Origin: Bryobacteraceae bacterium CoA2 C42
GTDB lineage: Bacteria > Acidobacteriota > Terriglobia > Bryobacterales > Bryobacteraceae
Assembly: GCA_019931245.1 (NCBI GenBank)
Contig: JAINDL010000122.1
Span: forward strand, 1-36,062
Reading direction: 5' to 3'
Length of the DNA: 36,062 nucleotides
The notes under the pieces are model-generated. The model was not told the DNA's origin, did not search any database, and worked only from the letters and a program-made list of their open reading frames with translations. Numbering within the stretch: the stretch's first letter is position 1; every line of letters begins with the position of its first letter. Shown piece by piece: positions 1 through 36,062 of the stretch. Both the position numbers and the translations under genes were made by a program.

Positions 1-621
1 GAGCTTTTGGGGGACGGGGTTGGCGGGGTCCTGGCGGAGCAGCAGGTATTTTTTGGTGAACTTCCAGCGGGGGTCGGAGAGGTCGGTGAAGGCCCACATG
101 ATGATGGGATTGGAGGGTTCGAGCATTTCAGGGTGGGTGCCGCGGGGGGGCCAGCCGGTGATGCCGACGCCGCCGGGGGCCATGACGGTGGGGGTCCAGG
201 CGGCGAGTTCGACGGGGAGGAGGTTGGTGTTTTCGATGATGTGGAGGACTTCGACCTGGGAGGAGTCGGGCGCCAGGGTGAGGCGTATGGATTTGCGGAG
301 GCCGGTTTCGGGCTCGACGGGTTGTTTGGCGAGCAGGGAGAGTTCGCCGGGGACGACTTCGATGGGACCGTTGTCGAGGGCGTAGGTGGCGTGGCGGTCC
401 TCCGGGCCTTTCCAGAGGCGATGGCCGCCGCGGATCATCCATTGGGATTCGCCGGAGCGGCCCATCATGTCGTCGAATTCCTTGAAGAAATTGGGGCCGC
501 CGGTGAAGCCGTAGTGGATGACGCGGGGTCCGACGTCGGAGGTGAGAACGAGATCGACGATGCCGTTTGAGAGCTTGTAGGAGTTGGGCCAGCCGCGGAA
601 GTTGATTTTTTCGATGGACAT
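1..621 (-). CDS. DUF4380-like protein (galactose-mutarotase-type fold), 3' end beyond window
   Basis: Reading the minus strand from an ATG at 619-621 gives 207 open codons to base 1, so the C-terminus lies outside the window. The product begins MSIEKINFRGWPNSYKLSNG and has no signal peptide, so it should be cytoplasmic. Visible landmarks are a GPRVIHYGF segment, a GGHRLWKGPE segment near residue 68 and a GPIEVV strand. This pattern resembles DUF4380 and other aldose-1-epimerase-like beta-sandwich proteins, recognised from memory. No catalytic role can be assigned. The start lies 14 nt after the stop of the O-methyltransferase gene on the same strand, so it is probably the third gene of the thiL operon. 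Third positions are strongly C-biased, like other minus-strand genes here. The reading frame is secure; the family name is less so. Confidence 0.8.
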   Translation of the reverse strand, partial: MSIEKINFRGWPNSYKLSNGIVDLVLTSDVGPRVIHYGFTGGPNFFKEFDDMMGRSGESQWMIRGGHRLWKGPEDRHATYALDNGPIEVVPGELSLLAKQPVEPETGLRKSIRLTLAPDSSQVEVLHIIENTNLLPVELAAWTPTVMAPGGVGITGWPPRGTHPEMLEPSNPIIMWAFTDLSDPRWKFTKKYLLLRQDPANPVPQKL

Positions 622-635
622 GCGCAGTAGGTAGT

Positions 636-1613
636 TTATCCTTTGCGGGCGAGGATGGCGTCGACGGGGGCGCCGGTGCGGCGGGTTTCGACGGCCTGGA
701 AGCCGATGCTTTCAAGCAGGGCGCGATACTCGGGGGCGGAGCGTTCGCGGCCTTCGGTGCAGGTGAGCATGTTGAGGGACTGGAGGAGGGCGTGGCGGGG
801 GCCGGTGTGGTCGTCGTCGAGGAGGGCTTCGGCCAGGAGGAGAGCGCCGCCGGGGGGGAGAGCGGCGTAGATTTTGCGCAGGAGGGTTTCGACTTTGGGG
901 GTGGACCAGTCGTGGATGATGCGACCGAGGGCGTAGAGGTCGGCCGGGGGCAGCGGGTCGGCGAAGAAGTCTCCGGCGATGCCGTCGACGCCGGGAACGG
1001 GATAGGCGGCGATGACGGCGGGCAGGTCGAAGACGCTGGCGGAGAGGCGGGGCCAGTGGGCGCGGGCGGCGGCGGCGAGGTGGCCGGTGCCGCCGCCGAG
1101 ATCGCAGAGATGGTGGAAGCCGCTGAGATCGAACGCCGCGACGACCTTAGGGGAGGAGAGCAGGCCGAAGCCGTGCATGCCCTGCTGGAAGGTGCGCAGG
1201 GATTCGGGCGTGCGGAAGAAGTGGCCGAAGATGTCGGCGCCGGAGTCGAGTTGGAAGGTCTGGGGCCAGCGGTGGGAGCCTTCGCGGACGGCGTCGGGGA
1301 GGTTGGCCCAAAGATGCCAGAGGACGTCGCGGGAGTAGAGCATGTAGCCGGCGAGGGTTTCCGGGCTTGAGCGGCGGCAGTAGCGGTCGGCGTCCGGGGT
1401 GTTGCGGTAACGGCCATCGGCTTTGGTGAGTAGGCCGAGGTTGACGCAGGCGTCGAGGAGGAGTTCGGTGGCCCGGAGATCGGCGCTGAGGCGGTTGGCG
1501 ATGGCCGGGGCGGTGTGGCCGGTGGTGAGGAGATCGAACACGCCGAGGTGGACGGCGGTGAAGAGCACCTGCGAGCGGCGGAAGGCTTCAATGAGATCAA
1601 GTACAGGGTTCAT
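636..1613 (-). CDS. SAM-dependent O-methyltransferase (acetylserotonin/caffeate OMT-like)
   Basis: The 325-aa product has the plant/bacterial class-I small-molecule O-methyltransferase layout. Residues 1-100 are a winged-helix dimerisation domain. The Rossmann methyltransferase domain follows, with SAM-binding motif DLGGGTGH at 171-178. The HDW motif at 234-236 carries the His that acts as general base in this family, followed by LPPGGALLLAEALL. It should transfer a methyl group from S-adenosylmethionine to a hydroxyl of a small aromatic or polyketide-like substrate in the cytoplasm; the substrate is unknown. The ATG at 1613 lies inside the end of thiL (17-nt overlap), so translation is probably coupled. 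No signal peptide or membrane segment is visible. Length is typical of the family. Confidence 0.9.
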   Translation of the reverse strand: MNPVLDLIEAFRRSQVLFTAVHLGVFDLLTTGHTAPAIANRLSADLRATELLLDACVNLGLLTKADGRYRNTPDADRYCRRSSPETLAGYMLYSRDVLWHLWANLPDAVREGSHRWPQTFQLDSGADIFGHFFRTPESLRTFQQGMHGFGLLSSPKVVAAFDLSGFHHLCDLGGGTGHLAAAARAHWPRLSASVFDLPAVIAAYPVPGVDGIAGDFFADPLPPADLYALGRIIHDWSTPKVETLLRKIYAALPPGGALLLAEALLDDDHTGPRHALLQSLNMLTCTEGRERSAPEYRALLESIGFQAVETRRTGAPVDAILARKG

Positions 1614-2460
1614 GGTAGTGGTCCCAACCTAAGGGGGGCAGTGGTTCGCCGGCGTAGAAGACGGCGCCGGGTTGGCCCTGGGCGATGCGGCCGATGGGGA
1701 AAGCGTGAGGGATGAGGCGGCGCGCGGTGAACAGCAGGGCGTAGTCTTCGCCGCCGTGGAGCGCGTGGTGGAGGCTGGCGCCGCGGGCGCGAGGGACCTG
1801 GTCGAGATGAGCGCAGACGCCGCTCGCGAGGCAGAGGCGGCGGAGATCGATCGACAGGCCATCGGAGAGATCCATGGCGCAGCGGACGCCTTGGGCATAG
1901 AGCGTTTGGCTGAAGGCCAATTGGGGGACGGGGAGCCGGGGCGAGCCCTTTTCGAGCGCGAGGGCGGCGGCGCCGAGGGGGCCGGAGACGTAGAGGGTAT
2001 CGCCGGGCCGGGCTTTGGAACGGAGCAGGGCCTGGCCGCGGGCGACGGCGCCGCAGACCATGACATCGCAGGAGGGGACGGGGGTGGAGGCGAGGTCGCC
2101 GCCGGCGAGGATGACGTGGTGTTTGCCGGCGAGGGCGAGGAGGCCCGCGTAGAACCCGTCGATCCAGGCGGGGTCGTTGGAGGCGAGGGCGACGATGGAG
2201 AACAGGGGGCGGCCGCCCATGGCGGCGATATCGGAGAGCGAGCGGGCGAGGGCGGTGTGGCCGACGTGGCGCGGCGGGGTGGCGGCGGTGAAGTGGCGGC
2301 CGTGGTGCATCTGGTCGGTGGTGAAGAGGAGATCTTCGCCGGAGCGAGGGCGGAAGATGGCGCAGTCGTCGCCGATGCCGGTGAGGATGCCGTTGCCGGT
2401 AGCGAGGCCGCGGCGGGCGAGGCTGTTTTCGATCCGGGCGATGAGTTCGGCTTCTTCCAC
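1597..2460 (-). CDS. thiL: Thiamine-monophosphate kinase
   Basis: This 287-aa protein would phosphorylate thiamine monophosphate to thiamine diphosphate with ATP, the last step of cofactor synthesis. It belongs to the PurM/AIR-synthetase-like fold. Family motifs appear in order: GIGDDCA at 28-34, TTDQMHHG at 47-54 in place of the usual TTDMLVEG, SDIAAMGG at 76-83, GGDL at 120-123, DLSDGL at 197-202 and GGEDYALLF at 236-244. It is somewhat shorter than typical ThiL (about 310-330 aa) at the C-terminus. The start is GTG at 2458-2460; the following EEAELIARIE matches the usual ThiL N-terminus. No clear Shine-Dalgarno is seen. It is divergent from RNase T2 across 25 bp and heads the operon with the O-methyltransferase; no other thi genes are present. 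Confidence 0.93.
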   Translation of the reverse strand: MEEAELIARIENSLARRGLATGNGILTGIGDDCAIFRPRSGEDLLFTTDQMHHGRHFTAATPPRHVGHTALARSLSDIAAMGGRPLFSIVALASNDPAWIDGFYAGLLALAGKHHVILAGGDLASTPVPSCDVMVCGAVARGQALLRSKARPGDTLYVSGPLGAAALALEKGSPRLPVPQLAFSQTLYAQGVRCAMDLSDGLSIDLRRLCLASGVCAHLDQVPRARGASLHHALHGGEDYALLFTARRLIPHAFPIGRIAQGQPGAVFYAGEPLPPLGWDHYHEPCT

Positions 2461-2485
2461 AGGCTTATTGTAAGTTGGAAGGACG

Positions 2486-3130
2486 ATGCGATTGGCTCTG
2501 GTCTTGATTTGCGCAGTGGGAATGGTATGGGGGCAACGGCGGGATACACCGCGGGGGGAAGCAGGTAAGTTTGACTTCTACGTGCTGAGCCTGTCGTGGT
2601 CGCCGCAGCACTGCGCGACACCGGCGGGGGAGCGCGACCGGATGCAGTGCGGCGGGGCGCGGCAGTACGACTTTATTTTGCACGGGTTGTGGCCGCAGTA
2701 CGAGCGGGGTTGGCCGCAGTTTTGCGAGACGGGCGAGCACCTTTCGAAGGCCGTTATCGACGGGGTGCTGGACATCATGCCGAGCGTGGGACTGATCCGC
2801 CATGAGTGGCGGAAGCACGGGGTGTGTTCCGGGGACAACGCGGCGCGGTACTTTGACCGGGCGCGGCGGGCGTTTCAGAACGTGAAGATTCCGGGGGCGC
2901 TGCGGAGCCCGAAGCGGGCGCGAACGGTGGCGCCGGCGGTGATTCAGCGCGAGTTTCTGGCGGCGAATCCGGGAGTGCCGGCCGAGGCGGTGACGGTGAA
3001 CTGCAGCGGGCGCTTCCTGCAGGAGGTCCGCGTTTGTTTGACGCGGGATTTAAAAACAAGAGCCTGCTCCGCCGAGGTGGCGAAGCAGGCTTGCCGTTTG
3101 CCTGAGATTATCGTGCAGCCGCTGCGGTAG
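2486..3130 (+). CDS. Secreted ribonuclease T2 family protein
   Basis: The 214-aa product has an N-terminal signal peptide (hydrophobic residues 2-15, likely cleavage near VWGQ). Both active-site boxes of the RNase T2 family are present: CAS1-like FILHGLWPQ at 63-71 with catalytic His66, and CAS2 HEWRKHGVC at 106-114 with His106, Glu107, Lys110 and His111. Several cysteines (43, 55, 80, 114 and C-terminal ones) could form disulfides. It should cleave single-stranded RNA in the periplasm or outside the cell, for nutrient scavenging or defence. The start is supported by GGAAGGA at 2477-2483, just upstream of ATG 2486. It is convergent with receptor 1, with only 3 nt between stop codons, and its 3' end contains an apparent terminator for that gene. 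Third positions are G-rich, unlike the C-rich minus-strand neighbours. Confidence 0.93.
   Translation: MRLALVLICAVGMVWGQRRDTPRGEAGKFDFYVLSLSWSPQHCATPAGERDRMQCGGARQYDFILHGLWPQYERGWPQFCETGEHLSKAVIDGVLDIMPSVGLIRHEWRKHGVCSGDNAARYFDRARRAFQNVKIPGALRSPKRARTVAPAVIQREFLAANPGVPAEAVTVNCSGRFLQEVRVCLTRDLKTRACSAEVAKQACRLPEIIVQPLR
3051..3091 (-). terminator. Intrinsic terminator for receptor 1, embedded in the RNase T2 CDS
   Basis: On the minus strand an 8-bp perfect stem (3084-3091 with 3061-3068, AGCCTGCT/AGCAGGCT) encloses a second 4-bp stem (3079-3082 with 3070-3073) and a 5-nt loop. It is followed directly by CTTGTTTTTA (3060-3051), a U-rich tract. This is the shape of a rho-independent terminator and it lies 43 nt beyond the stop of the minus-strand receptor gene. 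It overlaps sense codons of RNase T2. Confidence 0.65.
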
Positions 3131-3135
3131 CGGCT
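3117..3135. terminator. Hairpin spanning the two convergent stop codons
   Basis: AGCCGCT (3117-3123) and AGCGGCT (3129-3135) form a perfect 7-bp stem with a 5-nt loop. It covers the RNase T2 stop at 3128-3130 and reaches into the receptor 1 stop at 3134-3136. There is no T-tract on either side, so an independent terminator role is uncertain. Confidence 0.3.
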
Positions 3136-6100
3136 ACCAGTAGATCTTCAAGCCCATCTGCATCTGCCGGGGGTCGTTACCCTGGTTCTGCACCACGCCG
3201 AAGGTGCCGGCGTTGAGGTTGGTGCTGCCGGTGCCGAAGATGGTGCGGTTGAAGATATTGAATCCCTCGGCGCGGAGGTCGATGCGCAGGCGTTCGCCGA
3301 CGTTGAAAGTCTTGGCGAGGCTGACGTTTTCCGACTGGTTCCAGAAGCCGCGGACCTTCGGGTTGAAGCGGGTGGCGTTACCGAAGGCGGCGGCGGGTTG
3401 GGCCGGGAACTGGTTGGCCGGCTTCAGGAAGCGATCGACGTTGGGGTCGAACTTGTCGCCGGCGATGGGGGCGCGCCAGCCTTCGTAGCTGTCGACAACG
3501 GGGCGGGTGATGCCGTTGAAGATGGGCAGGGGGTTGTTGCGCTGGAGCGCGATGGGGAGGCCGCTCGCGTAGGTTTGGATGGCCGCGATGCGCCAGCCGC
3601 CGATGACCTGGTTGAGGAGGCCGCTGGTAGCCCACTTGCGGCCCTTGCCGAAGGGGAGTTCGTAGATGGTGGAGAACTTGAGGGAGTGGGTCTGGTCGTT
3701 CTGGCCGATGGACTTTTCGAGGCGGCGATTGTAGTGATCCTGGGCGCCGGCGCCGTTGGCGAAGTAGGTATCGGAGTCGGTCAGCAGTTTCGAGAAGACG
3801 TAGTTCCAGTTGAAGGTGAGGCCGCCGGACATGCGGCGGTCGGCCTTGAGGATGAAGGCGTGGTAGCTGGAGTGGCCGGACTTGTCGCCGTTCTGGACGC
3901 CGGTGCTGATGCCCTGGTACTGCGGATAGGGGCGGAGAGCCTGGGCGACGGTGCGGAGGCGCTGGGAGGTGAAGGCCGCGTAGGGGGGTGTGATTCCGGC
4001 GCTGACGGCGAGGGGCGAGGTAATGTCGGCCCGGAGGATATTGAGCGCCTGGGTGCCGCCGAAGCGGGTGACCAGATCGTTGAAGGTTGCCGTGGGCACC
4101 TGGTTCATGACGAGCAGGCCGGTTTGCAGATGGGAGCCGGCGCTGCCGTTGTAGCCCGCTTCGATGACGAGGTTCGAGGAGACCTGCCGCTGGACGGTGA
4201 GGGTCCAGAAGGAGTTTTCGGGGGCGCGGGTGGCTTCCTGGCCCTGCCAGTAGTCGACGTTCAGGCCGTTTGAGAAGGCGGGGTCGAGCGAGGGGGGCAG
4301 GACGTAGGCGGGCAGGCCCTGGTCCATGCGGAAGGTGGGCTGGAGGCCCTGGGAGTTGTTTTCAAACTGGTACTGGCCGATGAAGCCGGCGAAGTGGCCG
4401 GAGCCCTGGACGGCGGTGACGCGGGAGAAGGAGCGGCCGTAGCCGGTGCGGATGGTAGTTTTGGGATCGAGGCTGTAGGCGATGCCGAGGCGGGGGCCGA
4501 TGCCGCCGTACCAGCCGGGGACGAGGCTGCGGCGATTCTCGCGACCGGGGCCGAAGCCGGCGAACCAGAGGGCGCCGGGGCGGCCGTTGGCGCCGGGGTT
4601 GGGACGATCGGGGTTGAAGTCTGAGTACTCGTCCTTGAGGTTGGTGGGGGGCATGGTGACGTCGTAGCGGATGCCGTAGTTGATGGTGAGCTTCCGGGTG
4701 ATGCGGAAGTCGTCCTGGGCGTAGAAGCCGTAGTAGGGGTAGCGCTGCGTGACGTTACGGATGGTTTCGGTGCGGCCGAGGAAGGCATCGCCGAGCAGGA
4801 AGGAGGCAAAGGAGCTGCCGCCGCTGGCCGGGAAGGCGGTGGCGCCGGGGATGGAGGTGCTGAGGAAGTTGAAGTCGGCACGGCCGGCGATGTCCTGCTG
4901 ACCGAAGCCATCGGCATTCTGCTGCTGGAAGGCGAAGCCGAACTTGAAGGTGTGGGAGCCGCGGATGTAGCTCAGGTCGTTCTTGAGGCCCCAGCCGGGC
5001 TGGTTGGTGCCGTTGTAAGAGGCGCTGCCCCAGCCAGAGAACTCGGTGAAGTTGATGGTGGGGAAGTTCTGGTTGCAGTCCACGACGTTGGCGATGCAGA
5101 CCTTGCTCTTCCAGTTCTTGTCGACGTTGGCCGAGAAGCTGTTCTTCGTGAAGGTGTTTTTGGCGAAGGACAGGTGGTTGACCATACGGGAGTTGATGGT
5201 CCAATCGTGGGTGACGCGGTAGGCTTCGGTGTCCCAGGCCTGGAGCTGGCCGCTCCAGAGGGGCTCCGGCAGGCCGGGGGCTCCGGCGGGGCCGGGCTTG
5301 CGGCGGAACTGGGTGGTGTTCCAGAGGAAGCTCACGCGGTGGTTGGAGCCGAGCATCTGGTCGCCTTTAACGGACCACTTGTCGGTGGGGGTGATTTCGG
5401 TGCCGCCGGTGACGAGGTAGTTCTGGCGGACGTAGCCGCTGGTGCCCGGGGCGAAGCCGCGGTTGGGGGCGACGGCGGAGCCGAAGCCGGCGATAGCGGA
5501 GGAGGTGCGGGAGAAGCGGTTGGCGGGGATCTGGTTACCGGGGAAGACATCGCGGACGCTGCCGGAGCCGGTGGCGGCGGGCCGGGTGGTGGAGGGATCG
5601 TAGACGGGGATGAGGCGGTTCGATTGATCGACCCAGTTGCGGAAGTCGCCGCGGTACATCTCCGGGGTGGGGACGGAGAGGATGACATCGTTGGCGCCGA
5701 CGCGGTTGCGGAAGCCTTCGTAGGCGACGAAGAAGAAGGTTTTATTGCGGCCGTCGTAGAGTTTGGGAATGCGGACGGGGCCGGAGAAGGTGCCGCCGAA
5801 GTCGTTCTGGCGGTAGACGGAGCGGCGGGCGGCGAAGAAGCCGCGAGCGTCCATGGCGTCGTTGCGGAGGAAGTTGTAGACGGTGCCGTGGATGTCGTTG
5901 GTGCCGGACTTGGAGGCGAAGGTCATGACGCCGCCGCCGGCTTGGCCGTATTCGGCCTTGAAGCCGTTGGTATCGACGGAGAACTCGGTAAGGCCTTCGA
6001 CGGAGGGGGTGTTCAGCGCGGCTTCGGCCGTATCGCCGGAGCGGTTGGTGCCGACGGAGTGACCGTCGAGGGTGGCGTCCCAGGCGGCGGCCTGGCCGCC

Positions 6101-6637
6101 GCCGAGGGAGAGGCGCTGGCCGTCGCCCCGGGCTTCGGCCGCGACGGCGACCAGATTGAAGGGGCTGCGCATGGCGCCGGCGACGACGAGCGGCAGTTCA
6201 TCGACGAGCTTGTTCTGCACCTGGGTGCTGACTTTGGCCGTGTCGGTCTGGACGGCCGCGGCATTGCCGACGACCTCAATCTGTTCGGAGACCTGACCGA
6301 GCTGGAGCTGCAGTTCGAGGCGCACGGACGAGGAGGCCGCGACGACAACATTCTGCTGCACGTAGCGTTTGAAGCCGGCGGCGGAGACGGTGATGCGGTA
6401 CGAACCGGGGATGAGGTTCGGGGCCGAAAACTCTCCGGTGGCGGAGGCGATGACTTTAAACGTTGCGTTGGTGTCGCGATTGACGACCACCACCTCCGCG
6501 GAGGGGACGGCGGCGCCGGACTGATCGGTCACGGTGCCTCCGATCAAGCCACGCTCACTTTGGGCGAAACTCAGAGCGGCCAAGGCGGCCGCGAAAAGGC
6601 CCAGATGGGCGACGCGCGAAACGATACCTCGAAGCAT
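3134..6637 (-). CDS. Oar-like TonB-dependent outer-membrane receptor (receptor 1)
   Basis: The 1,167-aa protein starts at ATG 6635-6637, giving signal peptide MLRGIVSRVAHLGLFAAALA with cleavage near SFAQ. An upstream in-frame TTG at 6671-6673 would add 12 charged residues and is less likely. After the signal comes a carboxypeptidase-regulatory-like domain (about residues 30-110: GGTVTDQSGAAVPSAEV, then a PGSYRITVSAAGF strand). A plug domain and a large 22-strand-type beta-barrel follow. The segment IPKLYDGRNKTFFF, shared with the other receptors here, lies in the barrel N-terminal third. The protein ends in an aromatic residue (GLKIYW), the usual beta-barrel assembly signal. Such proteins are thought to import large substrates using TonB/ExbBD energy. 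No SusD-like lipoprotein is adjacent, and the ligand is unknown. Confidence 0.9.
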   Translation of the reverse strand: MLRGIVSRVAHLGLFAAALAALSFAQSERGLIGGTVTDQSGAAVPSAEVVVVNRDTNATFKVIASATGEFSAPNLIPGSYRITVSAAGFKRYVQQNVVVAASSSVRLELQLQLGQVSEQIEVVGNAAAVQTDTAKVSTQVQNKLVDELPLVVAGAMRSPFNLVAVAAEARGDGQRLSLGGGQAAAWDATLDGHSVGTNRSGDTAEAALNTPSVEGLTEFSVDTNGFKAEYGQAGGGVMTFASKSGTNDIHGTVYNFLRNDAMDARGFFAARRSVYRQNDFGGTFSGPVRIPKLYDGRNKTFFFVAYEGFRNRVGANDVILSVPTPEMYRGDFRNWVDQSNRLIPVYDPSTTRPAATGSGSVRDVFPGNQIPANRFSRTSSAIAGFGSAVAPNRGFAPGTSGYVRQNYLVTGGTEITPTDKWSVKGDQMLGSNHRVSFLWNTTQFRRKPGPAGAPGLPEPLWSGQLQAWDTEAYRVTHDWTINSRMVNHLSFAKNTFTKNSFSANVDKNWKSKVCIANVVDCNQNFPTINFTEFSGWGSASYNGTNQPGWGLKNDLSYIRGSHTFKFGFAFQQQNADGFGQQDIAGRADFNFLSTSIPGATAFPASGGSSFASFLLGDAFLGRTETIRNVTQRYPYYGFYAQDDFRITRKLTINYGIRYDVTMPPTNLKDEYSDFNPDRPNPGANGRPGALWFAGFGPGRENRRSLVPGWYGGIGPRLGIAYSLDPKTTIRTGYGRSFSRVTAVQGSGHFAGFIGQYQFENNSQGLQPTFRMDQGLPAYVLPPSLDPAFSNGLNVDYWQGQEATRAPENSFWTLTVQRQVSSNLVIEAGYNGSAGSHLQTGLLVMNQVPTATFNDLVTRFGGTQALNILRADITSPLAVSAGITPPYAAFTSQRLRTVAQALRPYPQYQGISTGVQNGDKSGHSSYHAFILKADRRMSGGLTFNWNYVFSKLLTDSDTYFANGAGAQDHYNRRLEKSIGQNDQTHSLKFSTIYELPFGKGRKWATSGLLNQVIGGWRIAAIQTYASGLPIALQRNNPLPIFNGITRPVVDSYEGWRAPIAGDKFDPNVDRFLKPANQFPAQPAAAFGNATRFNPKVRGFWNQSENVSLAKTFNVGERLRIDLRAEGFNIFNRTIFGTGSTNLNAGTFGVVQNQGNDPRQMQMGLKIYW

Positions 6638-6751
6638 GGATGAAACGTTATCTCGTTTCGGCCTGTGACGCAACTATTCCGCGCTTCGGTTTGGGTAGCT
6701 TCGCCGGAGTGAGGCGAGCGCGAGGATGGCCAGGTGGGCTAAAGGGGAGAG

Positions 6752-7348
6752 TTAGTCATTGCGGCCGTGGCGTCCTGGGGCTGGTGGCTTGAGGGTGTTT
6801 TTGGCCTGGGCGATGGGGAGCAGGGTGGGGTAGAACTGGACGAAGGTATGCTCGACAGCGCCGTTTTGCGCGTGGCAGGCGTAGCAGGTGGCCGTCTTGG
6901 GGAGTTGCGCGGCGGGCTGCTGTTTGGGGTCGAACTTGAAGAAGCCCCAGCCGCTCGTGGCGGCGAAACGTTGGGGATCTTTGACGAGGACTTCGACGGC
7001 GGTGACGGCGCCCTGGAACTGTCCGCCTTTATTGATGGAACCTTCGGACCTGGCTTGGCGGATTTCGAGGACGAAGATGGCCCTTTCCGGCCAGCGGCCG
7101 GTTTTGACGAAGTGGCGGTAGGCGGCGGGGTTGACGAAGACGTTATCGAACTGGGGTGGGCCGTGGGGGTCGGCGGTGGGGCCGTAGGTCATGCCGCGGC
7201 CGGCCGAGAGGAAGATCCATTCGCGGTAGTTTTCGGGAAAGACGAGGCGCTGGTTGGCGGTGAAGGCGAAGTCCGGGGCGGCCGGGGGCTGCGCGGGCAA
7301 GAGTTGGGCGAGGAGGAGAAGCGAGAGGAAGGAGTTCCGGTGCGGCAT
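6752..7348 (-). CDS. Secreted cytochrome P460 family protein
   Basis: The 198-aa protein starts at ATG 7346-7348 (MPHRNSFLSLLLLAQLLPAQ), a signal peptide followed by the mature domain. It has the P460-domain landmarks: a YREWIFLSAGRGMTYGP segment near residues 41-57, and heme-attachment CYACH at 155-159 followed by the conserved VQFYP. Family members are periplasmic mono-heme proteins that in nitrifiers oxidise hydroxylamine, but in other bacteria most have no known substrate. The gene begins 4 nt after the stop of the acetylxylan esterase gene, so it is the last gene of the DUF1552-DUF1592-esterase operon. An open frame continues further upstream, but only as a Pro/Thr/Ser-rich reading of the esterase gene in another frame, so the shorter start is chosen. 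Confidence 0.85.
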   Translation of the reverse strand: MPHRNSFLSLLLLAQLLPAQPPAAPDFAFTANQRLVFPENYREWIFLSAGRGMTYGPTADPHGPPQFDNVFVNPAAYRHFVKTGRWPERAIFVLEIRQARSEGSINKGGQFQGAVTAVEVLVKDPQRFAATSGWGFFKFDPKQQPAAQLPKTATCYACHAQNGAVEHTFVQFYPTLLPIAQAKNTLKPPAPGRHGRND

Positions 7349-7352
7349 GGTT

Positions 7353-8651
7353 TTACTGGTTGGTTTGCAGGGAGCTCTGGAGCCAGGACTGCACGGCGGC
7401 GACCTGTTCGGGGATGTTGTTGTGGCCGGTTTCGAGGGCGAGGAGAAGCTTCTTTTCGCCGGGGATGACGTTATATGCCGCGTACATGGAGGTGGGGGGG
7501 CAGGTTTCGTCGTTGAAGCCCCAGGAGTAGAGGCCGGGGACTTTGACGCGGCGGGCGAAGTTGACGACGTCGTAGTAGGCGGAGGTGGCGATTTTGTCGG
7601 GGGAGCGGTGGGAGGCGGGGCCTTCGGCGGCGCGGAACATGTGGGGCCAGCCGCCGGCGCGGTTGTGGAGGTAGCCGGTGACATCGGCGAGCGCGGGATA
7701 GTAGGCGGCGAGGCCGCGGACGCGGGGGTCGAGCGCGGCGGTAACGAGGGAGAGGGCGCCGCCCTGGCTGCCGCCGGTGACGGCGAGGTTGCGGCCGTCC
7801 CAGTGGGGTCGGGTGGTGAGGAAGTCGTTGGCGCGGACGCAGCCGAGGTAGACGCGGCGGTAGTAGTAGCGGTCGCGGTGATCGAGGCCGAAGGTGTTGT
7901 ATCCGGAGAGGGCGCCGGCGCCGAGGGAGTCGTAGACGGACTGGTCCATGGTGACGGGGATGCCGTGGATGCCGACCTGGAGGGTGATGATGCCGCGGGC
8001 GGCGAGGTCGGCGAGGCCGCGGTAGGGGCGGACGCCGGCGCCGGGAACGCTGAGGAGGGCGGGGTATTTGCCGGGGGCTTTGGGTTCGCAGAGGACGCCG
8101 TAGAAGCGGGAGGGCGCGGGGCCGGGGCCGACGTTCTGGAGATTGACGTGATAGCAGTTGGCGGCGGCGTTGCCGTATTCGGGCAGGAGGGTGAGCTTGG
8201 CGTCGATGGGGAGTTTGGCGAGGGCGGCTTTGTTGGCGGCCCAGAACTGGTCGAAGTCGGCGGGGTCGGTTTGGGTGGGCTGGATGCTTTCGGGCTGGAA
8301 GGCGGCGGTGGCGAGGGCGCGGTAGGTTTTGCCGTTCTTTTCCACGGTAGCGATGCAGCGGAGAAAGCCGGGTTGGGAGAGGGTGCCGCCTTCGACGGTG
8401 AGGCCTTCGGCGGGGAGGGCGACGGTCTGGTCGATTGCCGGGGGCAGCATTTCGGGGCCGATGCGGTAGGTGACTTTGAGCCCGGTGACGGGGTGGCCGT
8501 CTTCGACGGCGAGGATGCGGAAGCGGACGGGCTGGCCGGGGGCGTAGCGCCAGTCGGCGTGGTCGGTCGAGACGCGGAGTTGGAGGGTGGCGATGCGGTC
8601 CTGGGCGAGGAGGGGGAGCGCGAGGAGGGCGAAGAGGGTTAGGCGAAGCAT
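7353..8651 (-). CDS. Secreted acetylxylan esterase-type alpha/beta hydrolase (CE7-like)
   Basis: The 432-aa protein has a signal peptide (MLRLTLFALLALPLLAQ). Residues 20-120 form an N-terminal beta-sandwich, followed by an alpha/beta-hydrolase domain of the AXE1/cephalosporin-C deacetylase type. The catalytic triad is visible: Ser295 in GGSQGG (293-298), Asp381 in FNDETCPP and His410 in TGHNN. RGIITLQVGIHG and GYNTFGLDHRDRYYYRR correspond to the core strands and the loop preceding the nucleophile. It should remove acetyl or other short acyl groups from sugars in the periplasm or outside the cell. It sits 32 nt downstream of the DUF1592 gene and 4 nt upstream of the cytochrome P460 gene, on the same strand. 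This linkage suggests a role in breakdown of acylated polysaccharide or glycoside. The specific substrate is inference. Confidence 0.88.
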   Translation of the reverse strand: MLRLTLFALLALPLLAQDRIATLQLRVSTDHADWRYAPGQPVRFRILAVEDGHPVTGLKVTYRIGPEMLPPAIDQTVALPAEGLTVEGGTLSQPGFLRCIATVEKNGKTYRALATAAFQPESIQPTQTDPADFDQFWAANKAALAKLPIDAKLTLLPEYGNAAANCYHVNLQNVGPGPAPSRFYGVLCEPKAPGKYPALLSVPGAGVRPYRGLADLAARGIITLQVGIHGIPVTMDQSVYDSLGAGALSGYNTFGLDHRDRYYYRRVYLGCVRANDFLTTRPHWDGRNLAVTGGSQGGALSLVTAALDPRVRGLAAYYPALADVTGYLHNRAGGWPHMFRAAEGPASHRSPDKIATSAYYDVVNFARRVKVPGLYSWGFNDETCPPTSMYAAYNVIPGEKKLLLALETGHNNIPEQVAAVQSWLQSSLQTNQ

Positions 8652-8683
8652 GGGTGCAGTAACACGATAACGCAGTGGTTGCG

Positions 8684-11266
8684 CTAGCGGGTGCGGAAGG
8701 TTTGGGAGTTGAGCAGGGCCAGGGTGAAGTCGCGGGTTCCGCCGCCGCGGTGGCGGAGGTCGGCGACGAGGGCACGGATCTCCTGGCGTTCGGCGAAATT
8801 GGGGACGCGGCCGGTGGCGTAGGTGAGGAGTTTTTCGCCGTAGCTGGCGGCGAACAGATCGATGTTGGCGACGAGCCAGCGCTTGAGTTCGACGGCGTCG
8901 CGGATGGGGGTGCCATCCGGGAGGACAACGGCGGAGGCGATGGGGCGGTTCGATTTGGGCCAGCGGTCGCGCCAGCGGCCGACGGGGTCGTAGGTTTCAA
9001 GGACGAGGCCGAAGGGATCGATGCGGGTGTGGCAGGAGGCGCAGCGGGCGTCTTTGGTGTGGGCGGCGAGGAGATCGCGCGGGGTGGTGGCGCCGGCAAC
9101 ATCGGGGGTGAGGGCGGGGACATCGGCCGGTGGGGCGGGGGGCGGCATGCCGAGGATTTTGTCGAGAACCCAGACGCCGCGGAGGACGGGCTGGGTATCG
9201 ACGCCATTGGCGGTGGCGAGCATGGTGGCGGCCATGCCGAGGAGACCGCCGTGGCGGCCCCCCGGGGGAAGCGGCAGGCGGGTGATCGCGCGGGGCTGGT
9301 CGGGGCCGGCGGCGGGGAGACCGTAGTTACGGGCGGCGAACTGGGGGGTGGTGAAGGTGAAGGAGGGATCGATGAAGGTGGACAGGGGGAGATTGCGCGC
9401 GAGGATTTCGGTGAAGAACCATTCGACTTCCTGGCGGGCAAGCGCGAGGTCGGCTTCCGGGAAGTTGAAGGAGGGGTCGGGCATGAGAGAGGCGAGTTTA
9501 CGGGTATCGAGCCACTGGCTGGTGAAGCTGCGGACGAAGGGCGAATCGGGCTTGGCGGGGAGCAGGCGTTCGACTTCGGCGCGGAGACCGGCGGGGGTGA
9601 GCAGACGGCCGGAGCGGGCGGTGGCGAGGAGGGGGGCATCGGGCGGGGCGAGGCGGAGGAGATAGGAGAGGCGGGAGGCGAGATCGTAGGCGTCGAGGGC
9701 GCCGGGCTGAATGTCGCGGTAGAGGAAGCGGGGGGAGATGAGAATGGAGCGGAGGAGGAGATGCATGCCTTCCTCGAAGGAGTGGCCCTGCTGCCAGTGG
9801 CGGGTGGCGATGTTGAGGAAGGTCTCGCGGGTGGCATCGTCGACCGGGCGGCGGAAGGCGAGGGGGAGGAGGTGATCGACGAGGCGGCGGGCGTATTCGG
9901 CGGGCGGGAGGGAGTGGGGCGAGGAGCCGGGGGGAAGGTTGGCGAGCGAGAGTTGGATGCGCTGGCGCTGCTTGTCTTTCGGGCCGGGAACGGGGCGGAG
10001 GGGGCCTTCGACGGTGAGGCCGTGGATCTGGAGCGAGGGGCCATGGTCGAAGTACTCGTGGGCGAGGGTGTCGTGGAGGTTGTTGAGGCCGCCGATGGTG
10101 CCGATCATCTGGAGCATGCGGCGGGTGCGGTCGGAGTCGAGGGTGGCGTGGGTCATGTCGAGGTTGGGGTCGAGCATGAGGCGGTTGATGAGTTCGTAGC
10201 CGTTGCGGCCGCGGAGGCGGGCGGGCGATTGGGGGGTGCCGTCGGGGCGGTAGAGGGCGTGGAGGTAGGCGGCGAGGAGGCGGGGGTTGCGGGCGAAGCG
10301 TTCGCGGAAGAGGGCGGGGAGTTGTTCGCTGGTGTGGTCGAGTTCGGCGTCGGCCCAGCGGATGAGGGGGGTTTGGCCGGCGTAGAGTTCGGCTTCGAAG
10401 GTGAAGGTTTTGGGGGAATCGGCGGTGACCGGGACGGCGTGGAGGCGGCGGAAGGCGTGGATTTTGGAGCGGTCGGTGGCGTCGACTTCGCGGGCCCAGA
10501 GTTCGAGGGTCATGGCTTGGCCGGGGCGGGGCGCAAAGCGGGAGGCGGTGATGGTGAGGCGGTAGAGGCCGGAGTCGACGATTTCGACGCGGGCGGGCCA
10601 AGTGCAGCTGCGCATGACATCTTCGGCGCGGGAGGCCATGCGGAGGATGCCGTTGCGGACGGTGGAGGCGGAGAAGCTGATGACCATGTCGTCCGGGGGG
10701 ACCTGCCAGCGGCGGGGTTGGGGCGGGCGGCCGGGAGGGGGGAAGATGGTGTCGGCGATTTCGGAGGCGGTGGCGGCGTAGGCTTCGAGGAGAGGGGCGG
10801 AGAGGGTGAGTCCGGCGGCGAGATTGTCGAAGCCATGGAGCGAGACATCGGGGGGGAAGCCCAGGGGGAGGCGGAACTTGGGGAGATCGAAGAGTTCGCG
10901 GATGGTGGCCTGGTATTCGGCGCCGTTGAGGCGGCGGGGGAGTTCGCCGCCGAAGGGGGTATGGCGGGTCAGTTGGCTGGTGAGATAGGAGGACAGAGCC
11001 TGACGGGCGGGGGCGGCGAGGCGGGGCAGAGGCGGGGGAGGCATGCGGCCTTCGTCGACGGCGCGGAGGGCGCGCTGCCAGAGGGCGCGCACGGCGGGGG
11101 CGGACCAGTCGAGGCTGGTTTGTTGCAGATTGACGCCGCCTTTGCGAGCGGCGGCAGAGTGGCAGCCGAGGCATTGGTTGCGGAGAGTTTGGGCGGGGCC
11201 GGGGGGCAGGGGTTCGGCGGCGAGCCTGAGGGAGGCCAGGAGGAGAGCCGGAGCGAGGCGGGTCAT
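8684..11266 (-). CDS. DUF1587/DUF1592/DUF1588/DUF1585 secreted cytochrome protein
   Basis: The 860-aa protein has a signal peptide and then a PSD1-type heme motif CLGCH at 32-36. A RRLNGAEYQATIRELFDLP segment, typical of DUF1587, follows. The central DUF1592 region contains LAFRRPVDDATRETFL and LLLRSILISPRFLYRD. The DUF1588 region contains RGVWVLDKILGMPPPAPPADVP, and a second CxxCH, CASCH at 742-746, is followed by RIDPFGLVLETYDPVGRWR. DUF1585 closes the protein. This arrangement is common in Planctomycetota, Verrucomicrobiota and Acidobacteriota, usually beside a DUF1552 gene, as here (6-nt gap). The biochemical role is unknown; two c-type heme sites imply periplasmic electron transfer. All domains expected of the family are present, so it appears intact. 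Confidence 0.93.
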   Translation of the reverse strand: MTRLAPALLLASLRLAAEPLPPGPAQTLRNQCLGCHSAAARKGGVNLQQTSLDWSAPAVRALWQRALRAVDEGRMPPPPLPRLAAPARQALSSYLTSQLTRHTPFGGELPRRLNGAEYQATIRELFDLPKFRLPLGFPPDVSLHGFDNLAAGLTLSAPLLEAYAATASEIADTIFPPPGRPPQPRRWQVPPDDMVISFSASTVRNGILRMASRAEDVMRSCTWPARVEIVDSGLYRLTITASRFAPRPGQAMTLELWAREVDATDRSKIHAFRRLHAVPVTADSPKTFTFEAELYAGQTPLIRWADAELDHTSEQLPALFRERFARNPRLLAAYLHALYRPDGTPQSPARLRGRNGYELINRLMLDPNLDMTHATLDSDRTRRMLQMIGTIGGLNNLHDTLAHEYFDHGPSLQIHGLTVEGPLRPVPGPKDKQRQRIQLSLANLPPGSSPHSLPPAEYARRLVDHLLPLAFRRPVDDATRETFLNIATRHWQQGHSFEEGMHLLLRSILISPRFLYRDIQPGALDAYDLASRLSYLLRLAPPDAPLLATARSGRLLTPAGLRAEVERLLPAKPDSPFVRSFTSQWLDTRKLASLMPDPSFNFPEADLALARQEVEWFFTEILARNLPLSTFIDPSFTFTTPQFAARNYGLPAAGPDQPRAITRLPLPPGGRHGGLLGMAATMLATANGVDTQPVLRGVWVLDKILGMPPPAPPADVPALTPDVAGATTPRDLLAAHTKDARCASCHTRIDPFGLVLETYDPVGRWRDRWPKSNRPIASAVVLPDGTPIRDAVELKRWLVANIDLFAASYGEKLLTYATGRVPNFAERQEIRALVADLRHRGGGTRDFTLALLNSQTFRTR

Positions 11267-11272
11267 GACCGG

Positions 11273-12520
11273 TTAGGAGAAGAGCTCGTTCAGGTTGCGG
11301 GAGGCGTTCGAGAAGGCGCCGGCTTCCATGCCGAGGCGCTGCATGAGGGTGATGTAGAGGTCGCCGAGCAGCGGGGCGTTGGGGGCGTTGCGGTCGATGG
11401 CGAGATGGCGCCCGTGGGTGAAGCCGCCGCCGGCGACGAGGGTGGGCAGGTTCTGGTTGCTGTGGCGGCTGGCGTCGCCCATGCCGGTGCCGACGAGGAC
11501 GATGGTGGAATCGAGCAGGGGGCGATTTTGAGCGTCTTTTTTGGTGCGGAGCTGCTCGAGGAAGCCCGCAAGGCGGGCCATGTGGGAGCGTTCGAGCTTG
11601 ACGAGGTCGCGGACCATGCCGGGGTCGTTGCCGTGGTGAGAGAGGGCGTGGTAGCCGGCCGAGAGGGGCTGGCCGTCGATGGAGAAGACCTGGCCGAGGC
11701 CGTAGAGGCCGAAGGTGATTACGCGGGTGGATTCGGTTTCGATGGCGAGGGCCATGAGGTCGTAGAGGACCTGTTCGGCCTCCATCATGAGGTTGGGGGT
11801 GATGGGATCGGTTTCGGGGAGCTGGTAGTTGGGCTGGGGGACGGGTTCGTCGATGGTTTGGATCTGGCGGGCCATGCGGCGTTCGACGGTGCGGACGGAG
11901 TCGAAGTATTCGCTGAGTTTGGCCTGGTCGGAGGCGGGGAGGGTGGCGTGGAGGCGTTTGGAGTCGGCGAGGACTTCGTCGAGGGCGCTGCGGCCGCTCG
12001 AGAGGAGGTAAGCGACGCGGGCGCGGTCGGCCCGGGACATGAAGAGGCGTTTGTAGAGGAGGCTGGGGCGTTCGATTTCGGGCAGGGGGACGCCCTGGCG
12101 GGTGTAGCTGATCTGGCGGCCGTTGGTGTGTTCGCTGGCGCCGGCGATGAGGTGGAGGGAGGGGATGCGGGACTGCTGGCCGATGCGGTCGGCGATGATC
12201 TGATCGAGAGAGTAGGAGCCGGGGACTTTGCCGCAGAGGAAGTTATTCCAGGCGTCGTGGCCGTTGGGGGCGCGATGGTCGAGGCCGGAGAAGATGGTGA
12301 AGTGGTCGCGGTGAGGGGCGAGGGGTTCGAGGAGGGGCGGGATGTCGTAGTGCGCGCCGGATTGCTTGGGATAGAAGGCGGGGGCGTGCCAGCCGAGGTA
12401 GGCGCCGACGGCGACGAAGGTACGGACGGGCGGGGGGGCGGGCGCGGCGAAGGCTTCGAGGGCGGGCAGGGCGAGCGAACCGAGGCTGGAATGGAGGAAG
12501 CGGCGGCGGGAGGGGGGCAT
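11273..12520 (-). CDS. DUF1552 domain-containing protein, probable Tat substrate
   Basis: The 415-aa product starts at ATG 12518-12520. SRRRFLHSSLGSLALPALEA forms a twin-arginine-type signal immediately after MPP, which favours this start over longer in-frame options. The remainder matches the DUF1552 family (sulfatase/DUF1501-like): FVAVGAYLGWHAPAFYP, FSGLDHRAPNGHDAW, then SRADRARVAYLLSSGRSALDEVL, ALSHHGNDPGMV and LVGTGMGDASRHSNQNLP. Family members are exported and of unknown function. They almost always pair with DUF1592 proteins, which here begin 6 nt downstream. The gene appears to be first in a four-gene operon. The 122 bp upstream separate it from a divergent plus-strand gene. No Shine-Dalgarno is obvious. 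Confidence 0.92.
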   Translation of the reverse strand: MPPSRRRFLHSSLGSLALPALEAFAAPAPPPVRTFVAVGAYLGWHAPAFYPKQSGAHYDIPPLLEPLAPHRDHFTIFSGLDHRAPNGHDAWNNFLCGKVPGSYSLDQIIADRIGQQSRIPSLHLIAGASEHTNGRQISYTRQGVPLPEIERPSLLYKRLFMSRADRARVAYLLSSGRSALDEVLADSKRLHATLPASDQAKLSEYFDSVRTVERRMARQIQTIDEPVPQPNYQLPETDPITPNLMMEAEQVLYDLMALAIETESTRVITFGLYGLGQVFSIDGQPLSAGYHALSHHGNDPGMVRDLVKLERSHMARLAGFLEQLRTKKDAQNRPLLDSTIVLVGTGMGDASRHSNQNLPTLVAGGGFTHGRHLAIDRNAPNAPLLGDLYITLMQRLGMEAGAFSNASRNLNELFS

Positions 12521-12642
12521 AGTGGATGAACCAAGCTTATCGGAATTGCCGGGCAGCGACAATCGGTTCGGATACTCGATTCTGATACGCTGGCGCAGTT
12601 GGCGCATGGGCGAGGCCCGGCCGCGGAAGGAGAGAGCAGGTG

Positions 12643-13434
12643 ATGACACGGAGTGATTTCTGGCGGTTGGGAGTGGGCACGTGGGCAGCGGGGGCGTTGG
12701 CCGGCGCGGAGGCGGGGATGGCGCCGATTGACTACGGGCGGTCGTTTTTGCAGGGGAGGTGGGTGGAGAACCGGGTGCGGTTCTGGGTGGAGTCGCGGAC
12801 GCGGGTGATTGACCCGCAGCGGACGGCGCCGATCGACTACTACCAGTGTGGTTCGTGCAAGAGCGAAAATACGTTTGCACCGAAAGAGCTGTTCCACGCG
12901 GATAACTATGACTTTCTGCCGATTTTCGGGCCGGAGGACGGGGTGATCTTCCGGCGGAAGGCGTGGCTGAACGGGAACTACCGGCAGGTGCGGAAGGCGG
13001 GGGAGTTATGGGGCGGCCAGGATTACAAGATTGTGCGTCCGCGGAAGGTGCGGCTGCTGAAGACAACGCGAGAGATGCGGGCGGCGACGGACGCGGGGAC
13101 GCCGCTGGTGGCGCAGACGGAGGTTATGGACGCGGGGACGGGGCTGCGGGCGATTTACGAGTTTCCGGTGAAGACGATGAACATTCACGACGGGCGGGAC
13201 TTATATCAGGTGGATACGGGGCCGGTGGCGTTTGTGGATCTGTCGCGGCGTTATGCGCAGACGGGGGAGGGGCTGCGGTTGGCTTTTGTGGCGTTTAACG
13301 GGCCGGGGAGCGCGGACTTTATTCTGGAGGCGCCGACGGGGATTACGGAGGGAGCGAAGGAGATAACGCGGGTACACCATTACTCGGAGCGGCGGAGCGT
13401 GGCGGCGGTGAACCGGGTGTTTGCCTGCGAGTAA
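12643..13434 (+). CDS. Uncharacterised exported protein
   Basis: The 263-aa reading frame is well supported by a purine-rich ribosome site (AAGGAGAG, 12627-12634) 8 nt before ATG 12643; a GTG directly before it is an alternative start. Codon third positions are G-rich, like the RNase T2 gene. The first 22 residues (TRSDFWRLGVGTWAAGALAG) resemble a weak export signal without a twin arginine. The mature part is rich in aromatic and charged residues and contains one CGSC pair near residue 70, then alternating strand-like segments. I do not recognise the family. It is divergent from the DUF1552 operon and convergent with the cytochrome c gene, with 7 bp between stop codons, so it is probably transcribed alone. 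Confidence 0.8.
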   Translation: MTRSDFWRLGVGTWAAGALAGAEAGMAPIDYGRSFLQGRWVENRVRFWVESRTRVIDPQRTAPIDYYQCGSCKSENTFAPKELFHADNYDFLPIFGPEDGVIFRRKAWLNGNYRQVRKAGELWGGQDYKIVRPRKVRLLKTTREMRAATDAGTPLVAQTEVMDAGTGLRAIYEFPVKTMNIHDGRDLYQVDTGPVAFVDLSRRYAQTGEGLRLAFVAFNGPGSADFILEAPTGITEGAKEITRVHHYSERRSVAAVNRVFACE

Positions 13435-13441
13435 CGCCCGG

Positions 13442-13987
13442 TTACTTCGTGCCGCGGCGGGCGCGGGAGACGGGCGACTCGTCGTGGCGGATGAACCCGT
13501 TGCGATTGGGCATTTTAACGGCGGGGAGGGTTTTGGCATTCATCTCCGCGGTTTCGGCGACGATGCCGTTAAGGAAGAGCACGAAGGCGGTGACGGAGTA
13601 GACTTCGTCGGCCGTGAGGGAGCGCGGATGGTCAAAGGGCATGGAGCGCCGGATGTAGTCAAAGACGGTGGTCGCGTAGGGCCAGTAGCTGCCGACGGTT
13701 TTCCTGGGTGAGCGGGTGGCAAGGGAGCCGATGCCGCCTTTAAGCGCGGGATATTGGGCGTCGCGGCCTTCGCCGTTGTCGTTGTGGCACGAGGCGCACT
13801 GGGCCTGGTAGACGGCGCGGCCCCGGGCGGCGGTGCCGGAACCGGGGGGCAGGCCGCGGCCATCGGGGAAGGCGGTGATGGCGGCCTCGGCGATCTCGGC
13901 GGCGGTGGCGGGGCGGCCGAGGCCCAGGGGCTTGTCCTGGGCGCGGACGGCGAGGACCAGCAGGAGGAGGAGGGCGGCCTTAGACAT
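13442..13987 (-). CDS. c-type cytochrome subunit of SoxC-like dehydrogenase
   Basis: The 181-aa protein carries a signal peptide (MSKAALLLLLVLAVRAQ) and one heme-binding CASCH at 64-68. A likely axial Met116 lies in RRSMPFDHPRSLTADEV, the usual class-I cytochrome c arrangement. It starts within the last codons of the molybdoenzyme gene (8-nt overlap), indicating coupled translation and a stoichiometric partner, as with SoxD/SorB subunits that accept electrons from SoxC/SorA. Length is close to SorB or half of the diheme SoxD. It should pass electrons from sulfur-compound oxidation to the periplasmic respiratory chain. It is convergent with the upstream plus-strand gene. Which electron donor is used in vivo is inferred only from the partner. 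Confidence 0.88.
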   Translation of the reverse strand: MSKAALLLLLVLAVRAQDKPLGLGRPATAAEIAEAAITAFPDGRGLPPGSGTAARGRAVYQAQCASCHNDNGEGRDAQYPALKGGIGSLATRSPRKTVGSYWPYATTVFDYIRRSMPFDHPRSLTADEVYSVTAFVLFLNGIVAETAEMNAKTLPAVKMPNRNGFIRHDESPVSRARRGTK

Positions 13988-15161
13988 GGGACACGACCTC
14001 GCCGGAGGGCAGGACGCGCCAGGGGCGGATGGCGTGGTAATGATAGCCCGCGTTGGGGCCGTAGACGGAGAGGAGTTCGTCGTGGGTGGGTTGGACGTAG
14101 CCGGTCTCGTCGGTGCAGCGGGACATGATTCTGGTTTCCGCGCCGTCCCAGCGCCAGGGGAAGCGGAAGCGGACGAGGGCGAGGGAGAGGACCGGTTCCT
14201 GGAGTTCGGCGAGGGCCCAGGTCTGGCCGTTGTCGACGGAGACTTCGACCCGGGCGATTTTGCCGTGGCCGGTCCAGGCGAAGCCGGTGATTTCGTGGAA
14301 GCCTTTGCGGGAGAGTTTCATGCCGCCGGAGGGGCTGGTGATGACGCTGCGCGCGTCCATGACGAAGCTGAACTGGCGGGCCTGGCCATTGGGCAGGAGT
14401 TCGGTGTAGTTGGCGGTTTCCTTGGCCGATTGGGCGGGTTCGCGGGTGAACTCGAGGCGGCGGAGCCATTTGACGTTGGTATTGCCTTCCCAGCCGGGGA
14501 GGATGAGGCGAAGGGGGTAGCCCTGTTCCGGGCGGAGGGCTTCGCCGTTTTGGCCGTAGACGAGCATGGCGTCGTGCAGGACCTTTTCCATGGGGATGCT
14601 GCGGGTCATCATGGAGGCGTCGGCGCCTTCGGCGATCATCCATTGGGCATCGGGCTGGACGCCGACTTCGGCGAGGACGCGGGAGAGTTTGACGCCGGTC
14701 CATTCCGAACAACTGAGGAGCCCGTGGCTGCCCTGGACGGTAGGCTGGTGGTTGCCGCTGTAGTCGCCGACGCTGTTGCCGCCGCATTCCAGGAAGCAGA
14801 TGCGGGATAGGGAGGGGAAGGATTTGAGGTCGGCGAGGGAGAAGGAGAGCGGACGGTCAACTAGGCCGTGGATGAGGAGGCGGTGGGTGGCGGGGTCGAT
14901 GGCGGGGACGCCGGCGTGGTGGCGTTCGAAGTGGAGGGCGGAGGGGGTGATGATGCCGTAGATTTCGTGGAGCGGGGTGCGGGAGGAGCCGGTGCCGGGG
15001 CTTTTGGTGAGTTCGCGGATGATGCGGACGGATTGCTCCTGGGGGGCGCGTTCGCCGTAGGGGCGCATGTGGGCGCCGGATTCGGAGGGGACTTCGGCCT
15101 TTTTACAGGAGGCGGTGAGGGCGGCCGAGAGGGCGAGGAATTTGCGGCGGGGTGCTTTCAT
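13980..15161 (-). CDS. SoxC/sulfite-dehydrogenase-type molybdopterin enzyme
   Basis: The 393-aa protein belongs to the sulfite-oxidase family. Diagnostic segments are HFERHHAGVP at 77-86, the Mo-coordinating Cys126 in FLECGGNS, then HGLLSCSEWTGVKLS, ASMMTRSIPMEKVL, YGQNGEALRPEQGYPLRL and FHEITGFAWTGHGKIARVEV. These match SoxC more closely than SorA or YedY, judged from remembered SoxC sequences. The N-terminus PRRKFLALSAALTASC looks like a Tat signal, possibly with a lipoprotein cysteine at 19, as expected for export of a folded molybdoprotein. It should oxidise sulfite or sulfur-bound sulfane in the periplasm and pass electrons to the overlapping cytochrome c. No soxXYZAB genes are in the window, so a full Sox cycle cannot be inferred. 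Confidence 0.9.
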   Translation of the reverse strand: MKAPRRKFLALSAALTASCKKAEVPSESGAHMRPYGERAPQEQSVRIIRELTKSPGTGSSRTPLHEIYGIITPSALHFERHHAGVPAIDPATHRLLIHGLVDRPLSFSLADLKSFPSLSRICFLECGGNSVGDYSGNHQPTVQGSHGLLSCSEWTGVKLSRVLAEVGVQPDAQWMIAEGADASMMTRSIPMEKVLHDAMLVYGQNGEALRPEQGYPLRLILPGWEGNTNVKWLRRLEFTREPAQSAKETANYTELLPNGQARQFSFVMDARSVITSPSGGMKLSRKGFHEITGFAWTGHGKIARVEVSVDNGQTWALAELQEPVLSLALVRFRFPWRWDGAETRIMSRCTDETGYVQPTHDELLSVYGPNAGYHYHAIRPWRVLPSGEVVSHV

Positions 15162-15354
15162 GCCTTAGGTCCACAGCATACTACTGCCGGCGCGGCGGAG
15201 CGAAGTTAATCTTGTTTTTATGGCCTTAGCGTGAACGGACAGAGGACGCTACGCCCAAGACAGATACCGACGCTAACCGGTTATTGTCTCAACTTTTCCG
15301 CCGAATCTACCATGGACACCGGAGTGCAGATTCGATGGAGTCCTCGTTAGTCGA

Positions 15355-15386
15355 TTGATGAGGGGACTTCGCTTTTGGGATATGAT
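15355..15386 (+). promoter_or_regulatory. Possible promoter of receptor 2
   Basis: In the 283-bp divergent gap between the molybdoenzyme and receptor 2, TATGAT at 15381-15386 is a good -10 match. The nearest -35-like hexamer, TTGATG at 15355-15360, is 20 bp away, which is long. The gap is noticeably AT-richer than the surrounding DNA and holds no reading frame I would call a gene. Confidence 0.3.
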
Positions 15387-15444
15387 ACTTCCCGATGCGC
15401 CCCTCCCACATCGCAATTGAACAACCTTGCAAGGGAGATCGTAA

Positions 15445-18400
15445 ATGTACAAGAGAACCATCCCGGGATATTTGCTTTTACTATGTTTATCGGCGAGCTC
15501 GCTGGTAGCGCAAATCGGAACCTCCACCATAACGGGAACCGTTGCGGACCCGTCTGGCGCCTCCATTCCTGGCGTCTCGGTAACCGTTGTCCATACCGGC
15601 ACGAAGTTCACCACGACGACCAACACCAACACTGAGGGAATCTACCGTGTGCTGTCTCTCCAGCCCGGCATCTACCGCATTACGTTTGAGGCCCAAGGCT
15701 TCAACCGCGCCGTTCGGGACAATATCGAACTGCGCACGGGCGACACCCTCGCCGTCGATGTGCCAATGCGCGTCGGCAGCGTCACCGAGACCGTCGAGGT
15801 ATCCGGCTCGGCACAACTCCTGGAGACCGAAACGTCCGCCACCGGCTCCGTGGTCGATGGCCAGGTGCTCTATGACATGCCGCTCTATCAGCGCTACGTA
15901 AACTCGACACTCAACATAGTCCCGGGCCTCACCACCGGCGGTTACGCCTGGGGCGGCGGCCTCGGCAACTACAACATCGCCGGGCAACGCGCTACCACCA
16001 CCGGCTTCTTTGAAGACGGCGTGAACGGGAATGATCAACTCAACGGCACCGGCGCCATCCGTTCCCTCCAGAACTCGGTCGCCGAAGTGAAGGTCATCAC
16101 CACCGTACCCCCCGCCGAATACGGGCATACCGCCGGCGGCGTCATCAGCGTCGTCAAACGCTCCGGTACCAACGAACTCCACGGCATGGGCTCTTTTTAC
16201 GGCCGTACCCGCCGCATGCAGCACCGCCTGTTCTTTGACCGTCTCCGCGATAGCCAGGCCCGTCCCGGCCGCCCCGACGGCTTCCCGGCCTTCTTCATGA
16301 TGCCCGACGCTAACCTCTCCGGACCCGTCGTCATCCCCAAACTATACGACGGTCGTAACAAGACCTTTTTCTTCTTCGGCTACCAACGCCTCCATGAAAA
16401 GAAGGTTGCTCAGGTCCAATCCACTACCCCCACCCTCGCGATGAAACAGGGCGATTTCAACTTCCCTGGCGTCGCCAACCCAAACCAGATCTTTGACCCG
16501 GCGACTACCCGCCTCGTCAATGGCCAGTGGCAGCGTGATCCGTTCCCCGGAAACCGGATCCCCTTGGCCCGCTTCGACCCCGTCGCCCGCAAGGTTCTCG
16601 AGTTCGACCCCTGGATCGCACCCAATCAAGCCGGCACCTTCAACGCTCTTGGTCCAAACGGAAACCTGATGGCCGACGAGTTCGCCCGCGTCTTCTTCAA
16701 CGACTACAACCTGCGCTTGGACCACCAGTTCAGCCCCGCGCTGAAGATGTACGGCTCCTATACATACAATGGCCAGTCCGGCTTCGGACGGCCCATCAAT
16801 ATCCGGGAAGACCGCGCCGAGTTCGACCATCAGCAGGGCAACTGGGCGCCCTTCGCCAACGCCAACTACTCGCTAGGCAAGACGTGGATCGTGTCCCCGT
16901 CCATCGTGAACGACGCCCGCATTGGTTACTATCGCCGCGAGAACAAGACGGAAGTGCCCAGCTTCGGTGGTAACTGGGCCCGCCAACTGGGCATCCCCAA
17001 CATGGACGGCGGCATCATGCCTGCCTTTGGATCCGGCAACCGCGACGTTGCCGACTCGCTTTATGGCATTACCGGCGCCACCCCGAATCGCCTGCTCAAC
17101 GAAACGGTCTCGTTCCGCAACGATACCACCGTCATCCGCGGCCGCCACGCCGTTAAGTTTGGTTACGAACTCCTCCGCTTCCGTCTGAATTCGGCCAACC
17201 TCGCCCGGCCCGCAATCCTTTCTTTCAATGGCGTCACCTCCGGAGTGCTGCCGACCGGCGCGCTGCAGCCCAACACCGGCAACTATTTTGCGGGCTTCCT
17301 TACCGGCCAAGTCTCCAATGCCGAGTTTTTCTCGGAGTTGACCAGTTGGCTGCCCCGTTCCTCCATCCACAGCTTCTACCTGCAGGATGACTGGAAGGTC
17401 ACGTCCCGCCTGACCCTCAACATCGGCCTCCGTTACTCCAACGAGTCGCCCTTCAGCGCCAAGTACGGCGGCCTGTCTAACTTCAGCCCCACCGCCACCG
17501 ACGATGTCACCGGTCGGCCTGGTGGCCTCGTCTTCGGCTCCGGCCTCAGCCGGCGTGACAACAACAACTTCAATCCGCGTATCGGCGCGGCGTGGCAGTT
17601 CCGTGATAAGTGGGTGCTCCGTGGCGGCTTCGGAATGTACACCATCGATACGAAGTTCCCCGGCGCCCGCATCCAGTTCGACGAATGGGTCGCCCAAACC
17701 AACCAACAGGCCGCTCCTGGCAACCCGACCCCGGTTTGGGGTCTCAGCCGCGGACCGGACCCCATCCAGTTCAACATCCGTCAGAACGGTACTTCGCCCT
17801 TCCGCGGCCAGAACTTCAGCGCGCGCAACGTCGCCTACTGGGACCCCAACCTCCGTAACGCCTACTCGATGAACTGGAACGGCACGATTCAGCGGGAACT
17901 CTCGCAGAACTATCTGCTCGAAGTTAGCTACCAGGGTTCGGCCGGTGTCGGCCTGCTCGAAAACTGGAACATCAATACCTTCCCCATTGACTTCGCCCGC
18001 GGCAATGTCGCTCTGCAGAATCAGGTGCTGGCCGCTTCGCAGAACTTCCGCCCGTTCCCGCACTTCGGCAACGTGATGATGCGCTCGAATTTCGGCCACT
18101 CCACCTTCCACTCCGGAACGGCCAAACTCGAACGCCGCTACGCCAACGGTATGTTCTTCAGCACGTTCTACACGTTCTCGAAGGCCATCAACAGCCAGGA
18201 TACGGACAACGCGGGTTCCGGCGTGGCCCCGATTCAGAACCGGAGCCTCGAGAAAGGCCGCGCCGGCTACGACCGGAACCACCGCTGGATCTCCACCATC
18301 AACTGGGAACTCCCCATGGGCAAGAACAAAAAGTTCTCTCCCACCAACCGGACCGTGAACTGGCTGCTGAGCGGCTTTGAAATCTCCTGGATCCAGACCA

Positions 18401-18939
18401 TGGAGTCCGGCAACCCGCTCAACTTCACCTTCCAGAACTCGCCGTACAACTACTACCCCGGCTTCGCCGGCAACCGGCGCCCCGACCTCGTCAGTTCCCC
18501 CACCCTCCGGGACAACTGGCGTGACATCGGCGGCGACCGCTTCAACGTGCAGAACACCAACCCGGTCGTTGACATGAGCCACTTCGCTCTTCCCGGCGGC
18601 TGCCCGCAGACCCTGCCCACCGCCGGTACACAGGCGCGGACGGATCTTATCAATGCCTGCAGCTTCCTTGTCGGCAACGCCGGTCGGAATATCATGACGG
18701 GCTTACCGCTCGTCTGGTCGCAGGTTTCGGCGCAGAAGAACTTCCAGATTCGCGAGCGCATCAAGGCGCAGCTACGCTGGGACTTCCAGAATGCGCTGAA
18801 AACCTACAACTTCAACCCGCCCACTACGGCCGTCGACTTCCAAAATCCCCGGACCTTCGGGAGGGTATCGTCCGATCCCCGGACGGCCTCGCTGGGCGGC
18901 CAACCGCTGATGAACATCACCGTCATGCTGCAGTTCTGA
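15445..18939 (+). CDS. Oar-like TonB-dependent outer-membrane receptor (receptor 2)
   Basis: The 1,164-aa protein starts at ATG 15445, 7 nt after Shine-Dalgarno AAGGGAG (15431-15437). It has a signal peptide (MYKRTIPGYLLLLCLSASSL, cleavage near VAQ). A carboxypeptidase-regulatory-like domain follows (TITGTVADPSGASIPGVSV; PGIYRITFEAQGF), then a plug region with YNIAGQRATTTGFFEDGV and AEYGHTAGGVISVVKRSGTN. The large barrel contains IPKLYDGRNKTFFF and ends LMNITVMLQF with the terminal aromatic. It should import an unknown ligand across the outer membrane. It is divergent from the SoxC-like gene and transcribed alone, with a strong hairpin 8 nt past its stop. Third codon positions are C-rich, whereas plus-strand genes elsewhere in the window are G-rich, suggesting a different history of this segment. 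Confidence 0.92.
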   Translation: MYKRTIPGYLLLLCLSASSLVAQIGTSTITGTVADPSGASIPGVSVTVVHTGTKFTTTTNTNTEGIYRVLSLQPGIYRITFEAQGFNRAVRDNIELRTGDTLAVDVPMRVGSVTETVEVSGSAQLLETETSATGSVVDGQVLYDMPLYQRYVNSTLNIVPGLTTGGYAWGGGLGNYNIAGQRATTTGFFEDGVNGNDQLNGTGAIRSLQNSVAEVKVITTVPPAEYGHTAGGVISVVKRSGTNELHGMGSFYGRTRRMQHRLFFDRLRDSQARPGRPDGFPAFFMMPDANLSGPVVIPKLYDGRNKTFFFFGYQRLHEKKVAQVQSTTPTLAMKQGDFNFPGVANPNQIFDPATTRLVNGQWQRDPFPGNRIPLARFDPVARKVLEFDPWIAPNQAGTFNALGPNGNLMADEFARVFFNDYNLRLDHQFSPALKMYGSYTYNGQSGFGRPINIREDRAEFDHQQGNWAPFANANYSLGKTWIVSPSIVNDARIGYYRRENKTEVPSFGGNWARQLGIPNMDGGIMPAFGSGNRDVADSLYGITGATPNRLLNETVSFRNDTTVIRGRHAVKFGYELLRFRLNSANLARPAILSFNGVTSGVLPTGALQPNTGNYFAGFLTGQVSNAEFFSELTSWLPRSSIHSFYLQDDWKVTSRLTLNIGLRYSNESPFSAKYGGLSNFSPTATDDVTGRPGGLVFGSGLSRRDNNNFNPRIGAAWQFRDKWVLRGGFGMYTIDTKFPGARIQFDEWVAQTNQQAAPGNPTPVWGLSRGPDPIQFNIRQNGTSPFRGQNFSARNVAYWDPNLRNAYSMNWNGTIQRELSQNYLLEVSYQGSAGVGLLENWNINTFPIDFARGNVALQNQVLAASQNFRPFPHFGNVMMRSNFGHSTFHSGTAKLERRYANGMFFSTFYTFSKAINSQDTDNAGSGVAPIQNRSLEKGRAGYDRNHRWISTINWELPMGKNKKFSPTNRTVNWLLSGFEISWIQTMESGNPLNFTFQNSPYNYYPGFAGNRRPDLVSSPTLRDNWRDIGGDRFNVQNTNPVVDMSHFALPGGCPQTLPTAGTQARTDLINACSFLVGNAGRNIMTGLPLVWSQVSAQKNFQIRERIKAQLRWDFQNALKTYNFNPPTTAVDFQNPRTFGRVSSDPRTASLGGQPLMNITVMLQF

Positions 18940-18947
18940 CGGTTCAC

Positions 18948-18985
18948 CCTGGCGCCTCCCGCCCGGAAGGCTGGGAGGCGCCAGG
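18948..18985. terminator. Strong hairpin after receptor 2
   Basis: A perfect 13-bp stem (18948-18960 with 18973-18985, CCTGGCGCCTCCC and its complement) with a 12-nt loop lies 8 nt after the receptor stop. Only a short ACTTT follows on the plus strand, so the U-tract is weak. On the other strand it follows the stop of a decayed reading frame (18989-18991), so it may have served both sides. Confidence 0.55.
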
Positions 18986-18988
18986 ACT

Positions 18989-19248
18989 TTACACCGTCTG
19001 CGCTTCCAACCGCAGGTGGAATGCCTCGCACCCAGTCGCCTGAGCGTAAAGCCGGATCGTGAAATCGCCTGGCCCCGACACCGGGTCTGAAAACTCACTC
19101 CCCGCCAGCCGCAAGCTGTATACGGCTCGGGTGCAGACCCAGCGCGATGGGAGAGCAAGTGCACGTGTTCCGCATGGCTCCGGGTGAAGCGTTGCTCGCT
19201 GGCCGCGATCTCGACGCGGAGATTGTGGTGTTGTGCGTTCGGTGTTAC
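18989..19248 (-). pseudogene. Small decayed coding fragment, unknown
   Basis: Minus-strand translation gives two coding-like stretches in different frames. One, upstream, contains HNLRVEIAASEQRFTRSHAE; the second contains CTRAVYSLRLAGSEFSDPV, then GDFTIRLYAQATGCEAFHLR, ending at a TAA (18989-18991). Read together with one frameshift they would make a beta-rich C-terminal fragment. I do not recognise it, and it differs from the remnant just upstream. It may be a separate truncated gene or chance reading. Confidence 0.35.
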
Positions 19249-20400
19249 CTAAGTTTCCAGTTGAGAGCTACCGTCAAGAACCTTGGACGTCAGTCGGTAG
19301 GCGAAGCACCTGCCGGCACGTTCCAGCAGACCATAGCCTTTGAGGCGTGGGAGATCGTAGCGGAGTTGGTGGAGACCATAGTATTTTTCGGAGAGCCGAA
19401 ACGTGTTGAGCGCGGTCTGGTGGATCGGGCGGGCCGTCCAGCCGCCGAGCAGGTTACCGCCATGGAGCAGAACCTCAAACGAGCGGATCAGCCGGGCATC
19501 ATCGATCTTGATCCTGGGATCCCGGACCGAGCCGATCTAGACTGGCCACGCCATGCGTTGGAGCAAGAGGAAGTCGATGTGGACGTTGAGCCACTGCGCC
19601 TGGTGAGCGAGGAAGCGATCCGTTAGACTCTGGAACCGTTTCCGGATAGCGTCCAGATGGTCGAGTCTTTTCTTCAACCGGAACTCCGCCAGGTTGTGGG
19701 AGCACACTTCGTTGCGGACGAACATCGCGAACTTTCCGTACTGCTTGACGAAGGATTTCTTGCGGTAAGCGCGAAATACGTGATGGCCGTGACACTTGCA
19801 GTTGAGGCGGACGCCGAAAATCTCGCTGCTCTGTTGCGCGGTCAGTCGCCAGAGGCCCAATTCGCCGCCACGTTCGAAGAGTTTGTGAATGGGGAAATGG
19901 CGCTTGGAGATGAAGTTGTGGCAGCACTCGCTCTCCGCGACGGGATAAAGATGGGAAAGGTTAGTTTGCTCCCGTTCGCGTGTCGAGAACGTGGCTCCCA
20001 GATGAAATCCAGGATCGGAGCCGTTCCCGAATCAGTTCCGGACTCAGACCGTTGGCGGCGGTCTGGGGCGTGGCCACGTCGTCGACGGCCAGGAACAAGT
20101 TGTTTTGTTTCTCGAATCCGGCGCCGGATCGAAGCAGCTCCAACTCCACAAAAGAGTCCCCGTTTCAGTAGTAGGTCGCTTGGAGCGGGGGGAACGAGCC
20201 AACGCGCATCACCATCCGTCCCTGCCGTTCGTCGCGAAGGTAGAAGAAGTGATGGTTGAAGCGGCTCTGGGGTACTGCTCTTTGCTAAACACCGGATCGG
20301 GCCGCGGAAACCCGCTCAGATAGCAGTGGATCACGATCCGGTCGAAGCAGTGGTATGCAGATACAAGCAGGCTGCCAGACAGCTTTGGGAACGTTTCCAT
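19249..20400 (-). pseudogene. Decayed multi-copy-type ORF (possibly mobile-element-associated)
   Basis: Joining frames on the minus strand recovers a recognisable protein with lesions. The start METFPKLSGSLLVSAYHCFD is followed by a frame change. Then MVMRVGSFPPLQATYY is interrupted by an in-frame TGA (20165-20167), then FVELELLRSGAGFEKQNNLF. A frameshift leads to CCHNFISKRHFPIHKLFERG and LGLWRLTAQQSSEIFGVRLN, then FRAYRKKSFVKQYGKFAMFV. A TAG at 19537-19539 precedes IDDARLIRSFEVLLHGGNLL and LHQLRYDLPRLKGYGLLERA, ending at 19249-19251. The order and wording match, from memory, a family of about 450-500 aa proteins found in many copies in acidobacterial and other soil genomes, with a winged-helix-like C-terminus. 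Segments appear deleted as well. No terminal inverted repeats were found. Function is unknown and a transposase role is not shown. Confidence 0.65.
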
Positions 20401-20482
20401 CGGTCGTCGTCTCCTGTTCTCGTATTCCCAGCACGAGCATCCGCCAGACGGTCGATGCCTCCGAAAGCTTACATACTTTTGG

Positions 20483-23400
20483 TTAGAAGTTCAGTTTCAG
20501 GCCCATTTCGAGGCGGCGCGGGGCGGAGTTGACCGCGGTGACGGAGCCGAAGGTGTTGGACGTGACGGTGGCGTTGGGGCCGGCGAACCAGACCGAATTG
20601 AAGAGGTTGAAGGCGCGGATATCAAGCAGGGCGTTGATGGATTCGGTGACGCGGAAGCGTTTGGTGAGGACGGCGTCGACGTTGCGGGTCCAATCCTGAC
20701 GGAGGTTGGGCATGGTGCGGGGGCCGTTGGGGATGACGTATTCGGGAATCTGGGCGGCGTTGGTGACGAAGGCCGCGGTGTTGAACCAAGGCTTGGAGCA
20801 GGCGCAGCGGGGGTCGAAATCGCGGGCGTTGGCCATGGCGGTCTGGTAGGCGAGGCGGGGTTCGGCGCCGGTCAGGAAGGCGCGGGAGGGCCCGGCGCCG
20901 GCGAGGCGGGACAGGTCCGGGCCGCCGACAACGACGGGGCGGCCGGATTCATACGTATGGAAGCCGAAAAGCTCCCAGCCGCCGAGGAAGCGGTTGCCCT
21001 TGGCGAAGGGGAGGGCGTAGCTGTAAGTGAGAATCAAGCGCTGGGGGACGTCCCAGGTGGAGACGGCGCGTTCGAGGCGGATGTTGTAGATATCGCGCAG
21101 AGCGGACGGATCGTTGAAGGCGTTGCCATTGCCGACGCCGCCGATATCGATGAGCTTTGAAAAGGTGTAGTGGGCGTTGACGGAGAGGCCGGCGGCGAAG
21201 CGGCGTTCGAACTTGACGGTGACGGCGTGATAGATGGAGTCGCCGACGGGAGGACGGTTGTAGAGCAGGGCGCCGGCGAAGGCGGCGGCGAGGCCGGTGC
21301 CGGCGGCGCCGTACTGCGGGAAGGGCTTCAACAGATGGAGACGAGGGACCTGGCGCGTGGAGAGCATGCCGGAGCTGAAGCGGCCGAAGAAGGGGTTATC
21401 GACCGGGGTTTCGAGCCACGCCTTGCCCTGGGCGAGATAGCGGGAGTCGATCTGGTTCAGCTGCATGGAGGGAATGGGAAGGTGGACGCCGCGGGAGCCG
21501 AAGTAGGTGACGTCGATGACGCTGGAGCGGCCGACCTGGCGGGAGAGGGCGAAGTTCCACTGCTGGATGTAGCCGGGCTTCTGATCGCGGAGGACGGTGC
21601 CGGCGCCGGGGAAGCTGCCGAGCAGGTACGTGCCGTCTTCGATGCGGTTGGCGGATTCCGGCGGGCGGAGGCCGGCGGGGAAGGGATTCGAAAGGGTGTT
21701 GCGGGGGGTGTAGTCGGGGTTGAGGACGTCGGCGGCGAGGGAGTAGTTGAAGGGGGTGGTGACGATGCCGGTTTCGGTGGCGACGGGGAGGAAGAAGATG
21801 CCGTAGCCGGCGCGGGTGACGATTTTGTTGGTCAGCCGGAGGGCAAAGCCGATGCGGGGCTGGAAGTTGCCGTAGTTGGCTTGGCGGATGGAGCGGGGGC
21901 GGCCGTTGCCGGTGAAGTACATGGCGCCTTTGTAGCCGCCCGGGAGGTTGAGGCTGGCGGTGGGATCGAAGTAGCTGAGGCGGTTGTGGGATTCCATGGC
22001 GCCGCTTTCGGTGTCCCAGCGGAGGCCGAGATTGAGGGTGAGGCGGGAGGAGAGGCGGTAGTCGTCCTGGAGGTAGCCGCCCCAGTATTTGTTGAGGGCG
22101 GTGAGGGGCTCGACCTTTTCAAAGCCGAACGAGCCGGCGCCGAGCATCATGGAGGCGAGGCCGAGGCCCTGGCCGGGCTGGGCGGCGGCGAGGTGGTCCT
22201 GCTGAGTGAAGTTGGAGCCGAAGGAGAAGGAGCCGGTGGGGTTGAAGACCTGGAAGGGGTAGAACTTGTAGATGCGGTGTTCGAAGCCGAGGCGGGTGTT
22301 GTGCTTGCCGGAGCTGCGGACGAGCTGGTTCTGGAACGAGGGGGTGTCGCGGGGCTGGTAGTTGTAGGCTCGGCCGCCGACGTCGACAAAGCCGAAGGAG
22401 AAGTTGGGGAGGATGGGGATATTGGCGTTGTCGCGGTAGTAGGTGGGCAGGCCGAGCGAGGTGGGGTCGAAGGGGAAGGGGCCGCGGGGGAGCTGGTTGG
22501 CGAGGAAGCGGGCGAAGCTGGCGCGGAAGACGTTGGTCCAGCGGGGGGAGAGCTGCCAGGTGTCGTCGAGACCGACGTTGCGGAAGGCGTCGTAGACGGT
22601 GCCGGAGTCGGGGAGGCGGATGGCGGAGTTGGGGACTTCCGAGAGGTTTTCCTGCCAGTTGACGCGGACGAAGAGGCGGTGTTTTTCGTTGAAGAACTGG
22701 TCGACGCGGGCGGAGAAGACGTCGCGGGTGTAGGAGTTTTTGCCGTTGAAGAAGAAGTTGCGGCGCTGGGTGATGGGGTCGCCGGGCTGGTTGGGCGCGG
22801 GGAGGAGGGCGAGGACGTTACGGGCGATGGGGTTGATGCGGCTGGCGGGGATGACATTGCCGGGGAAGGCTTCGCGGGTGCGTGCGCCGTTGACGGTGCG
22901 GCTGGTGAGGGGGTCGAAGATGCGGATGAGGTCGCCGGTGGCGGCGCCGGGGCGGACGAAGACGGTTTGGGAGAAGTCGCCGGAGCGTTCGCGGGCGGTG
23001 GGGATGGAGTTGAAGCCCTGGGTGGGGTCGGTGTCGCGGCGGCCTTCGTAGGCGGTGAAGAAGAAGGTTTTGTTGCGGCCGTTGTAGAGGCGGGGGATGA
23101 GGACGGGGCCGCCGAAGGTGTAGCCGTACTGGTGGCGGCGGACGACGGGTTTGGCGACGGCGCGGCCATCGACGGTGAAGACGGAGTTGCGGTTGTTGAC
23201 GAAGCTGTTGGCGTTGAAGGCGTCGTTCTGGACGTAGTAGAAGGCGTTGCCGCGGAACTGGTTGGTGCCGGCTTTGGTGACCATGTTGACGGTGCCGCCG
23301 CCGGTGCGGCCGAACTCGGCGGAATAGGAAGAGGTTTCGATGCGCAGCTCCTGGACGGAGTCCTGCGGGGGGACGATGGCGACGCCGTTGAAGTCGCCGA

Positions 23401-23989
23401 CGGTGTTGGGGGCGCCGTCGAGGAGGACTTCGTTGGTGGAGGTGCGGCCGCCGCCGACGGAGAAGTTGGAGTTGAAGACGTTGCGGCCGCCGCGGGCGTC
23501 GCCGACCTGGGAGCCGGCGATGATGCCGGGCAGGGAGCGGACGAGGCCCATGACGTCGCGCTGGGGGAGGGGGAAGCGTTCGATGAGTTTGGTTTCGAGG
23601 GTGGCGCCGACGCCGGAGGTTTCCGACTGGAGGAGGGGGGCGTCGGCGGTGATAGTGACTTCGGCGGTCGTGGTGGCGAGGGCGAGAGCGAAGTTGAGGG
23701 TGGCGGTCTGATTGGTTTCGAGGGTGACGGCGGCACGGAGTTGGGATTGGAGGCCGGCGGCTTCGATGCGGACATCGTAGACGCCGGGCAGGAGAAGGGG
23801 GATGGTGTAGACGCCGGAGGTATCGGTGAGGGCGGTTTTCCTGACGCCGGTGCCGGTGTTGGTGGCGGTGATGGTGGCGCGGGCGACGAGGGCGTTGGAG
23901 GGGTCGGTGACGGTGCCGGTGAGGCGGGAGGTGAAGGTTTGGGGGAGGACGGGAAGGGTAAGGGCGAGCGCGACGAGGAGGGGACGCAT
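20483..23989 (-). CDS. Oar-like TonB-dependent outer-membrane receptor (receptor 3)
   Basis: The 1,168-aa product starts at ATG 23987-23989 with signal peptide MRPLLVALALTLPVLPQTF. A carboxypeptidase-regulatory-like domain follows (RLTGTVTDPSNALVARATI; LPGVYDVRIEAAGL). The plug region contains VGDARGGRNVFNSNFSVGGG, LLDGAPNTVGDFNGVAIVPP and YSAEFGRTGGGTVNMVTKAG. The barrel contains IPRLYNGRNKTFFFTAYEG and a C-terminal RRLEMGLKLNF with terminal Phe. It should take up an unknown substrate using TonB energy. Its start is only 55 bp from the start of divergent receptor 4, so the two probably share regulatory DNA. Minus-strand coding makes the plus strand G-rich here. The 3' end lies next to decayed DNA, with no clear terminator. 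Confidence 0.92.
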   Translation of the reverse strand: MRPLLVALALTLPVLPQTFTSRLTGTVTDPSNALVARATITATNTGTGVRKTALTDTSGVYTIPLLLPGVYDVRIEAAGLQSQLRAAVTLETNQTATLNFALALATTTAEVTITADAPLLQSETSGVGATLETKLIERFPLPQRDVMGLVRSLPGIIAGSQVGDARGGRNVFNSNFSVGGGRTSTNEVLLDGAPNTVGDFNGVAIVPPQDSVQELRIETSSYSAEFGRTGGGTVNMVTKAGTNQFRGNAFYYVQNDAFNANSFVNNRNSVFTVDGRAVAKPVVRRHQYGYTFGGPVLIPRLYNGRNKTFFFTAYEGRRDTDPTQGFNSIPTARERSGDFSQTVFVRPGAATGDLIRIFDPLTSRTVNGARTREAFPGNVIPASRINPIARNVLALLPAPNQPGDPITQRRNFFFNGKNSYTRDVFSARVDQFFNEKHRLFVRVNWQENLSEVPNSAIRLPDSGTVYDAFRNVGLDDTWQLSPRWTNVFRASFARFLANQLPRGPFPFDPTSLGLPTYYRDNANIPILPNFSFGFVDVGGRAYNYQPRDTPSFQNQLVRSSGKHNTRLGFEHRIYKFYPFQVFNPTGSFSFGSNFTQQDHLAAAQPGQGLGLASMMLGAGSFGFEKVEPLTALNKYWGGYLQDDYRLSSRLTLNLGLRWDTESGAMESHNRLSYFDPTASLNLPGGYKGAMYFTGNGRPRSIRQANYGNFQPRIGFALRLTNKIVTRAGYGIFFLPVATETGIVTTPFNYSLAADVLNPDYTPRNTLSNPFPAGLRPPESANRIEDGTYLLGSFPGAGTVLRDQKPGYIQQWNFALSRQVGRSSVIDVTYFGSRGVHLPIPSMQLNQIDSRYLAQGKAWLETPVDNPFFGRFSSGMLSTRQVPRLHLLKPFPQYGAAGTGLAAAFAGALLYNRPPVGDSIYHAVTVKFERRFAAGLSVNAHYTFSKLIDIGGVGNGNAFNDPSALRDIYNIRLERAVSTWDVPQRLILTYSYALPFAKGNRFLGGWELFGFHTYESGRPVVVGGPDLSRLAGAGPSRAFLTGAEPRLAYQTAMANARDFDPRCACSKPWFNTAAFVTNAAQIPEYVIPNGPRTMPNLRQDWTRNVDAVLTKRFRVTESINALLDIRAFNLFNSVWFAGPNATVTSNTFGSVTAVNSAPRRLEMGLKLNF

Positions 23990-24044
23990 CCTGTAAGTTT
24001 AATCGCTTCGGGCACGAACGACGGGGAGGAGTGTCTTCGAGATT

Positions 24045-27000
24045 ATGGGCGGGCGCGCTATCCTAACGGCCATGGGTTTGTTTCAGTGGGTATCTCGCGG
24101 TGCTTTGATCAGTTGGGTGCTGGCGTCGGTTTTAGTGCGCGCGCAGACCGGTACGGGCAGTATTCAGGGAACGGTAAGGGACACGACCGGAGCGGTCATT
24201 CCCGGGGCCAAGGTAGTGCTCGTCCAGAGCCAGACAGCGGTTACTTTCAGCGGCCAGACCAACAGCGCCGGCTTTTATGTGTTTCCGGCCGTGCAGCGGG
24301 GCCCGTACGAACTTACGGTGGAATCGGCGGGCATGGAGACGTGGAAGGCGAGTTTGACCTTGGTAGTGGGGCAGGCGGCGCAGATTGACGCGACTCTGAA
24401 GGTAGGGCAGACGGGGACGGCGATTACGGTAGCGGGCGATGTGACGCCGCTCGTGACAACCACGGGACCGACGCTGTCGAATGTGCTGGAGCGGGAGCGC
24501 ATTGAGCAGTTACCGATCAACGGGCGTTTTCTGCAGAACCTGGTGCTGATGACGACGCCGGGGCTCGAGTCCGGATCGGTACCGCGCTTGTTCGGGCTGC
24601 GCTATGCGATGGAGTATGTGCAGGACGGCGCGCTGCTGTCGAACCGCGACTGGGCATCGCTGCCGAACCGTCCTCCGGGCATCGATACCGTGGGCGAGTT
24701 CCTGGTAGAGACGAGTAACTCGTCGGCGAAGATGCCGCGGCCGGGTTCGATTGTGATCACGACGAAGTCGGGGACAAATCAGTTTCACGGAGCGCTGTTT
24801 GAGACGCACCGGAACAGTGGACTGGGCGTGGCGCGGGCGCGGCAGGATTTCTTTACCAAGCCGCCGCAGCTGATCCGAAACGAGTTTGGGGCCTCGGCCG
24901 GAGGGCCGGTCACGCTGCCGAAGCTCTACAAGGGCAAGGACCGGACGTTCTTCTTCGCAGCCTACGAGGGGCTGCGGCTGCGTTCGGCGGCGACGCGGGC
25001 GATTACGATGCCGACGGCCGCGATGCGGGAGGGCGACTTCAGCGGATTGATCGATGGCGCGGGGCGCCGGTTTACGCTGTATGACCCGTGGAGCACGGCG
25101 GGCCGGGAACAGAACTGGAGCCGGGTACCGTTTGTGGGTAACCGGATTCCGGCCAACCGGCGCAGTCCGCTGGCCACCGCGCTCTACAACATCACGCCGC
25201 TGCCCACGCAGCCGGATGTGAATCCGCTGGTGACCGATAACTGGTTCGGAACCGGCTTCAGCAACCGGAACGACTGGACGGTGACGGCGCGCGTCGACCA
25301 CCGGCTTTCGGACAAGGATCAGATTTTTTTCCGTTACTCCTCGAACCGCTCCTACGCGTGGCGTACGTCGAGCGGCATTGATGCGGGGACACCCACCTCG
25401 CTCGACGGCCGCGCCAATGGCGCGATTGACGAAGGGCAGAACGACAACGGGGTAGCTTCGTGGACGCACACCTTCTCTCCGACTTTCTTCAGCGAAACGG
25501 TGGTGAGCGTGGCGCGGGATTATCGCGGGCAGATTCCGCTGGGCGGGCTATCCAACATCGCCCGGGAGTACGGCCTGCCGAATCCGTTCAACGGGGGCGG
25601 TCATCCGCGCATTCAGAATGCCGGCTTCCGCATGAACTGGGACACGGGGATCAATTACACGCTGAACTACGCGAATGTGGTGATGATTGACGAGAACCTC
25701 ACGAAGGTGAGCGGCCGACACGAATTTCAGTTCGGCGGGCGGTTCCGCTATGAGCGGCTCGATACGCTGGTGGACCAGACGGAGGCCGCCGGCAATCACA
25801 ACTTTGCGACCAATGCGAGCGGGTTGTTTGACCCTTCGACGGGTTCGGCGTTTAGCTCGCTGCCGCTGACCGGCCATAACAGCGCCAACTTCCACATGGG
25901 GCTGGCCAACTACAACGCGCGGTTCAACCGCGGCTGGTTCCGGATGCGGTCCGGCGAACGGGCGCTGTACTTTCAGGACAACTGGAAGATCCGTCCGCGG
26001 CTGACGTTGAATCTGGGTCTGCGCTATGAGTACAACGTGCCGCCGGTGGAGGCCAACAACGGCCTGATCGGATACAACATGGACGCCCGCACGGTGGTGC
26101 TGGGGCGGCCGCTTGAAAACCTGGCGCAGTTGGGCCTGACCCTGCCGTCCATCGTGCAGGCTTACGATGCCATCAATATCCGTTACCAGCAGGTGGAGCA
26201 GTCCGGGTTGCCCTCCCGGTTTGTCAACCCGAACCGGTTGGACTTCGGCCCCCGGGCCGGATTTGCCTACCGGCTGCGGGATGGGAGCCGACCGATGGTG
26301 ATCCGGGGCGGCTACGCGCTGTTTGCTTTTCCGGAGTCGCTGCGGCTGTACAACGCCACGATGGCGCAGAATGCGCCGGGACAGGCGGTGCTGGAATTTA
26401 ACCCGACCAACGCGCAGACGAGTCCGGACGGCCTGCCCAATTTCCTGCTGCGTTCGGTTCCCACGGTGGTGGCGGGGCAGAACAGCGCAAACGTGATTGA
26501 CATCAATCGCCGGCTGACGATTGCCCGCGGGGCGGGCGTGATGTACCACTTCGACCCGAACCAACCAACGGCGCGGGCCCACGAGTGGAACCTGGCAGTG
26601 GAGCGGGAGCTGTTCGCGAACACGAGCCTGCGGGTGGCCTACGTCGGCACGCACGGCATGCGACTGAGCCAGTGGTACAGCTACAACAACGCCCCGAACG
26701 ACTACGTCTGGTTCTCCAATACGGGGCAGCCGCTGCCTTCGGGTGAGTTCGCCGGGGTGATCCGCCGCAACCATGACCGGCAGACGCTTGGCACCATTCA
26801 GCAGTACCGCAAGACGGGCTGGTCGAACAGCAACAACATCACCCTCGAAGTGCAGCGGCGCTACGCGCAGGGCCTGGGCTTCCAGTTCTTCTACACGCTT
26901 TCGAATGCAATGCGGGTGGCCGGCGACGGTTGGCGGGATGACAATATGCTGACGCCGAATCTCTATCTGCGCGGCGCGGTACCCGAGGATTACAACCAGT

Positions 27001-27755
27001 TGAACCGGTTCCTGAACTACCGGCGCGACCCTTCGATACCGAAGCACCGCCTGAACTGGAACTGGGTGGCGGATCTGCCCTTCGGGAAAGGCAAGCACTG
27101 GGGCCGGAACGCCAATCGCGCCGTGGACGCCCTGATTGGCGGCTGGCAGGTGGGCGGCAACGGCGAGTGGTTCAGCCGGTACTTCACACTCGGCGCCGGC
27201 AACTGGGGGAGCCTGGGCACGGTGCAGCTGAACGACCGGAACGTGCCGGTGAAGGACTGCCGCAGCGGCGTCTGCTTTGACGGCTGGCTCTACTACAACG
27301 GCTACATTCCGGCCAACCGGATCAACTCGACGGCGACCAACGGCCAGCCGAACGGCGTAATGGGCGTTCCTTCGAGCTACCGGCCTTCGAGCCAGCCGGT
27401 GTGGCCGACGCCGGCGACGCCCGACCCGAACGATCCCAACGCGCGTTTTTATGAGACGAATACTGTTTTTGTCCGGCTCGCCAGCGGGGCCCTGCAGCAG
27501 ACTTCGGTGAACACGAACCTGCACCCGTGGCGGAACCAGTTTCTGCCCGCGCCGTGGGTGTTTGCGCTGAACTCGTCGCTATTTAAATCGGTACGGATCA
27601 ACGAGAGCCTGGTGGCCCGCCTGAACGTGGACTTCTTCGGCGTGTTGAACAATCCGGGACTGCCGCTGCCCGACAGCACGAGCGGCATTCTGTTGACCCG
27701 CTTTTCGAACAACACGCCGCGGAATCTGCAGCTAACGCTGCGGCTGACGTGGTAG
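24045..27755 (+). CDS. Oar-like TonB-dependent outer-membrane receptor (receptor 4)
   Basis: The 1,236-aa product starts at ATG 24045 (GGGGAGGAG at 24023-24031 is rather far upstream) or at ATG 24072 (MGLFQWVSRGALISWVLASV), which gives a more ordinary signal peptide. A carboxypeptidase-regulatory-like domain follows (SIQGTVRDTTGAVIPGAKV; RGPYELTVESAGM), then a plug with VLERERIEQLPINGRFLQNL. The barrel contains LPKLYKGKDRTFFFAAYEG and ends LQLTLRLTW with terminal Trp. It is the first of a run of plus-strand genes. An MFS transporter starts 57 nt downstream, so it may supply substrate to that transporter and the hydrolases behind it. A CRSGVCFDGW pair of cysteines near the C-terminus could form a disulfide in an extracellular loop. 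Confidence 0.9.
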   Translation: MGGRAILTAMGLFQWVSRGALISWVLASVLVRAQTGTGSIQGTVRDTTGAVIPGAKVVLVQSQTAVTFSGQTNSAGFYVFPAVQRGPYELTVESAGMETWKASLTLVVGQAAQIDATLKVGQTGTAITVAGDVTPLVTTTGPTLSNVLERERIEQLPINGRFLQNLVLMTTPGLESGSVPRLFGLRYAMEYVQDGALLSNRDWASLPNRPPGIDTVGEFLVETSNSSAKMPRPGSIVITTKSGTNQFHGALFETHRNSGLGVARARQDFFTKPPQLIRNEFGASAGGPVTLPKLYKGKDRTFFFAAYEGLRLRSAATRAITMPTAAMREGDFSGLIDGAGRRFTLYDPWSTAGREQNWSRVPFVGNRIPANRRSPLATALYNITPLPTQPDVNPLVTDNWFGTGFSNRNDWTVTARVDHRLSDKDQIFFRYSSNRSYAWRTSSGIDAGTPTSLDGRANGAIDEGQNDNGVASWTHTFSPTFFSETVVSVARDYRGQIPLGGLSNIAREYGLPNPFNGGGHPRIQNAGFRMNWDTGINYTLNYANVVMIDENLTKVSGRHEFQFGGRFRYERLDTLVDQTEAAGNHNFATNASGLFDPSTGSAFSSLPLTGHNSANFHMGLANYNARFNRGWFRMRSGERALYFQDNWKIRPRLTLNLGLRYEYNVPPVEANNGLIGYNMDARTVVLGRPLENLAQLGLTLPSIVQAYDAINIRYQQVEQSGLPSRFVNPNRLDFGPRAGFAYRLRDGSRPMVIRGGYALFAFPESLRLYNATMAQNAPGQAVLEFNPTNAQTSPDGLPNFLLRSVPTVVAGQNSANVIDINRRLTIARGAGVMYHFDPNQPTARAHEWNLAVERELFANTSLRVAYVGTHGMRLSQWYSYNNAPNDYVWFSNTGQPLPSGEFAGVIRRNHDRQTLGTIQQYRKTGWSNSNNITLEVQRRYAQGLGFQFFYTLSNAMRVAGDGWRDDNMLTPNLYLRGAVPEDYNQLNRFLNYRRDPSIPKHRLNWNWVADLPFGKGKHWGRNANRAVDALIGGWQVGGNGEWFSRYFTLGAGNWGSLGTVQLNDRNVPVKDCRSGVCFDGWLYYNGYIPANRINSTATNGQPNGVMGVPSSYRPSSQPVWPTPATPDPNDPNARFYETNTVFVRLASGALQQTSVNTNLHPWRNQFLPAPWVFALNSSLFKSVRINESLVARLNVDFFGVLNNPGLPLPDSTSGILLTRFSNNTPRNLQLTLRLTW

Positions 27756-27812
27756 CGGAATAACCCGCCCGGGTGGGGGGGGCCCGGGATGGAGTTATGA
27801 TGGGCAGGTTCC

Positions 27813-29048
27813 ATGAGTGAAGACGGCAGCAAGGTAGCGCGGTGGGGCGGCCGCTGGGGTCTGATCGTCTTCCTGTGGGTGGCCTTTGCCTTGGCGTACA
27901 TGGCCCGGCAGTCGCTGTACTCCATCTTCCCGGTGTTGCGTTCGGAGTTGGGATTCACGGAGATGCAGCTGGCGCTGACGACGACGGTTTTCGGCTGGGT
28001 CTACGGGGTGGCGAACGCATTCGGCGGCGGGGTGGCGGACCGCGTGTCAAAACAGCGGTTGATCGCCGCGAGTCTGCTGTGCTCCGGCGCGGCACTGGCG
28101 CTGACGGGGTTGGCGTCGACGCCGGAGTGGCTGCTGGCGGGGCGGTCGCTGATGGGCCTGGCGCAGTCGTTCTACGTGCCGGCGGCGCTGGCGTTGATTG
28201 GCACGATGCACGGACCGGAGACGCGGGCCCGGGCGATTGCGCTGCATTCGACGGGGCAGAGCGTGGGGGTGATGGCGGGCGGATACTACGGCGCGGCGGG
28301 GGCGGAGAGCCTGGGGTGGCGGGCCATGCTATGGGGGCTGGCCGGGGTCACGGCGGCCTACGCGCTGGTGTTGCGTCTGGTGCTGCGCGAGGCGGGGCCG
28401 GCGGCAGCGGCCCCGGCGGCAGACGGACCGCCCGCGCCGCGCACCAGCTTTTTCCGCATGCTGGCGATTCCGTCCTATGCGCTGATCTGCCTGTGCGCGG
28501 TGGCCGTGGGGTCGAACGTGTGGACGCTCTACACGTGGCTGCCCGATATTCTGCACGCGCGGTTTCAACTGCCGATGACGCAGGCGGCAGTGGCGGCGAC
28601 CACGGCGATTGAGGTGCCGATGATCACGGGGATGTTTCTGGGCGCCTGTCTCGGCGACTGGGTGGCGACGCGGTACCGGCGAGGGCGGCTGGCGGTGATG
28701 GTGGGCGGCCTGTTGCTGGCCTGCGGATGTTTCTACGGGATCGGCGCCGGGGAGAGCCTGGTGCAGGTGCAGGCCGCCACGGCGCTCTACGCCATCTTCA
28801 AGGGCTTCTACTCGGCCAACTACATTGCGTTCGCTTTCGAAGTGGTACCGGAAGATTGCCGTGGACTGGCCGTGGGTTCGGTGAACATGATCTCGGCGCT
28901 GGGCGGGACGCTGGCGCCGCTGCTGGTCGGTGCGCTGCGGCCGGCCTATGGTACGTTGTTCGTTTTTGGCGCCCTGTCGCTGTTCGGAATGCTGTGCGCG
29001 CTGACGCTGGGTGTGGCCGGCAGCCGGGCGGGGCGGAAAGGAGAGTAG
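27813..29048 (+). CDS. MFS transporter (transporter 1)
   Basis: The 411-aa integral membrane protein has about 12 hydrophobic helices in two halves, split by a hydrophilic Ala/Pro-rich loop near residues 193-212 (AGPAAAAPAADGPPAPRTS). The MFS loop motif A appears as GGGVADRVSKQR at 71-82, between helices 2 and 3. The N-terminal FALAYMARQSLYSIFPVLR resembles sugar-phosphate/anion:cation symporter-like MFS proteins. It should move a small organic solute across the inner membrane with the proton gradient; the substrate is unknown. Its TAG stop (29046-29048) directly abuts the ATG of the dimethylformamidase-like gene, and its last codons provide that gene's Shine-Dalgarno (GGAAAGGAG). This is strong evidence of an operon. 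Confidence 0.9.
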   Translation: MSEDGSKVARWGGRWGLIVFLWVAFALAYMARQSLYSIFPVLRSELGFTEMQLALTTTVFGWVYGVANAFGGGVADRVSKQRLIAASLLCSGAALALTGLASTPEWLLAGRSLMGLAQSFYVPAALALIGTMHGPETRARAIALHSTGQSVGVMAGGYYGAAGAESLGWRAMLWGLAGVTAAYALVLRLVLREAGPAAAAPAADGPPAPRTSFFRMLAIPSYALICLCAVAVGSNVWTLYTWLPDILHARFQLPMTQAAVAATTAIEVPMITGMFLGACLGDWVATRYRRGRLAVMVGGLLLACGCFYGIGAGESLVQVQAATALYAIFKGFYSANYIAFAFEVVPEDCRGLAVGSVNMISALGGTLAPLLVGALRPAYGTLFVFGALSLFGMLCALTLGVAGSRAGRKGE

Positions 29049-30668
29049 ATGCTGGTTGGCTACGTGAGCGATGAGCGGTACCTCGCCGTCGGCGATGTGC
29101 TGGTGGAGTTTCAACAAGAGGGCGAATCGGTGGCGGTGGTTCGGTCGACGCCGCGAGGGGCGGTCTATGCGGACCTCGAACCGGGGCCGTATCGCGTGTC
29201 GCTGTGCTGCCGCGGCTATGGCGCAAAGAGCGTGGAGATGGTGGCCGATGCGGCGAGGCCATATCAGTTTCGACTGCTGTCGGACAGTCTGCTGGGCTAT
29301 GTGTGGCCGAAGTGGGTACGGAGCGGGGAGCGGAGCGAGTTCCGGGTGCACGCGGTGGAGCCGTATCATTTGAGCGTCTGGCGGTACGGCTATCGCAAGG
29401 AGCATATCCGCGATATCGGCTGGTTTGATGAGCACGGTCCGCGGGCGACGATGCAGGTGACGCCGGACGGCGACTACGCGCAGACCGGCGTCGAATGGAA
29501 CAAACGCGGCTACGACAATCCGCACCATACGCAGTTTGTCACCGGCCCCGAGCGAAGCGGCTTGTACTATCTGCACGCCAAGGGCGAGTCCGGGGCGTTC
29601 TTCTCGTTCCCGTGGATTGTCGCCCCGGCGGCGCCGAAAGCGAAGATCGCCGTGCTCTGCTCGAACATCAACTGGAACGCGTATAACAATTTCGGGGGAC
29701 GCAGCAACTACATCCATCCAGAAGGCTTGCCGGCGGCGCCTCCGCTGAACGCGCGGCTCGATCTCGAACGCTACCAGAAGACGGGCTTTTCGGGCTTCCG
29801 CTACCCGAACGACCACTATCCGCCGATCTCGTTTGAGCGGCCGGAGATCGGCTGCCACGTGCCGGAACAGACGCAGGTGACCGACCCGATCGCCGGACGG
29901 CAGGCGAGCCATCTGGCGCCCGCCGAATGGCGCACGCTGGGCTGGCTTGAACGCGAAGGGATCGAGTACGACCTCTATGCCGAGTCGCACCTGCACTTCG
30001 GCCAGCTTGATCTGGACCGCTATCGCGTGCTCATTGCGAGCGTGCATCCGGAGTACGTCACGGTGCCGATGTTTGACCGGATCAAGTCCTGGGTGCATGA
30101 GCGGGGTGGGCGGTTCCTGTACCTCGGGGCCAACGGCTATTCGTGCGAGGTCGAGTTCCTCGACGAGGGCACCATGCGCTGCAAGACGCAGATGATGAAG
30201 GAGGACGAAACCGGCTATCTCGTCGATCCGACCGATCCCGCCTGCTATGAAAGCCGCATGCACATGGTTCACGAGCCGGATGGCTCGCTGCTGGGCGTGA
30301 CCTGTTCGGCATTGGGGTTGATGACCGGCGCGCCTTACCGGGTGGTGCAGCCGGACCACTGGGTCTTCGCCGGAACGGGTCTGCGGGAGGGCGATCTGTT
30401 CGGTGCGGCGAGCTTGCAGGAGCGCTGTCCGGGCGGCGCCTCCGGCCACGAGATGGACCGGATCAGCCGCTATGCCCCGCCAGGGACCGAGCTGCTGGCC
30501 AAGGGGCTGAACCCGGAGAACGGAGGGGCGGAGATGGCGTGTTATGAGACGCCTTCGGGCGGGGCGGTGTTTGCGGCCAGCTCGATTACCTGGCCCGCGT
30601 CGCTGCTCGTCGACCCGCAGGTTTCGCGGATCACCGCCAATGTATTGAGCCGCTATCTGCGAGAGTAG
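29049..30668 (+). CDS. N,N-dimethylformamidase large-subunit-like protein
   Basis: The 539-aa protein has no signal peptide, so it should be cytoplasmic. Residues 1-75 (MLVGYVSDERYLAVGDVLVE; LEPGPYRVSLCCRGYG) look like a small beta-sandwich resembling a carboxypeptidase-regulatory domain. The rest resembles the C-terminal domain of the dimethylformamidase beta subunit: LLGYVWPKWVRSGERSEFRV at 81-100, WIVAPAAPKAKIAVLCSNIN at 189-208, WNAYNNFGGRSNY at 209-221, then a glutamine-amidotransferase-like core with GRFLYLGANGYSCEVEF. Characterised dimethylformamidases hydrolyse N-substituted formamides using iron held by two Tyr and one Glu; I could not map those residues here. It is shorter than the characterised about 760-aa subunit and has no small-subunit gene beside it. 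It directly follows MFS transporter 1. Confidence 0.8.
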   Translation: MLVGYVSDERYLAVGDVLVEFQQEGESVAVVRSTPRGAVYADLEPGPYRVSLCCRGYGAKSVEMVADAARPYQFRLLSDSLLGYVWPKWVRSGERSEFRVHAVEPYHLSVWRYGYRKEHIRDIGWFDEHGPRATMQVTPDGDYAQTGVEWNKRGYDNPHHTQFVTGPERSGLYYLHAKGESGAFFSFPWIVAPAAPKAKIAVLCSNINWNAYNNFGGRSNYIHPEGLPAAPPLNARLDLERYQKTGFSGFRYPNDHYPPISFERPEIGCHVPEQTQVTDPIAGRQASHLAPAEWRTLGWLEREGIEYDLYAESHLHFGQLDLDRYRVLIASVHPEYVTVPMFDRIKSWVHERGGRFLYLGANGYSCEVEFLDEGTMRCKTQMMKEDETGYLVDPTDPACYESRMHMVHEPDGSLLGVTCSALGLMTGAPYRVVQPDHWVFAGTGLREGDLFGAASLQERCPGGASGHEMDRISRYAPPGTELLAKGLNPENGGAEMACYETPSGGAVFAASSITWPASLLVDPQVSRITANVLSRYLRE

Positions 30669-30675
30669 CGTTCGG

Positions 30676-30705
30676 TTGGGGCGTTGGTGCGGCGCGATAT
30701 ATACT
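30676..30705 (+). promoter_or_regulatory. Possible promoter giving a near-leaderless CocE transcript
   Basis: TTGGGG (30676-30681) and TATACT (30700-30705) lie 18 bp apart in the 48-bp gap between the dimethylformamidase-like and CocE-type genes. The predicted transcription start would be about 5-7 nt from ATG 30717, and no Shine-Dalgarno precedes that ATG. This is consistent with a leaderless or very short leader mRNA. Confidence 0.3.
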
Positions 30706-30716
30706 TTCCCTTGATC

Positions 30717-32471
30717 ATGCGCCTCCTACTTCTCCTCGCCGCCCTTTCGTTCCACCTGCTGGCGCAGGCCACCTTCCCGAAGGCCTACGTGCCCACCAAC
30801 GACATCGTGATGGACAACCTCGTCGGTATTCCGATGCGCGACGGGGTAAAGCTGTACGCCGATGTCTTCCGGCCGGTGAAGCCGGGCAAGTATCCGGTGA
30901 TCGTCTGCCGGACGCCCTACTCCACCGAGCGCGCACCTGCGGCCTACGACGCCGCGGTGTTCTTTGCGCAGCGCGGCTACGTGTTCGTCTTCCAGGACGT
31001 CCGCGGCCGCCACGAATCCGAAGGCCGCTGGGAGCCCTTCCGCGACGATATCAACGACGGCTACGACACAGTGGAATGGGCCGCGGCGCAGCCCTGGTCC
31101 AACGGCAAGGTGGGCATGCAAGGCGGCTCCTACCTCGGCCACGTGCAGTGGCGCGCGGCGATGGCCAAGCCGCCGCATCTGGTGGCCATGTTCCCGGCGG
31201 TGGCCGCCACGAGCCTCTACCACGACTGGATTACGCTAAACGGCGGCTGGCGGCTGAGCTTCAACTTCGGCTGGGGCCCGGTACGGCAGGAGTCCCGCAT
31301 CATGCAGAACACGGGACCCCACACGATTGGCGGCGTCGACGCGATCCACTTTGATCAGATGCAGCGCCACCTGCCGCTCAATACCATGCAGCAGCTGGCC
31401 GGCCGTAACGCGCAGTTCTACAAAGATTGGATTGCGCATCCCGACTACGATGACTACTGGAAGAAGCTCAACGCCGAAGAGGTGATGGACCAGATCACGG
31501 CCCCGGCGCATACGTTTGGCGGCTGGTTCGATATCTTCAGCCAGGGCACGCTGCGCGGCTATGCGCTGCTGTCAAAGAAGGGCGCGACGGAACAGGCCCG
31601 GAAGCAATCCCGGCTGGTGATCGGCCCCTGGGGCCACGGCTCGTCGCAGAAATTTGGCGACCTCGACTTCGGCGCCCACGCGCACGTAGACCAGCACTCG
31701 CTCGAGCTGCAGTACTTCGACTACCACCTCAAAGGCCTGGCCAATGGCCTCGATAAAGAGCCGCCCGTGAAGCTGTTCGTCATGGGCCGCAACGAGTGGG
31801 TCGGCGAGAACGAATACCCCATCGCCCGCACGCAGTACAAGAACATGTATCTGCACGCCGGCGGCAAACTCGACTGGGCCGAACCGGCTGCCGCCGCGCC
31901 GGCGGCCAGCTACCGCTACGATCCGCAGAACCCGGTGCCCTCGCTGGGCGGGAACAACTGCTGCGGCACGCCGACGCCCGCCGGGCCCAAGGATCAGCGC
32001 CCGTTTGACTCGCGTGGCGACATCCTGCGCTATACCTCGGAGCATCTCCGCGAACCGCTCGAGATCGCGGGGCCCGTCAAGGTGGTGCTGCACGCCGCCA
32101 CCGATGGACCCGACACCGATTTCGTCGCCAAGCTCATTGACGTCTATCCCGATGGCCGCGCGCTGAACATGGCCGAAGGCATCATCCGGGGCCGCTACCG
32201 CGCCGGAGCGGACAAGCCACAGTTGCTGCAACCGGGCAAGACGTACGAGTTCACGATCGACCTGGTGGGGACGGCGGTGGAGTTCCAGCCCGGCCACCGG
32301 ATTCGCATCGATATCACGAGCTCCCACTTCCCGCAGTTCGACCGCAACCCCAACACCGGCGAAGCCTTCGGCACGTCGACGAAAACCCGCATTGCCACCC
32401 AGACGATCCAGCACAGCAAAGCAACACCATCCTACGTTGTGCTGCCCGTTATCCCCACGAGGAAACGATAA
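30717..32471 (+). CDS. Secreted CocE/NonD family hydrolase
   Basis: The 584-aa protein starts at ATG 30717 with signal peptide MRLLLLLAALSFHLLAQ; an upstream TTG would put extra residues before it. It has the X-Pro dipeptidyl-peptidase/cocaine-esterase layout. The alpha/beta-hydrolase domain contains IPMRDGVKLYADVFRP at 38-53 and FQDVRGRHESEG at 92-103. The nucleophile Ser138 is in GGSYLG, Asp272 in GGWFD and His307 in GPWGHGS. A C-terminal jelly-roll domain ends near residue 570 (GHRIRIDITSSHFPQFDRN). The family hydrolyses esters, amides, beta-lactam side-chain amides and N-terminal dipeptides. Export places this enzyme in the periplasm or outside, upstream of the transporters in a pathway. 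The creatininase-family gene begins 4 nt after its stop. Confidence 0.9.
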   Translation: MRLLLLLAALSFHLLAQATFPKAYVPTNDIVMDNLVGIPMRDGVKLYADVFRPVKPGKYPVIVCRTPYSTERAPAAYDAAVFFAQRGYVFVFQDVRGRHESEGRWEPFRDDINDGYDTVEWAAAQPWSNGKVGMQGGSYLGHVQWRAAMAKPPHLVAMFPAVAATSLYHDWITLNGGWRLSFNFGWGPVRQESRIMQNTGPHTIGGVDAIHFDQMQRHLPLNTMQQLAGRNAQFYKDWIAHPDYDDYWKKLNAEEVMDQITAPAHTFGGWFDIFSQGTLRGYALLSKKGATEQARKQSRLVIGPWGHGSSQKFGDLDFGAHAHVDQHSLELQYFDYHLKGLANGLDKEPPVKLFVMGRNEWVGENEYPIARTQYKNMYLHAGGKLDWAEPAAAAPAASYRYDPQNPVPSLGGNNCCGTPTPAGPKDQRPFDSRGDILRYTSEHLREPLEIAGPVKVVLHAATDGPDTDFVAKLIDVYPDGRALNMAEGIIRGRYRAGADKPQLLQPGKTYEFTIDLVGTAVEFQPGHRIRIDITSSHFPQFDRNPNTGEAFGTSTKTRIATQTIQHSKATPSYVVLPVIPTRKR

Positions 32472-32475
32472 CCCT

Positions 32476-33219
32476 ATGTACGCCGCGAATCTGACCTGGC
32501 AGCAGGTGCAGGCTATCCCGAAGTCGACTCCCGTCATCCTGCCGATCGCCGCCGTGGAACAACACGGGCACCATCTGCCCGTCTACACGGACAGCTTCCT
32601 GCTTGGCGAAGTGGTCCGGTGCGCCGAGGGCGTGCTGGGCGCGGAAGCCCTGTTCGCGCCGCTACAGTGGCTCGGCAATTCGCACCACCATACGGACTAC
32701 CCCGGCACGGTCTCCGCGCCGCCGCGGCTCTATCTCGATTTGCTGGCGGCGCTGGCGGAAAACTACCTGCAGCATGGGTTTCAGCGCATTTACTTCCTCA
32801 ACGGCCACGGCGGCAACATCGTCCCGGCCAAGCAGGTGGTGTTTGAACTGCGACAGAAGTACCGGCAGCGGCAGGACCTGCTGCTGCTCTTCTCTTCGTA
32901 TTGGGACCTGGCCGCGCCGGCCGGCTACGAGCAGAACTACATGGGCCATGCTTGCGAATGGGAGACGTCGATGATGATGGTGATTGCGCCCGGACTCGTG
33001 CAGGGCGATGTGACGCAGCTGGCCGATGTCCCGAACGGCTACGCGTTCGATCCGGCTTACCGCGGCTGGATCACCAAAGAGCGGACGCCGACCGGCCACA
33101 TCGGGTCACCCCGCTTCGCGAACCCGGAGAAGGGCGAAGCGCTGCTGGGTCAGTTCTCGCAGGGAGTGGTTGATTTCGTGCGCCGCATGGCGGCGTGGGA
33201 TGGCCACAGTTGGCTCTAG
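32476..33219 (+). CDS. Creatininase-family amidohydrolase
   Basis: The 247-aa protein starts at ATG 32476 (Shine-Dalgarno GAGGAAA, 32459-32465). It carries the metal-binding residues of the creatininase family: Glu28 and His30 in AAVEQHGHHLP, Asp39 in YTDSF, His111 in FLNGHGGN (107-114) and an acidic Glu in HACEWETS (158-165). GNSHHHTDYPGTVS at 68-81 is also typical. Family members hydrolyse cyclic or linear amides (creatinine, N-formyl aminopyrimidines, mycofactocin leader peptide) using two divalent metals. There is no signal peptide, so it is cytoplasmic. The gene lies 4 nt after the CocE-type gene, and MFS transporter 2 overlaps its end, so it is inside an operon. The true substrate is unknown. 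Confidence 0.9.
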   Translation: MYAANLTWQQVQAIPKSTPVILPIAAVEQHGHHLPVYTDSFLLGEVVRCAEGVLGAEALFAPLQWLGNSHHHTDYPGTVSAPPRLYLDLLAALAENYLQHGFQRIYFLNGHGGNIVPAKQVVFELRQKYRQRQDLLLLFSSYWDLAAPAGYEQNYMGHACEWETSMMMVIAPGLVQGDVTQLADVPNGYAFDPAYRGWITKERTPTGHIGSPRFANPEKGEALLGQFSQGVVDFVRRMAAWDGHSWL

Positions 33220-34517
33220 ACCGAAGCACGAAGAGTTGGAAGTGGTGGGTGTGCGGCCTGCTGCTGCTGGCGAGCACCATCAACTACATGGACCGCATGA
33301 CGCTGGCGAGCGTCTCGCGGCGGGTGATTGACGAGCTCCGGCTAACGAACGCGGACTACGGCATGGTGGAGCAGTTTTTTGGCTACGCCTTTGCATTTGG
33401 CGCGCTGTTTTTCGGCCCGCTGGTGGACCGGTTCAGCCCAAAGTGGGTCTACCCGATCGTGCTGACGCTGTGGTCGGCCATGGGCGTGCTGACGGCATAC
33501 GCCGGCGAGTTCGGGGGGCTGAACACGGTTTCGAGTCTGTTGCTCTGCCGGACGCTGCTGGGGCTGTTTGAGTCCGGCCACTGGCCCTGCGCGCTGCAGA
33601 CGACGCAGCGGCTGCTGCCGCCCGAGGCGCGCGCGCTGGGGAACTCGATCCTGCAGTCGGGCGTTTCGATTGGCGCGATTGTGACGCCGCTGATCATCAG
33701 CGCGATGCTCACCCCGGCGCCGGGCAGTTGGCGCCTGCCCTTCATCGCGATCGGCGCGATTGGCGTCTTCTGGGTGGCGGCGTGGGTCTGGACTATGCGG
33801 GGCGCGAGTTTTGAACTGCCTGCCGCCGAGCAGCAGCAGGAGCGTCCGCACTGGATCGCCGGCTTGAAGCAGCTGGTCGGCGACCACCGTTTCTGGCTGC
33901 TGGTAGTGGTGGTTTGCTCGATCAACACGACGTGGTCGATCTACCGGGTCTGGCTGCCGCTGGCGCTGCAGGACAAGGCCGGTCTCGCGTTTACGGAGCA
34001 GCAGACGCTGGGGCAGATTCTACCGGCTTATTACATTCTCACGGACATCGGCTGCTTGGGCGCGGGGGCGGCCACGCTGTGGCTGCACCGGCGAGGCTTT
34101 TCCGTGGTGAATTCGCGCCGGTGGGTCTTTTCGGTATGCGCGGTGCTGGTGCTGTCGGCGACGCAGCTGCCGGCGCTCTCGCGCGGCGAGTGGACGATTC
34201 CGGGCGTGCCCCCGGTGGCGGCCGCGCTGACGGTACTGATGATGACGGCGGCCGGCAGCCTGGGGGTCTTCCCGTGCTACTACGCCTTCACGCAGGAGCT
34301 TTCGCAGCGCCACATCGGGCTGGTGACCGGTTTGTTGAGCTTTATTGCCTGGATCAGCGGCTCGAGCCTGCAGAAGCCGTTGGGGGCGTACATCGACCGC
34401 ACGGGGTCGTACGATCTGGCGTTCCTTGCCGGGCCGATTCCGATTCTCGTGTCGGCCGTGGCGCTGTGGCTTTTCTGGGATCTGCCGGGCCGGCCCGCGC
34501 GATCCACGACACCGTGA
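33195..34517 (+). CDS. MFS transporter, ACS-like (transporter 2)
   Basis: The 440-aa protein has about 12 membrane helices. NYMDRMTLASV at 30-40 and GPLVDRFSPKW at 74-84 (motif A) are typical of the anion:cation symporter branch (hexuronate/phthalate-type transporters). GHWPCALQTTQRLLPPEARALGN follows in the expected place after helix 4. A GTG at 33195 is the first start and overlaps the creatininase gene by 25 nt; a TTG at 33210 is an alternative, as no ATG occurs before the first helix. Overlap implies translational coupling. It should bring an organic anion or amide across the inner membrane. It is the second MFS gene of the cluster, so the two may take different intermediates, or one may export. 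Confidence 0.88.
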   Translation: MGWPQLALDRSTKSWKWWVCGLLLLASTINYMDRMTLASVSRRVIDELRLTNADYGMVEQFFGYAFAFGALFFGPLVDRFSPKWVYPIVLTLWSAMGVLTAYAGEFGGLNTVSSLLLCRTLLGLFESGHWPCALQTTQRLLPPEARALGNSILQSGVSIGAIVTPLIISAMLTPAPGSWRLPFIAIGAIGVFWVAAWVWTMRGASFELPAAEQQQERPHWIAGLKQLVGDHRFWLLVVVVCSINTTWSIYRVWLPLALQDKAGLAFTEQQTLGQILPAYYILTDIGCLGAGAATLWLHRRGFSVVNSRRWVFSVCAVLVLSATQLPALSRGEWTIPGVPPVAAALTVLMMTAAGSLGVFPCYYAFTQELSQRHIGLVTGLLSFIAWISGSSLQKPLGAYIDRTGSYDLAFLAGPIPILVSAVALWLFWDLPGRPARSTTP

Positions 34518-34527
34518 GGTCGCTCTG

Positions 34528-35716
34528 ATGACTGACGCCGATCGTTTCTGAAGTCGCTGCGCTTGAGGCCGGGCCGGCCGCGCTGTCCTCCTCGCTGCTG
34601 CCCGTGGCGGCCGAGGCGAGCCAGGTGATCGATAACCCGCACGGAATTGTGCCGGAGAACGTGTTGGGGGTCTACGGGCCCTGGGTGAAGCAGATGATGG
34701 GCGAGGGGCCGGCTCGGCTTTCGTTCCGGCGCGAGGAGTTTACGCGCGCGGGACTGGGCGCCTGGCGGAAGAGGGCGAGGGGGCTGTTCGTTGACTGTCT
34801 GGCGATGCCGGACTCGGGAGGGACGCCGCGCGCCCGGATCGCGAGCCGGGAGAAGTTCGAGGGCCTGGAGATTGAGCACGTCCGCTGGCAGTTGCCCTAC
34901 GGGGCCGCGACCGAGGCGATGTTTCTGAAGCCGGCGGGCGCCAGGGGGAAGCGGCCGGCGATTCTCGCCCTACACGGCCATTCCGGACGGAAGTACTTCG
35001 GACACCGGAAGATCAGCAGGCCCGGCGGGGCTACGCGGTGCTGGTGCCGGACGCGTTTCTGTTCGGCACCCGGCGGATGCGGCTTCCGCAGATGCCGCCG
35101 ATTATGATCGGCGTGTTGGTGGAGGGCAATCCGGATAACGACTATGACATCGTGGCCTACAATCGCTGGGCATCGCAGCATGAGCATTCCGTGGCGAAGA
35201 GCTTGCTGTGCGCGGGTACGACGATGCCGGGGGTAGTGGTGGGAGAGGATCAGCGGGCGCTTGATCATCTCTGTTCGCGCGAGGATGTGGATACCCGGCG
35301 CATCGGGTGCTGCGGGCTTCTGAGCGGCGGACTGCGGACGCTGTTCCTGGCCGGCCTGGACGACCGGATTGCAGCGGCGTACTGCGTGGGGATGATGACG
35401 AGGGGCGGGACTTCTGCCTGAACAAGAGCTACACACACGTGGATGATCTATCCGCCGGGGCTGCCGCGGGATCGATTACCCCGAGATCCTCGGGCTGCGG
35501 GTGCCGCTACCGACGTCGATGCAGAACTGCGAAGACGACCAGTCATACACCATGCCCACGATGCAACGGGCGGACCGGATGCTCCGGGAGGTCTATCAGA
35601 AGGCCGGGGCCGAGTCGAACTACAGGGCGACGTTCTATCCGGGGGCGCACCGGTTTACGCGCAAGATGCAGGCGGATGCGTTTGCGTGGCTCGATTCCTG
35701 GCTGCGGAAGGGATAG
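34528..35716 (+). pseudogene. Frameshifted alpha/beta hydrolase (esterase/dienelactone hydrolase-like)
   Basis: Only by joining frames can a full hydrolase be read. ATG 34528 is out of frame by one base with LTPIVSEVAALEAGPAALSS and the following LSFRREEFTRAGLGAWRKRA. This continues to ILALHGHSGRKYFGHRK; a shift near 35009-35014 leads to QQARRGYAVLVPDAFLFGTR. A third lesion near 35400 precedes RDFCLNKSYTHV, with two more near 35440 and 35470 before GIDYPEILGLRVPLPTSMQ. The end is DAFAWLDSWLRKG at 35716. The nucleophile region reads GLLSGGLRT where a G-x-S-x-G elbow is expected. At least five single-base lesions indicate a dead gene, unless sequence quality is poor locally. It follows MFS transporter 2 by 10 nt and was probably part of the operon. 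Confidence 0.8.
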
Positions 35717-35760
35717 GGGACGGCACCCGGCCAGCGCCGCCCCTGTCGCGGTTCCTCAAC

Positions 35761-36062
35761 AGCGCACAGGCCGCGCAGGCCCGGCACCAACGGGCGAGGA
35801 ACTCGCCCCTCCTGCCGGGCCAAAAGCGAGTCCGTTGTGCGCGTTCCATAAAAGCGCACAGGCCGCGCAGGCCCGGCACTAACGGGCGAGGAACTCGCCC
35901 CGCCTGCCGGGCCAAAGCGAGTCCGTTGTGCGCGTTCCATAAAAGCGCACAGGCCGCGCAGGCCCGGCACCAACGGGCGAGGAACTCGCCCCTCTTGCCG
36001 GGCCAAAAGCGAGTCCGTTGTGCGCGTTCTTTAAAAGCGCACAGGCCGCGCAGGCCCGGCAC
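35761..36062. repeat. Tandem array of about 92-bp nested-palindrome units
   Basis: Units begin at 35761, 35853, 35944 and 36036 (periods 92, 91, 92); the fourth is cut by the window end. Each unit contains three nested inverted pairs. In unit 1 these are GCGCACA (35762-35768) with TGTGCGC (35836-35842), GGCCCGGCA (35778-35786) with TGCCGGGCC (35813-35821), and GGGCGAG (35792-35798) with CTCGCCC (35802-35808) around a GAA loop. All stems are identical in units 1-3. Differences fall in linkers (CCAAC/CTAAC; CTCC/CGCC/CTCT; AAAA/AAA) and in the spacer between units (CCAT/CTTT). No gene is present from 35717 on; the open frames through the array change frame with the 92/91-bp period. Confidence 0.92.

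What the first reader, a model, noticed from the sequence alone, without database searches (positions are those of the whole stretch)
35761..36062. Tandem array of three-tier nested hairpins with substitutions confined to unpaired positions
Each about 92-bp unit can fold as a 7-bp outer stem, a 9-bp middle stem and a 7-bp inner stem with a GAA loop. Across three complete units the 46 paired bases are invariant, while every substitution or indel I see is in a linker or between units. Few differences exist, so this is suggestive only, but it is the pattern expected if RNA or cruciform structure is under selection. The array starts 44 bp after a dead gene and runs past the window. Options include a structured RNA array, a REP/BIME-like intergenic element, or a DNA-structure binding platform. 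I cannot match it to a named element.
Basis: partly seen in the sequence, partly recalled or inferred. Interest (0 to 1): 0.7.

Follow-up and report, generated by a model that had tools for sequence, protein, structure and literature searches.

The report
Self-stacking mobile hairpins, IS110-linked
The 92-base repeats at the end of this contig are copies of a tiny gene-free jumping element that lands cleanly at one short target sequence and stacks into tandem arrays, probably moved by an RNA-guided IS110-type recombinase found beside copies of it in this genome and its relatives.

Summary
In detail: three complete units (92, 91, 92 bp) plus 27 bp, with the stated stems and all differences unpaired. 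The array stops because the window is a whole contig. It is not an isolated structure but a dispersed mobile element: 89 matches in this genome, present in 15 of 19 genomes of the genus and 15 of 150 sampled in the family. Empty sites in relatives show precise insertion after a target like TTCCTCAR-AA, with no target duplication beyond the shared AA. The element's right end (GTTCCTCAR-AA) resembles the target, so each insertion leaves a better target; this would explain head-to-tail arrays. 'Substitutions only in unpaired positions' fails across the family (divergence 0.095 paired, 0.097 unpaired), but outer and middle stems show compensatory changes. An IS110-family (RNA-guided) insertion sequence in G000, G010 and G011 shares the last 13 bases of one unit variety, the AA junction and a related left end, lies within the arrays, and has internally deleted copies. 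I read the units as its non-autonomous satellites. Against this, four largely complete genomes with units, one with near-identical tandem copies, have no detected IS110 gene, so the mobiliser is inferred, not shown. New variant of MITE/REP-like elements.

The parts
35752..35761 (+). Left junction: TTCCTCAA (target-like left half) and the core dinucleotide, here CA instead of the usual AA
   Evidence: Sequence; left-flank consensus TTCCTCARAA over 122 flanks
35761..35852 (+). Unit 1, 92 bp. Outer stem 35762-35768/35836-35842, middle 35778-35786/35813-35821, inner 35792-35798/35802-35808; right-end tail 35843-35852 (GTTCCATAAA, a decayed interior junction)
35853..35943 (+). Unit 2, 91 bp. Outer stem 35854-35860/35927-35933, middle 35870-35878/35905-35913, inner 35884-35890/35894-35900
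35944..36035 (+). Unit 3, 92 bp. Outer stem 35945-35951/36019-36025, middle 35961-35969/35996-36004, inner 35975-35981/35985-35991
36036..36062 (+). First 27 bp of a fourth unit, cut by the contig end

Best explanation
Each unit is a gene-free mobile element, [GCGCACA ... GTTCCTCAR]. It inserts precisely after a target resembling TTCCTCAR, with an AA dinucleotide shared by target and element and no longer duplication (shown by empty sites). Its right end resembles the target, so the junction left by one insertion is a better target for the next, which builds head-to-tail arrays (inferred from the geometry). The fold is kept by compensatory change (shown), so a hairpin in RNA or single-stranded DNA probably takes part in recognition (inferred). 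The mobilising enzyme is most likely an IS110-family RNA-guided recombinase acting in trans: the one in these genomes has the same ends and junction, lies in the arrays and has internally deleted derivatives (association shown, catalysis inferred). In this window the array is one such stack beside a decayed gene.
For: Spread: 89 matches in G000, 15 of 19 genus genomes, 15 of 150 family genomes. Empty sites without duplication at S45a, S55, S53, S46, S37a (lengths). Target: 116 distinct left flanks match TTCCTCAR at mean 4.39 of 8, background 2.18, same flanks shifted 2.16; >=5 of 8 in 53% against 3.7%. Unit number differs between genomes at shared sites S53, S46, S61. IS110-family gene: NF033542 222 bits, cut-off 140, PF01548 and PF02371. 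IS right end ends CGCGGTTCCTYAG-AA; left end aligns with the unit's (0, 3 and 3 of 500 shuffles reach the score for G000, G010, G011). G010 order unit-IS-unit-unit, joined by TTCCTCAGAA. Of 6 distinct IS left ends with a flank, 5 follow a unit directly; 2 internally deleted IS copies. IS110 homologues above 90% identity only in unit-bearing genomes. Published: a 22-bp donor works with bridge RNA supplied in trans (PMC11208160, passages).
Against: No IS110 gene detected in G131, G139, G104 and G058 (96-99% complete), though they hold units, in G131 nearly identical and tandem. In the genus, several unit-bearing genomes lack a close homologue, among them G008 with 81 unit matches, which has only an IS left end at a contig end. 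IS110 elements are known to target palindromic repeats, so adjacency could mean that the IS invades the arrays. Beyond the shared tail the right ends are only weakly alike (27, 31 and 13 of 500 shuffles reach the score). I found no convincing bridge-RNA guides; the IS non-coding region does not fold better than shuffles (z 0.09, 0.33, -1.20). No excision circle or transcript could be tested.
Confidence: 0.5

Rival explanations
1. The units are moved by another, unidentified recombinase of the host or of another element. The IS110 element uses unit junctions as its target, as IS110/IS1111 elements do with REP palindromes, and copies or mimics the tail.
For: Units without any detected IS110 gene in four genomes; a second hairpin family (type B) in G139 uses the same boundaries; IS1111 inserts into a REP within QMITE2 of Coxiella (PMC5896051, abstract and passages).
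Against: Left-end similarity and internally deleted IS copies; the insertion mode (no duplication, two-base core) is the one described for IS110 elements; no alternative enzyme found (Y1; Y2; neighbour ORFs inspected by eye only).
Confidence: 0.3
2. REP/BIME-type element moved by a RAYT or another Y1/Y2 HUH transposase (single-strand transposition, no duplication, guide-like pairing).
For: Palindromic, high copy, no duplication, insertion 3' of a short target; conserved apical GGAAC complements GTTCC of the tail.
Against: No PF01797 match in G008 (81 unit matches, 97% complete) nor in G018. Y1 genes in G000 belong, as far as I read their ends, to an IS200-like element with different hairpins. 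No PF04986 match in G000, G005, G006, G008, G010, G011.
Confidence: 0.06
3. Structured RNA or DNA-binding platform whose arrays are kept for a host function; mobility is incidental.
For: Compensatory changes in stems; wide presence in the family.
Against: Different sites in different genomes, absence from 4 of 19 genus genomes, genes interrupted with frameshift (S55, 92 nt), no Rfam match.
Confidence: 0.08
4. Ordinary tandem duplication by slippage at a hairpin, without mobility.
For: Units in one array are often most alike; the 33-nt core fits loss of the inner module between GGCCG repeats (my reading of the sequences).
Against: Dispersed copies with empty sites and a common target. Slippage may still change unit number within arrays.
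Confidence: 0.03

Closest known systems
IS110-family insertion sequences and their bridge RNA / seekRNA (PMC11208160, PMC11187229; passages)
   Same: TSD-poor insertion at a short core, specific target, an IS110-family gene with upstream non-coding region sharing ends with the units
   Different: Units carry no gene and, at 44-93 bp, no room for the published ~177-nt bridge RNA; guide pairing not shown; several unit-bearing genomes lack a detected IS110 gene
MITEs of DDE insertion sequences, e.g. Cardinium MITECca01 from IS982 (PMC9769881; passages)
   Same: Short, gene-free, many copies, parent IS and intermediate deletion forms in the same genome
   Different: No target duplication, self-targeting tandem arrays, much shorter
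REP/BIME elements with RAYT transposases (PMC2817692; search listing only, otherwise recalled)
   Same: Palindromic, high copy, tandem arrays
   Different: No RAYT/Y1 partner in G008, larger nested hairpin, other boundaries
Coxiella QMITE2 with its REP, target of IS1111 (PMC5896051; outline and passages)
   Same: Short palindromic MITE associated with an IS110/IS1111-type element
   Different: There the IS inserts into the MITE and the MITE has 7-11-nt direct repeats; here IS and units share boundaries and have no such repeats
Rickettsia palindromic elements (recalled)
   Same: Palindromic elements that can sit in frame inside genes
   Different: In frame only in some genic cases here (93 nt in two genes; 92, 97 and 229 nt elsewhere)

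Membership tests
Non-autonomous derivative of an IS110-family element | Insertion at a short core with no longer target duplication | tested here: met
   Empty-site alignments S45a, S55, S53, S46, S37a; S40, S54, S61 approximate; S52, S60, S45b uninformative
Non-autonomous derivative of an IS110-family element | Shares both ends with an autonomous copy | tested here: inconclusive
   Last 13 bases as in units of the GCGCGGTTCC variety; left end 0, 3, 3 of 500 shuffles; rest of the right end 27, 31, 13 of 500
Non-autonomous derivative of an IS110-family element | Autonomous copy present in the same genome | tested here: inconclusive
   Met in G000, G010, G011, left end only in G008; not met in G131, G139, G104, G058
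Non-autonomous derivative of an IS110-family element | Donor and target recognised by guides in a bridge RNA | tested here: inconclusive
   TCAGAA stretches in the IS non-coding region, no convincing two-loop model
Non-autonomous derivative of an IS110-family element | Excised circle with joined ends | not testable with these tools
   Needs DNA from cells or reads
REP/BIME with RAYT | RAYT (Y1) gene in the genome, flanked by the repeat | tested here: not met
   PF01797: 0 matches in G008 and G018; G000 copies have other ends and no unit beside them except one 4 kb away on C157
Classical MITE of a DDE insertion sequence | Target-site duplication | tested here: not met
   At most AA, about three bases with ambiguity
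Rickettsia-type in-frame palindromic element | Insertion in frame in coding genes as a rule | tested here: not met
   Of 7 insertion lengths 93, 93, 279 are divisible by 3 and 92, 97, 94, 229 are not; 279 is between genes
Rfam families | Covariance-model match at gathering score | tested here: not met
   Window: none; array at E<=1: three matches at 15.6-18.5 bits far below their gathering scores; IS stretch L320:1640-3700: none

The most novel reading that the evidence does not exclude
A class of RNA-guided satellite elements: gene-free hairpins that carry only the donor ends of an IS110-type recombination site, use its recombinase in trans, and build arrays because each insertion recreates a better target. 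Hairpins of unrelated sequence (types A and B) can use the same boundaries, so the site, not the hairpin sequence, defines the system. Intact junctions inside arrays are complete donor sites and may be lost by excision, leaving the decayed interior junctions that are seen.
Probability: 0.4. Interest if true: 0.75.

Novelty: new variant of a known kind. Interest (0 to 1): 0.6.

Why it matters
If right, IS110-type recombination naturally moves DNA as short as 44-93 bp from its ends alone, and a target-mimicking end is enough to turn an insertion site into a growing tandem array. That would be a natural test of bridge-type recombinases acting in trans, and a new origin for bacterial tandem palindromes; it would also explain why many contigs of this genome end inside such arrays. 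In six searches of one open-access library I saw no report of IS110-type satellites in tandem arrays; the listings were seen as titles and abstract starts, and eight papers in all as outline or passages.

Tried and rejected
RAYT/Y1 and IS91/Y2 partners: searched in the genus, not found in G008 (Y1) or in the copy-rich genomes (Y2).

In-frame insertion as a rule: my first codon-frame scan suggested it, also for S55; exact lengths showed S55 to be 92 nt, a frameshift. It is occasional.

A recurrent neighbour gene as mobiliser: clusters of ORFs near units showed nothing obvious by eye; only P0001 and four window ORFs were run against Pfam.

IS110 homologues at 44-49% identity in G016, G005, G015 and G018 show no GTTCCTYARAA end in the stretches held and are probably not partners.

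Bridge-RNA guides: TCAGAA stretches occur in the IS non-coding region, and GGAAC (complement of GTTCC) in the unit apex and IS left end, but no convincing model resulted.

Integron attC: considered from memory only. Viral contigs (exact 17-mer), phages and plasmids: no match.

Limits: loci found by the 17-mer scan (131 of the 243 distinct units) are conserved at the right end by construction, so end conservation is given for G000 only. Shuffle controls ignore relatedness of copies. Right-end consensus uses 113 of 127 tails that could be aligned at TTCC. In one search, 125 of 127 right ends, 121 of 122 left flanks and 97 or 98 of 98 interior junctions were used, the rest dropped for N or length. 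A pattern count failed and was redone. In one search one folded stretch (L361) was out of register and is not used.

Full report
WHAT IS THERE. The window ends in three complete units of 92, 91 and 92 bp and the first 27 bp of a fourth. The window is an entire contig, G000:C13, of a 6.07-Mb, 237-contig genome (97.7% complete), so the array is cut by the assembly.

A DISPERSED FAMILY. The unit has 89 matches (E<=1) in its genome, in about 40 clusters by my count of the list, many at contig ends, some perhaps two halves of one array (stretches). In the genus 15 of 19 genomes (G000 included) have it at E<=1e-3, with 0 to 81 matches; among 150 genomes drawn from the family, 15 genomes and 9 of 76 genera at E<=1e-6. 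By equal contig lengths G010, G011, G008, G139 and G058 appear to be the MAG series JAPKZB, JAPKZA, JADCJL, CAINNJ and CAIXXM (inference). Viral contigs, phages and plasmids: none.

FORMS. Of 243 distinct units found by anchors, 158 have an 82-nt core and 48 a 33-nt core that keeps only the outer hairpin. Of 153 arrays in the stretches held, 103 have one unit, 28 two, 12 three, 7 four, and one each five, six and nine; contig ends truncate some.

HOW IT INSERTS. Flanks of eleven G000 sites were searched in the genus, and stretches were fetched and aligned. Clean empty sites show native sequence continuing directly. At S45a (compared with related copies of a multi-copy gene) CTCGAAAAAGAGG corresponds to CTCGAAAAC-element-TTCCTTAG-AA-GAGG. 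At S55 CCATG-AA-GTACC corresponds to CCATG-AA-GCGCAC...GTTCCGAAA-AA-GTACC. Only AA, or about three bases given ambiguity, can be duplicated. S53, S46 and S37a agree; S40, S54 and S61 are approximate; S52, S60 and S45b were not informative. At S53, S46 and S61 the number of units differs between genomes.

TARGET AND SELF-TARGETING. The native left flank (n=122) has the consensus TTCCTCARAA; right terminal tails (113 alignable of 127) have TTCCTCARAAG. The 116 distinct left flanks match TTCCTCAR at 4.39 of 8 on average, background 2.18, the same flanks shifted 2.16. The right end thus resembles the target, and the right junction of an insertion is on average a better target than the original site; head-to-tail arrays follow. 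This step is inference.

INTERIOR JUNCTIONS. Junctions between units match TTCCTCAR (>=7 of 8, best frame) in 25 of 98 cases, right ends of arrays in 81 of 125 (Fisher 4.7e-9; distinct sequences only 15 of 61 and 78 of 120, 3e-7; G000 alone 5 of 38 and 23 of 34). Intact interior junctions may be unstable because they are complete donor sites; this is untested, and copies within arrays are not independent.

STRUCTURE. Paired and unpaired columns diverge equally overall (0.095 and 0.097; 140 distinct cores). The outer stem is nearly invariant (0.013). Standard pairs make 0.897 of cells (shuffles mean 0.850, maximum 0.857). Double-change cells number 82 (71 in the middle stem, 11 in the inner, by summing the table; shuffles mean 17.5, maximum 28); the number of pairs with any double change, 12, is reached by shuffles. 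Across genera, outer pair 6-75 is C-G in 206, A-T in 24, mismatched in 4 of 234; the A-T form occurs in G131, G069, G104 and G058, with C-G too in G104 and G058. Related copies inflate such counts, but several genera argue for structure. GGAAC at the apex is kept in most diverged units and complements GTTCC of the tail; whether it guides anything is unknown.

THE IS110 PARTNER. A search for IS110 transposases led to copies beside units in G000 and G010; the G011 copy starts at a contig end. The protein (P0001, 474 aa) passes NCBIfam NF033542 'IS110 family RNA-guided transposase' (222 bits, cut-off 140) and Pfam PF01548 and PF02371; no solved structure matches by sequence at E<=0.1. The element is 1718-1731 bp with 255-260 nt before the ATG. 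It begins AA-GC and ends CGCGGTTCCTYAG-AA, the last 13 bases being those of units of the GCGCGGTTCC variety (other units differ there by a base or two). Its left end aligns with the unit's beyond shuffles (0, 3 and 3 of 500 reach the score); the right-end comparison is weak (27, 31 and 13 of 500). In G010 the order is unit-IS-unit-unit. Of six distinct IS left ends with a flank, five follow a unit directly, and two copies are internally deleted to IS ends over a short remnant (G000 C90; G010), as expected on the way to a MITE.

WHAT SPEAKS AGAINST IT. Homologues above 90% identity occur only in G000, G010 and G011. G131, G139, G104 and G058 hold units, in G131 nearly identical and tandem, but no match to P0001 at E<=1e-15 nor to NF033542 at E<=1e-3. 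MAG assemblies can lose multi-copy elements, as G008's left-end-only copy suggests, but the G131 arrays seen here lie inside contigs. G139 also has a second hairpin family, type B, with other stems (GCTCGGG/CCCGAGC), the tail GGTTYCTCA-AA and arrays mixed with type A, again without a detected IS110 gene. So the site rule is firmer than the enzyme.

LITERATURE. IS110 elements recombine at a short core, and a 22-bp donor worked with bridge RNA in trans (PMC11208160, passages). IS1111 and IS110 elements need a non-coding RNA and form circles (PMC11187229, passages). Coxiella IS1111 targets a REP within QMITE2 (PMC5896051, outline and passages). MITE genesis from a resident IS is described in Cardinium (PMC9769881, passages). 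A MITE review does not mention IS110 in its main text (PMC10969869, term search). Passages of PMC3718332, PMC2680597 and PMC11578231 mention IS110 elements and MITEs separately; their MITEs are tied to other IS or to no family that I saw named as IS110, the family of ISMdi3 in PMC2680597 not being given in the passages. Listings of searches: 'IS110'+'MITE'+'insertion sequence' 17 papers, 'IS110 family'+'miniature inverted-repeat' 2, 'IS110'+'nonautonomous' 2, 'IS1111'+'MITE' 12, 'Acidobacteria'+'palindromic'+'intergenic repeat' 1, 'IS621'+'IS110'+'REP'+'tandem' 1.

VERDICT. Mobile, duplication-free, probably self-targeting hairpin element: well supported. Satellite of an IS110 recombinase: the best single mechanism, about even odds.

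Noticed in passing
window 35743-35760: The left flank of the window array, GTCGCGGTTCCTCAAC, itself looks like an element right end, so a decayed older element may precede the array.
   Followed up: no
L260:1736-2015, L351:1593-1690, L369:337-430, L386-L392 (G139): A second hairpin family (type B, stem GCTCGGG/CCCGAGC) with the tail GGTTYCTCA-AA, found alone and in arrays mixed with the window's type; 7 matches, 1 of 150 family genomes.
   Followed up: partly
L032:6121-6506 and L053:3068-3453 (G000): Single 93-nt units in frame inside two genes (an antitoxin-like and a cytochrome-like protein by recall), each adding 31 residues without a stop.
   Followed up: partly
L055 near 4002 (G000 C165): A 92-nt insertion shifts the frame of a gene that is open in G010.
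   Followed up: partly
L240:2592-2834 (G010 contig end): Six matches at 44-50-bp steps: an array of the short form only.
   Followed up: no
L224:4686-6022 (G010): Two two-unit arrays in the same orientation flank about 1 kb with a terminase-like reading frame (by recall); the left flank of L064 in G000 looks related.
   Followed up: no
L074-L079 (G000): Y1_Tnp genes (IS200-like by recall) sit at contig ends, so this multi-copy element also breaks the assembly.
   Followed up: partly
L064:261-310, L085, L089: Some units have the inner loop inverted (GAA to TTC) while the stem is kept.
   Followed up: no
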